A program made the translations under genes and the position numbers. Under the pieces are notes generated by a model that was not told the origin of the DNA, searched no databases, and saw nothing but the letters and a program-made list of their open reading frames with translations. DNA of 64,000 nucleotides from Bacteroidaceae bacterium (lineage in GTDB: Bacteria; Bacteroidota; Bacteroidia; Bacteroidales; Bacteroidaceae): positions 62,001-126,000 of the forward strand of contig JAKSLJ010000003.1 of assembly GCA_024401275.1 (NCBI GenBank), read 5' to 3'. Each line of letters opens with the position of its first letter. Positions within the stretch are counted from its first letter, which is position 1. Below, piece after piece: positions 1-64,000 of the stretch.

Positions 1-135
1 TGCATAGTGGAAGCTTCCCAGAAACATCATTGTCTGCATCATTTTCTGGGTGGCATTCTTCTTCTTCGTCATGTACATTGCCGTCCACATCATGCAAAGT
101 AGCGAAGGAATGAAGTATAAAATGTAGGCTATCAT
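1..135 (-). CDS. N-terminal part of a membrane protein, cut by window edge
   Basis: On the minus strand an open frame starts at ATG (135-133) and runs off the window after 45 codons. The product begins MIAYILYFIPSLLCMM, a hydrophobic helix, then TAMYMTKKKNATQ, a basic loop, and then appears to enter a second helix. This suggests an integral membrane protein. Some Bacteroidota AraC-type regulators start with such membrane segments, but that is only a guess because no catalytic or DNA-binding part is visible. It is transcribed divergently from the SDR gene at 347. Confidence 0.5.
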   Translation of the reverse strand, partial: MIAYILYFIPSLLCMMWTAMYMTKKKNATQKMMQTMMFLGSFHYA

Positions 136-194
136 GGGTGCAAATATAGTGAAAAATAAGATAAAAGAAAGAATAATCTTTGTTGAAATGTAGA

Positions 195-230
195 AAAACG
201 TACAAAAATGCCATCTTTTTTGTACGTTTT
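195..230. promoter_or_regulatory. Perfect 13-bp inverted repeat (probable operator)
   Basis: AAAACGTACAAAA (195-207) and TTTTGTACGTTTT (218-230) are perfect reverse complements separated by 10 bases, followed by GACAATAA. The right arm ends 56 bases before the -7 box of the SDR operon. The same right half-site plus GACAATAA recurs at 2860-2879, and a related GTAC palindrome lies at 25096-25134. An operator for a dimeric regulator is the likely role; a hairpin in RNA is the alternative. Confidence 0.55.
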
Positions 231-285
231 GACAATAAACGCAATGATTTTACCTTTTCTATGATGATGTTTCAAATAAAAAACA

Positions 286-293
286 TAACTTTG
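286..293 (+). promoter_or_regulatory. Bacteroidota -7 promoter box for the SDR/ADH operon
   Basis: TAACTTTG matches the Bacteroidota -7 consensus TAnnTTTG and lies 54 bases before the ATG at 347. A clean TTTG -33 box is not visible; the region upstream is T-rich. Confidence 0.6.
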
Positions 294-346
294 CACAAGC
301 AAATCTGAACGGCAAGTAATTGGACTAAATCAGTTATATCATTATT

Positions 347-1393
347 ATGAAAGCACTCTTCATCGGAGGTACTGGAACAATCAGTTCTGCTATAACCCGC
401 CTCCTTTCCCAGACAGACACTTGGGAACTCTATTTGCTCAATCGTGGAACACATAATTCGCAGTTGCCTTCAAACGTGAAGACTATCGTAGCCGACATCA
501 ATGATGAGGCTAAGGTGGCAGAGGCTATCAAGGACATGCAGTTTGATGTTGTCTGCGACTTCATCGGCTTTGTGCCAGAACAGTTGGAACGAGACTATCG
601 ACTCTTCAAGGGAAAGACCCGCCAGTTCATGTATATCAGTTCGGCATCTGCCTATAAGAAGCCGCTAGCTTCTCCATATATCACGGAAGGAACAACGCTT
701 GCCAATCCTCATTGGCAGTACTCGCGCGACAAGATTGCTTGCGAGGCTTTGCTCATGAAGTGGTACCGCGAGGAAAACTTCCCTATAACTATCATCCGTC
801 CGAGTCATACCTATTGTGAGCGTGGCGTGCCTGTTGCCATCCACGGAAATAAAGGCAGTTGGCAGGTGTTGCGCCGTATGCTCGATGGCAAGCCGGTAAT
901 CATTCCTGGCGATGGCACAAATCTTTGGCATGTTACCCATAACTCAGACTTTGCCAAGGCTTTTGTGGGACTGATGGGCAACAAACATGCTATCGGTGAG
1001 GCGTTCCATATTACTGGTGATGAGCAGCTTACGTGGAATCAGATTTATGAGATTGTCGCTGAGGCTCTTGGCGTGAAACTAATTCCTTACCATGTGTCTT
1101 CTTATTTCCTTGCCGAAGTGGGACCGCAGTTTGACCTTGAAGGTGGGCTCATTGGCGACAAGGCTTGCACTGTAATCTTTGACAATACAAAGGTGAAGCG
1201 TGCTGTTCCTGGCTTTGTTGCTACGAAGAACTTCGACCTGGGAGCTCGCGAGGCAGTTGACTATATCCTTAAGCATGAGGAATTGCAAGTGCCTGATCCT
1301 GAGTTTGATGCTTGGTGCGACAAAGTTATCGCAACACTAGAAAAAGCGAAGAAAGAAATAAAGAATATTAACCCTAAATGGAATTATGATTGA
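347..1393 (+). CDS. NAD-dependent epimerase/dehydratase (extended SDR family)
   Basis: This 348-residue protein begins MKALFIGGTGTISSAITRLL. It carries the Rossmann glycine-rich GxxGxIS signature (residues 7-13) of extended short-chain dehydrogenases that act on NDP-sugars or similar substrates. ISSASAYKK resembles the catalytic Ser region, but a canonical YxxxK is less obvious (WQYSRDKIACE, around residue 125, fits YxxDK). The last codons overlap the start of the alcohol dehydrogenase gene by 8 bases, so the two are co-transcribed and probably translationally coupled. The substrate cannot be assigned. The pairing suggests two consecutive redox steps on one sugar or carbonyl compound. Confidence 0.85.
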   Translation: MKALFIGGTGTISSAITRLLSQTDTWELYLLNRGTHNSQLPSNVKTIVADINDEAKVAEAIKDMQFDVVCDFIGFVPEQLERDYRLFKGKTRQFMYISSASAYKKPLASPYITEGTTLANPHWQYSRDKIACEALLMKWYREENFPITIIRPSHTYCERGVPVAIHGNKGSWQVLRRMLDGKPVIIPGDGTNLWHVTHNSDFAKAFVGLMGNKHAIGEAFHITGDEQLTWNQIYEIVAEALGVKLIPYHVSSYFLAEVGPQFDLEGGLIGDKACTVIFDNTKVKRAVPGFVATKNFDLGAREAVDYILKHEELQVPDPEFDAWCDKVIATLEKAKKEIKNINPKWNYD

Positions 1394-2567
1394 TTTTAAG
1401 TATTATGCCCCTACGCATGTAGTGTTTGGCAAAGACTCTGAAAGTAAGACTGGTAGTCTCGTTAAGAAATATGGTGGTACGAAAGTGCTGCTCCACTATG
1501 GTGGTCAGAGCGCACAGCGTTCAGGACTGCTGGATGTTGTCAAGGCATCTCTCAAGGAGAACGGTGTGGAATTCGTGGAGTTGGGCGGTGTTGTGCCAAA
1601 TCCTCGTGTGTCGCTTGTTCGCAAAGGCATCGAGATCTGCCGTGAGCAGGGTGTTGACTTCCTTCTTGCTGTTGGTGGCGGTTCTGTTATCGACTCTGCA
1701 AAGGCCATCAGTTCTGGTATGTATTACGAAGGTGATGTGTGGGATTTGTTTATTCACAAGGCTAAGGCAACTCGCTATCTTCCAGTAGCTTGCGTGCTCA
1801 CTATTCCTGCTGCCGGTAGCGAGATGAGCGACGGTTGCGTTATCACAAACGAGGAAGGCGACCTGAAGAAGGACTACTGCGTGGATGAGTTCCGCTGCAA
1901 GTTTGCTATCATGAATCCTGAGCGCACATTCACTCTTCCTGCATGGCAGACTGCATGTGGCGTTACAGACATGATGATGCACACTTTTGAGCGCTATTTC
2001 TCTAACGAGGACGAGATGACTATCACAGCTTCTATTGCTGAGGCTTTGCTTCGCGACGTTATGGTAAATGCTCATAAGGTGCTGAAGAATCCTGATGACT
2101 ATGTAGCGCGTGCACAGATTATGTGGGCAGGAAGTCTTGCACACAACGACCTGACTGGCTGCGGTACTATCGGTGACTGGGCTACTCATACGCTTGAGCA
2201 TGAACTTTCAGGTATGTTCGATGTGTCTCACGGTGCTGGTCTTGCAGCTCTCTGGGGCAGCTGGGCACGCTACACTTGCCATAAGAACATCTCTCGTTTC
2301 GCACAGTTTGCCGTTAACGTGATGGGTGTTACGCAGAACTTCAAGTCTCTTGAGGAAACTGCTGAGGCTGGTATCGTTGCTTGCGAGGAGTTCTTCCGCT
2401 CTATCGGTATGCCAACAAATATCCACGACCTTATCGGTCGCGACATCACTGACGAGGAGATTGAAATCATGGCAGACAAGTGCTGTGAGTTCGGTGCACG
2501 CAACATCGGCGGTCTTGTTGAACTTAACCGCGACGATATGGTGGCAATCTACAAAATGGCGAAGTAG
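1386..2567 (+). CDS. Iron-containing (YqhD/BdhA-type) alcohol dehydrogenase
   Basis: A 393-residue protein of the group III iron-dependent alcohol dehydrogenases. FLLAVGGGSVIDSAKAIS (near residue 93) is the nucleotide-binding GGGS motif. Conserved Asp/His metal ligands are visible in CGVTDMMMHTFERYF and THTLEHELSGMFDVSHGAGLA. Length and the opening MIDFKYYAPTHVVFGK match NAD(P)H-dependent butanol dehydrogenase/YqhD aldehyde reductases. It reduces aldehydes to alcohols, or the reverse, in the cytoplasm. Its start overlaps the upstream SDR gene by 8 bases. A long-loop terminator follows at 2599-2673. Confidence 0.92.
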   Translation: MIDFKYYAPTHVVFGKDSESKTGSLVKKYGGTKVLLHYGGQSAQRSGLLDVVKASLKENGVEFVELGGVVPNPRVSLVRKGIEICREQGVDFLLAVGGGSVIDSAKAISSGMYYEGDVWDLFIHKAKATRYLPVACVLTIPAAGSEMSDGCVITNEEGDLKKDYCVDEFRCKFAIMNPERTFTLPAWQTACGVTDMMMHTFERYFSNEDEMTITASIAEALLRDVMVNAHKVLKNPDDYVARAQIMWAGSLAHNDLTGCGTIGDWATHTLEHELSGMFDVSHGAGLAALWGSWARYTCHKNISRFAQFAVNVMGVTQNFKSLEETAEAGIVACEEFFRSIGMPTNIHDLIGRDITDEEIEIMADKCCEFGARNIGGLVELNRDDMVAIYKMAK

Positions 2568-2598
2568 TTCGCATCTGTGCAGAATAAGTTTTTTTTAT

Positions 2599-2673
2599 CT
2601 CGTGTGGAATGTGTGGAATATGTGGAAGTATATTATGACTCCGTTATTTCCCCATGTTCCACACGAGTTTTTT
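2599..2673 (+). terminator. Inverted repeat with T-run, probably bidirectional terminator
   Basis: CTCGTGTGGAA (2599-2609) pairs perfectly with TTCCACACGAG (2657-2667), which is followed by six T. A run of eight T also precedes the left arm, so it can serve either strand. The unusual ~47-base loop contains further TGTGGAA copies, so alternative pairings are possible. Confidence 0.6.
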
Positions 2674-2693
2674 CTAAGACTTTCTTTGTCTTG

Positions 2694-2789
2694 TTCGAAG
2701 ATTTAGAGCCCCTTGGTAAGGGGCGGCTATAATGCAGGGTTAATTCGCCAAGTAAAGTTTCTTTTATTTCTTATCTGGTTTCTTTGAGC
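2694..2789 (-). repeat. Dispersed ~96-bp intergenic repeat, copy A
   Basis: The reverse complement matches 31686-31779 at roughly nine positions in ten, including GCTCAAAGAAAC, the CTGCATTATAGCCGCCCC block and the inner palindrome CCCCTTnnCAAGGGG. A shorter copy lies at 46150-46187. No coding capacity is apparent. It behaves like an extragenic dispersed repeat. Confidence 0.8.
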
Positions 2790-2827
2790 AACCTATAATC
2801 TTTGAGAGAATATTCGTTTTTCTTGTT

Positions 2828-2871
2828 GAAACGTGCAAAAATGTCCAAAATTTCCACAATTTGTACGTTTT
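2828..2871. promoter_or_regulatory. Imperfect GTAC-core inverted repeat upstream of promoter
   Basis: GAAACGTGCAAAA (2828-2840) and TTTGTACGTTTT (2860-2871) form an imperfect inverted repeat followed by GACAATAA, as at 195-238. The right arm ends 59 bases before the -7 box at 2930, nearly the same distance as at the first copy (56). This suggests one shared regulator. Confidence 0.5.
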
Positions 2872-2929
2872 GACAATAATTTGTCGATTTATTTTATGAA
2901 TCTGAAACGCTTTTAGGAGCTTTCCTACT

Positions 2930-2937
2930 TACCTTTG
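2930..2937 (+). promoter_or_regulatory. -7 promoter box for the small peptide / LRR protein unit
   Basis: TACCTTTG followed by CAC fits the Bacteroidota -7 consensus. It lies 27 bases before the small ORF at 2964 and about 290 bases before the LRR gene, which would leave a long leader if no other promoter exists. Confidence 0.6.
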
Positions 2938-2963
2938 CACAGCGAAATAAAAAATGTACAGCA

Positions 2964-3071
2964 ATGAACATAAAAACAAAAAATAAGATCAGCTCCTTCA
3001 TAAACTATCTGATTTTCGGAGTTTTGGCACTGGCAATCCTATTGTCAATAGTCTTGATCTTCTTAGAATAA
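2964..3071 (+). CDS. 35-residue single-pass membrane peptide (small ORF)
   Basis: ATG at 2964 starts a 35-codon frame ending TAA at 3069. The product opens MNIKTKNKISSFINY (basic, polar) and continues LIFGVLALAILLSIVLIF, one clean transmembrane helix, with a final LE. It sits 27 bases after a good -7 box and 154 bases before the large LRR gene. Charge layout and position argue for a real membrane microprotein or leader peptide. Without homologues this is inference. Confidence 0.5.
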   Translation: MNIKTKNKISSFINYLIFGVLALAILLSIVLIFLE

Positions 3072-3225
3072 ACAGAGGTATTGGAACATAAGGAAATCGT
3101 ATTTTTAGGATCGGATTGTTTTCGGGATAACACCTTTCGGTAGGCAAGTCCCTAAGTTCCATACACATATAATATATATAATAACGATAATAATAACTAA
3201 ATAGATACATAACAAACAAAAGATT

Positions 3226-6200
3226 ATGAAAAAGTATTTACTCACATTATGCATGACGATGGTAGGCTTCGTCGCTTCGTGGGCACAAAGTGACTGGAGT
3301 ATTGAAGTTTCCACTGCTCCTGTCTATGTTGAAGCTGAAGGAATAGGCACACGTGATTTCAAGATCACTACTCCAGATAATCCTGGTAGCTTTACTATTG
3401 AGGCAGTAGAATATGTGCCTCAGGGTGGAACTGCCAAGAACTTTGCGTCAGCATCTACACCTGTACTTAAAGGTGGAACAACTAATGAATACACCGTAAC
3501 ATTCAGTCCTGGTTCGGCAGGTATCGGTATTAGCCAGTTCTATATTGTTATAAAGAACAATGGAACAGAGGTAACTTCTACTAAGGCAACACCTTTTGAG
3601 GTCAATGTCTATGACAAGGACTTGGCTCGTTCTATCGTGAATCCAGCTACTGACGGTGTGCTGCTGATTGATAAAGGTGCTACCCTCAATATTCCTATCG
3701 TAACACCTTCTACTGCGACTTTGACTGTTGACACAGCCCCGACAACATCTAATATTAGTGTTACAAAAGATAGTAATGGCAATCTTATTATTAACGCTAC
3801 TAACGCAAACGTTGACGATCAAGTTCAAATCACTTTGACTCCTCTTGAAGGCTCAAAGGATCGTGATGGCAATACTGTGCAGCCTGTTACATTCACCGTT
3901 AAGGTTCAAGCTACAGAGATTCCTGTCAACAACTACACTATGTTGTTTCAGTTGCCAGTAGGAATGGAATATGATTGTCCTATTACTCCGACTACAGGCA
4001 CATTAGGTACAGACTATACTGCATCATATACTGTAGAACCTGTAGCAAATAATGTAGGCGTTATCTCTCTTGATGGAACAACAGGTAAGCTTACAACTCT
4101 GAAGGTCGGTTTGGCAAGAGCTACTGCCACTTTCACACCAGTCTCTGGTGGATGTTTTGATGGTTACCGTACTTGGTCACACTCATTCGACTTCATGGTT
4201 ATGCCTGCTCAGTTCTCTCTTGGCACATTTACAGTAACAGAGGGTACAGTACCTGCAGGAAAACCTAATGCTGGTAAGAAAACTTATACCCCTTCAACTC
4301 TAGCAGTAAGCGTTGATCCTGAAGTTACTCCAATTCCAGACTATGCTATCCGATATTCTCTTGAGGGTGCTATCCCAAATGCTGTTGAAGTTGACCCATT
4401 AACCGGTGTTGTAACAATTCTTGATGGTGGTCCAAAGCAGACTTTCCAGCTTGTTGCTACACTTATTCCTCACGACGCTACTAACTATGTTGGTGCTACT
4501 TCTAAGTGTACAATCAATTATACTGAAGGCACATATTCAGGCGCTTACCTTATGAAGCAGTCAAACGGTAGTTGGGTTGCTTACCTTGCTTCCCCTGAGG
4601 GAACAGGAACTAATGAAGAAGCAGTGTTCAACGTTGTAGAAAACAATGCCGTTGTTACAGACCCAACAAGAGCTACAACTTTGCTTCAGGAATTCAAGGA
4701 TGCAACGGATATCAAGGTGATGGGTACAATCAATAATTTCAACATTGTTCAGCTTGCACGTGCAATTGGTTCTGATTGGGCGCATCTTCCAACAAAAGGT
4801 GGAAAGATAGATGAAAGCAAACTCAAGACTCTCGATATGAGCGGTTGTGTTATGACAGACCGCTTTAATCCTGCTTTGTTCCCTATAACAAGAGACGGTG
4901 AAGATCGCAACTTTGTCAATGTCAAGAAGTTCGTTCTTCCAAGACCTGCTGTTGGTGTGGAAAATGGAACCGTTCTCCCTGCTGAGTTTAATAGATTGTT
5001 CACAGATGAGAATACTAACAATAAGTCTAATATAGAATCACTTGTTATCCCAGAAGGTTGGACTGAGATAGAAGATAATTTCTCAAGAATAAACTCTATC
5101 TGGGGCGCTACACCATACGAAAAACTTACAGATCTTAAGCTTCCTAACTCAATGGAGAAGATTGGTGCTTTCGCATTCTCTGGTTTCCATGTAAAGGTGC
5201 TCACAATGCCTTACAATATCCATAGAATCAATGAAGGCGCATTCGCAACATCTCCAATGCTTCAGGATGTTTATTTTACAGGTCCTGCTCCAGAGTTCGT
5301 TCATACACTCGCTTTCTCAGGCGTAACACAGATGTGTAACAATACTGTTCATGACCAACAGCTTCAAGGTAAAGTGGATCCTGATATCACACGTTACGAA
5401 TACTATAATGGTACTAACCCACGTGTGCTTGCATGTCTTCTCCACTTCCCAGAGCAGTATAGAGGTCAATATACAGACGTAACTCGTGAGTACAAGCGCC
5501 TTACCGAAGCTGAGCGTGTTGCACATGGTTGGGCTAATCTTGAATATTCAAAGGGTTATAAACTCTATACTCCAGATGGTTGGACATCAACTTTCATCGA
5601 GCAGGTACAGAGAAAGAAGATTGACTGGAACGCATACGTTAGCAATAAGGTTGACTATGGTGTAAAGGATGCTTATTACGGTCTTGACATGATCTGGCCT
5701 TCACAGAACCAGATGTCAACAGGTTTCGCTATCGCTCAGGCTGGCTACCAGTGGAGCGGACAACCTCTCAGAACTGCTGACCAGTACGATCCTACTTCAT
5801 CATACGATGGTGGTGGCGTTGACCGCCGCGGTCTCTATCAGTTCATCATCGCTATGGGCAATGCTGATATTGATATCACATTCGAGAACGACAAGTGGTA
5901 TACTATTGCTCTTCCTTTCAACATGAAGGTTGAAGATATTAAGAAGGTGTTTGGTAATGATACTCAGGTTTGCCGTTTCAGCAAGGTTACTCGTATAACA
6001 GAAGGTGAGAACAAGCAGATTAAGCTTGAGTTCCGTAAGTCTGTAATGGGCGATGTGGAAGAAGGCAGTGGTTATGATGGTACAAACTTCGCAACAGACT
6101 ATGAGCACCCACATGCTGAGGAAGGTACAGGCTCAGACCATGATGATGACTACTATGGAACAGGAAAGACTGGTATCATCCACCACTTCCCATACATGAT

Positions 6201-6789
6201 CAAGCCTTCTGGTACTGTAAAGAACGAGTATATCACTCATGATGGTAGCAAGTGGCACTTCAAAGGTCTTGACTTTGAGAGAATCTCTGGTACTCTCCAC
6301 CCAGATGTACGTCGTCCTGAAGGTTTCCATGCTGCTGCCTATACATTCGCTCCTATCTTGAGTACTACTAAGATTATGAAGAATAGCTATGTTCTCGTTA
6401 ACAAGGACAACGTACATAAGTTTGCATTCTACAAGGGTAAGTTGGAAGGTGAAGAATATGTAGATGGCGGTACAGCTAACCAGAACACAGCATACGTCCA
6501 GCTCCCTATGACAGCATCTGGTACACCTGGTAACATTACTTACTACGACTGGGGACAGCTTGACTATGATATTTTCTTTGCACCACAGCAGAATCAGGCT
6601 AAGGTTTATACGTTCTTTGCTGATGACTATGATGACGCTCCTACAGCTGTTGAGAAGGTTGTTATCGTATGTGGTCAGGATCAGGTTGACAATGATAAGA
6701 TCTTTACTATCAACGGTCAGCAAGTAAGCGGTAGCCACCTCCCTGCAGGTATCTATATTAAGAATGGTAAGAAATTCATCGTTAAGTAA
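3226..6789 (+). CDS. Large exported BspA-type leucine-rich-repeat protein with T9SS-like tail
   Basis: This 1187-residue protein starts with a signal peptide, MKKYLLTLCMTMVGFVASWAQ. The first ~430 residues are Thr/Pro/Val-rich repeated beta (Ig-like or cadherin-like) segments. A middle part (about residues 500-690) has BspA/LRR_5-type repeats such as LTDLKLPNSMEKIGAFAFSG and IHRINEGAFATSPMLQDVYF. The last ~30 residues (KIFTINGQQVSG, LPAGIYIKNGKKFIVK) match the type IX secretion C-terminal sorting pattern. It is therefore probably exported through the Por/T9SS machinery and exposed at the surface. Function (adhesion or glycan binding) is not determinable. A small MKKTYIAP protein gene follows 20 bases later. 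Confidence 0.85.
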   Translation: MKKYLLTLCMTMVGFVASWAQSDWSIEVSTAPVYVEAEGIGTRDFKITTPDNPGSFTIEAVEYVPQGGTAKNFASASTPVLKGGTTNEYTVTFSPGSAGIGISQFYIVIKNNGTEVTSTKATPFEVNVYDKDLARSIVNPATDGVLLIDKGATLNIPIVTPSTATLTVDTAPTTSNISVTKDSNGNLIINATNANVDDQVQITLTPLEGSKDRDGNTVQPVTFTVKVQATEIPVNNYTMLFQLPVGMEYDCPITPTTGTLGTDYTASYTVEPVANNVGVISLDGTTGKLTTLKVGLARATATFTPVSGGCFDGYRTWSHSFDFMVMPAQFSLGTFTVTEGTVPAGKPNAGKKTYTPSTLAVSVDPEVTPIPDYAIRYSLEGAIPNAVEVDPLTGVVTILDGGPKQTFQLVATLIPHDATNYVGATSKCTINYTEGTYSGAYLMKQSNGSWVAYLASPEGTGTNEEAVFNVVENNAVVTDPTRATTLLQEFKDATDIKVMGTINNFNIVQLARAIGSDWAHLPTKGGKIDESKLKTLDMSGCVMTDRFNPALFPITRDGEDRNFVNVKKFVLPRPAVGVENGTVLPAEFNRLFTDENTNNKSNIESLVIPEGWTEIEDNFSRINSIWGATPYEKLTDLKLPNSMEKIGAFAFSGFHVKVLTMPYNIHRINEGAFATSPMLQDVYFTGPAPEFVHTLAFSGVTQMCNNTVHDQQLQGKVDPDITRYEYYNGTNPRVLACLLHFPEQYRGQYTDVTREYKRLTEAERVAHGWANLEYSKGYKLYTPDGWTSTFIEQVQRKKIDWNAYVSNKVDYGVKDAYYGLDMIWPSQNQMSTGFAIAQAGYQWSGQPLRTADQYDPTSSYDGGGVDRRGLYQFIIAMGNADIDITFENDKWYTIALPFNMKVEDIKKVFGNDTQVCRFSKVTRITEGENKQIKLEFRKSVMGDVEEGSGYDGTNFATDYEHPHAEEGTGSDHDDDYYGTGKTGIIHHFPYMIKPSGTVKNEYITHDGSKWHFKGLDFERISGTLHPDVRRPEGFHAAAYTFAPILSTTKIMKNSYVLVNKDNVHKFAFYKGKLEGEEYVDGGTANQNTAYVQLPMTASGTPGNITYYDWGQLDYDIFFAPQQNQAKVYTFFADDYDDAPTAVEKVVIVCGQDQVDNDKIFTINGQQVSGSHLPAGIYIKNGKKFIVK

Positions 6790-6809
6790 AATTGGAAAGG
6801 AACAAAGAA

Positions 6810-7013
6810 ATGAAAAAGACATATATAGCACCTGCAGTATCTGTTCATAAGTTGAACATCGAGTCGTCGCTTCTTGGCCCAAGCCAATTTAGAAGAACAG
6901 ACTTCGGTAATTACAGATATAAAGAATCTCCATATCAATTGAATCCAGAACTAGGTCCAGACGAGAGCTATTCTATTGACCTTATCGATGGTGATGATTG
7001 GGAGACTCTCTAA
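6810..7013 (+). CDS. 67-residue MKKTYIAP-type small protein
   Basis: The start is placed at ATG 6810, behind AGGAACAAAGAA, rather than at an upstream TTG (6792) in the same frame. The product begins MKKTYIAPAVSVHKLNIESS and ends acidic (IDLIDGDDWETL). Short Bacteroidota proteins opening MKKxYxxPxxxVxxLxxE and lying next to large exported proteins are common; their role is unknown to me. No signal peptide is evident. Twenty bases separate it from the LRR gene, so they share a transcript, and a terminator follows. Confidence 0.7.
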   Translation: MKKTYIAPAVSVHKLNIESSLLGPSQFRRTDFGNYRYKESPYQLNPELGPDESYSIDLIDGDDWETL

Positions 7014-7059
7014 TCCTACTCTCTAACTTAGAATTATTGTTTGTATTTATTTTTATAGG

Positions 7060-7103
7060 ACCGCTGGCATCTTCCGTGAGGAATGTGCCTGCGGTAGTTT
7101 TTA
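7060..7103 (+). terminator. Rho-independent terminator
   Basis: ACCGCTGGCAtCTTCC pairs with GGAAtgTGCCTGCGGT around a GTGA loop and is followed by AGTTTTTATT. It closes the LRR/small-protein unit. Confidence 0.75.
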
Positions 7104-7143
7104 TTGCTAAAACTCCCTTTTTCTAAGATTTTGCCGTTTTTAT

Positions 7144-7174
7144 TTTGATAGTCTAAAAAGAATGTGTAAATTTG
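7144..7174 (+). promoter_or_regulatory. -33/-7 promoter of the GH2 gene
   Basis: TTTG (7144-7147) and TAAATTTG (7167-7174), 19 bases apart, form a textbook Bacteroidota promoter 41 bases before the ATG at 7215. Confidence 0.8.
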
Positions 7175-7214
7175 CGCACTAATTAACTAATCACGGTGTG
7201 AATATAGACTACTT

Positions 7215-9824
7215 ATGAAAACGATAATCTCTACCTTATTCCTTGCGGCAATGTCAATGACAGCCTCTGCTCAGAGCAAGGAAACCTTGCTTTTGGAAGG
7301 CTGGAAATTTCAGTGTGGTGCGGCAGAAGGTGCGCAGACAGCAGCTTTTGATGACGCGAAATGGCAGAATGTAACCGTTCCGCATGACTGGGCTATCAGT
7401 GGTCCGTTTGACAAGGACATTGACAAGCAGGTGGTGCGAATAGAGCAAAATGGCGAAAAGGAGGCTACTGAGAAGACTGGCCGTTCGGGTAGTTTGCCTT
7501 GGATTGGCGAAGGTTGGTACCGTACAGAAATAACCATTCCTGAAGGCTATGCGAGTGCAGAACTCGTTTTTGACGGCGCAATGTCAGAGCCTCATGTGTG
7601 GGTGAACGGAAAGGACGTGGGCTATTGGGCTTATGGCTACAATGTGTTCAAACTCGATATTACTAAAGCAACAGATGGATGCAAGGCTGGCACATATCCT
7701 CTTGCAGTTCATCTGCAGAATATTGAGGAATCTTCCCGCTGGTACCCTGGTGCTGGATTGTTCCGTCCGGTCCGACTTATTCTTCACAAGGAGAAGTATC
7801 TTGATACTTGGGGAACCTTTGCGCGCACCTCAATGCTGAGCGGAATAAACTCCGACGGTACAAAGGCTGAAATTGCAAGAGTAAGAGTTACTTCTGATGC
7901 TGTCGTAGGCAACCATGATGGCATGAAGGTTACACAGAAACTAGTTGCTGCTGATGGTAGCATAGTAGCTTCTGGCGAAGCTTGGCTCAACGATTCAAAG
8001 AGTAGCGACATCATCCTTGAAGTAAAGAACGCGAAGCTCTGGAGCCCAGAACAGCCTGCGCTCTACACCCTCGTTACTGAGTTGACAGAGAACGAGAAAC
8101 TTTGGGATAAGAAGGAGATGAAGTTCGGAATCCGTGATATACAATATAATGAAAAAGGCTTCAGCTTAAACGGAAAGATTATTAAGTTTAAGGGAGTTTG
8201 CCTTCACCACGACTTAGGTCCTCTCGGCACAGCCTTCTACAAGGCAGCCTTCCGCCGTCAGGTGCGCTTGCTGAAAGACATGGGATGCAACGCTATCCGC
8301 ACTTCCCACAACACTCCAGCGCCATGGCAGATGGAAATCTGCGACGAAATGGGTATGATGGTTATGGCAGAATCGTTTGATATGTGGAAATATCCAAAGT
8401 GCAAGAACGGCTATGCTCGCTTCTTTGACGTGGTAGATGAAGAGCATGTCAATAAGGACGGTAAACCATGGTGGGAACGAGATATTACGAATCTTGTTCT
8501 CCTGAACCGTAACTATGCCTGCAATGTAATGTACTCTATCGGCAACGAAATTCCTGAGCAGGGTACGGCAGAAGGTTTGAAATACACCCGACTCATGCAG
8601 TCGCTCGTTCACAAACTTGATGGTACACGTCCTTGTACACAAGGTTGCGATCGTGGCGATGCACCTATGTGGAGTGGTGTATGGCAGGAGATGGATGTGC
8701 CGGGCTTCAATTATCGTCTGCATGTTTATCAGAAAGGCTATGAAAACTCGCCAAAGGGTTTTGTGCTTGGATCAGAGACAGCTTCTACCATTTCTTCACG
8801 CGGTGTGTATAAGTTCCCTGTAAAAGAGGAGCATGGCACAGCCTATGATGACGGTCAGATTTCAAGCTACGACCTTGAGTCTTGTATCTGGAGTAATCTT
8901 CCTGATGACGACTGGATGTTCCAGGATAAACTGCCATGGGTGATTGGCGAATTCGTTTGGACGGGCTTTGACTATCTTGGTGAGCCTACGCCATACGATG
9001 AATATTGGCCATCGCGCTCATCATACTTCGGCATTTTCGACCTTGCCGGTCTGCCAAAAGACCGTGCTTATCTCTATCGCGTTCACTGGCGCCCTGAAGC
9101 AGAGACTTTGCACATCCTACCTCACTGGACATGGAAAGGTCGTGAGGGCGAGACGACTCCAGTATTCGTTTATACAAACTATCCTGAGGCAGAGCTTTTC
9201 GTGAACGGAAAGAGTCAGGGCCGCATCAAGAAGCACGACCGCGACTTGCAGGAATACATCAACGACCGCATACAGGAACCAATGCCGTGGGGCGGATTCT
9301 CTATGTTTGCAAATCCGAATGCTCCACAAGGAAAGAACCGCCTTGATCGCTACCGTCTTCGCTGGATGGATGTGAAGTATGAACCAGGAGAGATTAAGGT
9401 GGTAGCTTACGACAAGAACGGCAATGCCGCTGAGACAAAGATTGTTAAGACTGCTGGCAAGCCACATCATATAGAACTTGTTGCAGATCGCAGTCAGATT
9501 GCCTCTACTCCTGTCAGTGCTGATGGCAAGGCAACCGATTGTCCTGATTTGGCTTTCGTTACAGTGCGTGTAGTAGATAAGGACGGCAACCTTTGCCCAG
9601 ATGCTGACAATCAGTTGAAATTCAATGTTAAGGGTGCTGCCCGCTTCAACTCTTGCTGCAACGGAGACGCAACCTCAACCGAAGTGTTTGTGAACCCTAC
9701 GATGAAAGCATTCCATGGCGAACTCGTTGTCGTGGTAGAGGCTGGAAAGAATTCCGGAAATGCCACTCTCACCGTGTCCGGTACTGGACTGAAGAGCGCA
9801 AAGCAGGTTATTAACGTGAAGTAA
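7215..9824 (+). CDS. Secreted GH2 beta-galactosidase-like glycosidase
   Basis: This 869-residue protein has a signal peptide (MKTIISTLFLAAMSMTASAQ), so it is periplasmic or surface-located. Domains in order: GH2 sugar-binding jelly roll (about 25-190), immunoglobulin-like domain (about 195-310), TIM barrel (about 310-600) and C-terminal beta domains (one DUF4982-like with FVYTNYPEAELFVNGKSQG). Catalytic acid/base Glu445 lies in SIGNEIPE and nucleophile Glu579 in WVIGEFVWTGFDYLGEPTPY. CLHHDLGPLGTAF and RTSHN are further GH2 signatures. It probably removes terminal beta-galactosyl or related residues from glycans. No SusC/SusD pair is nearby, so it is a stand-alone gene with its own promoter. 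Confidence 0.93.
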   Translation: MKTIISTLFLAAMSMTASAQSKETLLLEGWKFQCGAAEGAQTAAFDDAKWQNVTVPHDWAISGPFDKDIDKQVVRIEQNGEKEATEKTGRSGSLPWIGEGWYRTEITIPEGYASAELVFDGAMSEPHVWVNGKDVGYWAYGYNVFKLDITKATDGCKAGTYPLAVHLQNIEESSRWYPGAGLFRPVRLILHKEKYLDTWGTFARTSMLSGINSDGTKAEIARVRVTSDAVVGNHDGMKVTQKLVAADGSIVASGEAWLNDSKSSDIILEVKNAKLWSPEQPALYTLVTELTENEKLWDKKEMKFGIRDIQYNEKGFSLNGKIIKFKGVCLHHDLGPLGTAFYKAAFRRQVRLLKDMGCNAIRTSHNTPAPWQMEICDEMGMMVMAESFDMWKYPKCKNGYARFFDVVDEEHVNKDGKPWWERDITNLVLLNRNYACNVMYSIGNEIPEQGTAEGLKYTRLMQSLVHKLDGTRPCTQGCDRGDAPMWSGVWQEMDVPGFNYRLHVYQKGYENSPKGFVLGSETASTISSRGVYKFPVKEEHGTAYDDGQISSYDLESCIWSNLPDDDWMFQDKLPWVIGEFVWTGFDYLGEPTPYDEYWPSRSSYFGIFDLAGLPKDRAYLYRVHWRPEAETLHILPHWTWKGREGETTPVFVYTNYPEAELFVNGKSQGRIKKHDRDLQEYINDRIQEPMPWGGFSMFANPNAPQGKNRLDRYRLRWMDVKYEPGEIKVVAYDKNGNAAETKIVKTAGKPHHIELVADRSQIASTPVSADGKATDCPDLAFVTVRVVDKDGNLCPDADNQLKFNVKGAARFNSCCNGDATSTEVFVNPTMKAFHGELVVVVEAGKNSGNATLTVSGTGLKSAKQVINVK

Positions 9825-9912
9825 AATTCGTAAAAGTTGCAAATAGCAAGGAACAAAATCTTTTGTTTAGGCATGAGATTAAGGCAAAAAAGCCAAATAT
9901 GCAAGGAATATA

Positions 9913-9943
9913 TTTGCAGAAAGGAAAGTTTTTTGTAATTTTG
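9913..9943 (+). promoter_or_regulatory. -33/-7 promoter of the membrane protein/lipoprotein pair
   Basis: TTTG (9913-9916) and TAATTTTG (9936-9943), 19 bases apart, precede the ATG at 10001 by 57 bases. Confidence 0.8.
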
Positions 9944-10000
9944 CTGCGATTATAAGAGGGGTTGCAAAGGTTTCCTTCCCTCACAAAATGATATCAAGAA

Positions 10001-11539
10001 ATGAAAAATCAACTTAAAGAGCTACTCTCTTCGAAGCTGCTGCTGTTGAACCTTTTGGTTACTGTGGCGTTGTTTATAGCCTGCCATGTGCTGCAGCGGT
10101 ACATACTGTTTGACATTGAGCAGTCGAGAGTTTTTGTTTACGAATCTGACAAGATAATCGATCAAATCTCCATTGCAGGTGGAATTGCCGACTTTCTCGC
10201 TCTTTTTGCTCAGCAGTTTTACCTTTTCCAGTATGCCGGTCCTGCCATAATGGCTGTGGTATTCCTCTTGGTAACACTCTGTATGCAAGGAATTAGCTCT
10301 TCCATAACAGGCAGGGATGTTACGCTGACAGAAGGCGTACTTTGCTGGCTTCCAGCTTCCTTGTTATTCATTTACACAGAAGACGACATCTTCTTTACTA
10401 CCGGACACATGGCTATCCTTTTATCTGTTTTCGGATTGTGGATATATGCCCGACTGCTTTGTGCTGTAAATAAGTTTGTTCGCTGGATATTTATCCCTGT
10501 GCTTGTCATTGCATTTGGCTATGCGTGCTCAACAGCAGTGTGGCCGATGATAGCGGGAATGTTCGTCGTTGCCATAGCTAAGAAAAACTATGTGGATTGT
10601 GTACTCGTTCCACTGTCTGCAGTCCTGACAATCGGCTTGGGACGCTATTTCAGCCTTGCAACAAACGAAACAGAACTGTTCTCCCCAGATTCATTTACTT
10701 ACAGAAACGGTCTTGACACGGTAATGGACTGGGTTTGGGCATCAATAGTATTGGTGGCTGCGGCAGTTGCATTGCTGAACAGATGGAAGAACCAGAAGGT
10801 GATGAACTCGATGATAACAGCGGGTATCGTATTGGTTATCGGTTTCTTCTTCATTAAGAAAATGTATGAGAGCGAGGCTTCTGTTGAAACAAAACAGCGC
10901 TTGGCTCTTCAGAGAAACCTTGATACAGGCAACTATGAGGAAGCCTACGATTTCGCCTTGGGCTACAAGGAGAATGTATATATGTCGAACGTATTGTTCT
11001 ATATTCGAAGCCTGAATGGAGACCTCGTCAATGCTGTAACTTCGTTCGGTCCAAGGGAGTCTTATGCATTGATTATGAAATCAAGTGAAGCGCGCATTGT
11101 CCGTCGCCATTTGATGTCCTTCTATTATTATTTAGGCTATGTCTATGGAGCACAGTGTCAGGCTTTTGAGTACAACGAACCAACGGAAGGCATGATGGTG
11201 CCGGAAGCTGTGAAGATTCTTGCCAAGACAAACATCATTATGGGCAACTATGCGGTGGCAGACAAGTATCTATCGCATTTGGAGAATACGCTCTTCTATA
11301 GCGATTGGGCAAAAGAATATCGCAAATTCCTTTACAACGACAAGGCTGTGGAGGCTGATAAAGAACTCGGTCCGCGCCGTAAAGGTCTCAATATAGAGTC
11401 TGTTCCGGAGCATAAGACTTTGATTCCTGATGTTATCCGACTCATAGCTAATGCTTCGCCAGAGCTGCCAGCTAAGCAGTATAAGGACGCAATGCTGCAG
11501 ATGGGAGTGTTTAATTACTTAAAGCCTGAACAACAATGA
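10001..11539 (+). CDS. Polytopic membrane protein (DUF6057-like)
   Basis: 512 residues. The first ~285 contain about eight or nine hydrophobic helices (for example LLLNLLVTVALFIACHVL and AIMAVVFLLVTLCM). The remaining ~220 residues are soluble and helical, with TPR-like runs such as RNLDTGNYEEAYDFAL and NIIMGNYAVADKYLSHLE. The opening and overall plan resemble the Bacteroidota DUF6057 family, whose function I do not know. Its stop overlaps the start of the next gene by 4 bases (ATGA), so the lipoprotein at 11536 is translationally coupled and the two products probably work together in the envelope. Confidence 0.8.
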   Translation: MKNQLKELLSSKLLLLNLLVTVALFIACHVLQRYILFDIEQSRVFVYESDKIIDQISIAGGIADFLALFAQQFYLFQYAGPAIMAVVFLLVTLCMQGISSSITGRDVTLTEGVLCWLPASLLFIYTEDDIFFTTGHMAILLSVFGLWIYARLLCAVNKFVRWIFIPVLVIAFGYACSTAVWPMIAGMFVVAIAKKNYVDCVLVPLSAVLTIGLGRYFSLATNETELFSPDSFTYRNGLDTVMDWVWASIVLVAAAVALLNRWKNQKVMNSMITAGIVLVIGFFFIKKMYESEASVETKQRLALQRNLDTGNYEEAYDFALGYKENVYMSNVLFYIRSLNGDLVNAVTSFGPRESYALIMKSSEARIVRRHLMSFYYYLGYVYGAQCQAFEYNEPTEGMMVPEAVKILAKTNIIMGNYAVADKYLSHLENTLFYSDWAKEYRKFLYNDKAVEADKELGPRRKGLNIESVPEHKTLIPDVIRLIANASPELPAKQYKDAMLQMGVFNYLKPEQQ

Positions 11540-13056
11540 AAAGAGTAAAACTATATATCAGCCTGATACTCGCATCTGCATTTCTGGCTGCATGCGGAGG
11601 CGGTGGTAACATAACAAAGAACGACGATAAGGACATCGCTATCTATCCGGACTACAAGAATGTTACGATACCGTGCAACATTGCTCCGATGAACTTCTGC
11701 GTGAAGGACTCCACTGATACAGAGTATGCTCTGCAAATCTCAGCCGGAGAAAGAACAATGTGGGTAGATGCTGATGACAAGGATTTTGTCATAGACTCTG
11801 ACGACTGGAAGGCACTTACACAGTTGAAGCCAGGCAGTACAACGCCTAAGAGCATCACTTTCACCATTGCCCGTAAGGAAAATGACGAATGGGTAGGCAG
11901 CAAGCCTTTCAAGATGACCGTCGTAGCGGACAGCATCGACGACTATCTTACCTACCGTCTTGTTCCGCCAGGATATGTTTCATGGTATAAGATGGGAATC
12001 TATCAGCATCAGCTCTCCACATCGGAGGAGTCTGTTGTTATGGAAAACAGCCACTTGAAAGGTGCCTGCATGAACTGCCATACAGTAGGTTCGCATCGCT
12101 CGGACCGCACTCTCTTCCATATCCGTTCGTACTATGGCGGTACATATTTGTTCCGAAACGGCAAGATTGAACGCCTTGAGGCAAAGACGGATTCTACAAT
12201 TTCAGGTTTCGTCTATCCTTCATGGCATCCGGACGGCAGATATATTGCCTTCTCAAACAACAAGACTGCTCAGGAATTCCATACCTCAGACAGAAACCGT
12301 ATTGAGGTTTTCGATGATGGCTCAGACGTTATCATGTACGATGCTGACAAGCATGAGGTATTCAGTACTCCTCTCCTGAAGAGTGAGGACTATTGGGAGA
12401 CATTCCCATCTTTCTCGCCAGACGGCAAGTGGCTCTATTTCTGCAAGGCTAAGCGCGTACGTGAGGTCAGCCTAAACTACAAGGATGTGCACTATTCGCT
12501 CTGCCGAATAGCCTTCGATGCCGAGAAGGCTGAGTTTGGCACAGAGGTGGAAACGCTTTATGATGCAGAGGAAACAGGCAGGAGCATCTCTTTCCCACGC
12601 GTTTCGCCAGACGGCAAATGGATAATTGCTACAATCCACGATTTCGGAAACTTCAGTATCTGGCACAGAAATGCCGAGCTCTACATAGCACCAATACCAG
12701 AGGCAGGTTTTGCTGCAAGCGCATCTTCTATCCTGGATTGGAAGAAACTGTTTGGTAATGATTGGGGCAGAGGAGGTTGCTCATACCACTCTTGGAGCAG
12801 CAACGGCAGATGGCTTGTGTTCAGTTCTCGCCGCGATGATGGACTCTACACCCGCCCATATTTCACTTATATGGACAAGAGCGGAAAGCCACATAAGCCT
12901 TTCATGTTGCCACAGGAAAAACCTCGTAAGTTCTATAAGCAGCGCGACTTGAGCTATAATGTTCCTGAATTCATGACATCACGCTTTGAGACTCCGATGC
13001 GCGACATTATAGAAGCAACAACGCAAGATTCTATACCGGTAACTTATAGGAAATAA
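11536..13056 (+). CDS. Lipoprotein with CxxCH motif and TolB/WD40-like beta-propeller
   Basis: 506 residues. MKRVKLYISLILASAFLAAC is a lipoprotein signal with the lipobox cysteine. An N-terminal beta region is followed by a single CMNCH (Cys178, Cys181, His182), the signature of covalent c-type heme attachment. After it come propeller blades of the TolB/PD40 type: YPSWHPDGRYIAFSNN, FPSFSPDGKWLYFCKA, FPRVSPDGKWIIATIH, HSWSSNGRWLVFSSRR. It is coupled to the membrane protein upstream. If heme is attached, it would be an envelope redox protein. The motif could instead bind metal or form a disulfide. I see no cytochrome maturation genes in the window. Confidence 0.82.
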   Translation: MKRVKLYISLILASAFLAACGGGGNITKNDDKDIAIYPDYKNVTIPCNIAPMNFCVKDSTDTEYALQISAGERTMWVDADDKDFVIDSDDWKALTQLKPGSTTPKSITFTIARKENDEWVGSKPFKMTVVADSIDDYLTYRLVPPGYVSWYKMGIYQHQLSTSEESVVMENSHLKGACMNCHTVGSHRSDRTLFHIRSYYGGTYLFRNGKIERLEAKTDSTISGFVYPSWHPDGRYIAFSNNKTAQEFHTSDRNRIEVFDDGSDVIMYDADKHEVFSTPLLKSEDYWETFPSFSPDGKWLYFCKAKRVREVSLNYKDVHYSLCRIAFDAEKAEFGTEVETLYDAEETGRSISFPRVSPDGKWIIATIHDFGNFSIWHRNAELYIAPIPEAGFAASASSILDWKKLFGNDWGRGGCSYHSWSSNGRWLVFSSRRDDGLYTRPYFTYMDKSGKPHKPFMLPQEKPRKFYKQRDLSYNVPEFMTSRFETPMRDIIEATTQDSIPVTYRK

Positions 13057-13111
13057 TCCTGGGAGTTCTGAGAATACTGGTTTTAATCTTGGTTAGGAAA
13101 GTCTTGGTAAG

Positions 13112-14302
13112 ATGAAAAGTTACGACTACCTTATAGTTGGTTCTGGACTGTTCGGTGCTGTCTGCGCTCATCGCATAATGAAGGCAGGCAAAACCTGTCT
13201 GGTTATCGATAAGAGGGAGCATGTGGGCGGAAATGTCTATTGTAGTCCTACCCTCATTCCCTCTTCCGAAGGGGGTGAGACAGTGATAAATGTGCATAAA
13301 TACGGTGCGCATATATTCCATACCTCAAACAAGGAGGTATGGGATTTTGTGAATTCCTTGGTAGAGTTCAATCGCTATACCAATTCTCCTGTGGCAAACT
13401 ATAAGGGCAAGCTCTACAACCTGCCGTTCAACATGAACACATTCTATCAAATGTGGGGAGTGCGCACGCCGCAGGAAGCCGAGGCAAAGCTTGAGGAACA
13501 GCGTGCTGAGGCTGTGCAAGAACTCAAGAACCAGGGTGTTGAAGAACCGCATAATCTGGAAGAGCAGGCGAAGCTTCTCATAGGCAAGGATATCTACGAG
13601 GCATTGATAAAAGGATATACCGAGAAACAATGGGGTAGGGCATGCACGGAACTGCCTGCCTTTATCATTCGCCGTTTGCCGGTTCGCATGGTCTTCGACA
13701 ATAACTATTTCAACGATAAGTATCAGGGCATCCCGATTGGTGGCTATAATAAACTCATTGAGAAACTATTAGCTGGTGCTGATGTCCGGACAAACTGCGA
13801 TTTCTTTGATATACAACGCGGCGAGGGCGGCTCAGAAATCTTCGCCCTACAAGACGGATGGCGCTCTATCGCTTCGCGGCTGATTTACACCGGACCGATA
13901 GACGAGTACTTCGGATATTCTGAGGGTAAACTGCAATATCGCACAGTCTCTTTTGAAACGACGGTAGAAGAAATGCCGAACTATCAAGGCAATGCCGTAG
14001 TGAATTATACGGAGCGCGAGGTTCCATATACAAGAATCATCGAGCATAAACACTTCGAGATGTTCGGCAGTGAGGTTTACTCTTGCCCTAAGACCGTGAT
14101 AAGCAAGGAATATTCTACGGAATGGAAGCCTGGCATGGAGCCGTATTATCCCGTCAATGACGAGCAGAACAATGCGCTAGCCGATAAATATCGCGCTATG
14201 GCGGCTAAGGAAAAAGATGTTATCTTCGGCGGCAGACTCGCGGAATACAAATACTACGACATGGCGCCAGTGATAGAAAAAGCGCTGAGCGTGGAGCTGT
14301 AA
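13112..14302 (+). CDS. glf: UDP-galactopyranose mutase
   Basis: 396 residues. This FAD enzyme converts UDP-galactopyranose to UDP-galactofuranose for surface glycans. Evidence: N-terminal FAD-binding YLIVGSGLFGAVCAH, the downstream GGN and HKYGAHIFHTSNKEVWDF block, the GYTEKQWG and IPIGGYN segments, and IYTGPIDEYF. Two stretches look inserted relative to the usual enzyme: residues 45-58 (SPTLIPSSEGGETV) and about 236-247 (RGEGGSEIFALQ). Both are encoded by palindromic, in-frame DNA (see findings). It starts the glycan gene cluster, 55 bases after the lipoprotein gene. The GAHIFHT and GYTEKQWG catalytic-core motifs are intact. Confidence 0.95.
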   Translation: MKSYDYLIVGSGLFGAVCAHRIMKAGKTCLVIDKREHVGGNVYCSPTLIPSSEGGETVINVHKYGAHIFHTSNKEVWDFVNSLVEFNRYTNSPVANYKGKLYNLPFNMNTFYQMWGVRTPQEAEAKLEEQRAEAVQELKNQGVEEPHNLEEQAKLLIGKDIYEALIKGYTEKQWGRACTELPAFIIRRLPVRMVFDNNYFNDKYQGIPIGGYNKLIEKLLAGADVRTNCDFFDIQRGEGGSEIFALQDGWRSIASRLIYTGPIDEYFGYSEGKLQYRTVSFETTVEEMPNYQGNAVVNYTEREVPYTRIIEHKHFEMFGSEVYSCPKTVISKEYSTEWKPGMEPYYPVNDEQNNALADKYRAMAAKEKDVIFGGRLAEYKYYDMAPVIEKALSVEL

Positions 14303-14340
14303 GAGAACAGATTTTAGGAGAATTTGAAGGCTTGAAAATT

Positions 14341-14417
14341 GGAATTTTGTGATTTTATGACGGGAAAAAGCTGGAATTTTGTGATTTTTGACGGTTATTT
14401 GTTTGGAATTTTGTGAT
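14341..14417 (+). repeat. Three 13-bp direct repeats at exact 32-bp spacing
   Basis: GGAATTTTGTGAT occurs at 14341, 14373 and 14405, each preceded by T or TT. The third copy lies between the -33 and -7 boxes of the ATPase gene at 14456. Thirty-two bases is about three helical turns, so all copies face the same side of DNA. This suggests a cooperative repressor/autoregulator site. Confidence 0.8.
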
Positions 14418-14432
14418 AATCTTGTAACTTTG
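14402..14432 (+). promoter_or_regulatory. -33/-7 promoter of the DUF4143 ATPase gene
   Basis: TTTG (14402-14405) and TAACTTTG (14425-14432), 19 bases apart. The third direct repeat overlaps the spacer, so a protein bound there would block RNA polymerase. Confidence 0.8.
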
Positions 14433-14455
14433 CACTGATTTTCAGATGGTTGTTA

Positions 14456-15790
14456 ATGCTTAGAAGAAAGATTACAAAAATATTGGAAGATTGGTGTCAT
14501 CGGAATGGACATAAGCCGATGATACTGAGTGGGGCGAGACAGGTGGGCAAGACCATATCTGTCCGTGAGTTTGCCTTTGCCAATTACAAGAACGTCGTTG
14601 AGATAAACTTTGCTCTCCAAAGTCAGTTTAAGAAAATCTTTGATCAGGGTTTTGATGTTGACAATATAGTGAAAAATATTACGTCTATTCGACCTGATGC
14701 GATTTTTGAACCTCACCAAACCCTAATCTTCTTTGACGAGTTGCAAGAGTGTCCTAATTGTGCTACCAGTTTGAAATCTTTTCATCTAGATGGTCGCTAT
14801 GATGTTATTTGCAGTGGATCGCTGATGGGAATACATTATAAGGAGATAGATTCTAATAGTGTCGGTTTCAAGGAGGATGTTACAATGTATGCTCTAGACT
14901 TCGAGGAGTTTCTTTGGGGAAAGGGTTATGGTGCTGATTTCGTGGATTCTCTTCTTGCAAGTATGTTGAATGTAGAATCGCTCTCTACTACTGTTATGGA
15001 TGTGCTTGATGTTCTTTTTAAGGAATATATGCTGGTAGGGGGTATGCCTGAAGTTACATACAAGTTTGTTCAGCAGAATACATTCAATGGCATATTGGAA
15101 CTTCAGCGCCAATTGTTGAAAGACTATGAAGATGATATAACCAAATATGCTAAAGGTATTGACAAGGCGAAGATAAAGGCGGTTTATCGACATCTTCCTG
15201 TTTTTCTTGCAAAGGAGAATAAGAAATTCCAAATTTCGAAAGTTGCTACAGGCGCAAGATCAAGAGAATATGTGGGAGTCAATGAGTGGCTTGAAGATGC
15301 AAAGATAGTGAATATCTGTTATTGTCTGGACCAGCCAGAGCTCCCGCTTGGAGGGAACTATGCTCCTAACAACTACAAGATGTATTACCACGATATAGGT
15401 TTGCTAGTAGCTGCGTTGGATAAAGAGGCTCAGATGGATCTGTATGAAAACAAGAATTTCAATACATATAAGGGAGCTATCTATGAGAATGTAGTGGCAA
15501 ATGCACTGGTAAGGCAAGGTTACGACCTTTATTTCTATCGTAATGAAAAGAGTACATTGGAGATGGACTTCTTTGTTCGCGATATGCACTCGCTGATTCC
15601 TGTAGAGGTAAAAGCAAAAGATGGTGCTACTCTAACTTTGAACAAGCTGATAGATTCCGAGAAATTTGAAGATATCAAGTATGGTATAAAGTTTGGAAAT
15701 AAGAATATTGGGTTTAATGGCAAATTCTACACTTTCCCGTATGCCCTGACTTTTTTGCTCAGTAGGTATCTGGAGAAAAGAAATAAATAA
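14456..15790 (+). CDS. AAA_14/DUF4143 ATP-binding protein
   Basis: 444 residues from ATG 14456; a TTG six bases upstream is in frame but less likely. Walker A is GARQVGKT near residue 26 and Walker B is LIFFDELQECP. The second half (VGGMPEVTYKF, MYYHDIGLLVAALD, GAIYENVVANALVRQGYDLYFYR, FFVRDMHSLIPVEVKAKDG) is the DUF4143 region, whose end resembles a PD-(D/E)xK-like E-x-K core (VEVKAK). Such ATPases are very common in gut Bacteroidota but poorly characterised. It interrupts the glycan cluster, has its own repeat-loaded promoter and is AT-richer than glf, which suggests later insertion. A decayed relative lies at 53705. Confidence 0.9.
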   Translation: MLRRKITKILEDWCHRNGHKPMILSGARQVGKTISVREFAFANYKNVVEINFALQSQFKKIFDQGFDVDNIVKNITSIRPDAIFEPHQTLIFFDELQECPNCATSLKSFHLDGRYDVICSGSLMGIHYKEIDSNSVGFKEDVTMYALDFEEFLWGKGYGADFVDSLLASMLNVESLSTTVMDVLDVLFKEYMLVGGMPEVTYKFVQQNTFNGILELQRQLLKDYEDDITKYAKGIDKAKIKAVYRHLPVFLAKENKKFQISKVATGARSREYVGVNEWLEDAKIVNICYCLDQPELPLGGNYAPNNYKMYYHDIGLLVAALDKEAQMDLYENKNFNTYKGAIYENVVANALVRQGYDLYFYRNEKSTLEMDFFVRDMHSLIPVEVKAKDGATLTLNKLIDSEKFEDIKYGIKFGNKNIGFNGKFYTFPYALTFLLSRYLEKRNK

Positions 15791-15795
15791 AAACT

Positions 15796-17649
15796 ATGCA
15801 AGCAATAATACTCGCGGCTGGAATGGGCCGCAGACTGGGTGAATATACAAAGGACAACACGAAGTGTATGCTTCCTGTCAACGGCGTGCGACTGATAGAC
15901 CGCATGCTCTCTCAGTTGGCTAAGCTGAACCTGAATCGCGTGATAATCGTGGTGGGCTATCAGGGACAGAACGTCATCGACCATGTGGGCAACCGCTACG
16001 ACGATGTGTTGAAGATAGAATGGATAAACAATCCAATCTATGATAAGACGAACAATATCTATTCGCTCGGTCTTGCGAAGGAGAAGATGATAGAGGACGA
16101 CACCCTGTTGTTGGAGTCGGACCTAATCGTTGACGACCGCGTGCTCGACCTTGCCGTAAGCGATCCTAATCCGAACATTGCCCTCGTTGCAAAGTACGAG
16201 ACATGGATGGACGGAACGATGATGTGCATCGACCAAGACTGCAACATCGTGAACTTCGTGCCGAAAGAGGCTTTCCGCTATGAAGATACAAAGCACTACT
16301 ACAAGACGGTGAATATCTACAAGCTCTCGAAGGAGTTTTGTGAGCATAGTTATGTGCCGTTCCTGGATGCTTACCTGAAGGCTCTCGGCACAAACGAGTA
16401 TTACGAGCAAGTGCTGCGAGTAATCACGCTGATAAACAAGAGCGAACTGAAGGCAAAGCCTATTGGCGACTTGCCTTGGTACGAGATAGACGATGTTCAG
16501 GACAAGGACATAGCAGAGACCATCTTTGCCGACGAGAAAGACCGTCTGGGTAAGATGATGAAACGCTATGGTGGCTACTGGCGCTTTGAGCACATGCTGG
16601 ATTTCTGCTATCTTGTAAATCCTTACTTTCCACCGCAGAAGATGCGCGACGAGATGCAGGCAAACTTCGACCGACTGCTCACGGAATATCCTTCCGGAAT
16701 GTTCGTGAACTCGCTGCTCGCTGGAAAATATTTTAACATCAGACAGGATTTTGTCGTGGTTGGCAATGGTGCTGCGGAGCTAATAAAGAGCATTGCTAGC
16801 CTCCCCCCAGTGGGAGGGAGTCAAATAAATGACTCTGCGGTAAGAAATATCGGCGTCATCTATCCTACTTTTGAGGAATATCCTAACCGCATGAAGGCGG
16901 AGAATATCGTGAAATTCGTGCCGCAGAATGATGATTATTCCTACACAGCCGACGATCTTATTAACTTCTTCGGCGGAAAACTGTCGGGCGGCGACGAACT
17001 TCTGCTGATAAATCCGGATAATCCTTCCGGCAACTTCATCCCGCTTTGTGATGTACTTCGCTTGGCAGATTGGTGCAAGGAGCGCGAGATAAGATTTATT
17101 GTCGATGAGAGCTTCGTTGACTTTAGCGAGGATTTTGAGCATAACAGTCTGCTGCACAATGACATACTCGAAATGTATCCAAACATGGTTGTGGTGAAGA
17201 GCATTTCGAAGAGTTACGGCGTTCCGGGCTTGCGTCTCGGCATACTCGCATCAAGCGATGTGGCACTCATCAACTACATAAAGAAGGATGTGGCGATATG
17301 GAATATCAACTCCTTCGCAGAGTTCTACATGCAGATTTTCAATAAGTACGAGAAGGACTATAAGAAAGCCTGCGGCAAGTTCGTCGCAGAGCGTAAGCGC
17401 TTTGTCAAGCGCCTTCAGAAGGTGCCTTATCTCAGGGTGATACCGAGTCAGGCAAACTTCCTGATGTGCGAGGTTGACAAGTCGCGCTTCACTTCCCACG
17501 AACTGACAGAGCTCCTCCTTAACCGCTTCAATATCCTGATAAAAGACTGCGACACGAAGAACGGTCTCAAGGGAAAGAACATGATCCGCATTGCTGTGCG
17601 CGATCAGAAAGATAACGATACATTAATCATGGCTCTGAGCGCCATATAA
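15796..17649 (+). CDS. Bifunctional nucleotidyltransferase (LicC-like) / class I-II aminotransferase fusion
   Basis: 617 residues in two parts. Residues 1-~235 are a sugar-1-P/phosphocholine-type nucleotidyltransferase (AIILAAGMGRRLGEYTKDNT, NIYSLGLAKEKM). Residues ~250-617 are a PLP fold-type I enzyme of the HisC/CobD sort (LLINPDNPSGNFIP, FIVDESFVDFS, and SISKSYGVPGLRLGILAS with the PLP lysine). Similar fusions occur in phosphocholine- or phosphonate-decorated glycan loci, where one protein makes the amino-alcohol phosphate and activates it with CTP. CobD-like members decarboxylate O-phospho-amino acids, so CDP-ethanolamine or CDP-aminopropanol could be formed; this is inference. Residues ~336-351 (LPPVGGSQ...) look inserted and come from a palindromic stretch. 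The gene starts 5 bases after the ATPase gene. Confidence 0.87.
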   Translation: MQAIILAAGMGRRLGEYTKDNTKCMLPVNGVRLIDRMLSQLAKLNLNRVIIVVGYQGQNVIDHVGNRYDDVLKIEWINNPIYDKTNNIYSLGLAKEKMIEDDTLLLESDLIVDDRVLDLAVSDPNPNIALVAKYETWMDGTMMCIDQDCNIVNFVPKEAFRYEDTKHYYKTVNIYKLSKEFCEHSYVPFLDAYLKALGTNEYYEQVLRVITLINKSELKAKPIGDLPWYEIDDVQDKDIAETIFADEKDRLGKMMKRYGGYWRFEHMLDFCYLVNPYFPPQKMRDEMQANFDRLLTEYPSGMFVNSLLAGKYFNIRQDFVVVGNGAAELIKSIASLPPVGGSQINDSAVRNIGVIYPTFEEYPNRMKAENIVKFVPQNDDYSYTADDLINFFGGKLSGGDELLLINPDNPSGNFIPLCDVLRLADWCKEREIRFIVDESFVDFSEDFEHNSLLHNDILEMYPNMVVVKSISKSYGVPGLRLGILASSDVALINYIKKDVAIWNINSFAEFYMQIFNKYEKDYKKACGKFVAERKRFVKRLQKVPYLRVIPSQANFLMCEVDKSRFTSHELTELLLNRFNILIKDCDTKNGLKGKNMIRIAVRDQKDNDTLIMALSAI

Positions 17650-17659
17650 ATATTGAAAC

Positions 17660-18559
17660 ATGAGAATCATCACCGAGAACGACATAGAGTCATTGAAGAT
17701 TTCTCCCAAAACCTGTGTCCAATGGGTGAAGGAAGCTTTGCTGATAAAGCCTGAGTGCCAGTTGCCGGCGAAGGTTCATGTGCATCCGCAAGGAAACGAC
17801 TTCATCACAACGATGCCTTGCCTTCTGACTCCGGAAACTGCAACATTCGGAGTCAAGGTTGTTTCGCGCATTAATGGCAGAAAACCTGCCTTGAAAAGCA
17901 ACATAATGCTCTATGACAGCGTGGAAGGCGACATGAAAGCCGTGATTGATGCCAATTGGATCACATCAATGCGAACCGGAGCCATGGCAACTTTGGCTAT
18001 TCGTACCCTCCGCAAGCCAGATACAAAGGTTTATTCACTGATGGGCTTGGGAAGCATTGCGCGCGCCACTATGACCTGCATGCTCCATGAGTTTGAAGAA
18101 GAGCATCTGCAAGTGAGACTGTTGCGTTACAAGGATCAGGCTGAGCGCTTTGCTGAAGAATACAGCAACTATGCAAATGTTACTTTCACAATAGTAGATA
18201 CCATAGAGGAATGGGCAACGGATTCCGATGTCATTATTTCCGCAATAACTGATGCTCAGGGACTTATAGTCGAGGATTTGAATCTGTTCAAGCCGGGAGT
18301 GCTGGTCGTTCCAGTCCACATGCGCGGCTTCCAAAACTGCGACCGCGTCTTTGACAAGGTCTTTGGCGACGACTATGGACATATCTGCGGCTTCAAGTAC
18401 TTCAGCGAGTTCAAGTCGTTCAATGAGATTGGCGATGTGCTGATGGGTAAGGCAGAAGGTCGTATGAACAATCAGGAACGCATTCTGTCGTACAATTACG
18501 GTCTCGGTCTTCATGATGTTTATTATGCCATGAAGATTATGGAAAAGCTAATGGCTTAA
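17660..18559 (+). CDS. Ornithine cyclodeaminase/mu-crystallin family protein
   Basis: 299 residues, slightly short for the family. The N-terminal half has the conserved substrate region (FGVKVVSRINGRKPALKSNIML, VIDANWITSMRTGAMATLAI), and YSLMGLGSIARATMTCML is the NAD(P)-binding Rossmann loop. Family members are ornithine cyclodeaminases, alanine or other amino-acid dehydrogenases, or ketimine reductases (SbnB type). It is 10 bases after the cytidylyltransferase/aminotransferase gene and just before licD, so it probably makes or consumes the amino acid/amine used to decorate the glycan. The exact reaction is not known. Confidence 0.85.
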   Translation: MRIITENDIESLKISPKTCVQWVKEALLIKPECQLPAKVHVHPQGNDFITTMPCLLTPETATFGVKVVSRINGRKPALKSNIMLYDSVEGDMKAVIDANWITSMRTGAMATLAIRTLRKPDTKVYSLMGLGSIARATMTCMLHEFEEEHLQVRLLRYKDQAERFAEEYSNYANVTFTIVDTIEEWATDSDVIISAITDAQGLIVEDLNLFKPGVLVVPVHMRGFQNCDRVFDKVFGDDYGHICGFKYFSEFKSFNEIGDVLMGKAEGRMNNQERILSYNYGLGLHDVYYAMKIMEKLMA

Positions 18560-18596
18560 GGTAGAACGAATCATAAACGATAACCACTACTTGTCT

Positions 18597-19397
18597 ATGA
18601 AACAGATAACGGAAGTCAGCGAACTGCGCAGCATACAGATAGCCATTCTCGACAATATCGTTGAGTTTTGCGACCGTCACGGCATAAAGTATTCACTTTG
18701 TGGCGGCACATTGATTGGTGCTCTGCGTCATAAAGGCTATATTCCATGGGATGATGACATCGACCTCTACATGATGCGCTCTGAGTATGAGCGTTTCCTT
18801 TCATTATATAATAAGGAACAGGAGCAGAAACTGTCTTCTTTCCGACTTCTCTCGCCCGAAATCTCAAAGAACTATATCTATTCCTTCGGCAAGGTGGTGG
18901 ACAATCGCACCGTGATGCATGAGGATGAGGTGAAAGGCTATGAACTTGGCGTATATGTTGACATCTTTCCGATAGACTATTGCAAGGAAGACGATAAGGC
19001 GCGCACAAGGCAGTTCAAGCTGATGAACATCTTCTACAAGATGCGCCGCGCGAAGAAGAGTCATGCGAATTTCATGAACTCCCGACTTTCCTATCTCTGC
19101 TATAAATATTTCCCTCTGCCAGTAAGTGCAGTTTCTTGGCTTGAAGACCGTTTTGTGTTCCTTCGCAAGCCGACCTCCCTCGTCAGCAATATGCATAACA
19201 ATAAGATGCCGATAACGCAATGCTATGCAGCCGACTTCATGGAGAAACTCATTGATGTGGAGTTTGAGGGAAAATACTATAAGGCGATGGAAGATTACGA
19301 CACCTACCTACGCCGCACTTACAAGTTCCACTACATGACGCTGCCGCCAGAAGACCAGCGCATTCATCATCATTTCAAGGCGTGGTGGAAAGCCTAA
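18597..19397 (+). CDS. licD: LicD-family phosphotransferase
   Basis: 266 residues from ATG 18597; a TTG at 18591 is also in frame. YSLCGGTLIGALRHKG followed by YIPWDDDIDLYM is the nucleotidyltransferase-fold signature of LicD/fukutin proteins, which move phosphocholine or related groups from CDP carriers onto glycans. Next to a LicC-like cytidylyltransferase fusion, the expected job is attaching the activated phospho-amino group to the polysaccharide repeat unit. No signal peptide is seen, so it acts in the cytoplasm on lipid-linked glycan. A 178-base gap with short repeats separates it from the flippase. Confidence 0.88.
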   Translation: MKQITEVSELRSIQIAILDNIVEFCDRHGIKYSLCGGTLIGALRHKGYIPWDDDIDLYMMRSEYERFLSLYNKEQEQKLSSFRLLSPEISKNYIYSFGKVVDNRTVMHEDEVKGYELGVYVDIFPIDYCKEDDKARTRQFKLMNIFYKMRRAKKSHANFMNSRLSYLCYKYFPLPVSAVSWLEDRFVFLRKPTSLVSNMHNNKMPITQCYAADFMEKLIDVEFEGKYYKAMEDYDTYLRRTYKFHYMTLPPEDQRIHHHFKAWWKA

Positions 19398-19485
19398 CCA
19401 AGATGCCTTCGGCTAACGTAAATTGCCGCAAATTTAACGTTAATTTTCGAAAATTATTTATGCTGCTTGTAAAGAAAAAATTACG

Positions 19486-19516
19486 ATAATTCACGTATAA
19501 TTCACGATAATTCACG
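19486..19516 (+). repeat. Three ATAATTCACG direct repeats spaced 10-11 bp
   Basis: ATAATTCACG starts at 19486, 19497 and 19507, about one helical turn apart. Related AACGTTAATT/AACGTAAATT words lie just upstream (19417-19445). The array is between licD and the flippase gene and may be a regulatory site. Confidence 0.5.
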
Positions 19517-19575
19517 TTAAAAAGAAGAAAATATATAAGGTGGGAAATTTCAATAAATCAGTAAATTAGTTTGTT

Positions 19576-21039
19576 TTGTCAGAGGACCTGAAAAATAAAA
19601 CGGCGAAAGGTCTCGGTTGGGGACTTTTGAGCAACGGCACGACGCAGTTGCTCAACCTCGTATTTGGCATAGTCCTTGCCCGACTGCTCACTCCTGCCGA
19701 CTATGGCGTTGTGGGAGTGCTGACCGTGTTCACGCTCATTGCCGGAAACCTTCAGTCGGGTGGATTTACGCAGGGATTGTGCAATATGAAGTCGCCTACG
19801 CATGGAGACTATAACTCCGTGTTCTGGTTCAATATCCTTGTGAGTGCCGCCCTTTATGTCCTGCTGTTCCTTTGCGCGCCGCTGATAGCCGATTTCTTCC
19901 ATTCTCCAGAACTTTTGTGGCTATCAAGGTTCACCTTCCTCGTCATTCCGATTTCCGCGCTAAGCACCATTGCCGGTGCCTATATGTTCAAGAACATGAT
20001 GGTGAAGGAGGGAACCATCATCAGCATTGTCGCCCTGCTCTGTAGCGGAACGGTCGGCATAGTGCTCGCCTTTATGGACTACAGCTACTGGGCATTGGCT
20101 TGGCAGCAAGTCACTTACACCACCGCCATCACCGTCGGCAGATATATGGCAATGCCGTTCCGTCCGTCGCTCAGATTCTCGTTTGAGCCAGTCAAGAAGA
20201 TGTTCTCGTTCAGCGTGAAGATGATGCTCACCACCATCCTGACATCACTCTCGCAGCAGATTCTCACCTTTATTTTCGGTAATATCTTCGGAAAGAGAAA
20301 CCGCATGGACATGGTGGGCAATTACTCTCAGGCAAACAAGTGGAACATGATGGCTTCCGATATGCTTCGCAACACCATCGCCCAAGTGGCACAGCCCGTT
20401 ATGGCAGAGGTGCGCGACGATGATGAACGCTCACTCCGAGTGCTGCGGAAGATGATTCGCTTTACAGCTTTCCTTGCCTTTCCTGCCATGTTCGGACTAG
20501 CCCTTGTGTCTGAGGAATTCATCCTGACCACGATAGGCGAGAAGTGGCTCGTCAGCGCCGGAATGCTTCGCGTGCTTGCCATTGCCGGCAGCACAATCCC
20601 GCTCTATGCCCTGCTCCAGAATGTTGCCATCAGCCACGGCCGCTCAGACATTTTCATGTGGCTTAATGTGGTGCAGATCCTAGTGCAGATAGGGCTTGTC
20701 CTGCTGCTCCAAGACCATGATATTGAGACTATGGTGCTCGCCGTTTCTGCGTTCACCGTAATCTATCTCTTCGTTTGGCATTTCTTCACGAAGGACATGA
20801 CAGCCCGATATTCGCTCTTCGCCTTCCTGAAGGACATCATGCCTTTTGCCATTCTAGCCAGCCTCACTATGTTGCTGACATGGCTGCTTACGGAATACAC
20901 TATCAGTAATGCCCATTTTGCCATTCTCTTCATCGCAAAGGTGATAGTCGCCGCTGCACTCTATACCGCCTTCATGTTCATGGCGAAGGCAGAGATTATG
21001 AAGGAGTGCATCGGGTTTATAAGGAGGAAGAAACAATGA
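19576..21039 (+). CDS. Polysaccharide flippase (Wzx/MATE-like, MOP superfamily)
   Basis: 487 residues with about 14 membrane segments; the opening KTAKGLGWGLLSNGTTQLLNLVFG and ARLLTPADYGVVGVLTVFT are typical of lipopolysaccharide/teichoic-acid type flippases. It would move the lipid-linked oligosaccharide to the periplasmic side. The frame closes at a TAG (19567) before any ATG or GTG, so TTG 19576 is the only reasonable start giving the conserved N-terminus. The following glycosyltransferase overlaps it by 4 bases. Confidence 0.9.
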   Translation: MSEDLKNKTAKGLGWGLLSNGTTQLLNLVFGIVLARLLTPADYGVVGVLTVFTLIAGNLQSGGFTQGLCNMKSPTHGDYNSVFWFNILVSAALYVLLFLCAPLIADFFHSPELLWLSRFTFLVIPISALSTIAGAYMFKNMMVKEGTIISIVALLCSGTVGIVLAFMDYSYWALAWQQVTYTTAITVGRYMAMPFRPSLRFSFEPVKKMFSFSVKMMLTTILTSLSQQILTFIFGNIFGKRNRMDMVGNYSQANKWNMMASDMLRNTIAQVAQPVMAEVRDDDERSLRVLRKMIRFTAFLAFPAMFGLALVSEEFILTTIGEKWLVSAGMLRVLAIAGSTIPLYALLQNVAISHGRSDIFMWLNVVQILVQIGLVLLLQDHDIETMVLAVSAFTVIYLFVWHFFTKDMTARYSLFAFLKDIMPFAILASLTMLLTWLLTEYTISNAHFAILFIAKVIVAAALYTAFMFMAKAEIMKECIGFIRRKKQ

Positions 21040-22280
21040 AAGTGCTATTGGTAAATGCCTCGGACTGCAAGGGCGGTGCCGCTGTTGTTTCGCGCCGTCT
21101 GCTCCATGCCCTGAACAAACAGGAGGGCGTGGAGGCTAAGATGCTCGTCGCTGAAAAAGGTACTGTCGACGGGAACATCATCGCATTGCCTCGCACCTGG
21201 TGGATTAGGAAGGCACTCGACCGCGCTGTGGTGTGGGCTGCCAATGGTTTTACGAAGAAGAAACTGTGGCTCACCGATGGTGGTTTCTTTGGCAATGACA
21301 TAACGCAGCGGAAGGAATTTCAGGAAGCTGATGTCATCCATCTTCATTGGGTAAACCAAGGTTTCCTTGGGCTGCGCGACATTGAAAAAATCTTGAAGAG
21401 TGGAAAGAAGGTGGTGTGGACTTTGCACGATATGTGGCCCGCAACCTCCATCTGCCATTATGCCGAAGACTGTCGGAAGTTCCAGACGGAAGGCTGTTCG
21501 TTCTGTCCGCAGCTGCAGAAGCCGTCGGCTGACGACCTGTCGGCAAGGATATTCCACAAGAAAAAAGCCCTTTTTGCCAATCTCCCCGAGTCGTGCGGCT
21601 TCTCTTTCATAGGCTGTAGCAACTGGGTTTCGGGCATGGCGAGCAGTTCCGCCATTACGCGCCATCTGCCGGTGCAGACTATCCCGAATGCCATCAGTTT
21701 CTCGCAGTATGCCGTAGGCGATAGGGTAGAGGCGAAGCGAAGATTAGGCATATCTCCCGAAACGAAGGTCATCTGCTTCGGTGCCGCTCGCATAGACACT
21801 CCGATAAAGGGCTTCCGCTTCCTGGTTGAGGCTCTGAAAATGCAAGCCGACAAGCTCCAGAACACCCTCCTGCTCCTTATGGGCGGAGTGAGCGACGAGA
21901 CCGTCTTCCGTGAAATCCCAATCCCATATAAGCATCTCGGTTTCATCTCCGATACCGCGCCAGTCTATCAGGCTTCCGACTGCCTTGTAAACTGTAGCCT
22001 GTTCGAGAATCTTGGCACTACGATGATTGAGGCTCAGGCTTGCGGCTGCACTCCCGCTGCCTTTGACACCGGCGGCACTACGGACATCGTTCGTGACGGC
22101 GAGACCGGCTACATTGCACTTCCGCAGAACAGCGCCTCCCTTGCCGAAGCCATCAGCAAGGCACTGCATAGTCCAATCCCACCAGAGAACCTCCACCAGT
22201 TTGCCGTTGACAATTTCTCGGAAGATGTGGTGGCAAAGCGACATTTGGTGGTGTATAAAACACAAGAAAAAGAAAAGTGA
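21036..22280 (+). CDS. Glycosyltransferase family 4
   Basis: 414 residues starting MKVLLVNASDCKGGAAVVSR. ATG 21036 is preferred to a GTG at 21006 because AAGGAGG (21021-21027), an unusually good Shine-Dalgarno for this phylum, lies 8 bases before it and the start overlaps the flippase stop as ATGA. GT4 features: VDFxWTLHDMWPATSICHY-like acceptor region and the C-terminal NCSLFENLGTTMIEAQACG donor site with the EX7E pattern. It adds a sugar to the repeat unit on the cytoplasmic membrane face. CPLC-like cysteines (CHYAEDCRKFQTEGCSFCPQ) are a feature of a WcaK/‘Zn-ribbon-like’ subset of GT4 enzymes. Confidence 0.9.
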   Translation: MKVLLVNASDCKGGAAVVSRRLLHALNKQEGVEAKMLVAEKGTVDGNIIALPRTWWIRKALDRAVVWAANGFTKKKLWLTDGGFFGNDITQRKEFQEADVIHLHWVNQGFLGLRDIEKILKSGKKVVWTLHDMWPATSICHYAEDCRKFQTEGCSFCPQLQKPSADDLSARIFHKKKALFANLPESCGFSFIGCSNWVSGMASSSAITRHLPVQTIPNAISFSQYAVGDRVEAKRRLGISPETKVICFGAARIDTPIKGFRFLVEALKMQADKLQNTLLLLMGGVSDETVFREIPIPYKHLGFISDTAPVYQASDCLVNCSLFENLGTTMIEAQACGCTPAAFDTGGTTDIVRDGETGYIALPQNSASLAEAISKALHSPIPPENLHQFAVDNFSEDVVAKRHLVVYKTQEKEK

Positions 22281-22864
22281 TAAAATCTAAGTCAGAATAT
22301 AAAGAATACCTCGCAGCCGATGCTCTTCACTACGCGAAGCAGCAGGGTGGACTGATCCAGCGGATGAGAAACCGTCTGGAGAGTCATCCTATCAGTAATA
22401 TCGAGGTGATATGGCAGTATGTCAAGGAACTGCGATATAACGAGCTCCATCGCAATATCGCCAAGTCAGAAGGCTGCGGCGCGGTGAGCAAGTTCTACCA
22501 TTCCGTACTCTACATACTCTCCAATCAGCGCCTCAAGCGACTCTCGTATAAGACAGGTTTCCAGATAGCACCAAACACCTGCGGCAAGGGCTTGCAGATA
22601 TGGCATTACGGCTATCTCATCGTCAATCCGGAGGCTCGCATCGGCAAGAATGCTACGCTCTATCCCGGCGTGGAGATAGGCCATAAAGTGCCGGGCGAGG
22701 GAGCGCCGCAGATAGGCGATAATGTCTTCATCGGCGCGGGAGCAAAGATCTTCGGCAATATCCGCATCGGTGATAATGTCATCATTGCAGCCAATGCCGT
22801 GGTGACGAAGGATGTGCCGGACAACACCGTCATTGGTGGAATAAATCAGAGAATTGAAAAATGA
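22277..22864 (+). CDS. Serine O-acetyltransferase-like hexapeptide acyltransferase
   Basis: 195 residues, GTG start overlapping the previous stop by 4 bases (GTGA). The C-terminal half has left-handed beta-helix repeats (IGKNATLYPGVEIGHK, IGDNVFIGAGAKIFGNIRIG, DNVIIAANAVVTKDVPDNTV) as in CysE/WcaB acetyltransferases. In a glycan cluster it most likely O-acetylates a sugar with acetyl-CoA rather than making O-acetylserine. The next gene overlaps by 4 bases. Confidence 0.88.
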   Translation: MIKSKSEYKEYLAADALHYAKQQGGLIQRMRNRLESHPISNIEVIWQYVKELRYNELHRNIAKSEGCGAVSKFYHSVLYILSNQRLKRLSYKTGFQIAPNTCGKGLQIWHYGYLIVNPEARIGKNATLYPGVEIGHKVPGEGAPQIGDNVFIGAGAKIFGNIRIGDNVIIAANAVVTKDVPDNTVIGGINQRIEK

Positions 22865-23910
22865 AAAGTAGAAGTCATGCTTTCGACCTGCTCTGCGGAA
22901 TCTGCATCATCCGTATGGTGATGCTCCATCTGATGTCATTCTGCGGATTCAAGGACCTGGACTGGTGGCGCGAGATAATGCACTGGTCCTACTTCTTCAT
23001 GGCGTTTTTCTTCTTCAAGGCAGGCTATTTCAATAAGCGAATCGATGGCAATACCCGCGACTTCGTCATCGACAAGACGCGCCGACTGATGGTGCCTTAT
23101 TTCGCTTGGGGAGCTATAGGCTGTCTCGTCTATTTCGCTTTCGTCATCTTCGTCTTTTCCCCGAAGCACAGCATAGTTAAGGCACTGTCATGGTCGCATA
23201 TCTGGGAGACGAGCAGCTTCTATGGCAACGATCCGTTGTGGTTCCTCATGTCCTTTTATATGATGTACATCGTGGTCCATCTCATAGCCAAGATTCCTGC
23301 TCTCCATATCGGCGGCAAGGCGATAAGTTGGAACTGGATAATTCTCCTCTTCCCTTATATCTCCTATTGGCTGCATGAGCAGGGCGACCCACTACCTCTC
23401 CGTCTCAACAATGTGTTCTTCGCAGTCTTCCTCTTCTGGCTCGGAAAACTGTGGCACAAGGCAGTAGAGCGCATGGGCAACCGCAATACCATCCTCGTCT
23501 CGCTGCTTCTCCTGGCAGGTTTTGTGGCGCTAAATGCCACATTCCCTATACGCCATGTCATGGTGTACAACACATGGGAAGGCGATTTCCTTGTTCTTTT
23601 GCCGACTTTCGTCTGCGTGATGTGCGGACTGTCCGGACTGCTTGTCGCCGTTAAACTACCACGCATACCGCTCATCGGCTTCATCGGCGAGCATTCCATG
23701 GTCTATTTCGTCAGCCATTGGGTGATACTCGTTTTCTACAACTTTGTCCGTTCGGCTAATGGCAGAACATTGCGCGGCCATTGCGACGATGCCATTCTCC
23801 TTACCGTCATAGTCTTCGTGATATGCTCACTTCTGGTGCCGCACATAGAGAAAATCCCACTCCTCAGCGGCCGCTATCAGAAGAAAAAGTATAAATTGTG
23901 GATTATTTAG
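22861..23910 (+). CDS. Acyltransferase family 3 membrane protein
   Basis: 349 residues with about ten membrane helices. The opening SHAFDLLCGICIIRMVMLH and the following HWSYFFMAFFFFKAGYFNK are typical of acyltransferase-3 (OafA/NodX/WcaM-like) enzymes that put O-acetyl or other acyl groups on surface sugars. The start overlaps the hexapeptide transferase gene by 4 bases. Its role is probably a second glycan modification step. Confidence 0.87.
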   Translation: MKSRSHAFDLLCGICIIRMVMLHLMSFCGFKDLDWWREIMHWSYFFMAFFFFKAGYFNKRIDGNTRDFVIDKTRRLMVPYFAWGAIGCLVYFAFVIFVFSPKHSIVKALSWSHIWETSSFYGNDPLWFLMSFYMMYIVVHLIAKIPALHIGGKAISWNWIILLFPYISYWLHEQGDPLPLRLNNVFFAVFLFWLGKLWHKAVERMGNRNTILVSLLLLAGFVALNATFPIRHVMVYNTWEGDFLVLLPTFVCVMCGLSGLLVAVKLPRIPLIGFIGEHSMVYFVSHWVILVFYNFVRSANGRTLRGHCDDAILLTVIVFVICSLLVPHIEKIPLLSGRYQKKKYKLWII

Positions 23911-23913
23911 CCC

Positions 23914-24843
23914 ATGAAAATATCCCTTCTCATACCGATATACAATGTTGCCGAAAAGATTGAGCGCTGCGCCGTATCGCTTTTCGAGCAGACCTACAAG
24001 GACATGGAGTTTGTCTTTGTCAACGACTGCACGCCCGACAACAGCATCCAGGTGCTGGAGTCCGTTCTCGACCGCTATCCTGAAAGAAAGGCGCAGGTCA
24101 AGATACTGCATAATGAGCGCAATCTGAAACAGGCTGGCACGCGAAACCGTCTTTTGGATAATGCAACTGGCGACTTGATTATGTTCGTCGATTCCGACGA
24201 TTATCTGCCGCTCGATGCTTGCCAGAAGCTCTTCGCAAAGATGCAGGAGAGTGGGGCAGACATTGTCAGCGGAGCCTTCGTCAGCCTGAAGCCCGAGGGC
24301 AAGACCGTCACGGTTTCTCCTACCACTCACGATGGCAACAAAGCCTACCGCCGACTCCTCAGCTTCTCTTACGGCAGCTGCATGCTCTGGTCGCGACTCT
24401 ATAAGGCATCACTCTTTGCTGACACCGCCATGCGTGCCATTGAGGGCGTCAATCTCTCGGAAGACTATATGATGACCTCTCGCGTTATGTTGAAGGCAAA
24501 GATGGCATTCATTCCCGATGTAGTATATTATTACGACGAGACCGAAGTGCGCGACTATTCCAAGATCTATGAAGGTCATATCTCGCAGATGGAGCGCTCC
24601 GTATCTGCCGTACTCGACTATTTCAACGCCAATAAGCCGCTGTCGTTGCCTTATCTCCCTTGCATTCAGATAGCCTTTCTCCATGTTGTCCGCACTGCCG
24701 CCCGTTGCGGTCTTCGTGCTCCCCTTGCCGAGTCAAAACTCACATGGTGGGCAAAGCCCCTCGCCGCCCTGATGTACCATAAAGTTACATTCCCCCTCGC
24801 CAACCTCCTTTATAAAATAGCACGCTCCGCAATAAATCGTTAA
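23914..24843 (+). CDS. Glycosyltransferase family 2
   Basis: 309 residues: MKISLLIPIYNVAEKIERCA, FVFVNDCTPDNS and MFVDSDDYLPLDAC (the DxD-type site) are GT-A fold GT2 signatures. It is the last gene of the glycan cluster, three bases after the acyltransferase, and adds a sugar to the lipid-linked repeat unit. The C-terminal ~90 residues are less conserved and may contact the membrane. Confidence 0.9.
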   Translation: MKISLLIPIYNVAEKIERCAVSLFEQTYKDMEFVFVNDCTPDNSIQVLESVLDRYPERKAQVKILHNERNLKQAGTRNRLLDNATGDLIMFVDSDDYLPLDACQKLFAKMQESGADIVSGAFVSLKPEGKTVTVSPTTHDGNKAYRRLLSFSYGSCMLWSRLYKASLFADTAMRAIEGVNLSEDYMMTSRVMLKAKMAFIPDVVYYYDETEVRDYSKIYEGHISQMERSVSAVLDYFNANKPLSLPYLPCIQIAFLHVVRTAARCGLRAPLAESKLTWWAKPLAALMYHKVTFPLANLLYKIARSAINR

Positions 24844-24855
24844 GCCATTCTCTAA

Positions 24856-25038
24856 ACTCTCATATTATGGACAATAATCACAAGATACCAAGAAGGGAAT
24901 GAAACCGTTACAAATTGTAACGCTTTGAAAATGCAAGCTTGTGATGGCAAAATGCGTCTCACCGATGTCGCTGACCAGCAGCAGCTTTTCCGCATTATCC
25001 AGAGCATCCCTTCGCCAAAGGCAGAACCGTTCAAATAA
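24856..25038 (+). pseudogene. Fragment of a BRO-N/antirepressor-type gene
   Basis: From 24856 to TAA 25036 one frame reads TRYQEGNETVTNC... then KMRLTDVADQQQLFRIIQSI and PSPKAEPFK. The LTDVAD...LFRIIQSIPSPKAEPF block is the conserved middle of Bacteroidota BRO-N/DinD-like prophage antirepressor proteins. A stop at 24853 cuts the front and the frame ends right after PSPKAEPFK, where the family normally continues. Only a ~60-codon relic remains, a trace of a phage or mobile element at the end of the glycan cluster. Confidence 0.65.
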
Positions 25039-25041
25039 GTT

Positions 25042-25066
25042 TAGGGACGGTTCTTTGACTCATTTG
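25042..25066 (+). repeat. GGGACGGTTCTTTGACTCA element (REP/RAYT-flank-like)
   Basis: AGGGACGGTTCTTTGACTC lies just past the BRO-N relic. A similar GGGGACGGATCTCTGACTT lies at 53864-53882 just past another gene relic. Such GGGACGG-TTCT words are known beside REP-associated transposases; none is present here. Confidence 0.35.
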
Positions 25067-25095
25067 TTTGCGTTTTTTCCGTACATAGAATGAAT

Positions 25096-25134
25096 AAAGC
25101 GTACAGTTTGTGAAATTCACAGATTGTACGCTTT
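25096..25134. promoter_or_regulatory. 39-bp concentric palindrome (operator candidate)
   Basis: AAAGCGTACA ... TGTACGCTTT (outer 10-bp arms) encloses TGTGAA-A-TTCACA (inner 6-bp arms). All share one axis at 25115, giving almost complete two-fold symmetry. The inner core resembles a CRP/FNR-type half-site pair. It ends 40 bases before the -7 box of the lipoprotein gene at 25307, a good position for an activator. Confidence 0.6.
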
Positions 25135-25148
25135 CTTTTCATATACTG

Positions 25149-25181
25149 TTTGCGAAACCTTTTCAAAACACCCTACCTTTG
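25149..25181 (+). promoter_or_regulatory. -33/-7 promoter of the lipoprotein gene
   Basis: TTTG (25149-25152) and TACCTTTG (25174-25181) are 21 bases apart. The transcript would have a leader of roughly 120 bases containing the 14-bp tandem repeat at 25252. Confidence 0.7.
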
Positions 25182-25251
25182 CATCGTCAAACAAAGCCTA
25201 ACCATGTTTAAAAATGCAGATGTTAATTAGGCTCTGAGCGATAAAAGTATT

Positions 25252-25303
25252 AACTCAAAACCAAAAACTCAAAACCAAAAACTCAAAACTAAAAACTCAA
25301 AAC
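25252..25303 (+). repeat. Four 14-bp tandem repeats in the leader
   Basis: AACTCAAAACCAAA-type units start at 25252, 25266, 25280 and 25294, ending 4 bases before the ATG at 25307. The unstructured A-rich leader may enhance translation, or it may be replication slippage. Confidence 0.7.
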
Positions 25304-25306
25304 ATT

Positions 25307-25918
25307 ATGAAAAAGTTTCTTTCAAAAATCATGTTCGCAACAGTAGCAATCATTTCAGCTACAGGTTTCACATCTTGTAACAACGCAGACGATCCTTACG
25401 TACCAACACCACAGTCAACTGCTCAGCAGCCTAAGTTGGACTATGTTCCAGTCTATGAACTGAACCTTTCAGAGGATATCCTTAATCTGTATGACATAAC
25501 GCTTGTTCTGCACAGTGGCGACAAGTCAAAGGAATCTATCCTTGGAAAGACAAATGGCACAGTTTTCGGCTTAGAAACTGTTAGCGGAAAGGCAACCTAC
25601 TACAAGTTCTTCTGCTCAGAAATTGATGGTAATAAGGGTATTGACTATGTAGAAGCCAAGGTTACTCCAAAGGCAGATATCAAGACAACCCTTGAGAGCA
25701 AGCCGGCAGAAATGTTTCTCACTGATATTTCCAAAGCCCAGATCTACAAGGCCGTATATGATGAGAACGGCAAGAAAATCGGCGAAATGGGTATAAGAAA
25801 TGGTGATGAATACTCTTTCTTTACTCCAAGCGAGATGTTGGAACAGATGGAAGATGGAACATTAAAGTATGATTTATGTGCCCAAATCCTTGCAGAACAC
25901 CTGACACGTAAGAAGTAA
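25307..25918 (+). CDS. Small exported lipoprotein of unknown function
   Basis: 203 residues. MKKFLSKIMFATVAIISATG followed by FTSC is a lipoprotein signal with lipobox Cys at about residue 24, then a Pro/Thr/Gln linker. The body (FLTDISKAQIYKAVYDENGK, and other beta-rich stretches) matches no family I recognise. It has its own promoter, a palindromic operator candidate upstream, and a strong terminator at 25941, so it is a single-gene unit. It was probably present before the restriction island beside it. Confidence 0.75.
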   Translation: MKKFLSKIMFATVAIISATGFTSCNNADDPYVPTPQSTAQQPKLDYVPVYELNLSEDILNLYDITLVLHSGDKSKESILGKTNGTVFGLETVSGKATYYKFFCSEIDGNKGIDYVEAKVTPKADIKTTLESKPAEMFLTDISKAQIYKAVYDENGKKIGEMGIRNGDEYSFFTPSEMLEQMEDGTLKYDLCAQILAEHLTRKK

Positions 25919-25940
25919 TATAACTTCTGAGATAAAGCCT

Positions 25941-25987
25941 AAGCCATCCGCAGAATACAGAACTGTTCTTGCGGATGGCTTTTTTTG
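25941..25987 (+). terminator. Rho-independent terminator
   Basis: AGCCATCCGC pairs with GCGGATGGCT; the loop holds an additional AGAACTGTTCT palindrome, and seven T follow. It ends the lipoprotein transcript. Confidence 0.85.
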
Positions 25988-25991
25988 TTTG

Positions 25992-26054
25992 CGGTTTTGC
26001 CCCGTCCAAGTCGAAATCAAAGGGAATTTTCGTTTGTTTGTTTGTTTGTTTGCG
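25992..26054 (+). repeat. Partial extra copy of the island-flanking repeat
   Basis: The segment from GTTTTGCC through GAAATCAAAGGGAATTTT and the GTTTG run repeats the right half of the 26101-26229 element, in the same direction. Confidence 0.65.
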
Positions 26055-26100
26055 TTTTGGCAATTTCTCCACAACTCTCATGGAGCAGCACAGATTCAGA

Positions 26101-26229
26101 ACCAGATACGAGAATCGCGTATCTGGTTTTACTTTCCTCTTTTTTTTGTTGGTGTTGGTTGGTGGTTTTGCCATGACCGAGCTGAAATCAAAGGGAATTT
26201 TTGTTTGTTTGTTTGTGTTTGTTTGCGTT
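26101..26229 (+). repeat. Left direct repeat flanking the GATC restriction island
   Basis: The element begins with a hairpin, ACCAGATACG-agaatcg-CGTATCTGGT. It continues through a T-rich run, TGTTGGTTGGTGGTTTTGCC, GAAATCAAAGGGAATTTTTG and a (GTTT)n-like tail. The same order of blocks recurs at 31402-31537 with few differences. The two copies bracket exactly the restriction-modification genes. Confidence 0.85.
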
Positions 26230-26253
26230 TTTCGGAAAAAAAACTGCAAGAAC

Positions 26254-26284
26254 TTGATTTATTCGGAAATAAATTGTAATTTTG
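26254..26284 (+). promoter_or_regulatory. -33/-7 promoter of the restriction island
   Basis: TTG (26254-26256) and TAATTTTG (26277-26284) precede the dpnM-like ATG by 55 bases and lie inside the left flank, immediately after the repeat. Confidence 0.65.
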
Positions 26285-26339
26285 CAGCTGTAATAAACGT
26301 GTCAGTGACAGACACAGACTCAAAAATCATAATTAAATA

Positions 26340-27314
26340 ATGGTTAAAGCAAAACCTTTTATCAAGTGGGTTGGAGGTAAGACTCAACTCATTGAACAAC
26401 TGGATGCACAGCTGCCAGCTGACTTTGGTAATTGGGATAATGTGACTTACATTGAGCCTTTTGTGGGTGGAGGAGCGATGCTCTTTTATATGTTACAACG
26501 ATATCCGAATATCAAACATGCTGTCATAAATGATGTTAATCCAGATTTGACCACCTGTTACCGTACAGTTAGAGATAATCCTGAGGAACTGATAGCATCA
26601 TTGCAGGATATTCAGAATGTTTACAATGCTCTTGAAACAGAAGCAGCTCGCAAGGAATTCTTCTTAGCAGTTCGTGACCGTTACAATGAGAAGAATCTTG
26701 AACCTATAGAGAATACTACTAAGTTCTTCTTTCTCAATCGCACATGCTTCAACGGTCTTTATCGCGTAAACAAAAGAGGGCTTTTTAATGTACCTTTCGG
26801 TAAATACACGAACCCTCAGATTTGTGACCCTGCTACCATCCGCAAAGATAGTGAAATCTTGCAACGCGTGGAGATTTTGACCGGAGACTTTGAACTAACT
26901 TTCCCTCATGCCAACGGCAATACGCTCTTCTATTTTGATCCGCCTTATCGACCATTGAGTAACACCTCAAGTTTCAACGACTATTCAAAAGAGGCATTCA
27001 ATGATGATGCTCAGATTCGCTTAAAAGAGTATTGCGATAGAGTAAATGAGGCTGGCTTCCATTTCATGCTCAGCAATTCGGATAGTAGGGGTAAGAATGT
27101 TGAAGATGATTTCTTTGATGTTCTTTACGGAGCATATCAGATTGAACGAGTATGGGCCTCAAGAAACATCAATTCTAATGCCTCAAAGCGCGGAAAGCTC
27201 ACTGAGATTCTTGTCCACAATTACGAGGAAACCAAAGCTAACGCATATGTTGAGAACTTCCAGTTAGAGCCAATGTTTGTTGCTGAGGATGAACCAGAAT
27301 ATAACGCAAAATAA
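26340..27314 (+). CDS. dpnM: Dam/DpnM-type DNA adenine methyltransferase (GATC)
   Basis: 324 residues. An alpha-class N6-adenine methyltransferase: FIKWVGGKTQLIEQL and YIEPFVGGGAMLFYML form the AdoMet site (motifs X and I), YFDPPYRPLS is catalytic motif IV (DPPY), and NRTCFNGLYRVNKRG belongs to the target-recognition part, as in DpnM and Dam. It methylates double-stranded GATC, protecting host DNA from the DpnII-type nuclease two genes on. It is the first gene of the island, just behind the promoter, which fits methylation before restriction. Confidence 0.93.
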   Translation: MVKAKPFIKWVGGKTQLIEQLDAQLPADFGNWDNVTYIEPFVGGGAMLFYMLQRYPNIKHAVINDVNPDLTTCYRTVRDNPEELIASLQDIQNVYNALETEAARKEFFLAVRDRYNEKNLEPIENTTKFFFLNRTCFNGLYRVNKRGLFNVPFGKYTNPQICDPATIRKDSEILQRVEILTGDFELTFPHANGNTLFYFDPPYRPLSNTSSFNDYSKEAFNDDAQIRLKEYCDRVNEAGFHFMLSNSDSRGKNVEDDFFDVLYGAYQIERVWASRNINSNASKRGKLTEILVHNYEETKANAYVENFQLEPMFVAEDEPEYNAK

Positions 27315-27336
27315 GTCCCTCAAATTCAGGTGAATA

Positions 27337-27510
27337 ATGGATAGAAATATGGCAAGACCTATAAAAGAAACCCCAACGCTCTATGGTGCAGATGCGCGCC
27401 GTTTTGAGCAGATGATAGCTAATCCTAAGCCAGCTTCGCGTGAGGAAAAGGAACGCATCAGGCGTACTTATGAGGCAATGAAGGCCATTGCAACATTTCC
27501 GGTTTTATAA
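27337..27510 (+). CDS. 57-residue conserved small protein (MARPIKETP type)
   Basis: ATG 27337 (an alternative ATG at 27349 gives MARPIKETP...) to TAA 27508. The product contains RPIKETPTLYGADARRFEQM and a helical charged middle (ASREEKERIRRTYEAMKAI). Very similar short proteins starting MARPIKETPxLxGxDARRF accompany toxin or restriction genes in Bacteroidota as I remember them. The role is unknown; a regulator or antitoxin is possible. It lies between the methyltransferase and the nuclease, 22 bases after dpnM. Confidence 0.65.
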   Translation: MDRNMARPIKETPTLYGADARRFEQMIANPKPASREEKERIRRTYEAMKAIATFPVL

Positions 27511-27554
27511 CCAAAGGGAGTCGGTTTCGACCCGTTTAATCAAGGGAAAATATT

Positions 27555-28376
27555 ATGCAAAAAGACTTTGATAAATTCATGTCTCAGCTACAAGAGACAA
27601 ACCAGACGCTTGATTTCTTCTGTGATTTTGACAAGATAGCTCAGAATGTAGAAGACATCAAACTAAGCCTCTGTATGCTCAATAGCCTTGTTGGTGCAGC
27701 AGACATGCGTAAGGCTGTTGAGACAATCTGGAAGCGCGACAAAAGCGCATTCAACGTTATGGACATTCTTATCGCAGTTCGTAGCGAAGGCAAGAAGAAA
27801 GTTCTGAACTCACTTGGTGAATGTGTTGTTCTCGACACTCTTTTCACATCTATTGATGGCGTGATGGAGTATCTTGACAACACAGGACTTACAAAGGTTT
27901 TCCAACAGCAAAAGATAAAAGACCTTGTCGATTACGTCTTTGGTATAGAAACAGGGCTTGATACGAATGCAAGAAAGAATCGTAGTGGTCATGTAATGGA
28001 AGGCATGGTTGCACGTATTTTCGACAAAGCTGGTGTGAAGTACCGCCAAGAGGTTTATTCAAGCGAATGGTCTTCTATTTCAAGAGTCTTAGGCGATGAC
28101 GAAAAGCGTTTTGACTTTGTGGTTAAGTCAAAGGATAAGACCTATCTCATAGAAGTTAATTTCTATAGTGGTGGTGGTTCAAAACTTAACGAGGTTGCAC
28201 GTTCTTACTCCGATATTGCTCCTAAAATCAATTCTGTTCCAGGTTTTGAATTTGTATGGATAACAGATGGAATTGGATGGAAGAGCGCAAAGAACAAGCT
28301 GCAAGAGGCTTATAGTATAATCCCAAGCATTTATAATCTTACTAACATAGTAGAATTTATAAATTCCGTTAGATAA
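27555..28376 (+). CDS. dpnB: DpnII/MboI-type restriction endonuclease (GATC)
   Basis: 273 residues, close to the length of DpnII (288). The C-terminal half carries the PD-(D/E)xK core RFDFVVKSKDKTYLIEVNFY (Asp, then Glu-Val-Asn in place of the usual ExK, as I recall for this family) after NRSGHVMEGMVARIFDKAGV. The N-terminal half (FDKIAQNVEDIKLSLCMLNSL) also matches DpnII/MboI. It cuts unmethylated GATC. Its position behind a DpnM-type enzyme supports the call. It ends 2 bases before the next gene. Confidence 0.9.
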   Translation: MQKDFDKFMSQLQETNQTLDFFCDFDKIAQNVEDIKLSLCMLNSLVGAADMRKAVETIWKRDKSAFNVMDILIAVRSEGKKKVLNSLGECVVLDTLFTSIDGVMEYLDNTGLTKVFQQQKIKDLVDYVFGIETGLDTNARKNRSGHVMEGMVARIFDKAGVKYRQEVYSSEWSSISRVLGDDEKRFDFVVKSKDKTYLIEVNFYSGGGSKLNEVARSYSDIAPKINSVPGFEFVWITDGIGWKSAKNKLQEAYSIIPSIYNLTNIVEFINSVR

Positions 28377-28378
28377 CC

Positions 28379-29707
28379 ATGCAAGAATTTGTGAACTTTT
28401 GCAATTCCATAAGAGATTTGGTCGAGTCGCACCCTCAAATGAATATTGAAGGAGCGAGACAGATTGTATGTGCCATAAATAACTATTTGTACACGACCCA
28501 TCCAAACATCGGTACAATAGAAAAGCTTGGAACAACATTTGATTATTTTTCTGACTTCCATAAGTTCTGGCATAATCATCATGAAGAAATTCTTGGTTGT
28601 ACAATTGACGATGTGAATTGTGAAAAAATTGCAGATTCGCTTCATGATGTTTATTTATCAACACAAGGTGCTGCATTTAATTCCGTTTGGGATACTTGTG
28701 GATTATCCAATGAGCAAGTATGCAGAATTCGACTCCTAACAGCAAATCAGGATTTCAGAGGTTCGAGAAATTTTTATGATTTAGCGAATGTTTTTGAAAG
28801 CGATAATACAATTTTTGATGAAAATAATATCAAAGAAGAGCCACAAGATTTCCTCCGTTCTATTGATGTGGGTGGTTTGTCTCAAAACGACAAGCGCATT
28901 AACTATGCTAAAAACATTGCAGATTTCTTACTCTCTCATAACTGTTCACCCTACGAACTTATAGACAAGTATGATAGGGATATATTTGCCTTAAGGAATG
29001 CTTTGATTGCATGTAATGCTGGCTATGGTAATAAAAAGGCAGACATGTTCGTCAGAGACATGGTTGTCTTAGGAATTTGGACAGGTGTGACTGGTTTTGA
29101 AAAAATCAATGTTGCAAGTGATGTCAATACAATAAAAGTGGCATTAAGAACTGGTATAATCAAAACCGAGATTCCTCTTGTATCGAGTTTCCTTGATATT
29201 TTTTGCTATCAGTATGGTTATATAGACGACATGAATGCTAAGGCATGGAGAAGGGTATGGGAGATTTGGATATACAAATATCCAGAAGATCAAATATCAA
29301 GCCCTTGTTTATTGGATTACTTTGTTTATAATGTAATTGGAAGGCAATTCTGTCGCGAAAGCTTGAGCATTTTCCGTGGTAATAATTGCGGTCACATTTT
29401 TAGATGGCATTCTGGTGTGAATAAAACCTGTCAAACTTGTCATACACAAGGTATTAGAAGACAACCTGCATCTGTAATAAATAAAGTAATGCCTTGTTGC
29501 GATGATGAAGGGTTTGTTGCAATTCTATGGACTGATTATGTAAAGTCATTACCAGAAGACCAAAAGATTCGCAGATGCCCATTTGTTGATATTTGTGCAG
29601 ACAAGAAGCATATGATGCCTCCAAAATCAATAAGCATTATGGGGCAAACTGGTTGGCGATCAGCTTATAGCATAGAAGGAGAAGGTGGTGGAGGCTTAAT
29701 GGCATAA
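28379..29707 (+). CDS. Unrecognised protein with HhH-GPD-like region and cysteine cluster
   Basis: 442 residues, not matched to any restriction family I know. Residues 191-262 resemble the helix-hairpin-helix/GPD core of base-excision DNA glycosylases: ACNAGYGNKKADMFVRDMV (G-x-G-x-K-K-A-D) followed 30 residues later by VASDVNTIKVALRTGII, where Asp248 would be the catalytic aspartate. A C-terminal group of cysteines (351, 354, 373, 374, 400, 406) could hold an Fe-S cluster or zinc, but its spacing is not the MutY/Nth pattern. It starts 2 bases after the DpnII-like gene and is followed by a MutH-like nuclease. A DNA-damage or modified-base role in the restriction system is inference. Confidence 0.5.
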   Translation: MQEFVNFCNSIRDLVESHPQMNIEGARQIVCAINNYLYTTHPNIGTIEKLGTTFDYFSDFHKFWHNHHEEILGCTIDDVNCEKIADSLHDVYLSTQGAAFNSVWDTCGLSNEQVCRIRLLTANQDFRGSRNFYDLANVFESDNTIFDENNIKEEPQDFLRSIDVGGLSQNDKRINYAKNIADFLLSHNCSPYELIDKYDRDIFALRNALIACNAGYGNKKADMFVRDMVVLGIWTGVTGFEKINVASDVNTIKVALRTGIIKTEIPLVSSFLDIFCYQYGYIDDMNAKAWRRVWEIWIYKYPEDQISSPCLLDYFVYNVIGRQFCRESLSIFRGNNCGHIFRWHSGVNKTCQTCHTQGIRRQPASVINKVMPCCDDEGFVAILWTDYVKSLPEDQKIRRCPFVDICADKKHMMPPKSISIMGQTGWRSAYSIEGEGGGGLMA

Positions 29708-29740
29708 AAATATAAATAAGTACATTTAAATAGAATCAAT

Positions 29741-30445
29741 ATGATAAGTAGTAAGGTTATAGAAGTTCTTACTCCACTTTTTAATATAGTGACTAACGCA
29801 AAAGGTAAGACTATACGCCAGATAAAAGACGAATTGTTTATAGGCGATAAATGTAAGATGAAGAAAGGTGCTTCTGGTCTTATTGTTGAAAACCTACTTG
29901 GTGTAGAAAACAATAACCGAGACGAAGCCGACCTTCCTCAGATAGGATGTGAGATTAAGATTCTTCCTTTGCAGAAGAACAGGGATGGTTCTATTAAGGC
30001 AAAGGAACCTACAGCTATTCAGATGATTAATTATTGTGAGGTAGCAAAAGAAACATGGGAAACTGCAAAACTACGCAGCAAGATTAATTTAACTTTTTGG
30101 GTTGTATATCTGGCCAAAGAGAATGGTACTTCAAAGGCTCAAGATGATTATGTTATAGTTGACTATTTCCTTGACCATCCTTCGGATGTTCAAAACGGAG
30201 TTTTCAAAACAGATTGGGAAGAAATTCAGTCTTACATAAAGCGAGGTGATGCAGATAAATTATCTTGTAGCATGGGTACTTATCTTGAACCTAAAACCAA
30301 AGGCGCAAACAATCAAGATGAAACAGACGCTCCTGACGGAAAGGGTGGTTTAACTCGTGCACGTCGTAGAGCTTTCTACTACAAGAAGAATTACACCAAT
30401 ACACAGATTATTCCTAATTTGGATTTATCAGCTATTAAAAAGTGA
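29741..30445 (+). CDS. MutH/Sau3AI-family endonuclease
   Basis: 234 residues. KKGASGLIVENLLG, then EADLPQIGCEIKILPLQ is the MutH/Sau3AI catalytic pattern (Glu, then D-x(n)-E-x-K), followed by KEPTAIQMINY. MutH nicks and Sau3AI cuts at GATC, so this is probably a second nuclease with the same recognition as the DpnII-like one. Its length fits a one-domain enzyme (Sau3AI has two such domains). The stop overlaps the start of the dpnA-like gene (GTGA). Confidence 0.85.
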   Translation: MISSKVIEVLTPLFNIVTNAKGKTIRQIKDELFIGDKCKMKKGASGLIVENLLGVENNNRDEADLPQIGCEIKILPLQKNRDGSIKAKEPTAIQMINYCEVAKETWETAKLRSKINLTFWVVYLAKENGTSKAQDDYVIVDYFLDHPSDVQNGVFKTDWEEIQSYIKRGDADKLSCSMGTYLEPKTKGANNQDETDAPDGKGGLTRARRRAFYYKKNYTNTQIIPNLDLSAIKK

Positions 30446-31368
30446 TACAAACATATTACAAGTCATCCAACAACGATTTCCTCCTTGCTCACGGAGATAC
30501 GTTTCAGTTGCTAAAAGATTTTAGCTTCAAGTTCGACATGATATTTGCCGATCCTCCTTACTTCCTCTCCAATGGTGGCATAAGCCTACAGAGCGGGAAG
30601 GTGGTTTGCGTGGATAAAGGCGAATGGGACAAGGGGAAGAGTCCCGAAGAAATGAAGGATTTCAACATGGAGTGGCTCGGATTGTGCCGCGACAAGTTGA
30701 AGGATAATGGCACTATCTGGATTTCGGGAACGTATCATAACATTTTCTCCGTAGCTAACTGCCTCACGGAACTTGGCTACAAGATTCTGAACGTGATAAC
30801 ATGGCAGAAGACTAATCCACCTGTAAATATCTCTTGCCGTTTCTTTACCTACTCAACGGAGTTCATCATCTGGGCTAGGAAGAGCAAGAAAGTTGCTCAT
30901 AAGTACAACTATGAACTGATGAAGAAACTCAACGACAACAAGCAGATGACTGATGTCTGGCGTTTGCCTGCCATCGGTCGTTGGGAGAAGTCGTGTGGCA
31001 AGCATCCTACGCAGAAACCTCTGTCTGTTCTGACTCGCATAATCCTTGCTTCTACAGATAAAGGCGACTGGATTCTTGACCCATTCAGCGGAAGCTCAAC
31101 GACTGGTATTGCCGCTTGTCTGTGCGACCGAAGGTTTGCTGGCATTGAGCAATCGGAAGAGTTCTGCCAAATGAGTAAGGCAAGACGCGAAGAACTTGAC
31201 CAAAAGGGAGTAAAGGCTGACCTGAAGCGACACATTGTTGATTTCAAGGCTTTGGAATCATTTGGGCAGCTGAACCTCTTTGATGGCGAAGATACCGGAA
31301 TGGTTTGCGAAGACGAAAGCGCACTCTATGGAATGTTGCCTTTCGACACAAAGCCTTTGAACAAGTAA
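30442..31368 (+). CDS. dpnA: DpnA-type (beta-class) adenine methyltransferase
   Basis: 308 residues from GTG 30442, overlapping the MutH-like gene by 4 bases. MIFADPPYFLSNGGISLQSG (motif IV DPPY near residue 37) with VDKGEWDKGKSP, WQKTNPPVNISCRFFTYSTE, HPTQKPLSVLTRIILAST and LDPFSGSSTTGIAA (motif I) give the permuted beta-class order. They match the DpnA sort, which methylates GATC on single-stranded DNA. In the pneumococcal system dpnM, dpnA and dpnB lie together; here the order is M, small ORF, B, HhH-like, MutH-like, A. Confidence 0.92.
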   Translation: MIQTYYKSSNNDFLLAHGDTFQLLKDFSFKFDMIFADPPYFLSNGGISLQSGKVVCVDKGEWDKGKSPEEMKDFNMEWLGLCRDKLKDNGTIWISGTYHNIFSVANCLTELGYKILNVITWQKTNPPVNISCRFFTYSTEFIIWARKSKKVAHKYNYELMKKLNDNKQMTDVWRLPAIGRWEKSCGKHPTQKPLSVLTRIILASTDKGDWILDPFSGSSTTGIAACLCDRRFAGIEQSEEFCQMSKARREELDQKGVKADLKRHIVDFKALESFGQLNLFDGEDTGMVCEDESALYGMLPFDTKPLNK

Positions 31369-31401
31369 ACCTTATCATCATCCCCTCCGCATTTCAGTTA
31401 A

Positions 31402-31537
31402 ACCAGATACGAGAATCGCATATCTGGTTTTACATTTCTCTTTTTTTGTTGGTTTGTTGGTGTTGGTTGGTGGTTTTGCCATGAACGAGCTGAAGACAAA
31501 GGGAATTTTTGTTTGTTTGTTTGCGTTTGTTTGCGTG
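31402..31537 (+). repeat. Right direct repeat flanking the GATC restriction island
   Basis: Same block order as 26101-26229: hairpin ACCAGATA...TATCTGGT (one stem mismatch relative to the left copy), T-run, TGTTGGTTGGTGGTTTTGCC, AAAGGGAATTTTTG and GTTTG tail. It lies 33 bases after the last island gene. Confidence 0.85.
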
Positions 31538-31685
31538 TTATTCTGAAAGAAATGCGGAATTGTTTTTCCGAATGGCACTTCGCGGTGGGGATCAACTCGA
31601 AGGGCGTCGCAAAACGCGACTCCCCTTTAAACAGGATTCCCATTTTGGGAATGCAGATGCCGGAGCTTCTCCAAGATTATATGTA

Positions 31686-31779
31686 GCTCAAAGAAACTGG
31701 TAAGAAATAAAAGAAACTTACTTGGCGAAGTAACCCTGCATTATAGCCGCCCCTTATCAAGGGGCTCTAAATCTTCGAG
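31686..31779 (+). repeat. Dispersed ~95-bp intergenic repeat, copy B
   Basis: Near-identical to the reverse complement of 2694-2789. Includes CTGCATTATAGCCGCCCC and the palindrome CCCCTTATCAAGGGG, then TCTAAATCTTCGAGC. Confidence 0.8.
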
Positions 31780-31816
31780 CAAAAACAAAAAGAAAATTTT
31801 TGAGAACAATGACGCT

Positions 31817-31932
31817 CTTGTTGGAAACGACGCCCCATGGCGTCGTTAAACCGCCGCAAAGCAAATCAAACAAATCCAACAATCAAACAAATCCGCTCAT
31901 TAACGACACCAGGGGGCGTCGTTTCCAACAAG
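31817..31932. repeat. 116-bp element with 31-bp imperfect terminal inverted repeats
   Basis: CTTGTTGGAAACGACGCCCC (31817-) and its reverse complement (ending 31932) bound a 54-base centre. The left arm contains a nested perfect hairpin AACGACGCC-ccat-GGCGTCGTT; the right arm has a weaker version. The size and shape are those of a MITE-like or large hairpin element. No target-site duplication is obvious. Confidence 0.6.
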
Positions 31933-32073
31933 CGGCATCTTAACTTGGCATTATCATCTCAGTTTCCAATTTTTAAGTCGAAATCAAAATGCTTGGCGAA
32001 ACGCATCGTTTCAAGGCGCAAAACATTTGCTATGGCTTTGCTCAGTTTTTCAGTTCCTCAGTTCCTCATATTT

Positions 32074-32499
32074 TTAGTTCCTCAGTTCCTCAATAACTTC
32101 TTCAATGTTGCAGCAAACGGCGGAGAACAGTTTGTACATCAGTTCCGGTTCCTGCCTCTCGGGAATGAGTACGATGGTCTTTTTTCCCTTGCCCGCAAAC
32201 CATCCCGCTTCGGTATGAGCTGATCGCCCACATGGGAGCACGAGCACACAAGCGTCGCACGACTCCATCGCCTCGATGTCGTTCTTGAACTGTCGCTCGG
32301 CAAGCGGATGGGTCAGGTTGTCGCGATACTCTTCCGGAGTCCATTCAAGCCATTTCTCGCTGATGTTATACCAATGGAAACCCTCATCGCCGGAAGGTGG
32401 ATTCCTGAAATCATACACATCAAAACCGCTTTCCCGCAGTTTGCTTACCACTTCAGGAAAGTAATTGTTTCGCCAGGATGATGCAACATATATTTTCAT
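32074..32499 (-). CDS. Nucleoside 2-deoxyribosyltransferase-like protein
   Basis: 141 residues. MKIYVASSWRNNYFPEVVSK, then DAMESCDACVLVLPCGRSAH, TEAGWFAGKGKK fits the flavodoxin-like fold of nucleoside 2-deoxyribosyltransferases and related N-glycosidases: an N-terminal strand, a mid-protein D-x-x-x-x-x-V, and an E-x-G-x-x catalytic-helix Glu. Substrate unknown. It lies alone between the repeat region and the epimerase/GH30 fusion, on the opposite strand to the restriction island. The small size is normal for the family. Confidence 0.75.
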   Translation of the reverse strand: MKIYVASSWRNNYFPEVVSKLRESGFDVYDFRNPPSGDEGFHWYNISEKWLEWTPEEYRDNLTHPLAERQFKNDIEAMESCDACVLVLPCGRSAHTEAGWFAGKGKKTIVLIPERQEPELMYKLFSAVCCNIEEVIEELRN

Positions 32500-32631
32500 A
32501 CTTTCAAAGCTTTTTTAGATAAGATAAAAATTTTGCGCAATTGCCATTCGGAAGTATGAGTCTTCATTTTTTTCCGCATAAACGCAAACAAACGCAAACA
32601 AACAAACAACTTCAGCTAGCACTATGGTGCA

Positions 32632-35600
32632 TTACTCGCAGATGATTGTGACGAAACTTTCTGCCGGCATGAAGATTTCTGCCTTTCCGTCGGCAATGGC
32701 AATCTGCTGCGCCTCGGCATGTTGAATGGAGTTCGTGATGTAAGCTGTTGCCTTCGTTGCTGATAGAGGAAGTCCGGTTACCTCTGCCATGCACGACGCG
32801 CCGTTGTTGACGATATGAACGGCTGCCTCGCCTTTCACGGTATTGCTCATCGCCGCAGCGTTTATGTTGTCCTTGCTGACACTGACAGGGATGGCAAAGG
32901 CGTTGGCAGGAGTCATGGCAAGCTGCTTGAGATTGAAGAAGCGCTGTGTAGGTCGCAGCGGACCGTCCTCGCCCAGAACCCCCTCGCCATAGAGAAGAGA
33001 GTAGTCGGCAGTGAGCTGCCACTGGAGTATGCTCAGCGGTTGGCAGATGCTGCACAGGCGGGTGTAGAGGTTTATCTCGTAGAGTGCGAAAGTGGATTCC
33101 TTGAAGATGCCCGGATAACGCCACGCAGCAGCATCGGTGCTACCTTCACCAACGATCAGCGGCACATTGATGCTTCGGGCTGCATCACGCCATCCGCGAA
33201 GAGTCTCGTCGTCGCAGCCACGCCATGAATGGAAGGAAACGGCACCAATGTACTTGTGGGCATCCTTATCCTTGAGGGCAGGCTGGATGAAACTGATGGA
33301 TGTGGCATCGGAATTGTCGCCGAGGAGCATCTTGCAAGCGAGACCTTCGGCAGCAAGTCGTGCGCCAAACTCCTTGATGAAGTCGCAATGTTCCTGTGGA
33401 GTGTGAAGCACATCGATGCCGATGTCAGACTCATTGAAAGAGAAGTAGTCAACATCGACGCCATGCTCTTCCTTCATGAACTTGATGTAGGAGAGGAGCG
33501 AGTCGTAGATGCGGTCTTTCATCTCTGGTTTCAGGCGCAAAGCGGCAACGCCCGGACGCTGTCTCTCCGTGCTAACAAGCGCCCATTCTGGTGGGAACCA
33601 GCAACTCAAGACTACCGGCATACCGATACGCTTCAGGCGCTTTGCCATCTCGATGCTTGCCTTGACACGCTCATTTGCAACGCCTTCCTTATCCCATAAT
33701 GCCCATGGAAGTTCCACGCGACCGAAGGCTACACGGAGATTGTCCAAGCAATAGTCGATGACCATCGGGTCGCGAGCAGGATTCTGTATGCGGAAGTTTC
33801 CACCGAAACCGTCAAAACGAGAGCCTGGATGAGCCATGTCGAGAGAGATGCGGGCTGTCTCATGATGCTGAGTGCCAGCGGTTTTCAGTACGGCAGAGAG
33901 AGAAGCCGACTGTCCTTTCTGCAAGGTGTTGAGCAAAGTGACATAGAGAACCTTGTTGCCATTCTCCTCACGAACGAAAGATTTCACTGCCTTGTCAAAT
34001 TCAAGCGAAAGATTGCGCTCAGCGGAAGAGACGGAAACCTTCTTGCCCGAAGCCTTTATCTTTGCTGCGGAATAGTATTTCGGTGCAAGCTCCATGCAGA
34101 AATAAGCACCTTCCTGAAGAGTGCTGTCGGCAGTGGCTTGCCATGAAAGCCTTACCGTGTTCTTATCTACATCGGTAACCTCCTGATGGAAATGAGCGCC
34201 ATGGAGCGGAATGTCAACAATCTGCGTCTGTCCGTCGCGACGGTATCTCACATTGTTCTGAGCCTCACGAGCAGTGCTTTCCATTGGTTTGCCTGGATTG
34301 CCCACACGGAGAGTGGACTCGAAATCAATGAGTTCGCCATCCATCCTGACGCCAGTGATATTGCTCCACGCCATGACTTCCGAATGAACAGCCTGAGGCT
34401 TGAGGCGATTGACTATCTCGAAGCCCATGCGACTGTTGTGGTAAGGACAGTTCCAAAGACTTCCCTTCGGCTCCTTCTTCTGCACCTCGCCGCTGGCAGA
34501 GATGTAGTGATGCCATTCGCCGTTCTCGCGATCTATGAAGTTATCCCTCACAAACTGCCATATCTTAGCCGCCTGATCGAGATACTTCTGCTTGCCCGTA
34601 ATCTGCCAAGCATTGACACAGCCCACGATGGATTCACACTGTGGCCACCACGAAAGTCTGCGCTGCAAGCCCTTTGAGTTCTTTTCGTAGATCATCGAAC
34701 CGTCGGGATTCGTGCCTTCTGCCAGCGCAACATCAACCATTCTGACCGACTGCTTGCCAACGGTCTGTATCAGAGCCTCGTCGCCCAAGGCTTCCGCTGC
34801 CTCGTAAAGCAGCCAAGAGGTCTCGATGTCGTGGCCGTAGGAATCAACCTTGTCGAGTTCCTGCCAAGCGTCGTTGCAGAAAAGGCGGAGATGACCAGTC
34901 TGCGGATTGTAAAGTCTGTCGGAAGAAGAGAGGATCGTGATGAGGACGCGGATGTCATTCTCCAACTGCTTGTCGTGCCAAACCTTGTAAAGATTCGTGA
35001 AAGCCTCCAGCAGATGGATATGGGTGTTCATGGTCTTCGTGGCACCTGCGTGGTCATCGACGCCATTGGCAACGGTGGAAGAATAGTCGCGCGACATTAC
35101 CTCCCTATAGCCGCCGTTTTGCTTATCCTTAACCTTCTCATTCAGAGTGCGATACAAGGAAATGGCAGCTTCAAGGCTCTGCTTGTTTCCCGTAGCACGG
35201 AAATGCTCTGAAAGTCCATAGATGCCGAAAGCCGCAGCGTATGTCTGCTTCGTGCCGTCAAGCATTGCGCCTTCCGGATTCAGCGTCCAAAAGACACCGC
35301 CGTAGCGCTTGTCGATGAAGTGCTGGATGTAGTATTGCTGGATCTTGTCGGCATAATCCTTGTGTGCGGCAATGCTGTAGTTGCGATAAGCCGCAGAGAA
35401 TGTCCAAAGGATTCTGGCTCCCAACACAGCACCCTTCGGCGCCTGTTCATTGGCAACGCCATTATAGGCAATCAAGCCATTGAAACCGCCGTAAGCATCA
35501 GGCGATTTTCCCAACCAATAAGGGAGAATATTTGTGAGCAGGTCGTGCTCAATCTCACTGCGTAGCGCATCCACATTCCGCGATTCCTGCGTTACACCAT

Positions 35601-35688
35601 TGTGCTTCATGGCATCAGCCATCGCTCCATTCGGCATGGCGAGAAGCACGGAAAGTATAAGGGTTAGTTTGAAAAAAACAAGTTTCAT
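32632..35688 (-). CDS. Secreted two-domain protein: cellobiose/mannobiose 2-epimerase-like + GH30-like glycosidase
   Basis: 1018 residues. Signal peptide MKLVFFKLTLILSVLLAMPNGAMA. Residues ~35-430 form an (alpha/alpha)6 N-acylglucosamine/cellobiose 2-epimerase-like domain (GGFNGLIAYNG, DKRYGGVFWTLNPEG, KTMNTHIHLLEAFTNLY, YGHDIETSWLLYEAA, WWPQCE, WNCPYHNSRMGFE). A beta-rich linker follows to ~610. Residues ~620-1018 resemble GH30/GH5 clan A (SRFDGFGGNFRIQNP; SFNESD with acid/base Glu753; IVGEGSTD with nucleophile Glu848). Such epimerases are normally cytoplasmic single-domain enzymes, so the exported fusion is unusual. Both active sites appear intact. It probably acts on a beta-linked glycan in the periplasm or outside the cell. 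Confidence 0.82.
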   Translation of the reverse strand: MKLVFFKLTLILSVLLAMPNGAMADAMKHNGVTQESRNVDALRSEIEHDLLTNILPYWLGKSPDAYGGFNGLIAYNGVANEQAPKGAVLGARILWTFSAAYRNYSIAAHKDYADKIQQYYIQHFIDKRYGGVFWTLNPEGAMLDGTKQTYAAAFGIYGLSEHFRATGNKQSLEAAISLYRTLNEKVKDKQNGGYREVMSRDYSSTVANGVDDHAGATKTMNTHIHLLEAFTNLYKVWHDKQLENDIRVLITILSSSDRLYNPQTGHLRLFCNDAWQELDKVDSYGHDIETSWLLYEAAEALGDEALIQTVGKQSVRMVDVALAEGTNPDGSMIYEKNSKGLQRRLSWWPQCESIVGCVNAWQITGKQKYLDQAAKIWQFVRDNFIDRENGEWHHYISASGEVQKKEPKGSLWNCPYHNSRMGFEIVNRLKPQAVHSEVMAWSNITGVRMDGELIDFESTLRVGNPGKPMESTAREAQNNVRYRRDGQTQIVDIPLHGAHFHQEVTDVDKNTVRLSWQATADSTLQEGAYFCMELAPKYYSAAKIKASGKKVSVSSAERNLSLEFDKAVKSFVREENGNKVLYVTLLNTLQKGQSASLSAVLKTAGTQHHETARISLDMAHPGSRFDGFGGNFRIQNPARDPMVIDYCLDNLRVAFGRVELPWALWDKEGVANERVKASIEMAKRLKRIGMPVVLSCWFPPEWALVSTERQRPGVAALRLKPEMKDRIYDSLLSYIKFMKEEHGVDVDYFSFNESDIGIDVLHTPQEHCDFIKEFGARLAAEGLACKMLLGDNSDATSISFIQPALKDKDAHKYIGAVSFHSWRGCDDETLRGWRDAARSINVPLIVGEGSTDAAAWRYPGIFKESTFALYEINLYTRLCSICQPLSILQWQLTADYSLLYGEGVLGEDGPLRPTQRFFNLKQLAMTPANAFAIPVSVSKDNINAAAMSNTVKGEAAVHIVNNGASCMAEVTGLPLSATKATAYITNSIQHAEAQQIAIADGKAEIFMPAESFVTIICE

Positions 35689-35723
35689 GAATTATTTTTG
35701 GTTAGTATGAAATTGGGTTATGA

Positions 35724-36599
35724 TTATTCAGTTTCTTTCAGTGCATGGTATAGTCTATCGATGATTTCGGAGTCAACGGTTTCGTCGAACTTGCGGGCGA
35801 AAAAGCGTGGGGAATTGGCAAGATAATCGTAGTCGGCAGTGCGCCAGATATACGGAAACCCTCTCTCCCAGTCAATCTCGCGCATATGGGTGGGCGCCGA
35901 CTCGGGACTGAGACGGAAGAGGCGGTCTTGCCAACCGAGTTCCTTGATGAGAGTCGGCTTGTAGGTCTCGTCGCAGCTGCGGGAATAGCGGTATCTGCGG
36001 AGTATTTGGTCTTTGCGCTCCACGAGCTGTGAGACGAAAGCGTCGGTAACGCTGCACCAGTTGCCTCCATGCATCCACTGCTCTGCGCCTTGCTGCTTGA
36101 TGCCGAGAAGCTGCTGGAGCAGGATGAACGCCTTGCGTGCCCAACGATATAGGCGACGGAGCATCATGTTTGGATGCATCTGTTGCTTGGTGAATATCTG
36201 GTAGCGGAGATTGTCCTTGCGGCGGGGTAGGGGAGGCTGCATATAGGAGATGAATTCCTTGCCCTGGTTTTCTTGGCAGAAGCGGTGGATATAGTCTTGC
36301 GAATTGAGCGGCATATCGACTCCGCTGAGCAGGTGGTAGTAGTCGTAGTGCTGCTTGGCGTGGGCGTAGGCGAACAGTTTCAGTTCTGCTTCAACAAGCG
36401 AGATATGCCCCCAGTAGATCTCCACCTCGCGTGGCAATTCGTAAAGCCCGGAATGGTCGGTCTTCAAACAGGATAGGTCAAACCCCTTCACCTTCTTGTC
36501 AACGAGGATGAAGATGTCGTTGCGCTCGTCGTCTATCAGCGAGATGAGCTTTTGCAACTGTGAAATCTTGTTGTGAGCTATTATCAGGTATGCGTGCAT
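35724..36599 (-). CDS. GT14-like (core-2/I-branching) beta-glycosyltransferase
   Basis: 291 residues. MHAYLIIAHNKISQLQKLIS, FILVDKKVKGFDLS, EIYWGHISLVEAELKLF and YYHLLSGVDMPLNSQDYIH are hallmarks of the core-2/I-branching N-acetylglucosaminyltransferase family (GT14). WMHGGNWCSVTDAFV corresponds to its conserved middle. Bacterial members build extracellular polysaccharide. It is downstream of an acyltransferase-3 gene on the same strand, separated by 65 bases of AT-rich simple repeat. Confidence 0.88.
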   Translation of the reverse strand: MHAYLIIAHNKISQLQKLISLIDDERNDIFILVDKKVKGFDLSCLKTDHSGLYELPREVEIYWGHISLVEAELKLFAYAHAKQHYDYYHLLSGVDMPLNSQDYIHRFCQENQGKEFISYMQPPLPRRKDNLRYQIFTKQQMHPNMMLRRLYRWARKAFILLQQLLGIKQQGAEQWMHGGNWCSVTDAFVSQLVERKDQILRRYRYSRSCDETYKPTLIKELGWQDRLFRLSPESAPTHMREIDWERGFPYIWRTADYDYLANSPRFFARKFDETVDSEIIDRLYHALKETE

Positions 36600-36664
36600 T
36601 GAGGGAAAAATTGAAAATTGATAATTGAAAATTAAATCGTTAAATCATCAAATCGTCAAATCGT

Positions 36665-37735
36665 CTAGTTCTTAACTCCGAAGAGATATTTGCGGAATAT
36701 CGGGCTGGTGCGGAGGACATTCGAGGTGATGAGACTGATGCCGATGACTACCATTGCGACGGAGAGTATCATGACCAGCTCTACCGTTGCTCCGGGCTTG
36801 TTCTCCTTCAGCCACGGACCGACCATGTGGAGACGCGGCAGGAAGAAATAGTGGATGAGGTAGATGTCGAGAGTGCGGGTGCCGATATACTGCATGACGC
36901 GACCGAGGCGAGTCTGCTTCGAGAATGTCTGCTCATAATGGCGGAAGCACATGATGATGATGCCGAGGAAAGAGAAGATGGCTACGGTGCGCGGCAGATT
37001 AGCCCACATCATTCGCAGCGTGTGCCACTTGAAGAAGTCGAGACTGCTGATGAGTGCCACGACGACCACGAGGGCGAAGAACCAGTTCGTGTCGAAGAGT
37101 CTCTCTGCCTGCTTCCAGTATCTGCGGCAGACATTGCCGGTAACGAAGAAGCAGAAATACTGGGTGAACTGGGAGAAGCTGGTGTAGTCGCACCATGTTT
37201 CCTTCATGTATGTGAACTGCTTCGGCATGTAGTTGGTTTCGTAAGCCAGCATGGATATTACCCACAGCACGAGGATGGGCAGCCACGAAGGCAGTTTGCC
37301 GTTGGTCCATTTGTTCAGTTTCGCTTCGAGATAGGCGAAGAGATAGTATATGATGAACATCATCAGCAGCACATAGGTGAACCAGTAGCCGTCTTTAAGC
37401 GGCTTGGCGAGGGAGTCCATGAAGGCAGAACAAAAGTCCCTGTTGAAGACTGCCACATAGACGGCAAGGAAGATGATGGTAGGCACCATTTGTATGCGCA
37501 GTTTCTTGAGCAGCGAAGAGCCCAGCGTCTTGCCGCTCCAGACGGTCTTTGCGCTATATGCGAGGAAGCCGCTGACGAAGAAAAACAACGGCATTCTGAA
37601 GAGTATGAGGACATCCTGAATGGCTGTGTCTTTCGGCATGTAAACGCCAAAGCCAAAGTTCATCACATGGTGTGCTACTACGAGCATCATCGTGAATCCG
37701 CGCATGGCATCGAGCCATTCCATTCGCTTCTTCAT
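36665..37735 (-). CDS. Acyltransferase family 3 membrane protein
   Basis: 356 residues with about ten membrane helices. The opening RMEWLDAMRGFTMMLVVAHH carries the R-x(10)-H pattern of acyltransferase-3 enzymes, and MPLFFFVSGFLAY is the conserved second helix region. It probably O-acylates cell-surface sugars and may act with the GT14-like enzyme downstream. Confidence 0.9.
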   Translation of the reverse strand: MKKRMEWLDAMRGFTMMLVVAHHVMNFGFGVYMPKDTAIQDVLILFRMPLFFFVSGFLAYSAKTVWSGKTLGSSLLKKLRIQMVPTIIFLAVYVAVFNRDFCSAFMDSLAKPLKDGYWFTYVLLMMFIIYYLFAYLEAKLNKWTNGKLPSWLPILVLWVISMLAYETNYMPKQFTYMKETWCDYTSFSQFTQYFCFFVTGNVCRRYWKQAERLFDTNWFFALVVVVALISSLDFFKWHTLRMMWANLPRTVAIFSFLGIIIMCFRHYEQTFSKQTRLGRVMQYIGTRTLDIYLIHYFFLPRLHMVGPWLKENKPGATVELVMILSVAMVVIGISLITSNVLRTSPIFRKYLFGVKN

Positions 37736-37778
37736 TCGATAATTAATAATTAAAAATTAAAGATTAAAAATTTGCCCC

Positions 37779-38417
37779 TTACAGCATGTTGACAATTTCC
37801 ATCGGAGTTTCGGCGAACATAGTTGCCCCTACACCTTCGAGGAACTTGCGGTCGCGGAAGCCCCAAAGCACTGATATGCAAGGCAGTCCGGCATTCTGAG
37901 CTGTCTCCAAATCGACATTGCTGTCGCCGATGTAGATGCAGTTTTCCGGAGTCTCGCCGAGCTCGCGGATAGCCTTGAAGACCATGTCTGGAGCGGGCTT
38001 GTTCTGCACATCGGGAGTGTCGCCTACAGCCACATCGATATAGTCGCCGAAGAAGTGCTTCACGAGGGGCTTTGTGGCGGTGTCAATCTTGTTGCTCACC
38101 ACTGCCATCTTCACACCGCGCTCCTTCAGTGCGGCAAGCAGGGGGATGATGCCGTCGTAAGGTCGGGTGAAGTCGAGGTTGTGCTCCATGTAGTAAACCT
38201 GGAAGTCGGCATAGGCTTTCTCGTAGAGATCGTCGTCAGCATCGGCTGGCAGAGCGCGGCGCATGAGTGTGCGCACGCCGTTGCCCACCATCCAGCGCAC
38301 CTCGTCAACCGTATGCTCTGGCATGGCGTTCTGGCGGAGTGCGTAGTTTACGGCATTCGCCAGGTCGTCTATGGTATTGAGCAGGGTGCCGTCAAGGTCG
38401 AATATGCAAGTCTTCAT
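37779..38417 (-). CDS. gph: HAD-family phosphoglycolate phosphatase-like
   Basis: 212 residues. CIFDLDGTLLNTIDDLANAV (motif I DxDGT), VVSNK (motif II Ser/Thr region) and YIGDSNVDLETAQNAG (motif IV) with a small helical cap fit Gph/PGP phosphatases. It hydrolyses phosphoglycolate or another small phosphoester in the cytoplasm. It starts 9 bases after the S41 protease gene. Confidence 0.88.
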   Translation of the reverse strand: MKTCIFDLDGTLLNTIDDLANAVNYALRQNAMPEHTVDEVRWMVGNGVRTLMRRALPADADDDLYEKAYADFQVYYMEHNLDFTRPYDGIIPLLAALKERGVKMAVVSNKIDTATKPLVKHFFGDYIDVAVGDTPDVQNKPAPDMVFKAIRELGETPENCIYIGDSNVDLETAQNAGLPCISVLWGFRDRKFLEGVGATMFAETPMEIVNML

Positions 38418-38426
38418 GTTCTCCTG

Positions 38427-40016
38427 TTATTTGCTGCTTAGTTCGGTCAATGCCCTCTGGATGAGGTCGTTCGTCTCGTTCACTATCTTGAAGTACTCGG
38501 TCATGGTCCAGATGTCGCGGGCGATGAGAGCCTTGAGATGGAGCTTGGCTTCAGTAGCGGCTTTTGCTTTCTCCTCATCGTCGGTTGGCGTGATTTTCTG
38601 CTTTTCTGCCTCGGCGAAGATATCGTCGATGACGCTCTGTGGCACCTCGAAGCGCTTGTTGAAGTCGTCGAAGTTCTTGTATTCCGCCTCGATGCTCTTG
38701 CGCTCCTTGTCTATATATTTAAGGTTCGCGTTGATGATGAGGCTCTTGGCAGAGATGGAGCGATAGAACTTTGTGTATTTCATCGTGTCGAGCGGCACGA
38801 AGATGTCAGGCATGATGCCGCCGCCACCATAGACGAGGCGGTGCTCATTGAGGGTGTAGTACTTCAGCGAGTCGTTGAAGTGGATGCTGTCGGCATTGGT
38901 GAACTCGCCGTTCTTGAAGCGCGTCTCAAGGTCGTTCTGGTATGCTTTCTTGTCGCCCTTGGTATATGGCTTCTGGATGCAGCGACCCGACGGAGTGTAG
39001 TAGTGGGCTACGGTGAGGCGGATCATTGAACCGTCGGTCATTTCCACTGGGCGCTGTACGAGTCCCTTGCCGTAAGTGCGGCGACCGATGATGGTGCCGC
39101 GGTCATTGTCCTGCATTGCTCCGGCAAAGATTTCGGATGCAGAGGCAGAGTATTCGTTGACGAGCACTACTACCTTTTTCTTCTTCTGTTCGCCCTTGTC
39201 GTCGGCTTTGTAGTCCTGGCGCTTCTGTGTGCGACCTTCGGTGTAAACTATCAGGTCGCCCTTGTTGAGGAACTGGTTGCAGAGGAGCACGGCGGTCTGC
39301 AGATAGCCTCCGCCATTGTCCTGAAGGTCGATGATGATGCTCTTGACCTTGTTTTTCTCCTCAATGGCCTGGAGAGCCTTCACGAACTCCTTGTAGGTTG
39401 TGGCGCCGAAGCTGCCGATGCGGATATAGGCTACACCCGGACGGATGAGGTAGGAAGCATCGATGGTGGTTACAGGAATCTTGTCGCGAGTGATGGTGAA
39501 GGTAAGTACGCCGTCAATGCCGCGACGGACTACGCCGATGTTCACCTTGGTGCCCTTAGGACCGCGCAGCTTCTTCATGATCTTGTTCTTGTCCATCTTG
39601 ACTCCCGCAATGGCGGTGTCATTGACTGACACTATGCGGTCGCCAGCGAGCACTCCGGCTTTCTCCGATGGTCCGCCGTTGATGGTCTGGATGACCATGA
39701 GCGTGTCTTCCACCATGTTGAACTGCACTCCGATGCCGTCGAAATTGCCCTGCAGCGGCTCGTTGAGTTCTCTTGTCTCTTCTGGAGTGGTATAGGAAGA
39801 GTGCGGGTCGAGCTTCTCCAGCATTCCCCTGATGGCATCCTCCACGAGCTTGTTTTCGTCAACGGAATCCACATAGAGATTGTTTATCGCCACTTCCGCC
39901 CATTGCAGCTTTTGGAGTGGCGAGTCCTTGCCTGTGTTTATCCTGAACTGTGCCGACGCTGCGGTGCTGAAGAGCACGAGGCAGAGGGTGATTATAGAAA
40001 AAATCCTTGTTTTCAT
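38427..40016 (-). CDS. ctpA: S41 C-terminal processing peptidase (CtpA/Prc)
   Basis: 529 residues from ATG at 40016; an in-frame ATG at 40094 would run into parE and lacks a signal peptide. Signal peptide MKTRIFSIITLCLVLFSTAASA; PDZ domain about residues 85-165 (GIGVQFNMVEDTLMVIQTI, AGVLAGDRIVSVND); peptidase core with VNEYSASASEIFAGAM (catalytic Ser) and GRRTYGKGLVQ (catalytic Lys). It cleaves periplasmic proteins near their C-termini. It is between parE and gph, 40 bases after parE. Confidence 0.93.
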   Translation of the reverse strand: MKTRIFSIITLCLVLFSTAASAQFRINTGKDSPLQKLQWAEVAINNLYVDSVDENKLVEDAIRGMLEKLDPHSSYTTPEETRELNEPLQGNFDGIGVQFNMVEDTLMVIQTINGGPSEKAGVLAGDRIVSVNDTAIAGVKMDKNKIMKKLRGPKGTKVNIGVVRRGIDGVLTFTITRDKIPVTTIDASYLIRPGVAYIRIGSFGATTYKEFVKALQAIEEKNKVKSIIIDLQDNGGGYLQTAVLLCNQFLNKGDLIVYTEGRTQKRQDYKADDKGEQKKKKVVVLVNEYSASASEIFAGAMQDNDRGTIIGRRTYGKGLVQRPVEMTDGSMIRLTVAHYYTPSGRCIQKPYTKGDKKAYQNDLETRFKNGEFTNADSIHFNDSLKYYTLNEHRLVYGGGGIMPDIFVPLDTMKYTKFYRSISAKSLIINANLKYIDKERKSIEAEYKNFDDFNKRFEVPQSVIDDIFAEAEKQKITPTDDEEKAKAATEAKLHLKALIARDIWTMTEYFKIVNETNDLIQRALTELSSK

Positions 40017-40056
40017 TTGCTTGTCGTTTGAGTGTTTTTGTTGATTGTGTGGGCTA

Positions 40057-42009
40057 TTAATCCACGAAAAAGTCTTCCGGCTTGTCTTCTTCAATGACGA
40101 TGTTGTCGATGATGAAGCTCTGGCGCTCCGGAGTGTTCTTGCCCATGTAATATTCGAGGAGCTTTTGTACTTGGTCGGTCTTCTGGAGAGTAACCTGCTC
40201 TAGTCGCATATCCTCGCCGATGAAGCCGCGGAACTCGTCAGGCGAAATCTCACCTAGACCTTTGAATCGGGTGATTTCCGGTTCCTTGCCGAGAGCCGCT
40301 ATGGCAGCCTGTCGCTCCTCGTCGGAGTAGCAGTAGCGCGTGATGAAGTCGCCCTTTGACTGCTGTTCCTTCTCGGTGAGTGACTTCTTGTCCTTGATTT
40401 TCGTGCGCTTGTTGCGAACGCGGAAGAGCGGAGTCTGAAGCACATAGACATGGCCTTTCTTGATAAGGTCAGGGAAGAACTGGAGGAAGAATGTGATGAT
40501 GAGCAGTCGGATGTGCATGCCATCGACATCGGCATCGGTAGCTACGATGACCTTGTTGTAGCGCAGCGTGTCGAGTCCCTGCTCTATGTCGAGGGCAGCC
40601 TGAAGGAGATTGAACTCCTCGTTCTCATAGACCACCTTCTTGGTGAGTCCGAAGCAGTTGAGCGGTTTACCACGCAGAGAGAAAACTGCCTGAGTGTTCG
40701 GGTCGCGACTCTTTGTGATAGATCCTGATGCAGAGTCACCCTCAGTGATGAAGATGGCACTTTCCTCCTTGCGGTCGTTCTTTGCATCAGAGAAATGGAT
40801 GCGGCAGTCGCGGAGCTTGCGGTTGTGGAGGTTTGCCTTCTTTGCGCGCTCCTTTGCTATCTTTGCCACGCCAGCCATAGCCTTTCGTGCCGACTCGCTC
40901 TGCTGGACTTTCTGGAGAATGGTTTCGGCAATGTCGGGATTCTTGTGGAGGTAGTTATCGACATGCTCCTTTATGAAGTCGCCGACATATTTGTTTATGC
41001 TCACGCCCTCAGGAGCCATGGTGAGCGAACCGAGCTTGATCTTGGTCTGCGACTCGAAGACCGGCTCCTCAACATTGACTGCAATGGCGGCGCAGAGTCC
41101 GGTGCGGATGTCTATCGGCTCGTAGTTCTTGCCCGAGAATTCCTTGATGGTCTTCGCGATATGCTCCTTGAAAGCCGACTGGTGAGTACCGCCCTGAGTG
41201 GTATATTGACCGTTTACGAAAGAGTAGTACTCGTCGCTGTTCTGCTTATCGACATGGGTGAAGGCAATCTCGATGTCCTCGCCGACGAGGTGGATGATAG
41301 GGTAGAGGCTCTCTGCCGTCATGCGGTCGGTGAGCAGGTCGGCAAGTCCGTTGCGCGACGCTATGCGCTTTCCATTATATATTATGGCGAGTCCGGTATT
41401 GAGGTAGGTGTAGTTTCGGAGCATGTCGCCCACGAAAGCCGGCACGAACTTGTAGTTCTTGAAGAGCGTGTCGTCAGGAGTGAACTTCACCATCGTTCCG
41501 TTTTCCTCTTCCGTAGGCATGGTGTTGTCCGTCTGCAGCTGACCTTTAGCGAAGGTGAGTATGCGGACCTGTCCCTCGCGGTAAGAGCGCACTTCAAACT
41601 CGGAGCTGAGGGCATTGACCGCCTTTAGACCGACACCGTTCAGTCCGACGCTCTTCTTGAAGGCTTTGGAGTCGTACTTACCGCCGGTGTTCAGCATGCT
41701 TACCGCCTCGACGAGCTTGCCTTGCGGAATGCCACGACCATAGTCGCGTATGCTGACGCGGAGATTTTCCTCCATGTCAACCTCGATTTTCTTTCCTGCG
41801 TTCATCTTGAACTCGTCGATGGAGTTGTCGATGACTTCCTTCAGGAGCACATAAATACCGTCTTCTTGCAGCGAACCGTCGCCGAGACGACCGATGTACA
41901 TACCCGGACGGAGTCGGACATGCTCCATGTCGGACAGGTGCCGGATGTTGTCGTCTTCGTATTCTACAGTATCGCCTATTTGCTGGTTCTTGATATCTTG
42001 TTCTGCCAT
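40057..42009 (-). CDS. parE: DNA topoisomerase IV subunit B (ParE/GyrB family)
   Basis: 650 residues from ATG 42009, which gives the conserved MAEQDIKN start. An upstream in-frame ATG at 42144 lies in the AAAC repeat tract and yields a non-conserved leader. GHKL ATPase ([51 protein letters not shown]), transducer, and TOPRIM with [17 protein letters not shown] and [10 protein letters not shown]. The length and the [13 protein letters not shown] end fit ParE rather than the longer GyrB; exact assignment from sequence alone is slightly uncertain. It relaxes and decatenates DNA with ParC, which is not in the window. Confidence 0.9.
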
Positions 42010-42042
42010 GACTTTTAGATTTCCATATTGCACAATTCGTTG

Positions 42043-42073
42043 CAAATTTACTGCTTTTTGAATTGTTTTCAAA
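42043..42073 (-). promoter_or_regulatory. -33/-7 promoter of parE
   Basis: On the minus strand TTTG (42073-42070) and TAAATTTG (42050-42043) are 19 bases apart and end 33 bases before the parE ATG. This supports the internal start at 42009. Confidence 0.7.
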
Positions 42074-42116
42074 ATCTTTGTCGGAAAAAATGAAAAAAAA
42101 GCCGAGAAAAGTTGCA

Positions 42117-42149
42117 AAACGCAAACAAACAAACAAACAAACAAACAAA
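42117..42149. repeat. AAAC tetranucleotide tract
   Basis: AAACGC then about seven CAAA/AAAC units lie ~110 bases upstream of parE. Similar (TTTG)n or (CAAA)n tracts end the elements at 26036, 26205, 31508 and 32580. Confidence 0.7.
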
Positions 42150-42370
42150 AATTGTCTTAGTTATGCATGAAATTAGGCGAGTTTATAGCCTATCGGCTAG
42201 AAATCTGATTGTGGAAATCTTTTGAGGAAATATTTCTGGCGTTAGCCTTAAGATTTCTACGAAGTTAAGATTTGACTTTCCCTTTGGCCGTCGAGCTACG
42301 CTCAGCGCTTGCGATGCTCTGCCTTTAGTGCAGAGAACCTTCTTGCGTAAGCAATAAGAATAAAAAAATA
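42150..42370. other. Gene-free stretch between parE and tRNA-Gln
   Basis: With the promoter and repeat, 42010-42405 has no gene. A CTCTGC-ctttaGT-GCAGAG hairpin near 42320 is the only local structure I see. Nothing else can be supported. Confidence 0.6.
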
Positions 42371-42400
42371 AACGAGCTGACTCGGAAGTCAGCTCGTTTT
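42371..42400 (-). terminator. Terminator downstream of tRNA-Gln
   Basis: AACGAGCTGACT-cgga-AGTCAGCTCGTT is a perfect 12-bp stem with T-runs on both sides. It lies 6 bases past the 3' end of the tRNA. Confidence 0.85.
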
Positions 42401-42405
42401 TCGTG

Positions 42406-42476
42406 TTGGGCTACCCGGATTCGAACCAGGAAAGGCAGGACCAGAATCTGCAGTGTTACCATTACACCATAGCCCA
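42406..42476 (-). tRNA. tRNA-Gln (anticodon CTG)
   Basis: The reverse complement folds as a 71-nt tRNA. Acceptor TGGGCTA/TAGCCCA, D-arm GTGT..AATGGTAA..ACAC, anticodon arm CAGA-TTCTGGT-CCTG with CTG at positions 34-36, and T-arm CCTGG-TTCGAAT-CCGGG. CCA is not encoded. CTG reads CAG, so glutamine. Confidence 0.93.
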
Positions 42477-42648
42477 ATCTTTTATGTTTGCTATTCACTT
42501 AAACTTGACCCGTTTGAGCGCCGTTCGTTCTTGTGTTTAGCGGGTGCAAAGGTAAAGAGTTTTTTGTAAACTGCAAAGAAAAAGAGGGAATTTTTCATAA
42601 AAAACTATAAAATTTTTGATTTTAAGCGGAAAATAAGGTTAAATTTCG

Positions 42649-42656
42649 TAATTTTG
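42649..42656 (+). promoter_or_regulatory. -7 promoter box of rsfS-ftsH
   Basis: TAATTTTG followed by CACC, 66 bases before the rsfS ATG. No clear -33 TTTG at the usual distance. Confidence 0.6.
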
Positions 42657-42722
42657 CACCTGATATGTTCAATAAAGAATAATAGAATAAAAACAACCAA
42701 AAGACAAAACATAAACTGAAAT

Positions 42723-43085
42723 ATGCAAAGTAACAAGTTAGTAGATGCCATTATAGACGGTATCGAAGAGAAAAAAGGAGAAGACATAGTTGTTATTGAC
42801 CTCGACGGTGTGGAGGGTGCAATATGCCAATTCTTCGTGATATGTTCCGGAAACTCACCTATACAGGTTGATGCTATCGCCGACTCTGTAGAGGAATGCG
42901 CTCGCAAGCAGGCTGGCGAAAAGCCGGTGCGCGTGGTCGGTCGCGAGAACTCTCAGTGGGTGGCGATGGACTATACAGACGTGATGGTCCACATCTTCCT
43001 CCCGGAAACACGCGAGTATTATCGCATAGAAGATCTCTGGCAGGATGCGGAAATCTTTGACGAAATAGAAGAAACTGAAGAATAA
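42723..43085 (+). CDS. rsfS: Ribosome silencing factor RsfS
   Basis: 120 residues. DIVVIDLDGVEGAICQFFVI, SGNSPIQVDAIADSVEE and WVAMDYTDVMVHIFLPETRE-YYRIEDLW are the RsfS/YbeB/DUF143 signature. It binds L14 of the large ribosomal subunit and blocks subunit joining during starvation. ftsH follows 2 bases later, an arrangement common in Bacteroidota. Confidence 0.95.
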   Translation: MQSNKLVDAIIDGIEEKKGEDIVVIDLDGVEGAICQFFVICSGNSPIQVDAIADSVEECARKQAGEKPVRVVGRENSQWVAMDYTDVMVHIFLPETREYYRIEDLWQDAEIFDEIEETEE

Positions 43086-43087
43086 TT

Positions 43088-45145
43088 ATGGCGAACAACA
43101 CATTACAGCCGAAAGACAATAAGCAGAACCAACCGAAGAAACCGAAGTTCGGCATGAACTGGTTTTACATCATGGTGATGGCTGCGTTGCTCGGCGCATA
43201 TATGTTTGGTGGCGATAAAACGACGGACTCGAGCATTTCAAAGCCTGCCACATACTCTGAATTCCAGAAGTATGTGAAGGAAGGCTATGTGCAAAGCATT
43301 ACTATTAATAATGTGGAGCATGAAATGGAACTGCACTTGAAGCCGGAGAAGATTCGCGAAATTTTCAAACAGCCTGCCAAGCAGACGGGCAAGTCGCCAT
43401 ATCTGCTCGTGCAGTATGGCAGCGCAGAAAAGGTGGAAAACTTCCTCGAAGAACAGAAGAAGGCGAAGAAATATACTGGCAGCATAACCTACGACAACAA
43501 GCAGCACAGCGAGTGGTGGGATATTCTGATCAGCTTCGGACCTATCCTGTTGCTCGTGCTTTTCTGGGTGTTCCTCTTCCGTGGCGCAGGCGGTGGCGGC
43601 GGTTTCGGCGGCGGCATCTTCGGCGTGGGCAAGAGCAAGGCAAAGATTTACGAGAAGGGCGAAGGCACTTCCGTAACCTTCAAGGATGTTGCCGGACAGG
43701 AAGGCGCTAAGCAGGAAGTGCAGGAAATCGTTGAGTTCTTGAAGAATCCGAACAAGTTTACCGAACTTGGCGGTAAGATACCAAAGGGCGCATTGCTCGT
43801 GGGACCTCCGGGAACTGGTAAGACTCTCCTTGCGAAAGCTGTTGCCGGCGAGGCTGGCGTGCCATTCCTCTCGCTGAGCGGTTCCGACTTCGTGGAGATG
43901 TTCGTCGGTGTGGGTGCTTCCCGCGTGCGTGACCTTTTCCGTCAGGCAAAGGAGAAGTCGCCATGTATCATCTTCATTGACGAGATTGATGCCGTCGGTC
44001 GTTCGCGTGCAAAGAACCCGAACATGGGTGGAAACGACGAGCGCGAAAATACTCTTAACGCACTCCTTACCGAGATGGACGGTTTCGGCACAAACTCTGG
44101 CGTCATCGTTTTGGCTGCGACAAACCGTGCCGACATGCTCGACTCGGCTCTGCTCCGTGCAGGTCGCTTTGACCGTCAGATAAATGTCGATCTCCCTAAC
44201 CTCAATGAGCGAAAGGCTATCTTCGGCGTTCACCTGAAGCCGCTGAAACTTGACGAGAGCGTTGACTCTACATATTTGGCTCGCCAGACTCCGGGATTCT
44301 CCGGCGCTGACATTGCCAATGTATGCAATGAGGCGGCTCTTATCGCAGCACGCAATAACCACGAGAAGGTTGTGGCACAGGACTTCCTTGATGCCGTGGA
44401 CAGAATAATCGGCGGTCTTGAGAAGAAGACTAAGGTGATGACTGATGCAGAGAAGCGCACTATCGCACTTCACGAAGCAGGTCATGCCACTATCTCTTGG
44501 TTCCTTGAATTCGCCAATCCGCTGGTAAAGGTGAGCATAGTGCCTCGCGGTCGTGCTCTCGGTGCAGCATGGTATATGCCGGAAGAGCGTCAGATAACTA
44601 CGAAAGAGGCTATGCTCGACGAGATGTGCTCGCTCCTTGGCGGTCGTGCGGCAGAGGAATTGTTTGTCGGCCATATCTCATCGGGTGCGATGAACGACCT
44701 GGAGCGCTCTACAAAGCAGGCTTACTCTATGATAGCATATATGGGTATGGGCGATAAACTGCCTAACCTCTGCTACTATAATAATTATGAGTATCAGTTC
44801 CAGAAGCCATATTCAGAGTCAACTGCCCGCCTTATCGACGAGGAGGTGCTGAAGATGGTCAACGAACAGTATGCTCGCGCAAAGCAGGTTCTTACTGAAC
44901 ATAAGGAAGGCCATAACAAGTTGGCTGAAGTGCTCATGGAGCGTGAGGTCATCATGGCAGAAGATGTTGAGAAAATCTTCGGTCCTCGTCCGTTCGTTAG
45001 CCGTTCGCAGGAAATCCTTGCAGCCGAAGAAGCTGCACGCAAGGCTGAGGAGGAAGAGGAAGCGCGCCGCAAGGAACTGGCAGAGAAAATGGCTGCCGAG
45101 CGTTTCCCTGATGTGAAACCTGAGGAGGATAAAGCGGAATCCTGA
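43088..45145 (+). CDS. ftsH: ATP-dependent membrane metalloprotease FtsH
   Basis: 685 residues. N-terminal helix ([20 protein letters not shown]), periplasmic domain, second helix ([14 protein letters not shown]) with a Gly-rich linker, AAA module with Walker A GPPGTGKT (residues 239-246), [12 protein letters not shown] and the SRH, then zinc protease HEAGH (462-466). It degrades membrane and short-lived regulatory proteins. The acidic/basic C-terminal tail ([20 protein letters not shown]) is coiled-coil-like. It is cotranscribed with rsfS and probably cdsA. Confidence 0.97.
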
Positions 45146-45155
45146 ATGCAGAATT

Positions 45156-45213
45156 AAATCCGTAAATTGTAAATTAGTAAATCCGTAAATTGTAAATTAG
45201 AAAATCCGTAAAT
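45156..45213 (+). repeat. Three 23-bp direct repeats before cdsA
   Basis: AAATCCGTAAAT starts at 45156, 45179 and 45202; the first two continue TGTAAATTAG. They fill the ftsH-cdsA gap. Similar AT-rich words occur in gaps at 19550, 36605-36665 and 37736-37775, so this may be slippage-prone spacer DNA. Confidence 0.7.
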
Positions 45214-45221
45214 CATCTAAG

Positions 45222-46133
45222 ATGAATAATTTTATCGTTCGCTCCATAACTGGAGTATTGTTTGTGGCTATTGTCATTTGTAGCTTCCTCGACCCGATAG
45301 CGATGGTTGCTCTTTTTACCCTTGTAACTGCGTTGGCAGTGCACGAGTTCTGCAGCATTATTAATAATAATGTAGAGAAGGTGCATGTTAATACCTTCAT
45401 CTGTACCGTTGCTGGTGCTTATTTCTTCTTGGCAATGGCAGGCTATTGCAGCGATTTTACGGGTAATGCCGGCGTGTTCATTCCTTATCTGATAACAGTG
45501 GTTTATCTGCTTGTCTCTGAACTCTACCTTAAGGCAGAGAACCCAATAGCCAACTGGGCTTATACAATGCTTTCGCAGATGTATGTGGCACTGCCACTGT
45601 CCATGATTAATGTGCTTGCTTTCGAACAGACTCAGCAGACTGCTCAGGGATGCTTCTCTCTGGAGTCAACCGTACCTGCTGTAAGCTTCTCGGCACTGCC
45701 TCTCATGGTGTTCGTCATCATCTGGATAAACGATACTGGCGCTTATCTCTCTGGTTCGCTTTTTGGCAAGCATAAGCTTTTCCCAAGAGTTAGCCCTGGC
45801 AAGAGCTGGGAAGGCAGCATCGGCGGTGGAATTCTCGTGCTTATCTTTGCCGCTGTGATGTGGTATCTGGTTGAGAAGACAACAGTTTTCAGTTTCTATT
45901 CTTACATAGCATATCATTTCTCACTGTTGGAATGGCTCGGCTTGGGATTGGTTGTGGTGTTCTTCAGCACATGGGGCGACCTCGTGGAGAGCCTTATCAA
46001 GCGCACTCTCGGCATAAAAGACAGCGGACATATCCTTCCTGGACATGGCGGAATGCTTGATCGTTTCGACTCTTCCCTCCTCGCCATGCCTGCCGCTGTT
46101 ATTTATCTTTTCACCCTTCAGATGATTAGATAA
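45222..46133 (+). CDS. cdsA: Phosphatidate cytidylyltransferase
   Basis: 303 residues with about eight membrane helices. The C-terminal signature is seen in FVIIWINDTGAYLSGSLFGK, followed by KLFPRVSPGKSWEGSIGG and KRTLGIKDSGHILPGHGGML-DRFDS, the CDP-diglyceride synthase motif. It makes CDP-diacylglycerol from phosphatidate and CTP, the entry point to phospholipid synthesis. It lies 76 bases after ftsH, separated by short tandem repeats. Confidence 0.95.
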   Translation: MNNFIVRSITGVLFVAIVICSFLDPIAMVALFTLVTALAVHEFCSIINNNVEKVHVNTFICTVAGAYFFLAMAGYCSDFTGNAGVFIPYLITVVYLLVSELYLKAENPIANWAYTMLSQMYVALPLSMINVLAFEQTQQTAQGCFSLESTVPAVSFSALPLMVFVIIWINDTGAYLSGSLFGKHKLFPRVSPGKSWEGSIGGGILVLIFAAVMWYLVEKTTVFSFYSYIAYHFSLLEWLGLGLVVVFFSTWGDLVESLIKRTLGIKDSGHILPGHGGMLDRFDSSLLAMPAAVIYLFTLQMIR

Positions 46134-46149
46134 TATCTGATTTATCAAA

Positions 46150-46187
46150 GCGCTCCTTATCAAGGGGCTCTGAATCTTCGAGCAAAA
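46150..46187 (+). repeat. Partial copy C of the dispersed intergenic repeat
   Basis: CTCCTTATCAAGGGGCTCTG and ATCTTCGAGCAAAAC match the end of copy B (31749-31786). Confidence 0.7.
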
Positions 46188-46242
46188 CAGAAAATAAAAA
46201 TCTTAGAGGAAATTCTATAATTGTAACTCCGAAATCTGTAAA

Positions 46243-47232
46243 ATGAAAAAGGTTCTTTCACTCTTCTTCTTGGCTTCATTGCTTGTAAACTGTACGGCAG
46301 AAGCACAGAAAGCTGACAAGGTCACTGTAGAAGGCTATGTCGGCGATAAATCAACTATGGTTTATCTCGTAAATGCAGATACTTTCAACGACCTTATCGA
46401 CAGCGTGGCTGTCAAGGACGGCCGCTTCACTACTGAGTTGCCAGCAAAGGAAAACTGCCTTGTATTCCTTTCTGCCAACGGTGGCTACCAGCAGTTCTTC
46501 TGCGCTGAAGGCGAGAAGGTTAGCGTGGATGCAGTCAATGATGTCATTGAGGGCACTGGACTTAACGCAAAGTGGGGTAAACTCAATGCGGACATGAAGG
46601 CAGAAGGCGCTGATGCAAAGAAACTACTTGTTGATTTCTGCAAGGAAAACAAGGATAATATGCTTCCTGTTGCAGCTATGATAGTTTATCAGGAGCTGGT
46701 GCAATGGGATGTTGTAACCGAAATCATGGAAGCTTGCGAAGGCAAAGCGTTCCTGAAAAATCCTTATGTGATTTCGTTTCTTATGATGGCTCAGTCACAG
46801 CAGGCTCGTGCTGTCGGAACTCCGCTGAAGGATATTGCTATCCCAGATGCAAAGGGAAAGATGCATAAACTCTCAAATTATGTGGGCAAGGGCAAGGTTG
46901 TGCTTGTTGACTTTTGGGCTTCTTGGTGCGGACCTTGCTGCAAGGAAATGCCGAATGTAGTTGATGCTTACGCTAAATACAAGTCTAAGGGCTTTGAGAT
47001 TGTCGGCGTTTCGCTCGACCAGAAGAAGGAACCTTGGCTGGCTGCCGTAAAGCGTCTCGGCATGACTTGGCCGCAGCTTTCTGACCTTAAGGGCTGGAAG
47101 TGTGAAGCCGCTGCCCTTTATGGTGTACAGGCTATCCCGTCAAATGTACTTTTCGACAAAGACGGAAAAATCATTGCAACAGATCTTACTGGCGCTGCAT
47201 TACAGAGAAAACTCGCCGAGTTGTTCAAATAA
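46243..47232 (+). CDS. TlpA-like thiol-disulfide oxidoreductase with DUF4369 domain
   Basis: 329 residues. Signal MKKVLSLFFLASLLVNCTAE, possibly a lipoprotein (LVNC). The N-terminal ~100 residues (VTVEGYVGDKSTMVYLVNAD, IDSVAVKDGRFTTELPA) fit DUF4369. The C-terminal thioredoxin fold has VLVDFWASWCGPCCKEMPNV with active site WCGPC at 228-232 and the cis-Pro loop YGVQAIPSNVLFDKDG. It works in the periplasm, reducing disulfides. Bacteroidota carry many of these. The next gene is 24 bases on. Confidence 0.92.
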   Translation: MKKVLSLFFLASLLVNCTAEAQKADKVTVEGYVGDKSTMVYLVNADTFNDLIDSVAVKDGRFTTELPAKENCLVFLSANGGYQQFFCAEGEKVSVDAVNDVIEGTGLNAKWGKLNADMKAEGADAKKLLVDFCKENKDNMLPVAAMIVYQELVQWDVVTEIMEACEGKAFLKNPYVISFLMMAQSQQARAVGTPLKDIAIPDAKGKMHKLSNYVGKGKVVLVDFWASWCGPCCKEMPNVVDAYAKYKSKGFEIVGVSLDQKKEPWLAAVKRLGMTWPQLSDLKGWKCEAAALYGVQAIPSNVLFDKDGKIIATDLTGAALQRKLAELFK

Positions 47233-47256
47233 TATAAATCTCAAAATATTGCCAAT

Positions 47257-47850
47257 ATGAAAAGAATTCTTTCCTTCATCCTTCTCTTTACTCTCGCATC
47301 AGCAGTTTCTTTCGCTCAGCACTCAGACCTTAAGGCATACGGGCTTAAGGGCAAGGTGAAGCGCATTTCAACAAGCGACCGTGAAGGTGTAGCTTTCGAC
47401 AAGAACGGAAAGATATTTTCTATCCGTATTCCAAGCATTCTGGCAGGTGGTGGCAGCGTCTATGGCAAAAAGATAAACCACAAGAACAATAGAATCTCAT
47501 CCGTTAGCTACCCTGGTGAATGGGAAGGTGCTATTGGAACTACCGTTACCTACAAGTACAATACGGCGGGCTATCTCGTATCTACCGAACTTAGTGGTCA
47601 CGAGTGGTGGAATAACTACTACTATTCAAACTACAAGAACGGTCTTCCTTACACAGTGAAACTTGATGTCGGTGGCGAAGCTCATAGCGAGGAAGGAACT
47701 TGCAAAATCATCTACACAAAGTTTGACTCACACGGCAATTGGACACAGTGCCGTTGGGACGGAACGCTGAGAATAACTGATGATGGTGGCGATACTTACC
47801 ACAACGAGAAATACAGCCATACTATCAAACGAGAAATCTTCTACTATTAA
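47257..47850 (+). CDS. Secreted protein of unknown function
   Basis: 197 residues with signal peptide MKRILSFILLFTLASAVSFAQ. Beta-rich body with segments such as YGLKGKVKRISTSDREGVAF, VTYKYNTAGYLVSTELSG and IIYTKFDSHGNWTQC, reminiscent of RHS/YD-like repeats found in small Bacteroidota periplasmic proteins. No catalytic motif is visible. It follows the TlpA-like gene by 24 bases and is likely in the same transcript. Confidence 0.7.
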   Translation: MKRILSFILLFTLASAVSFAQHSDLKAYGLKGKVKRISTSDREGVAFDKNGKIFSIRIPSILAGGGSVYGKKINHKNNRISSVSYPGEWEGAIGTTVTYKYNTAGYLVSTELSGHEWWNNYYYSNYKNGLPYTVKLDVGGEAHSEEGTCKIIYTKFDSHGNWTQCRWDGTLRITDDGGDTYHNEKYSHTIKREIFYY

Positions 47851-47859
47851 TTCAAGGAA

Positions 47860-48051
47860 ATGAGCGAAGAATTATTGCGATCATATCGCCTCACATCTAT
47901 GGAGGAACCTACTGACGAAATGCTCCACGCCATTATGGAAAAGGTGGCTGCGGCAGCAAGAAAGTCAAGTGCTCGGGCAGCTGAGATACATCGTAAACGT
48001 CTGGCTGAAATTTCTGCAATGAGAGCCAGAAGAACTATGTTGGCACAATGA
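47860..48051 (+). CDS. Small helical protein paired with a zeta-toxin relic (possible antitoxin)
   Basis: 63 residues, MSEELLRSYRLTSMEEPTDE then a helical Ala/Arg-rich stretch ending RRTMLAQ. Its TGA overlaps the ATG of the P-loop relic at 48048 by 4 bases, the usual coupling of a small regulator with a zeta-like kinase gene. The antitoxin role is inferred from position only. It also lies only 9 bases after the secreted protein gene. Confidence 0.6.
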   Translation: MSEELLRSYRLTSMEEPTDEMLHAIMEKVAAAARKSSARAAEIHRKRLAEISAMRARRTMLAQ

Positions 48052-48223
48052 GCACCGAACGTCGTCCTACACTTTGCATAGTTGCTGGTCCTAATGGATC
48101 GGGCAAGACGACAACTCTGTTGAAGACGAACTTCCTCAACTAATCTATCGAACTGTTGACGGTAAGGTCTTCAAGCAATATACCGATAATGTGCCGGAAT
48201 GGGCAGAATCTTTGGTGGAATAA
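48048..48223 (+). pseudogene. Zeta-toxin-like P-loop kinase with internal deletion
   Basis: The N-terminus MSTERRPTLCIVAGPNGSGK plus TTTLLKT carries the Walker A of zeta-type toxins. After about 31 codons the frame stops (48141). Shifting frame at about 48129 gives ELPQLIYRTVDGKVFKQYTD and NVPEWAESLVE, the usual C-terminal end of this family. The central ~130 codons are missing, so the gene is a deletion relic and inactive. Confidence 0.75.
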
Positions 48224-48331
48224 AGTGAAATTTGTCAGTTTATAATACCCCATTTTTTCAATTAAAAAGTGTTCTTTTGTGGTTATTTTATTGGGCATCT
48301 GGTTGAAAGAGCGCGGAAAACTATGAATTAA

Positions 48332-48363
48332 TTTGGTATTTCACTCACTTATTCGTAACTTTG
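48332..48363 (+). promoter_or_regulatory. -33/-7 promoter of the PIN toxin-antitoxin pair
   Basis: TTTG (48332-48335) and TAACTTTG (48356-48363), 20 bases apart, 19 bases before the ATG at 48383. Confidence 0.8.
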
Positions 48364-48382
48364 TCGCCGAAAAACATCTATT

Positions 48383-48682
48383 ATGAAGAACAAATACACC
48401 ATACCTGAACAAGAACCGCAAATGGTCAGAGATGAAAGTGCTGAGTATGTCTCTGAGTGGGTTATTCCAGTGCGTGTGCCAACTATGGGGGGGTACACTA
48501 TGGACGAACTTATAGGGCGTCTTACAACATTTGCTTTAGCATTGGTAAAGTCGGAAACACCGAAGAGAACAGATAAGGTGTATTCGTCAAGACTTATGCG
48601 TCTACATGAGAGATCACGTAATAACATAACAGAGCAGGATATGCAAGAAGATGGTCGCTTAGCATATTTGATAAACAAATAG
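48383..48682 (+). CDS. Probable antitoxin of a PIN-domain TA pair
   Basis: 99 residues: MKNKYTIPEQEPQMVRDESA... VIPVRVPTMGGYTMDELIGR. The first part may form a swapped strand and DNA-contacting region; the C-terminal tail (KRTDKVYSSRLMRLHERSRN) is basic and helical. It is directly upstream (4-base gap) of a PIN-domain gene and follows a strong promoter, as VapB-like antitoxins do. I do not recognise its exact family. In-frame GTTATTCCAGTGCG codons are normal. Confidence 0.65.
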   Translation: MKNKYTIPEQEPQMVRDESAEYVSEWVIPVRVPTMGGYTMDELIGRLTTFALALVKSETPKRTDKVYSSRLMRLHERSRNNITEQDMQEDGRLAYLINK

Positions 48683-48686
48683 AAGA

Positions 48687-49115
48687 ATGTCCAAGAAAGT
48701 ATTTATTGATACCAACGTCCTGCTTGATTTTGTTCTTTGTCGTGATGGCGATGAACTGGCTATGGATATCTTTCAAATGGGTGAAGAGGCAAAGATACAA
48801 TTGTGTGTATCGTTCCTGACAATGGCAAATGTAGCATACGTAGCTCGCAAACATCGTACAAAAGAGGAGTTGTATACATATCTTCGTGACTTCGCATCCA
48901 TGTTTGAGATTCTTGCTATGGATGATTCGCAATATAAAGAAGCATTAAAATATCAGGCTACTGATTTTGAAGATATGTTGCAATACCAATGTGCTAGTTC
49001 GCACAACTGTGATCTTATTATAACCAATAATATTAAGCATTTCAAATTTTCGCTTATGCCAGTGAATACTCCATTAGAGTTCCTCGCTGAATATGATCAA
49101 AGAGCAAATAACTAA
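48687..49115 (+). CDS. PIN-domain ribonuclease toxin (VapC-like)
   Basis: 142 residues. KVFIDTNVLLDFVLCRDG has the first PIN acidic residue (D in FIDTNVLLD); the further acidics lie in DFEDMLQYQCA and CDLIITNNIKHF, as in VapC-type RNases needing Mg2+. Probably cleaves tRNA or mRNA when the antitoxin is lost. It stands in the accessory zone ahead of the type III restriction genes. Confidence 0.85.
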   Translation: MSKKVFIDTNVLLDFVLCRDGDELAMDIFQMGEEAKIQLCVSFLTMANVAYVARKHRTKEELYTYLRDFASMFEILAMDDSQYKEALKYQATDFEDMLQYQCASSHNCDLIITNNIKHFKFSLMPVNTPLEFLAEYDQRANN

Positions 49116-49559
49116 ATATAACATAGCACAAAGCCCAACGCTCATTATGGCCAATAACTACCTAAGCATTACCAAAAGGCTGCACTAACCTGCTGCCACT
49201 CAAATACAAATACAAATCAAAACAAAAACACACTGACAAAAACATATAATACATAAACATATAGCATTGACTATTATTTCGCGTTCAGAAAAAGAAAAAG
49301 CCTGAGAAACTGATTTCTTTTCACCTGAAAGGATTTCGAAGTAATTTGTTCACGAGGATTGTCTGATATAAGGACTTTCCCGATCTGTCACACATGCAGT
49401 TAATGTTTACACAAAGGTGTAGACATTCTCCAGTGTGACAGGCGGGTTTCTTCTCAGGCTTCCCGTGAACGCGAATGGAAAGGTCTGCACCTTTTCTTTG
49501 TTTACTCCGTTCTTCGCATAGTTGAAAGAGTAGTTTTTGCTAAGAAACTACAATAAACT
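49116..49559. other. Non-coding gap between TA pair and type III restriction genes
   Basis: Besides the structured element (49278-49500) it contains an A-rich low-complexity run (49195-49262, AAATACAAATACAAATC) and a GTAGTTT/AAACTAC hairpin (49530-49551) 9 bases before the mod ATG. No gene is apparent. Confidence 0.7.
49278..49500 (+). ncRNA. Candidate structured RNA element with terminal stem and terminator
   Basis: Four perfect or near-perfect nested helices: TTCGCGTTCA (49278-49287) with TGAACGCGAA (49466-49475); AAGCCTGAGAA (49298-49308) with TTCTCAGGCTT (49451-49461); CTGTCACAC (49385-49393) with GTGTGACAG (49433-49441); AATGTTTACAC (49402-49412) with GTGTAGACATT (49417-49427), one G-T pair, closed by AAAG. 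Immediately after, AAAGGT-ctgc-ACCTTTTCTTTG (49480-49500) looks like a rho-independent terminator. There is no ORF inside. No good TAnnTTTG promoter is seen directly upstream, so the strand is inferred from the terminator. A palindromic mobile element is the alternative. Confidence 0.6.
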
Positions 49560-51176
49560 ATGGCAGATAACAACATTACTGCAACTCGTGAAAGCCTTAT
49601 TGCCGAGATTGAAAGACGAGTTGAAGACAAGATTCTGGAGCAGACAAATGCCGATTTGCTCACCAAACTTATCCGCAATGCTGATACATTGGATGAGGCA
49701 ATGGCTATTGCTCAGTTGGGTACGACCTACAAGCGTACAGGTCTTCATTACGACAAACGCCTTGAAAAGCAAAGAGGCAACACAATCAAGTACTTCAAGA
49801 AGAATGAAAAACTTAGTTTCTCTGATGGTTCCAATAATCCTCACCACAAACTTATTATCGGCGACAACTACGATGCCTTGAATAATCTTCTTGTTCAGTA
49901 TCGTGGCAAGGTTGATGTTATCTACATTGACCCACCTTACGGAAAGGATAGTATGGGTGATTTTGCCAAGACCAATTACGAGAATTCCATAACAAGAGAT
50001 AATCTTTTGTCAATGTTACAGCCAAGGTTGAAATTAGCATCCGAGTTGTTGTCAAAGACAGGAGCCATATTTTGTAGTATAGATGACAAAAACCATGCAT
50101 TTGTTAAGTGCTTGATGGACGAAGTGTTTGGCGAATCTAATTTCATGGGAAATATAATTTGGCGTAAGAAATCAGGTGGTGGACAAACAGACGAATTCTT
50201 TGTGACCGAACACGAATATGTTTTGTCATATAGAAAATCAGATGCTTTTAGATGGCTTGATTTTAATGAGGATGCAGTGGAAAGTGACTTTAAATATGAT
50301 GCGAATGATGGCAAAGGCAAGTACTCTATTACCAAATTAGAGAAATGGGGAAGTGCTGCACATAGTGAGGATAGACCAACAATGTGTTTCCCAATAAAAG
50401 ATCCCGATGGAAATGATTTCTTTCCCGTTGCTCCAGACAAACTTCCTGGTAGATGGCGCGTTGGTGCTAAAAGAATGCAATCTCTTATAGATGAAAATGC
50501 GATTCATTGGGAGAAAGATGAAGAGTTGAAACGATGGATTCCTTACGAAAAAAACTATTATACACAAGCTAAAGGTAAGCTCCTAAAATGTCGTAGCATA
50601 TTCTTTAATGTAGCAGAAACTGGTACGGCGACAAAACTTTTGACATCCATCTTCAACAAGAAGGATAGTTTTGACAATCCTAAACCTATCGAAGTCTTAA
50701 AGAAAATCTTTGAGCACATGCAAAATGATCTCGTTGTAGATTTCTTTGCAGGAAGTGCAAGCACTGGCCATGCCATTCTTGATATGAATATGGATGATGA
50801 GAATCGCCAGTTTATACTTTGTCAATGCAATGAAATCACAAAAAAGAATCCTCATGGCATAGCCTTAGATGTAACAGCTCCTCGTCTGAAACGAATAATG
50901 ACAGGCTCTTGCTATAATCAATCCGAGAAGTATCCTTTCTATACAGGATGCAATGACTATCCATGGTCGGAAGACCACGAACCTTACGGCGGCAGCCTTG
51001 ATGTATACGAAATAGACTCTGTCTCAAATGCAGAACACATCTGCGGCAAGACTCCTTTCGATGTAATAGACGAAACGCTGTATGGCAAAGAGAAGTTCAC
51101 ATCTTTGGAGGAAAAAATAAAGTGGGTATGCGAGAACTTCGAGATTACGCAAGATAAGCTTGTTGAGAAGAAATAA
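49560..51176 (+). CDS. mod: Type III restriction-modification methyltransferase (Mod)
   Basis: 538 residues, beta-class adenine methyltransferase order. Catalytic DPPY (VIYIDPPYGKDSMGDFAKTN, residues 124-127) comes before the AdoMet-binding LVVDFFAGSASTGHAILDMN (near residue 397). Between them is the target-recognition part, IWRKKSGGGQTDEFFVTEHE and neighbours. It recognises and methylates one strand of an asymmetric site and guides the Res subunit. The site cannot be read from sequence. res follows 12 bases on. Confidence 0.92.
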   Translation: MADNNITATRESLIAEIERRVEDKILEQTNADLLTKLIRNADTLDEAMAIAQLGTTYKRTGLHYDKRLEKQRGNTIKYFKKNEKLSFSDGSNNPHHKLIIGDNYDALNNLLVQYRGKVDVIYIDPPYGKDSMGDFAKTNYENSITRDNLLSMLQPRLKLASELLSKTGAIFCSIDDKNHAFVKCLMDEVFGESNFMGNIIWRKKSGGGQTDEFFVTEHEYVLSYRKSDAFRWLDFNEDAVESDFKYDANDGKGKYSITKLEKWGSAAHSEDRPTMCFPIKDPDGNDFFPVAPDKLPGRWRVGAKRMQSLIDENAIHWEKDEELKRWIPYEKNYYTQAKGKLLKCRSIFFNVAETGTATKLLTSIFNKKDSFDNPKPIEVLKKIFEHMQNDLVVDFFAGSASTGHAILDMNMDDENRQFILCQCNEITKKNPHGIALDVTAPRLKRIMTGSCYNQSEKYPFYTGCNDYPWSEDHEPYGGSLDVYEIDSVSNAEHICGKTPFDVIDETLYGKEKFTSLEEKIKWVCENFEITQDKLVEKK

Positions 51177-51188
51177 GGAGATGCGACT

Positions 51189-53420
51189 ATGTTACAAGAA
51201 ATCATTCAACTTCACGATGAAGCTGTAACCGCTCTCGTTGATAAGATAGCTAAGAAGGATGTCATCACGTTCAAGTCGCCTACTGGTAGTGGCAAGACCT
51301 ACATGATGGCAGACTTCATGGATAGGATATTGAGCGTAAGAAACGATGTGGTCTTTCTCGTCTCGTCACTTTCAAAGAGCGAATTGGCAAAGCAGAACTA
51401 TGATAAATTTTGCGAATACAAAGACCAAGGCGAGTTTCCGAATCTTAATCCTTACCTGATTTCAAGCGAAGTTTCAGGTGAGGAAGGTGTTTTCGTGCCT
51501 ATTGATTATAATGTCTATGTTTTGCCTCGTGATTTATACAAGAAAGGTGGACGATTGATGCAAGGAGCTATGGACAACTTCTTGCAAACAATAACCCGTA
51601 ATCTTTTTGGCAATGGTTTGGACAAGAAGGTCTATCTGATAAAGGACGAGTGTCATCAAGCAACCAATAATCTTGATACTATTTCAACGGATTTCTTCTC
51701 GAAAACGATTAACATTTCTGCTACTCCAAAGCTGAGTCGAGGACAAGTGCCAGATGTTGAGGTTACAGAAGAGGCTGCCATCAACGCCAAACTTATTAAG
51801 ACTGTAGAGTGGAACGAGGAAGACAGCGATGTGGCAGAAGCGATTGAGAAATTTGAAGAGATAAAAAAGGATTACCGTAACTTGCTTGGTGTGAATCCTT
51901 GCCTTATAATTCAGATTTCAAACAAGGACAAAGCAAATGACGACCTTGCGAAAATCTATGATGTGCTTGATAAGCCGGAACACAAGGATCTGAAATGGAT
52001 GCTTATTGTTGATAAGGACAAGGATTGCAATACAAATGATGTATTCAAGGCAAAGAAGATGCCTGTGGCCCGTTGGAAAGATTATGCAAAAGAAAAAGGA
52101 TCTACCATTGACATCATTATCTTCAAGATGGTGATAACTGAGGGGTGGGACATTCCTCGTGCCTGTATGCTTTATCAGATGCGACCAACACAGAGCGACC
52201 AATTGGACGAGCAGGTTGTTGGACGTGTTAGACGCAATCCTCGTTTGCTTGATTTTGAACGTCTCTCTCCAGAAGCTCAAGAACTTGCCTTGAAAGCATG
52301 GGTGTGGGGCGTAAAGAAGAAAGACCAGCAACGAACATTTGTTGCGAGGCTCTTTGAAGAACCTTCTGATATTACTGATAATATCCGCATTAAGACTACA
52401 AAACTAAAGCTGCTCATCAAGAAACCTGGTTTCGACATTCGAGAGTTTATGGACGGATGTTCAAATAATAATAGATACTCCGACATCTTCTCGCTTTACC
52501 GAAAGTTCAAGAAGACGGAGCCAGAGGTGCAAGCGATGGGGTATGAATATGCCGAGACTCCATGCCAATGGCTAAAGTTTGCGGAAAACATAGATAGTGT
52601 TGTCAAGGAAAACAACAAATATGTTTGCGACTATTCAGTAAGCATGGAATTGACAAAAGACGAGGTCGGCAAGGTTCGGGAGGTGTCTTTCCCTGTGGAA
52701 TCAATGTACACAGATAATGGCAATTATGAGAATATTGCCGACTGGGTATGGAAACGAAAAGAAAATTCCCAAAGATTTGCTTTTGACAGTGAGGCGGAAC
52801 AAGAATGGGCTTGCATTCTGAAAGACCTTGCGAAAGAAGACACTCTTGAACCATTGCAACAGAGAGTAGGCAAACGAGTTGTTGTAGGCAAAAGGAATCC
52901 TAATGCAGGGCAATATAAAACTGATGGGTCAATAGAAGATGACAAACTGAATCCATCAAATAAATATCTGTGGGGAAAGAACTTCATCTCAAACTCGGAG
53001 ATAAAGTTTGAGTATTGTCTTGGCGGCATTCATTCGTCATACCCTGATTTCGTCATGGAAGATTGCTTCGGACGTATTCATCTGTTTGAGGTGAAGAGTG
53101 TTAATGTCGCAAATGCAACGCCCGCAGCTTTTGACAGCGAGGAATACAAGATGAAAATGAATGAGCTGATAAGATGCTATAAGCAGGCATCCATCCTTAC
53201 TGGTCACATCTTCTATCTCCCTGTAATGAAGGATGATAATTGGGTTATCACACAATTGCTTTCTGGCGAAGAAAAGACGCTTACCTATGATCAATTCGAA
53301 GAATTCATGAAACGTAAACCTTCTTCGCAAAATACGAATCAACCCAGTTCTAACCGCATCATTCCATACAAACCTATAGACGAAGAATATGAATATGGGA
53401 AATTTGTAGCTGAGGAATAG
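51189..53420 (+). CDS. res: Type III restriction subunit (Res), helicase-nuclease
   Basis: 743 residues, shorter than classical Res (about 970-1000). Walker A FKSPTGSGKTYMM (Lys36), DEAH-like DECHQATNNLD, SATPKLSRGQ, VITEGWDIPRACMLYQMRPT and DQLDEQVVGRVRRNP are SF2 helicase motifs. The C-terminal nuclease core is SSYPDFVMEDCFGRIHLFEV-KSV (PD-(D/E)xK). It translocates or switches on DNA and cuts ~25 bases from the Mod site together with a second complex. All essential motifs are intact. Confidence 0.9.
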   Translation: MLQEIIQLHDEAVTALVDKIAKKDVITFKSPTGSGKTYMMADFMDRILSVRNDVVFLVSSLSKSELAKQNYDKFCEYKDQGEFPNLNPYLISSEVSGEEGVFVPIDYNVYVLPRDLYKKGGRLMQGAMDNFLQTITRNLFGNGLDKKVYLIKDECHQATNNLDTISTDFFSKTINISATPKLSRGQVPDVEVTEEAAINAKLIKTVEWNEEDSDVAEAIEKFEEIKKDYRNLLGVNPCLIIQISNKDKANDDLAKIYDVLDKPEHKDLKWMLIVDKDKDCNTNDVFKAKKMPVARWKDYAKEKGSTIDIIIFKMVITEGWDIPRACMLYQMRPTQSDQLDEQVVGRVRRNPRLLDFERLSPEAQELALKAWVWGVKKKDQQRTFVARLFEEPSDITDNIRIKTTKLKLLIKKPGFDIREFMDGCSNNNRYSDIFSLYRKFKKTEPEVQAMGYEYAETPCQWLKFAENIDSVVKENNKYVCDYSVSMELTKDEVGKVREVSFPVESMYTDNGNYENIADWVWKRKENSQRFAFDSEAEQEWACILKDLAKEDTLEPLQQRVGKRVVVGKRNPNAGQYKTDGSIEDDKLNPSNKYLWGKNFISNSEIKFEYCLGGIHSSYPDFVMEDCFGRIHLFEVKSVNVANATPAAFDSEEYKMKMNELIRCYKQASILTGHIFYLPVMKDDNWVITQLLSGEEKTLTYDQFEEFMKRKPSSQNTNQPSSNRIIPYKPIDEEYEYGKFVAEE

Positions 53421-53526
53421 TAGAGGAATCGTTTACTCGATAACCGAAAATCCTTAATGACAATTGACAATCGTGACAATCATGACAATGGTGTCTGTGA
53501 AATACGGATTCATATAAGAAAAGAAT

Positions 53527-53562
53527 AAACCTGGGGTGGCATTTTACCACCTCAGGTTTTTT
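53527..53562 (+). terminator. Rho-independent terminator after res
   Basis: AAACCTGgGGTGG-catttta-CCACCtCAGGTTTTTT: a strong stem followed by T-run. It ends the mod-res transcript. Confidence 0.85.
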
Positions 53563-53578
53563 GGTACAATTGAGTTCT

Positions 53579-53666
53579 TATCCTCGAAAAAATGTAGGGA
53601 ATTGCGGTTCTTATCCTCGAAAAAGTGTAATTTTTCTTGCGAATATCCTCGGAAAAGTGTAATTTG
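53579..53666 (+). repeat. Three direct repeats at 32-33-bp spacing before ATPase relic
   Basis: TATCCTCGAAAAAnTGTA occurs at 53579, 53612 and 53644 (third copy TATCCTCGGAAAAGTGTA), 33 and 32 bases apart. The last ends in a -7-like TAATTTG (53660-53666). Layout and period match those at 14341-14417 although the sequence differs; the downstream gene belongs to the same family. Confidence 0.75.
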
Positions 53667-53704
53667 TGCGCAGAAACGCAAAGCTTATACAAAAATATCA
53701 CAGT

Positions 53705-53857
53705 ATGTATAGGACTATAACAGAGCGATTGGAAGCTTGGAAACTCAACAAAAACCGTAAACTGCTTATCCTACTTGGTGCACGACAAGTAGGAAAGACT
53801 TGGGTAATGCAGGACTTCGGCAAGAAGTATTATAAGAATGTTGCTTACATCAACTAG
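53705..53857 (+). pseudogene. 5' relic of a DUF4143/AAA_14 ATPase gene
   Basis: From ATG 53705 the product starts MYRTITERLEAWKLNKNR then LLILLGARQVGKTWVMQDFG with Walker A, and stops at TAG 53857 after YYKNVAYIN, matching the first ~50 residues of the ATPase at 14456 (YKNVVEINF). No ATPase sequence follows. The gene is truncated; a GGGGACGG element follows at 53864. Confidence 0.85.
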
Positions 53858-53946
53858 TGACAGGGGACGGATCTCTGACTTAAGCCCCTTGCCGTTGCTT
53901 CTTATCCCTGAAGATACGTTGTTTCTTCCTAGGCCTTACGGTTCGG

Positions 53947-54026
53947 TTTCTTATAAGAAAACAAAATTTTTCTTATAAGAAAATGAAAATTTTCTAGTAA
54001 GAAAAAATAGTTTTTCTAGTAAGAAA
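53947..54026. repeat. Four 14-bp palindromes at exact 22-bp period
   Basis: TTTCTTATAAGAAA at 53947 and 53969 is a perfect palindrome; TTTCTAGTAAGAAA at 53991 and 54013 is a two-base variant. All start exactly 22 bases apart (two helical turns). Iteron or operator array. Confidence 0.8.
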
Positions 54027-54157
54027 CTGATGCCTCCCGCCAAGGAATACATATTCTAATCCCAAAGGTTACGCACCGGTTCCCGCCGCAAAGGGGCAAA
54101 GCAAGCCCCTCTAAACAAGGCGCACATCTGTTTTGGGGATAGCAATAATTGCCAACT

Positions 54158-54212
54158 TACTGCAACATATTGTGCTAACTACTGCAACATATTGTGCTAA
54201 CTACTGCAACAT
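54158..54212 (+). repeat. 22-bp tandem repeat, 2.5 copies
   Basis: TACTGCAACATATTGTGCTA (plus AC) starts at 54158 and 54180, with a partial third (TACTGCAACAT) at 54202. The same 22-bp period as the neighbouring palindrome array, with a different sequence. Confidence 0.8.
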
Positions 54213-54361
54213 CTAAGAGGGTATGTTGTTTGGATTGTGCGTAAGATGGAGGCGGGAGAGTTGGTTATCGTTCTTGATATGGGTAAGGTTTTTCTTGTGT
54301 TATCGTAAGGTAAGTTGTGCGAAATTTGCTTTTCATTTCTTTTTTTTATAGTTTTGCCCTG

Positions 54362-54369
54362 TAATTTTG
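54362..54369 (+). promoter_or_regulatory. -7 promoter box of the YARHG protein gene
   Basis: TAATTTTG followed by CACATT. The leader contains two AAATTGATTTnnnCACAT direct repeats (about 54379-54420). Confidence 0.6.
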
Positions 54370-54447
54370 CACATTATCAAATTGATTTGGCACATCAATT
54401 AAATTGATTTTACACATTATTAAAATAAAGGCCGCTAGACTTGGAAC

Positions 54448-55434
54448 ATGAAAAATATCTTTTTAACTCTATTAGTTGCTTTGCTTTCCGTTGCAAATGC
54501 CAGTGCGCAGCAATGGAAAGATTATTGGACTGACTATCAGTGGACTAACGGATGGCAGATGATGTCGTCTGTTCGTATAAATGATTCGCAGGTGCTGCTG
54601 CTATGCTCTTATTCTATAGGGGAAGACTACTACTACCTCTTCGATGTGAAGTCGCCAGGCAAGATAAACACTGACCTCAAGAACATCTCGCCTTCAGACA
54701 TAAAGACTCCAAAGAAGAAACTCAGTGAGGTGGTAAGGAAGGTGATGGATCAAGAGGATTTTGCCGATCCGAACGGCATGATATGGAAGCGCCGTGAGAT
54801 AGGCGGTCATGATGTACTGATAAGATATTACACTGATAACACTACAGTCAATACTGCCTTTGTTAGCACTGGACGCGAGGCGCAGGAGGTTATGAACGAT
54901 GACCTCATGGCAATATTTTCCGGAAAATACACTACGGCAAAAGGCGTGAAGTTTGAGTTTAAGGACGATGGCACTTGCGTCTTCAACGGCAAGGCTGCGC
55001 AATACTCTATGGCAAACATGGGAGAATATGACAGTCCTTCGCTTCATATCACGGTCAACGGCAAACTCTATGAGCTGGAGCCGACAATGGAGGGTATGAA
55101 CATCTACTCAACATCTCTTCCGGCTGGTTCTCCAGGTCCTCCAAGCCAAGCGAAACTTTATGCTAAGCTCAGTGCAAGCAAGAATGCGCCAAGATGGGAT
55201 TTCCTTTCATGGAGAATATGCTGTGACGGTGCTTTCCAACTGCTTAACAAAGACGTTCTGAAGTTGATGCGCAACGAGATGTTTGCAACGAAAGGCTTTA
55301 ATTTTACTGACTCAAAACTGCAAGCCTACTTCCGTAGCTGCAAGTGGTACAAGCCGGCAAAAAGCAATGCTGCGGTGAAACTCAACGATGTGGAAACACT
55401 CAATGTGGCACTCATCAAAGATAAGGAAAACTAA
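54448..55434 (+). CDS. Exported protein with C-terminal YARHG domain
   Basis: 328 residues with signal peptide MKNIFLTLLVALLSVANASAQ. The middle is a beta-rich region (KGVKFEFKDDGTCVFNGKAA). The end, LMRNEMFATKGFNFTDSKLQ-AYFRSCKWYKP, matches the YARHG domain (R-N-E-x-F-A-x-x-G ... F-x-x-x-x-W-Y), thought to be an extracellular peptidoglycan- or surface-linked module. Overall function unknown. It is a single-gene unit at the edge of the accessory zone. Confidence 0.78.
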   Translation: MKNIFLTLLVALLSVANASAQQWKDYWTDYQWTNGWQMMSSVRINDSQVLLLCSYSIGEDYYYLFDVKSPGKINTDLKNISPSDIKTPKKKLSEVVRKVMDQEDFADPNGMIWKRREIGGHDVLIRYYTDNTTVNTAFVSTGREAQEVMNDDLMAIFSGKYTTAKGVKFEFKDDGTCVFNGKAAQYSMANMGEYDSPSLHITVNGKLYELEPTMEGMNIYSTSLPAGSPGPPSQAKLYAKLSASKNAPRWDFLSWRICCDGAFQLLNKDVLKLMRNEMFATKGFNFTDSKLQAYFRSCKWYKPAKSNAAVKLNDVETLNVALIKDKEN

Positions 55435-55533
55435 AAACAAGAATTAATCGTTACTATGAAAGTGGTTTGTCCGTAACCTTTCTTACTGTGACTAATATTA
55501 ACCTGCGGACTAATGAAATTCTATCTAACATCT

Positions 55534-56760
55534 ATGAAGAAAACATTGTTGTTTATCGGTGCTGTCTGCATGATGTTCGCCATGACTGCATGTAATGGTG
55601 AAAGTGCTGCATCTTCTGATCTTACTGACCGTGAAGTGCTTAACATCCTTTTCGAGAAGCTCAACGGCTCTAAGTGGACTAAGGGCACAGAAGGCTGGGG
55701 TACTGAAAGACCTCTTGCTGAGTGGGAAGGCGTGACAGCTGAAACTGGTGCTGACGGCGTGGAGCGTGTTCTTAAACTTGCGATCAATGCCGACTCCGTG
55801 AGCGGAGACATCCCTGCGGAAATCGGTTGCCTGACAGAACTTCAGGAACTCTCTATCCGCGTTCGCAATGGTCAGAACAGTATCGCAAACACTGTTCCTG
55901 CAGAACTTTTCAAGCTTGAGAAGATGGAGAAGCTTATGCTTTACATTAATGGCAAGGAGCACTACACTCTTCCTGAGGACATGAACATGCCTGCCATCAA
56001 GACTCTCGTAATCAGTGGTCCTGAGGGTTCTTTCGAAGGTCTCTGCAAGCTCACTTCTCTTGAAACGCTCAACGTAAGCAACTTCAAGGGTCAGATTCCT
56101 GAAAGTGTTGGCAACCTCACAAACGTAAAGGAAATGCGTTGGGAAACAAGCGAGGAACCACAAGGTCGCGTTCCTGCTGCTGTCGGCAAGATGCCAAACC
56201 TCAAGACTCTCACAGTTGACTACAGCGCATTCATTGGAGGTCCTGGCGTTGCAAATGCTCCATTCCCAACAGAGGTGTGGGACAACGCAAATCTTGAGTA
56301 TCTCTTCATGCGCAACGTAGCTAACCAGCCAAGCACCATCCCTGGCGACAAGGTTGCTGCAATGACTAATCTTAAGAGCATCACTCTCTGCCGTTGTGGT
56401 ATCGAAGGCGCAATTCCTGTAGAGTTCTTCAAGAGCGGTAAGCTTACTACTTTCAGCATCTACGACAATAACCTCTCTGGTGAGATTCCAGCAGCGATTA
56501 CAAATTGTGCTGATCTCTCAAGCATAAACCTCAACCGCAACAAGCTCACAGGTTCTATTCCTGCTAATCTCGGCAACTGCACTAAGCTCACTACTGTTTG
56601 GATTCAGGACAACCCAGAACTCTCTGGCTCAATCCCAGCTTCACTTTCTAACTGTGATCGCCTCATCATCATGGGCTTCAAGGGCACAAAGGTTTCACAG
56701 GATGTTCCTGCAGCTCTCCAGGCTCACAAGAACTTCAGCAAGTGGCATCTGTTTAATTAA
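55534..56760 (+). CDS. Lipoprotein with plant-type leucine-rich repeats
   Basis: 408 residues from ATG 55534; an in-frame ATG at 55513 would put MKFYLTS before the signal. MKKTLLFIGAVCMMFAMTAC is a lipoprotein signal. About ten LRR units follow, the last ones LSGEIPAAITNCADLSSINL, NRNKLTGSIPANLGNCTKLT and GSIPASLSNCDRL with the LxGxIP pattern of plant-specific LRRs. It is probably a surface-attached binding protein. A strong terminator follows at 56818. Confidence 0.85.
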   Translation: MKKTLLFIGAVCMMFAMTACNGESAASSDLTDREVLNILFEKLNGSKWTKGTEGWGTERPLAEWEGVTAETGADGVERVLKLAINADSVSGDIPAEIGCLTELQELSIRVRNGQNSIANTVPAELFKLEKMEKLMLYINGKEHYTLPEDMNMPAIKTLVISGPEGSFEGLCKLTSLETLNVSNFKGQIPESVGNLTNVKEMRWETSEEPQGRVPAAVGKMPNLKTLTVDYSAFIGGPGVANAPFPTEVWDNANLEYLFMRNVANQPSTIPGDKVAAMTNLKSITLCRCGIEGAIPVEFFKSGKLTTFSIYDNNLSGEIPAAITNCADLSSINLNRNKLTGSIPANLGNCTKLTTVWIQDNPELSGSIPASLSNCDRLIIMGFKGTKVSQDVPAALQAHKNFSKWHLFN

Positions 56761-56817
56761 TTAGAGGATCAGGAGGTAATCTTGCGAGATATTCCTCCTT
56801 TCCACAACAAAATAACT

Positions 56818-56858
56818 CCGCAGGCATCAGCGAAGAAACCTTCGCTTGATGCCTGTGG
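56818..56858 (+). terminator. Strong hairpin terminator
   Basis: CCGCAGGCATCAGCGAAG-aaac-CTTCGCTTGATGCCTGTGG, almost fully paired, followed by ATTTTAA. It lies between the LRR lipoprotein and the next gene, whose ATG is only 18 bases on. Confidence 0.75.
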
Positions 56859-56875
56859 ATTTTAACATTAGTATT

Positions 56876-57709
56876 ATGAAGAAACTTTTACTCTTTTTCG
56901 CAGCCCTCTGCTGCACATTGGCCGTGTCGGCTCAAAAAGCTTACAAGATATCACTAGAGAAGTATGATTTGTTAATCAATAATGTTCAAGTAACAAGCCT
57001 AAACTCGGATGACCCACTTGGACAAAATACTTCCGACAGATACGTAAAATATGATCGTGTCACAAACACTCTCACTTTATATAATGTTTATTTAACTTGT
57101 GAAGATTCTAATGCCGATGTTATTGCTTATTTCGGAAAAGAACCTCTTAACATCTGTGTGCGTGGTTGGTGTCTTTTAGGTAATTACACGAGTGGTTGTG
57201 CTGTACGCTCTGATTATGCTGACGAGGTTAGAATCTATGGAGATGGTACTTTGTTTGCCTCTAGTTCAAGAGGCGGTGGAATATTAATCGATGGAAACCT
57301 TACGGTCTCTGATGGCGTAACTCTACAGGTAACACCTAATGATGTTGATGTTAAGACGTTTGGCATCTCGCTTTATGGCGATGGTGTGCTGACGGTTGAC
57401 AATGCTACAGTAGAGGCAAAAGGCAATCCTTCTATCTGGAATATGAAGAATCTTGTCATGAAGAATGGCGTGAAAATCCTCTCTGCTGGTCATAAGTTCG
57501 ATGCTGCAAAGAAGGCTGTCGTCGATGCAAGCGGCAATGCTACTAACGAACTCGTGAAGATTGGCGTAGGTACTTTAGACGCTATACAGAATGTAGCTGC
57601 AGAGAATACCTCGCAGAACAGCAAGTTCGTACGCAATAACCAGTTGATAATCAAGCGCAATGGTGTATATTACAACGCTAATGGCGTGAAGGTTGAAGTG
57701 AAGCGTTAA
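56876..57709 (+). CDS. Exported beta-rich protein with degenerate T9SS-like tail
   Basis: 277 residues from ATG 56876, which gives the signal peptide MKKLLLFFAALCCTLAVSAQ; an ATG at 56846 would fall inside the terminator hairpin. The body has repeated short beta units (VRIYGDGTLFASSSRGGGIL, LTVDNATVEAKGNP) resembling a right-handed beta-helix. The last residues (QLIIKRNGVYYNANGVKVEV-KR) recall type IX sorting tails in which GIYxxNGxKVxVK repeats. No enzyme motif is visible. Confidence 0.75.
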   Translation: MKKLLLFFAALCCTLAVSAQKAYKISLEKYDLLINNVQVTSLNSDDPLGQNTSDRYVKYDRVTNTLTLYNVYLTCEDSNADVIAYFGKEPLNICVRGWCLLGNYTSGCAVRSDYADEVRIYGDGTLFASSSRGGGILIDGNLTVSDGVTLQVTPNDVDVKTFGISLYGDGVLTVDNATVEAKGNPSIWNMKNLVMKNGVKILSAGHKFDAAKKAVVDASGNATNELVKIGVGTLDAIQNVAAENTSQNSKFVRNNQLIIKRNGVYYNANGVKVEVKR

Positions 57710-57739
57710 GGGTAAGATGAGAAGAAAACAATAGGCTCT

Positions 57740-58543
57740 CTACATGCGGATGTGCTCTTCTCCCTTGAATGTGTTGAGGGTGAAGATGATTTCGGTGTTG
57801 CTAGAAGGGGCTATGCCGTAGTGCTTAAGGATAGAGAGAAGCTGCTCTTGCGTGATGCTCAGGTAGAGCTCAGAAGAATAGTAGAGCGGCATGTTGTTTT
57901 GGTCGTGCGTAAGACGGAGATGGAGAGTGGTCTTGCGCATCGGAGCATTGGAAGCTTCTGACAATGGTGACTGCGAAACGCTGTCGCAGACAATACCGAG
58001 TATATGCGGCTTCTGCTCATCAGCAACGCCTGTTTTTACAGAGAGATTGATGTTGTAGTACTTGCCGTTCTTTGATTTCCACGCGGAAATAAGGTTGACT
58101 GGGTCGGTCTTTGTCTCGGTCTTTAGCGTGTCGGTAAGTGCTACCTTTGGCTGATAGACAGGAGTGAAACCGATAGCAGACGACGCTTCCGTAAGTTTCT
58201 CGTTTTCAGTAGCCTTGTTGTAATGAAACATCAGGCGGATGCTGTCATTATGGATAAACTGGCTGTAGTTCTTTTTTATCGGCGCTGTGCTTATAGGGCT
58301 TGCGATAATGATGGTGCGGTCGTCATCGAGAATACCTTCGGTTATCTTTTCCTGTGCTGTGGAAAACACAGCCATTTCGGCGGTTGAATAAGAGTGCTCG
58401 CCATCGCCAGATTCGTAACTGCCTATGGTGCATGAGACGATGAGCGCAGTGAAGAGCGCAGAAAACGAAACGGATAACGCGGCCATCAGACCGCGTTTCC
58501 ATATATTATATATATAATAATGTGTAGTGTTGATCTTTCTCAC
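57740..58543 (-). CDS. Uncharacterised lipoprotein
   Basis: 267 residues. The N-terminus MRKINTTHYYIYNIWKRG is basic; LMAALSVSFSALFTALIVSC is a signal with lipobox Cys (about residue 38). A start at ATG 58486 is possible but would lose the positive charges. Body beta/alpha mixed (DDDRTIIIASPISTAPIKKN, LHLRLTHDQNNMPLYYSSEL); it recalls the NigD-like group of Bacteroidota lipoproteins, with low confidence. It is convergent with the preceding gene. Confidence 0.65.
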   Translation of the reverse strand: MRKINTTHYYIYNIWKRGLMAALSVSFSALFTALIVSCTIGSYESGDGEHSYSTAEMAVFSTAQEKITEGILDDDRTIIIASPISTAPIKKNYSQFIHNDSIRLMFHYNKATENEKLTEASSAIGFTPVYQPKVALTDTLKTETKTDPVNLISAWKSKNGKYYNINLSVKTGVADEQKPHILGIVCDSVSQSPLSEASNAPMRKTTLHLRLTHDQNNMPLYYSSELYLSITQEQLLSILKHYGIAPSSNTEIIFTLNTFKGEEHIRM

Positions 58544-58575
58544 TAGTCTTTTCGTTTCGCTTTTGGGGCAGTTTA

Positions 58576-59709
58576 TTATATGCCGAGATGGTTCTTCAGT
58601 GGATTTGCGTACATGGTGAGAAGGCTGTTCATGAGGAAGTCGTTGTCCGGATTAGGAATAGCAACTTTCTGCATCTGCATCTTCAAGTAGCCGTCAACCT
58701 TCTGCTCTTCTTCTGCCGTATAACCGTTGTTGAAGTGGTCGCGATTGCCGTTGAGACGGTCGAGGGCAACATAGTTGATTGGGAAAATCTCGTAAGCAGC
58801 GTGAATCTGCTTGTCCATCTGTGTGGCAATGGCATCGAAGACCTCAGTCTTTGGCATTTCACGAAGAGTCTCAAGATAGTCATCAATACATTCCGTAGCG
58901 CGATAAACGACATGGCCTTTATAACCGAGAATACCAGTCTTCATGCTGTTTACATCGTCAGCCTTTGACTTCTTCCATTCCGGATTGTCGCGCTTGAGCT
59001 GGAACTCCTGAGCCTTCAGTATGTCGCAAGGATCGTATTCGTAAGAAATGCAGAGTGGCGAGATGTGCATCTGCTTGAGACGGTCTATAGCATCACCGTT
59101 TCCTGCCATGGCAATCATCTTGAGGATTGCTGGCTGTGTACGGTCGTTAGAGTCCTTCGCACGACCTTCACGCTGTGCAATCCAGAGGTTGTCGTACTTG
59201 TCCTCGATGACATGGTGCATATAAGATGCGAGAGTCTTGCTGGCAACAAGCTGTTCGCGGAGTGCAAGTCCACGGCGCACGATGAACGCCTTTATGGTGC
59301 GTACAAGGTCTTCGACCCATGGCCATGCAAGGAGGTTGTCGCCGATGGCTATCTCGCAAGTTGTTGGGAAGCCGGCATCGATGAGCACTTTTGACAGGAA
59401 TGCCGAGTCGAGAACGATGTCGCGATGGTTGGAGATGAAGGTGTAGCGCTTTTCTGTATCTACAGCCTTGAAGTCAACGGTCATGCCGTCGCTTGCCTTT
59501 TCAAGAAGCTGATGGAGGAAAGTGTAGCAGAATTTCTTCTGGAACTCAAGGTTTGTCTTACAAGCTCGCATCTCCTGTTCTACGACAGTGAGCGGCACAT
59601 TGGGCAAAACAAAACCCGCCATTTGCTGAAACATTGGTTCAGCAAGCATGCGGGTATATACGTCTTGAAGCTCTTCTGGATTATAAGAGCGGATAGAATC
59701 GTAGTTCAT
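58576..59709 (-). CDS. PlsC-like glycerol-phosphate acyltransferase family protein
   Basis: 377 residues. RYTFISNHRDIVLDSAFLSK holds the acyltransferase HxxxxD motif (NHRDIVLD), followed by DNLLAWPWVEDLVRTIKAFI and WIAQREGRAKDSND with the second motif. Such proteins move acyl chains to lysophosphatidate or to other acceptors. The rest is a Bacteroidota-specific C-terminal part. It is downstream of ddl, with a three-hairpin repeat cluster between. Confidence 0.85.
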   Translation of the reverse strand: MNYDSIRSYNPEELQDVYTRMLAEPMFQQMAGFVLPNVPLTVVEQEMRACKTNLEFQKKFCYTFLHQLLEKASDGMTVDFKAVDTEKRYTFISNHRDIVLDSAFLSKVLIDAGFPTTCEIAIGDNLLAWPWVEDLVRTIKAFIVRRGLALREQLVASKTLASYMHHVIEDKYDNLWIAQREGRAKDSNDRTQPAILKMIAMAGNGDAIDRLKQMHISPLCISYEYDPCDILKAQEFQLKRDNPEWKKSKADDVNSMKTGILGYKGHVVYRATECIDDYLETLREMPKTEVFDAIATQMDKQIHAAYEIFPINYVALDRLNGNRDHFNNGYTAEEEQKVDGYLKMQMQKVAIPNPDNDFLMNSLLTMYANPLKNHLGI

Positions 59710-59722
59710 AGGGGTATTTTGA

Positions 59723-59827
59723 TGCCCCAGGCGAACGCCTGGGGAACGGTGGCTGATTGAACTGAAGCCGAAAGTTTTCGGAAAGGTGGCTTCTTGATTG
59801 CCGAAGTTGAAACTTCGGAAACGGTGG
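59723..59827 (-). repeat. Three REP-like hairpin units
   Basis: On the plus strand: CCCAGGC-gaac-GCCTGGG-GAACGGTGG (59724-59750), GCCGAAAGTTTTCGGAAAGGTGG (59766-59788) and CCGAAGTTgaAACTTCGG-AAACGGTGG (59800-59826). Each is a small stem-loop plus a GAACGGTGG-like tail, all in the ddl-plsC gap. Confidence 0.75.
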
Positions 59828-59828
59828 C

Positions 59829-60821
59829 TTATGAGAATTGGTTTTCAACGACGTCGCTGAGCACGTCCTTCATTTCGAGTCCGGCAGCGCGAACCTGCTG
59901 AGGAATGAAGCTTGTAGCCGTCATGCCAGGTGTTGTATTCACCTCAATCATGTTAATCTTATCTTCTCCGTTTTCGTTAGAGATGATATAGTCAATGCGG
60001 ATAATGCCGTTTGCGTTTAGAATGTCGTAGATAGCCTCTGTAACCTTTGCAACGCGAGCGGCAGTTTCTTCAGAAAGGCGTGCTGGCGTGATTTCCTTAA
60101 CCTGTCCGTTGTATTTTGCATCATAGTCAAAGAACTCATTGTCCGTAACAACCTCAGTGGCTGGCAGTACTACAGTCTTATCCTGTGTCTTGTAGATGCC
60201 CTGTGAGATCTCAATGCCACCAACGAAACCTTCTACCATGACATCAGAGTTCTCAAGGAGAGCCTTGCGGATGGCTGGTGCGAGGTGGTCGCGCTGCTTA
60301 ACTTTTGTTACGCCGAAGCTGCTGCCGCCGGCAACTGGCTTCACGAAACATGGCATTCCTACCTTTTCCTCAATGGCAGCTTCGTCGATTTTGTTGGCGT
60401 TCATTTTGCGGATGAGCACGCTCTCAGCAACGCGAACGCCAAAGCCGCGAAGGTACTGGTTGAGCACGAACTTGTTGAAAGTCATTGCTTCTACGAGTAC
60501 GCCGCTGGTAGAGTAGGGGAGGTTGATGAGGTCGAAGTAACCTTGGAGAAGGCCGTTCTCGCCTGGAGTTCCGTGGATTGTGATGTAAGCATAGTCAAAG
60601 AACACTGTGCTGCCATCCTCCTTGAAAGAGAAATCCCTGCGGTCAATCTTTGCCTTACGACCATTATTGAGCATAACGTGCCAGTCGTTGGCACGAATGA
60701 GCACGATGTAAGTGTTGTATTTGTCGTTGTCGAAGAAAGACTTGAGTCCTTCTGCCGAGCGGAGAGAGACCATGTATTCTGAAGAGTCTCCGCCGCAAAC
60801 TATAGCGATATTGCGTTTCAT
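59829..60821 (-). CDS. ddl: D-alanine--D-alanine ligase
   Basis: 330 residues from ATG 60821, giving MKRNIAIVCGGDSSEYMVSL. An earlier ATG (60950) would translate the hairpin repeats and is rejected. ATP-grasp motifs: IHGTPGENGLLQGYFDL, MPCFVKPVAGGSSFGVTKV, VEGFVGGIEISQGIY, RIDYIIS and NMIEVNTTPGMTATSFIPQQ. It makes D-Ala-D-Ala for peptidoglycan. It is the third gene of the PASTA-rluD-ddl-acyltransferase run. Confidence 0.95.
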   Translation of the reverse strand: MKRNIAIVCGGDSSEYMVSLRSAEGLKSFFDNDKYNTYIVLIRANDWHVMLNNGRKAKIDRRDFSFKEDGSTVFFDYAYITIHGTPGENGLLQGYFDLINLPYSTSGVLVEAMTFNKFVLNQYLRGFGVRVAESVLIRKMNANKIDEAAIEEKVGMPCFVKPVAGGSSFGVTKVKQRDHLAPAIRKALLENSDVMVEGFVGGIEISQGIYKTQDKTVVLPATEVVTDNEFFDYDAKYNGQVKEITPARLSEETAARVAKVTEAIYDILNANGIIRIDYIISNENGEDKINMIEVNTTPGMTATSFIPQQVRAAGLEMKDVLSDVVENQFS

Positions 60822-60841
60822 ATTCTGTGGTTTTATGTTAA

Positions 60842-60911
60842 TACCGAAGCCGAAAGCTTCGGGAACGGTGGTTGCTTTTGACCGAAGTTGAAACTTCGGG
60901 AACGGTGGTTT
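60842..60911 (-). repeat. Two REP-like hairpin units upstream of ddl
   Basis: CCGAAGC-cgaaa-GCTTCGG-GAACGGTGG (60843-60870) and CCGAAGTTgaAACTTCGG-GAACGGTGG (60882-60908), same family as 59723-59827. Confidence 0.75.
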
Positions 60912-60912
60912 C

Positions 60913-61953
60913 TTAGTTGGATGTGAGGCGGTAGTTGTCCCACTTCTCAAAGAGGGCTTTGAGGTCGTCGGCGATTTCCGAGTTGAAGTTCAGTTGCTCG
61001 CCAGTGATAGGATGCTCGAAACCGAGTGTCTTGGCATGGAGAGCCTGTCGCGGACAAATCTTCATGCAGTTGTTTATGTACTGCTTATAAGATGTGGTGC
61101 GCTCGCCTCGCAGTATCTGGTCGCCGCCGTAGCGCTCATCGGCAAACAGCGGATGGCCGAGGTGCTTCATGTGAGCTCGTATCTGATGAGTTCGTCCTGT
61201 CTCCAGTCGGCATTCTATCAGCGTGGTGTAGCCATAGCGCTTAAGAACCTTGTAGTGCGTGATAGCTGGCTTTCCGATTTCCGAGTCCGGTGGGAATACT
61301 GCCATTTGCATACGGTCTTTCGGGTGGCGTGCGATGTTACCTTCTACCGTGCCTTCGTCTTCTACAAAGTTTCCCCAAACAAGCGCCTGATAAGTTCGGC
61401 GGCAAGTGTGGTTGAAGAACTGAAGGGCAAGTCCCGTTTTAGCCTGAGCTGTCTTTGCAATGACGAGAAGTCCGCTTGTGTCCTTGTCTATTCTGTGCAC
61501 CAAGCCCACTTCCGGGTCGTTGGCGTCGAAGGTCTTTACGTCCCTCATGTGCCATGCAACAGCGTTGATAAGTGTGCCGTGATAGTTTCCGCATCCTGGG
61601 TGTACGACAAGTCCGGCTGGTTTGTTTACCACCATCAAGTGCTCGTCTTCATAGACTATTTCAAGCGGAATATCTTCTGCGATAATCTTGTTCTCGTAAG
61701 GCGGACGATCAAGCATCAAAGTGATGACGTCCTTAGGTCTTACCTTATAGTTTGACTTTACAGGTTTGCCATTGACGAAGAGCTGCCCTGCTTCAGCCGC
61801 CATCTGTATGCGGTTGCGAGAAGTGTGCGGTCTAAGCTCCACGAGATATTTGTCTATTCTCACCGGAGTTTGTCCGCTATCCACCTCCATGCGGAAATGC
61901 TCAAAGAGTTCCGCGTCAAGGTTTTCTATGTCAATGTTGTCCTGTTCTGTCAT
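60913..61953 (-). CDS. rluD: Ribosomal large-subunit pseudouridine synthase (RluD family)
   Basis: 346 residues. An S4 RNA-binding domain at ~25-90 (RIDKYLVELRPHTSRNRIQM) and pseudouridine synthase core with GLVHRIDKDTSGLLVIAKTA (catalytic Asp in HRIDKDTSG), RTHQIRAHMKHLGHPLFAD. It converts uridines of 23S rRNA to pseudouridine. Three bases downstream of the PASTA gene. Confidence 0.94.
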   Translation of the reverse strand: MTEQDNIDIENLDAELFEHFRMEVDSGQTPVRIDKYLVELRPHTSRNRIQMAAEAGQLFVNGKPVKSNYKVRPKDVITLMLDRPPYENKIIAEDIPLEIVYEDEHLMVVNKPAGLVVHPGCGNYHGTLINAVAWHMRDVKTFDANDPEVGLVHRIDKDTSGLLVIAKTAQAKTGLALQFFNHTCRRTYQALVWGNFVEDEGTVEGNIARHPKDRMQMAVFPPDSEIGKPAITHYKVLKRYGYTTLIECRLETGRTHQIRAHMKHLGHPLFADERYGGDQILRGERTTSYKQYINNCMKICPRQALHAKTLGFEHPITGEQLNFNSEIADDLKALFEKWDNYRLTSN

Positions 61954-61956
61954 ATA

Positions 61957-62751
61957 TTACTGTGGTTCGCCGTCAGGATTTGACTGAACGCTCTTCTGCT
62001 GTTTCTCGCGAACGAGCTGTTCGATTTCGCTGTCAAGGTTTCGCTGAACTTCGTTCTGTACTTCCTCTTCAGTGTAAGTTACTGTGTTTTCGCTATTTGA
62101 AGAGCTCTGACCAGAGTTGCTGCGAGTCGTGTTGTTGTTATACAAATCTTCTTCCATATAATAATAAGGAGAAGGAATGTAGGTTACAGAGTCGCCGAGA
62201 TCACGCTTTCCGTCGCCGACAAGCAGTACGAGTCGAGCTTCCACAGAAACCTTGTCGCCAGTTTTTGCGTTCTTGTTGTTTATCTTGATGCCATAAAGCC
62301 ATTCCTTTTCACCGGCAATGTACTGAATGTCAATGCGCTTGAAGCCGGCAGCCTGGAGAATTGCCTTTGCTTCGCGAGCGCTACTATTGTCGATTACGTC
62401 AGGAAGAGTCTTGATGGCTGAGTGTCCTGCATTGATGACCACATATATGATGCGACCAGGCTTAACCACTCTTCCCGGAGACGGAATCTGCTCAAGCACG
62501 ATGTCAGCAGGCAGGTTCTTGAGGTACAAAGTGTCCGAAACTTGAATGATAAGGCCTTGTTTCATCAATTCCTTCTTTGCGGCCTTGATGGTTTTCTTCT
62601 TGACATTTGGAACTTTTATCTTCTCACCATGGTGAGTATAAGGGTTGAGAGCAAAGAATGCTCCCGCAATGATTGCTATAAGCAAAAGTATTGCAGCCAA
62701 GAAATTCATGGCTACCTTCTTGCTGAAAAAGTCTTTAAGAAATTCTTTCAT
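61957..62751 (-). CDS. PASTA-domain membrane protein
   Basis: 264 residues. One membrane helix (FLAAILLLIAIIAGAFFAL) near the N-terminus, then three PASTA repeats (IKVPNVKKKTIKAAKKELMK, LPDVIDNSSAREAKAILQAA, and PADIVLEQIPSPGRVVKPGR as spacer) and a Glu/Gln-rich C-terminus. PASTA domains bind uncrosslinked peptidoglycan or muropeptides. Its place before rluD and ddl suggests a role in cell-wall growth. No kinase domain is attached. Confidence 0.87.
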   Translation of the reverse strand: MKEFLKDFFSKKVAMNFLAAILLLIAIIAGAFFALNPYTHHGEKIKVPNVKKKTIKAAKKELMKQGLIIQVSDTLYLKNLPADIVLEQIPSPGRVVKPGRIIYVVINAGHSAIKTLPDVIDNSSAREAKAILQAAGFKRIDIQYIAGEKEWLYGIKINNKNAKTGDKVSVEARLVLLVGDGKRDLGDSVTYIPSPYYYMEEDLYNNNTTRSNSGQSSSNSENTVTYTEEEVQNEVQRNLDSEIEQLVREKQQKSVQSNPDGEPQ

Positions 62752-62871
62752 GCGGCAAAGTTATAAAAAAAACAGAAAGGAGCAAAGCATTTGCCTTACT
62801 TCTTTCTGATTTGAGCGTTTTTCTTGCTAAGAATACGCTAATTCCGTGCAAAAATGTCTTGAAATCACGAT

Positions 62872-63027
62872 TTACTTTCCATGATGTTCGTCGGAAACAG
62901 TGAGCTTCTTGCGACCCTTTGCGCGACGAGAAGCGAGGACGCGACGGCCGTTCTTTGTAGCCATACGCTCACGGAAACCGTGCTTGTTTACTCGTCTTCT
63001 GTTGTGAGGTTGAAATGTTCTTTTCAT
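62872..63027 (-). CDS. rpmH: 50S ribosomal protein L34
   Basis: 51 residues: [20 protein letters not shown] then [20 protein letters not shown], the L34 signature ([11 protein letters not shown]...KHGFR..M.T.NGR.VL..RRAKGR). It is too short for many ORF finders. Its C-terminus ([12 protein letters not shown]) is slightly extended, as in Bacteroidota. Start ATG 63027; divergent from efp. Confidence 0.97.
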
Positions 63028-63074
63028 AATCGATTATGTTTTTATTTTTTTATCTTTTAACCACTTTTGGGCTG

Positions 63075-63082
63075 CAAAATTA
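63075..63082 (-). promoter_or_regulatory. -7 promoter box of rpmH
   Basis: On the minus strand TAATTTTG (63082-63075) followed by CAGCCC, 48 bases before the rpmH ATG. Confidence 0.65.
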
Positions 63083-63145
63083 CATAAATCTTTTGAAATG
63101 AGCAAGAAAAACTAAAAAAAATGCAACTTTTTTGATAAAAAGTAG

Positions 63146-63153
63146 TAACTTTG
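63146..63153 (+). promoter_or_regulatory. -7 promoter box of efp
   Basis: TAACTTTG followed by CAGCC, 41 bases before the efp ATG. Back to back with the rpmH promoter. Confidence 0.7.
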
Positions 63154-63193
63154 CAGCCGAAAACAGAAAACATAAATCTAAAATAATAAGAAA

Positions 63194-63760
63194 ATGATTC
63201 AATCACAAGACATTAAGAAGGGTACTTGTATCCGTATGGATGGTGGCATCTGGAGATGCATCGAATTCCAGCACCGTAAGCCAGGTAAGGGCAACACTGT
63301 AATGAACACAAAGCTTAAGAACGTAGCTGACGGTCGCGTTCTTGACCGTACTTTCCAGGTTGGTTTCAAGCTTGAGGATGTTGCTATCGAGCACCGTGAC
63401 TATCAGTTCCTCTATCCAGAGGGCGATCAGCTCATCTTCATGAGCATGGAAACATTCGAGCAGATTCCTATCGCTAAGGACAACATCGTAGGCGTTGACT
63501 TCATGAAGGAGTCAGACATCGTGACTGTTGTTTCTGATACAACTGACGGTACAGTTCTCTACGCTGAAATGCCTGTTAAGACAAACCTCCGCATCACTCA
63601 CAGCGAGCCAGGTATCAAGGGCGATACTGCTACAAACGCAACAAAGCCTGCAACTCTCGAGACTGGTGTTGAAATCCGCGTTCCTCTCTTCATCGACGAA
63701 GGTGAACTCGTACAGGTTGATACTCGCGACGGTAGCTACCTCGGTCGTGTAAAGGAGTAA
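63194..63760 (+). CDS. efp: Elongation factor P
   Basis: 188 residues. The KOW domain has CIEFQHRKPGKGNTVMNTKL with the conserved modifiable tip Lys33 (KPGKGN); the C-terminal OB domains end TLETGVEIRVPLFIDEGELV-QVDTRDGSYLGR. EF-P rescues ribosomes stalled on polyproline. It has its own promoter. Confidence 0.96.
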   Translation: MIQSQDIKKGTCIRMDGGIWRCIEFQHRKPGKGNTVMNTKLKNVADGRVLDRTFQVGFKLEDVAIEHRDYQFLYPEGDQLIFMSMETFEQIPIAKDNIVGVDFMKESDIVTVVSDTTDGTVLYAEMPVKTNLRITHSEPGIKGDTATNATKPATLETGVEIRVPLFIDEGELVQVDTRDGSYLGRVKE

Positions 63761-63809
63761 TTTATTGTTCGCATATGCGTGCGAGGCTAATGCCTTTTAG
63801 ACCATAATA

Positions 63810-64000
63810 ATGGCAGTTAAATATTCAATAATCGTTCCGGTTTATAACAGGCCGGATGAAGTGAACGAACTCCTTGAAAGTTTGATGACTCAGACTTTCA
63901 AGGGGTTTGATGTTATAATCGTAGAAGACGGATCGGCTGTACCGTGCAAGGAAGTGTGCGACAAATATGCCGACCTGCTTCCTATACATTATTATAATAA
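63810..64000 (+). CDS. Glycosyltransferase family 2, cut by window edge
   Basis: From ATG 63810 the product reads MAVKYSIIVPVYNRPDEVNE, then VIIVEDGSAVPCKEVC, the GT-A nucleotide-binding start of GT2 enzymes. It runs off the window after 63 codons, before the DxD and acceptor regions. Start lies 49 bases after efp with no separate promoter visible. Confidence 0.85.
   Translation, partial: MAVKYSIIVPVYNRPDEVNELLESLMTQTFKGFDVIIVEDGSAVPCKEVCDKYADLLPIHYYN

Follow-up and report, generated by a model that had tools for sequence, protein, structure and literature searches.

An expanded GATC restriction-modification cassette: an exchangeable slot for second effectors and a possible restriction glycosylase unrelated to R.PabI

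Six consecutive open reading frames in the stretch of DNA analysed here (64,000 nucleotides, hereafter the window) raise the question of why three differing candidate DNA-attacking enzymes are stacked next to methyltransferases predicted to mark GATC. All six frames are real and lie on the plus strand at positions 26340-31368 (Table 1); a check of coordinates and strand agreed with the original prediction, including the gap of 2 bases between the DpnII-like and 442-aa genes (28376/28379) and the overlap of 4 bases between the MutH-like and DpnA-like genes (30442-30445). The DpnII trio is matched by Pfam, and gene content and family matches bear out the expanded GATC cassette that had been proposed: a DpnII homologue has same-strand DpnM and DpnA genes as neighbours, all with strong E-values, and GATC is the specificity predicted for the 324-aa DpnM-like enzyme from its family. 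These three identifications are firm, as is that of a single-domain MutH-like gene whose catalytic residues are in place. Whereas the DpnII system is arranged dpnM-dpnA-dpnB, an order (DpnM-DpnA-DpnII) seen in 1 (G059) of 45 DpnII loci from one bacterial family, the window has the order DpnM-DpnII-slot-DpnA, plus a 57-aa ORF, a 442-aa protein and the MutH-like nuclease. The 57-aa ORF is present where predicted, but a homologue search across 20 relatives recovered no copy beyond that of the window, and none on plasmids or at the other loci of the set. A promoter scan gave 12 against a shuffle mean of 14.3, no better than shuffles.

Table 1. Positions of the cassette genes, candidate residues and flanking repeats in the window
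Feature	Position	Strand	Remarks
Repeat of ~150 bp, left copy flanking the cassette	26100-26242	+	87.5% identity to 31401-31552
DpnM/Dam-like N6-adenine methyltransferase, 324 aa	26340-27314	+	PF02086 MethyltransfD12 2.2e-60; TIGR00571 dam 1.3e-81
57-aa ORF, putative gene	27337-27510	+	Unmatched in Pfam, NCBIfam and PADLOC
DpnII-type restriction endonuclease, 273 aa	27555-28376	+	PF04556 1.2e-101; PADLOC REase_II 4e-88
Putative HhH-GPD-superfamily protein, 442 aa	28379-29707	+	No named family at E<=1; profile-profile alignment to EndoIII, DUF2400
Residues 214-228 of the 442-aa protein (HhH-like motif), AGYGNKKADMFVRDM	29018-29062	+	Aligned with EndoIII GVGRKTA
Candidate catalytic Lys219 codon of the 442-aa protein, inside the HhH-like motif	29033-29035	+	Invariant in 15/15 covering sequences
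Candidate catalytic Asp248 codon of the 442-aa protein	29120-29122	+	Aligned with Asp of EndoIII VDTHVFRV; invariant in 15/15
C325, C351, C400 and C406 of the 442-aa protein, possible [4Fe-4S] site	29351-29596	+	Conservation, spacing
Single-domain MutH/Sau3AI-like nuclease, 234 aa	29741-30445	+	PF02976 MutH 4.5e-20; NF040973 Sau3AI 4.6e-39
DpnA-like N6/N4 methyltransferase, 308 aa, GTG start	30442-31368	+	PF01555 N6_N4_Mtase 2.5e-57; PADLOC MTase_II 5.6e-94
Repeat of ~150 bp, right copy flanking the cassette	31401-31552	+	87.5% identity to left copy

The 234-aa protein resembles Sau3AI and MutH, as had been predicted, in its MutH domain and in retaining residues at the catalytic places, but it does not have the two-domain Sau3AI form: Sau3AI carries two MutH-like domains per chain (475-559 aa frames among relatives), whereas the window protein has one, scores 134.6 against NF040973 (Sau3AI; below the cut-off of 300), and finds its best PDB match in Sau3AI residues 37-229 (4pxg, 1.8e-21), followed by MutH. 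Its E50, D64, E71 and K73 occupy in alignment the positions of the MutH catalytic E, D, E, K set. Single-domain genes of this kind number five among 301 genomes, the window included; four stand alongside DpnII and the fifth is the sole effector of a DpnM-MutH-DpnA cassette without DpnII. Linkage to DpnII-type methyltransferases sets the window's gene apart from Sau3AI and MutH. DpnII and MutH/Sau3AI are separate families, as the predicted pairing of two different nucleases had it, yet both belong to one PD-(D/E)XK superfamily; both cut ^GATC to leave 5' overhangs, and the blunt cleavage suggested for the cassette is therefore wrong.

The interval between DpnII and DpnA is a slot for exchangeable second effectors, and the window holds two. 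An extra gene is found in 20 of the 42 assessable cassettes among the 45 DpnII loci; the extras comprise nine families, several of them nuclease-like, and some genes match no named family. At least 19 slot changes were counted on the DpnM tree. Saturation of dS in seven of nine gene pairs kept dN/dS out of the analysis. DpnII, the 442-aa gene and the MutH-like gene each occur without the others; what had been envisaged as one fixed layered machine is instead a set of exchangeable slot occupants. The 442-aa and MutH-like genes each recur in methyltransferase cassettes elsewhere; they come together in the window alone among the 45 loci. Attack on hemi-methylated or phage-altered GATC, also proposed, is not supported as stated. 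Independently of what the 442-aa protein does, the slot offers a simple hunting place for unknown nucleases.

At E<=1, no model of Pfam, NCBIfam or PADLOC matches either the 57-aa ORF or the 442-aa protein, and the label HhH-GPD-like that the latter had been given consequently rests on weak profile-profile scores and colinear candidate residues. No member among 16 of the 442-aa family matches PF00730 (HhH-GPD) at E<=1; their stray weak Pfam matches fall in 10 families (the strongest at 0.0015 in a single member, with DUF2400 at 0.13 in two others of these matches), and a PDB sequence search with the family gave nothing usable (best E 0.77). Aligned to EndoIII by hhalign, the family scores 31.0 (probability 14%) against a maximum of 24.2 over 100 column shuffles; each subfamily alone scores 25.6 and 26.0, barely over the shuffle maximum, and four unrelated cassette families score 12.6-18.4. 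In hhalign these alignments receive low probabilities, 4-14% for EndoIII and 27-43% for DUF2400. The DUF2400 comparison used seven rows, among them an adjacent ORF picked in error (L043), and L037 contributed none, so that its score calls for caution. The likeness to DUF2400 lies in the aligned Lys/Asp, and that to EndoIII in the aligned Lys/Asp pair and iron-sulphur-like Cys; Lys, Asp and the first Cys are conserved and colinear with EndoIII. Lys219 and Asp248 are invariant although identity to the window's protein falls to 32-36% in some members; C351, C400 and C406 are kept in 13/13 covering sequences and C325 in 13/14, and the spacing C-X6-C-X27-C-X5-C is found in six of seven members of subfamily B. 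Unlike EndoIII, DUF2400 and the HhH-GPD DNA glycosylase Mig.MthI, the family has an extra conserved N-terminal region, with invariant FHKxW, TAxQDF and SQxDKR, and an adjoining methyltransferase gene; unlike known HhH-GPD DNA glycosylases, it has no match to curated models.

The family was found at 17 loci in bacteria and archaea, and a DNA methyltransferase gene lies within 1.25 kb in all 17. In four cases the member is truncated or incomplete (L014, L018, L023, L024), and L024, a fragment, is left out of family alignment A3; the 15 loci from the genome contig scan are a lower bound because the scan used just two peptide patterns. DpnII is present at four of the 17 loci. Two others are arranged DpnM-442aa-DpnA (L010) and DpnM-442aa-MTase (L016), with the 442-aa protein in the R position and no DpnII, and at two more (L017, L022) an MTase-96aa-442aa cassette stands among ordinary genes, the nearest recognised neighbours being patatin/Omp85 and PurA at L017 and LeuRS and a UbiE-like gene at L022, so that the 442-aa protein is the sole effector candidate seen. 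At 8/17 loci no recognised nuclease occurs among the neighbours scanned (part of the neighbouring ORFs); at 9/17 the family coexists with DpnII or with further genes that are nuclease-like or unnamed. DpnII is absent from 5/5 genomes checked (L010, L013, L015, L016, L018; L011 and L014 were positive) and MutH/Sau3AI from 8/8 (the same five and L009, L017, L022); four lone loci are at contig edges (L010, L013, L018, L020). No family member was detected on plasmids or phages by tblastn with one member per subfamily, or in viral contigs by pattern scans of limited reach. Two weak whole-genome matches (G160, an 872-aa frame at 24% identity, and G524, a 1235-aa frame) were judged spurious and stand outside these counts.

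Our leading reading, held at slightly less than even confidence, takes the locus as a GATC restriction-modification cassette whose second-effector slot is exchangeable, the 442-aa protein there being probably a restriction glycosylase with no relation to R.PabI. More tentatively still, the family as a whole may constitute a second class of restriction glycosylase, unrelated to the first, which has an iron-sulphur HhH-GPD repair fold, partners GATC as well as other N6/N4 methyltransferases in bacteria and archaea, and is stacked here with DpnII and the MutH-like nuclease so that two chemistries would hit unmethylated GATC. As members of well-known families, DpnM and DpnA would methylate the GATC adenine on the cell's own DNA and DpnII would cut unmethylated GATC; the MutH-like enzyme would probably nick or cut GATC, unmethylated or hemi-methylated. 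We infer the site, chemistry and role of the 442-aa protein from gene content, slot exchange, methyltransferase linkage and conserved residues: it most likely flips out a base and removes it, probably the adenine of the methyltransferase's site when this is unmethylated, with Lys219 and Asp248 yielding an abasic site or nick, and host methylation would block it. Base excision at an unmethylated site and a methyltransferase partner are what it would share with the R.PabI-type (HALFPIPE) restriction glycosylases, from whose fold the family, which looks HhH-GPD-like, would differ. If the reading is correct, base excision as a mode of restriction has at least two origins, the second being in an EndoIII-type repair fold, and a testable function becomes available for a family that matches nothing in Pfam, NCBIfam or PADLOC. 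Coexistence with DpnII or nuclease-like or unnamed genes at 9/17 loci means that a non-restriction accessory role fits equally.

That the 442-aa and MutH-like genes are unrelated passengers in a plain DpnII cassette is very improbable. Each is missing from the majority of the bacterial family's DpnII loci, and the repeat flanks the whole cassette (17 matches genome-wide, the two flanking copies being the best), as passengers would allow; but each gene is recurrently and tightly linked to DpnM and/or DpnA elsewhere, and each also occurs without DpnII. The neighbourhoods were searched for signs of such passengers and none was found: the MutH-like gene is with DpnII or in DpnM-MutH-DpnA in 5/5 cases, and the 442-aa protein does not look like a passenger, all 17 of its loci adjoining a DNA methyltransferase gene. 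That constant linkage, with eight loci where no nuclease was recognised among the neighbours scanned, would also suit a repair glycosylase that accompanies DNA methyltransferases and corrects the by-products they leave or methylated bases that have been deaminated, in the way of Vsr and Mig.MthI with m5C enzymes. Mig.MthI is linked to an m5C methyltransferase, whereas the classable partners of the 442-aa family are of DpnM/DpnA type and a second N6/N4 class; deamination of m6A is rare, so the need for a repair glycosylase would be weak. In DpnII cassettes, moreover, the 442-aa gene fills a slot otherwise taken partly by nuclease-like genes, and we consider the repair role unlikely. The abstract of PMC2714593 describes Mig.MthI as a T/G mismatch DNA enzyme.

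Two further readings appear less likely again. The 442-aa protein could excise phage-modified bases that shield DNA from DpnII, leaving unmodified phages to DpnII; its gene is co-located with DpnII at 4/17 loci, and there is precedent in the anti-phage glycosylases Brig1 and Brig3, which belong to the UDG superfamily, target modified cytosine and would share with the 442-aa protein the use of a DNA glycosylase as defence effector (PMC11078745, PMC13160076). The terms 'HhH' and 'methyltransferase' do not occur in the main texts of those two papers. Against such a second layer, eight of the 17 loci have no recognised nuclease to back up among the neighbours scanned, and an enzyme for modified bases needs no cognate methyltransferase, yet one is encoded beside every member. 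About as doubtful is the idea that the protein lacks catalysis and partners the methyltransferase or nuclease by binding DNA or as a regulator: sequence likeness to known glycosylases is weak and the invariant N-terminal motifs are unexplained, but the candidate catalytic Lys and Asp have stayed invariant at such low identities, and the gene occurs in cassettes with and without DpnII.

The frequency of GATC bears on the cassette indirectly. The observed/expected ratio is 0.53-0.74 in three sampled genomes of the bacterial family without DpnII or MutH-like genes and 0.10-0.40 in eight with either or both, which counts in favour of the leading reading. Against it, three small DpnII samples reach 0.42-0.50, and four of eight genomes with the 442-aa family and no MutH match are control-like, at 0.52-0.70. 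The window's own genome stands at 0.40 in a 92-kb sample, a value that is indirect as to GATC methylation and cleavage.

All six ORFs that the original prediction had read as an expanded GATC restriction island are present, and four of them have Pfam matches (table). Pfam, NCBIfam and PADLOC give no match at E<=1 for either the 442-aa protein or the 57-aa ORF; homologue searches made here found no relative of the latter, which may be a young gene or no gene at all. The genome (3.2 Mb, 71 contigs, 91% complete) contains a single match to the 442-aa protein. A repeat of ~150 bp at both cassette flanks has 17 matches in the genome, with shorter copies scattered, and may be a mark of how the cassette moved.

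Locations of cassette genes, repeats and related features in the window and at loci of relatives (L numbers)
Feature	Location	Match or remark
Cassette, six + strand ORFs	window 26340-31368	
DpnM/Dam gene		PF02086, 2.2e-60 (Pfam)
57-aa ORF	window 27337-27510	
DpnII gene		PF04556, 1.2e-101 (Pfam)
442-aa protein gene	window 28379-29707	
MutH-like gene	window 29741-30445	PF02976, 4.5e-20 (Pfam)
DpnA-like gene		N6_N4_Mtase, 2.5e-57 (Pfam)
Flanking repeat, palindromic start	window 26100-26242; 31401-31552	87.5% identity
Dispersed repeat directly right of cassette	window 31668-31782	91% identical to 2691-2807
Long inverted repeat directly right of cassette	window 31817-31932	33-nt arms, 94%
174-179 aa family	L059 2589-3113; L062 2322-2846; L065 2314-2853; L054 962-1492; L071 941-1477; L112 1-230	
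175-aa family	L045 2356-2883; L060 2312-2839; L116 2878-3408; L021 883-1413; L015 8521-9159	
Two DpnII genes side by side	L107 5356-7022	DpnM and DpnA flanking
Apparent decayed second copy, N-terminal part of 442-aa gene	L015 5044-6251, minus strand	by eye; between intact copy and methyltransferases
NACHT-domain protein	L011 10618-14547	after cassette, as in defence islands
DndB-like protein	L013 2545-4104	next to 442-aa copy, as in defence islands

DpnII occurs in 45 of 301 genomes of the window's family, and at one locus per genome the cassette contains extra gene(s) in 20 cases, no insert in 22, and is unjudgeable in three (G058, G061, G268). The occupants total nine families: a 174-179 aa family (6 cassettes, one of them truncated at a contig end; PDDEXK_11 at 0.002, below cut-off); unnamed families of 175 aa (3) and 178-185 aa (3, one of these cassettes, in G252, being degraded); MutH-like proteins alone (2); the 442-aa protein alone (1) or, in the window, with the MutH-like protein; and, in one cassette each, an HNH protein (PF01844, 4.3e-8), a DUF6996/6997 protein (REase_II by PADLOC), a second DpnII, and a 383-aa protein placed before DpnII with weak HSDR_N signs. 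Some of these families may be distant PD-(D/E)XK kin. Weak PD-(D/E)XK signs are seen in the commonest occupant, the 174-179 aa family, which lacks a confident match in Pfam, NCBIfam or PADLOC; the 175-aa family, which no named model covers, occupies some DpnII cassettes and, in distant phyla, is also a neighbour of the 442-aa family. Two extra ORFs are also present in G228 and G047, and the 442-aa and MutH-like genes occur together only in the window among the 45 loci. Among the insert-free loci, just past DpnA on the opposite strand, G080 and G237 carry genes related to the 175-aa and 178-185 aa families, and no DpnM was recognised in G042, G198 and G270. In a quick tree of DpnM with 45 rows (42 labelled), several long branches and no shuffle control, slot states change at least 19 times. 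The proposal of linked extra effectors is supported, and an exchangeable slot takes the place of the single layered machine originally envisaged.

The MutH-like protein looks catalytically intact, because its E50, D64, E71 and K73 align at the places of the MutH residues E56, D70, E77 and K79. MutH matches occur in 23 of the 301 family genomes, as single-domain frames of 230-241 aa in five, window included, and as two-domain-Sau3AI-like frames of 475-559 aa in the other 18. Two genomes (G023, G049) have the order DpnM-DpnII-MutH-DpnA with overlapping genes, and the insert-free G196 has a MutH-like gene, weakly matching the window's protein (1.7e-11), immediately upstream of DpnM-DpnII-DpnA. 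G153, an 86% complete genome not among the 45 DpnII-positive ones, has the order DpnM-MutH-DpnA without DpnII; therefore, the MutH-like gene can serve as sole effector of such a cassette.

Relatives of the 442-aa protein are rare: with the window's genome counted, matches were found in 3/301 genomes of its family (one judged spurious), 1/393 of the order sample and 3/395 of the phylum sample (one judged spurious). Scanning 84,980 species genomes for two peptide patterns yielded 15 loci, including that of Phocaeicola barnesiae (L012, genome G112); with the window and G374 there are 17 distinct loci, four of them cut or partial (L014, L018, L023, L024). By record title, they span Bacteroidota, Elusimicrobia, Omnitrophota, Zixibacteria, Chloroflexi, Caldisericia, Cloacimonadota and Atribacteria, as well as Heimdallarchaeota and Nitrososphaerota. 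A DNA methyltransferase gene lies within 1.25 kb at every one of the 17 (only a piece of one at L024), and DpnII adjoins the 442-aa gene in four (window, P. barnesiae, L011, L014). Gene orders elsewhere are DpnM-442aa-DpnA (L010), DpnM-442aa-MTase (L016) and MTase-96aa-442aa (L017, L022), the closest recognised genes being patatin/Omp85 and PurA at L017 and LeuRS and a UbiE-like gene at L022. The 175-aa family adjoins the gene at L015 and L021, a DUF6997 piece (1.3e-22) at L009, a NucS_C-like piece (0.0014, below cut-off) at L024, an unnamed 408-aa protein at L018, and at L023 a 275-aa protein that looks PD-(D/E)XK-like by eye (Pfam only Forkhead, 0.0075). No recognised nuclease was found at eight loci (L010, L013, L016-L020, L022) among the scanned neighbours, which were part of the ORFs, with L010, L013, L018 and L020 near contig edges. 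In genomes that are mostly MAGs and maybe incomplete, searches for these two families matched DpnII in 0/5 (L010, L013, L015, L016, L018; L011 and L014 positive) and MutH/Sau3AI in 0/8 (L009, L010, L013, L015-L018, L022).

A 16-row alignment splits the 442-aa family into DpnM/DpnA-linked and MTase524-linked subfamilies; the L016 protein belongs by sequence to the second, yet sits with DpnM. The program hhalign pairs GYGNKKA with GVGRKTA of EndoIII, SDVNTIKVALRTGI with VDTHVFRVANRIGL, and IGRQFC with HGRYTC. The pairs fall, in order, on the Lys of the EndoIII helix-hairpin-helix, its catalytic Asp and the first Cys of its iron-sulphur site; with subfamily B alone, the Lys and the Asp stay paired and the alignment ends before the Cys. 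The EndoIII score is 31.0, against a maximum of 24.2 (mean 15.6) for 100 column shuffles, 16.0 for the reversed profile and 12.6-18.4 for four unrelated cassette families, with each subfamily alone barely over the shuffle maximum (25.6-26.0). Against DUF2400, whose alignment has one bad row, the scores are 34.7-36.7 (maximum of 60 shuffles, 28.6). Because probabilities for both comparisons are 4-43%, the likeness to HhH-GPD proteins is a residue-backed lead, short of proof. Lys219 and Asp248 are invariant in 15/15 sequences, C351, C400 and C406 are present in 13/13, and C325 in 13/14; the cysteine spacing is C-X6-C-X27-C-X5-C in 6/7 members of subfamily B, whereas the EndoIII sequences aligned here have C-X6-C-X2-C-X5-C.

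For the 442-aa protein, the likeliest role would be base-excising restriction at the methyltransferase's site, a reading to which we give slightly less than an even chance; it may instead serve in repair or anti-modification, or be non-catalytic. Brig1 and Brig3 are defence glycosylases of the UDG superfamily (PMC11078745, PMC13160076). Among the matches listed in a literature search of titles and abstract starts, outside most subscription papers, there was neither an HhH-GPD restriction enzyme nor a DpnII-MutH-442aa cassette.

GATC counts fit restriction at this site in some 442-aa genomes, without being decisive. In samples of 12-92 kb, many of them low in CTAG and GGCC too, maximal-order observed/expected GATC is 0.40 for the window's genome, 0.10-0.34 for six other DpnII genomes and 0.34 for G153, and 0.53, 0.55 and 0.74 for three genomes of the window's genus without DpnII or MutH match; samples of 6-12 kb around other DpnII loci range from 0.00 to 0.50, so that the groups nearly touch. 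Eight 442-aa genomes without MutH match, five of them checked for DpnII (all except G374, G1093 and G1094), divide into four at 0.24-0.32 (G1086, G1090, G1094, G374) and four at 0.52-0.70; G524, of the same family as G374, has 0.82. Beside the 442-aa family at L009, L015, L016, L017, L019, L020, L022 and L023 stands a class of methyltransferase that has an HPPY motif and a length of about 300 or 520 aa; its site may also be GATC, because samples from two genomes with this class, G374 and G1094, show GATC depletion. Across the whole window (1-64000), the palindromic tetramer with the strongest depletion is GGCC (0.22), a hint that this genome has another restriction system.
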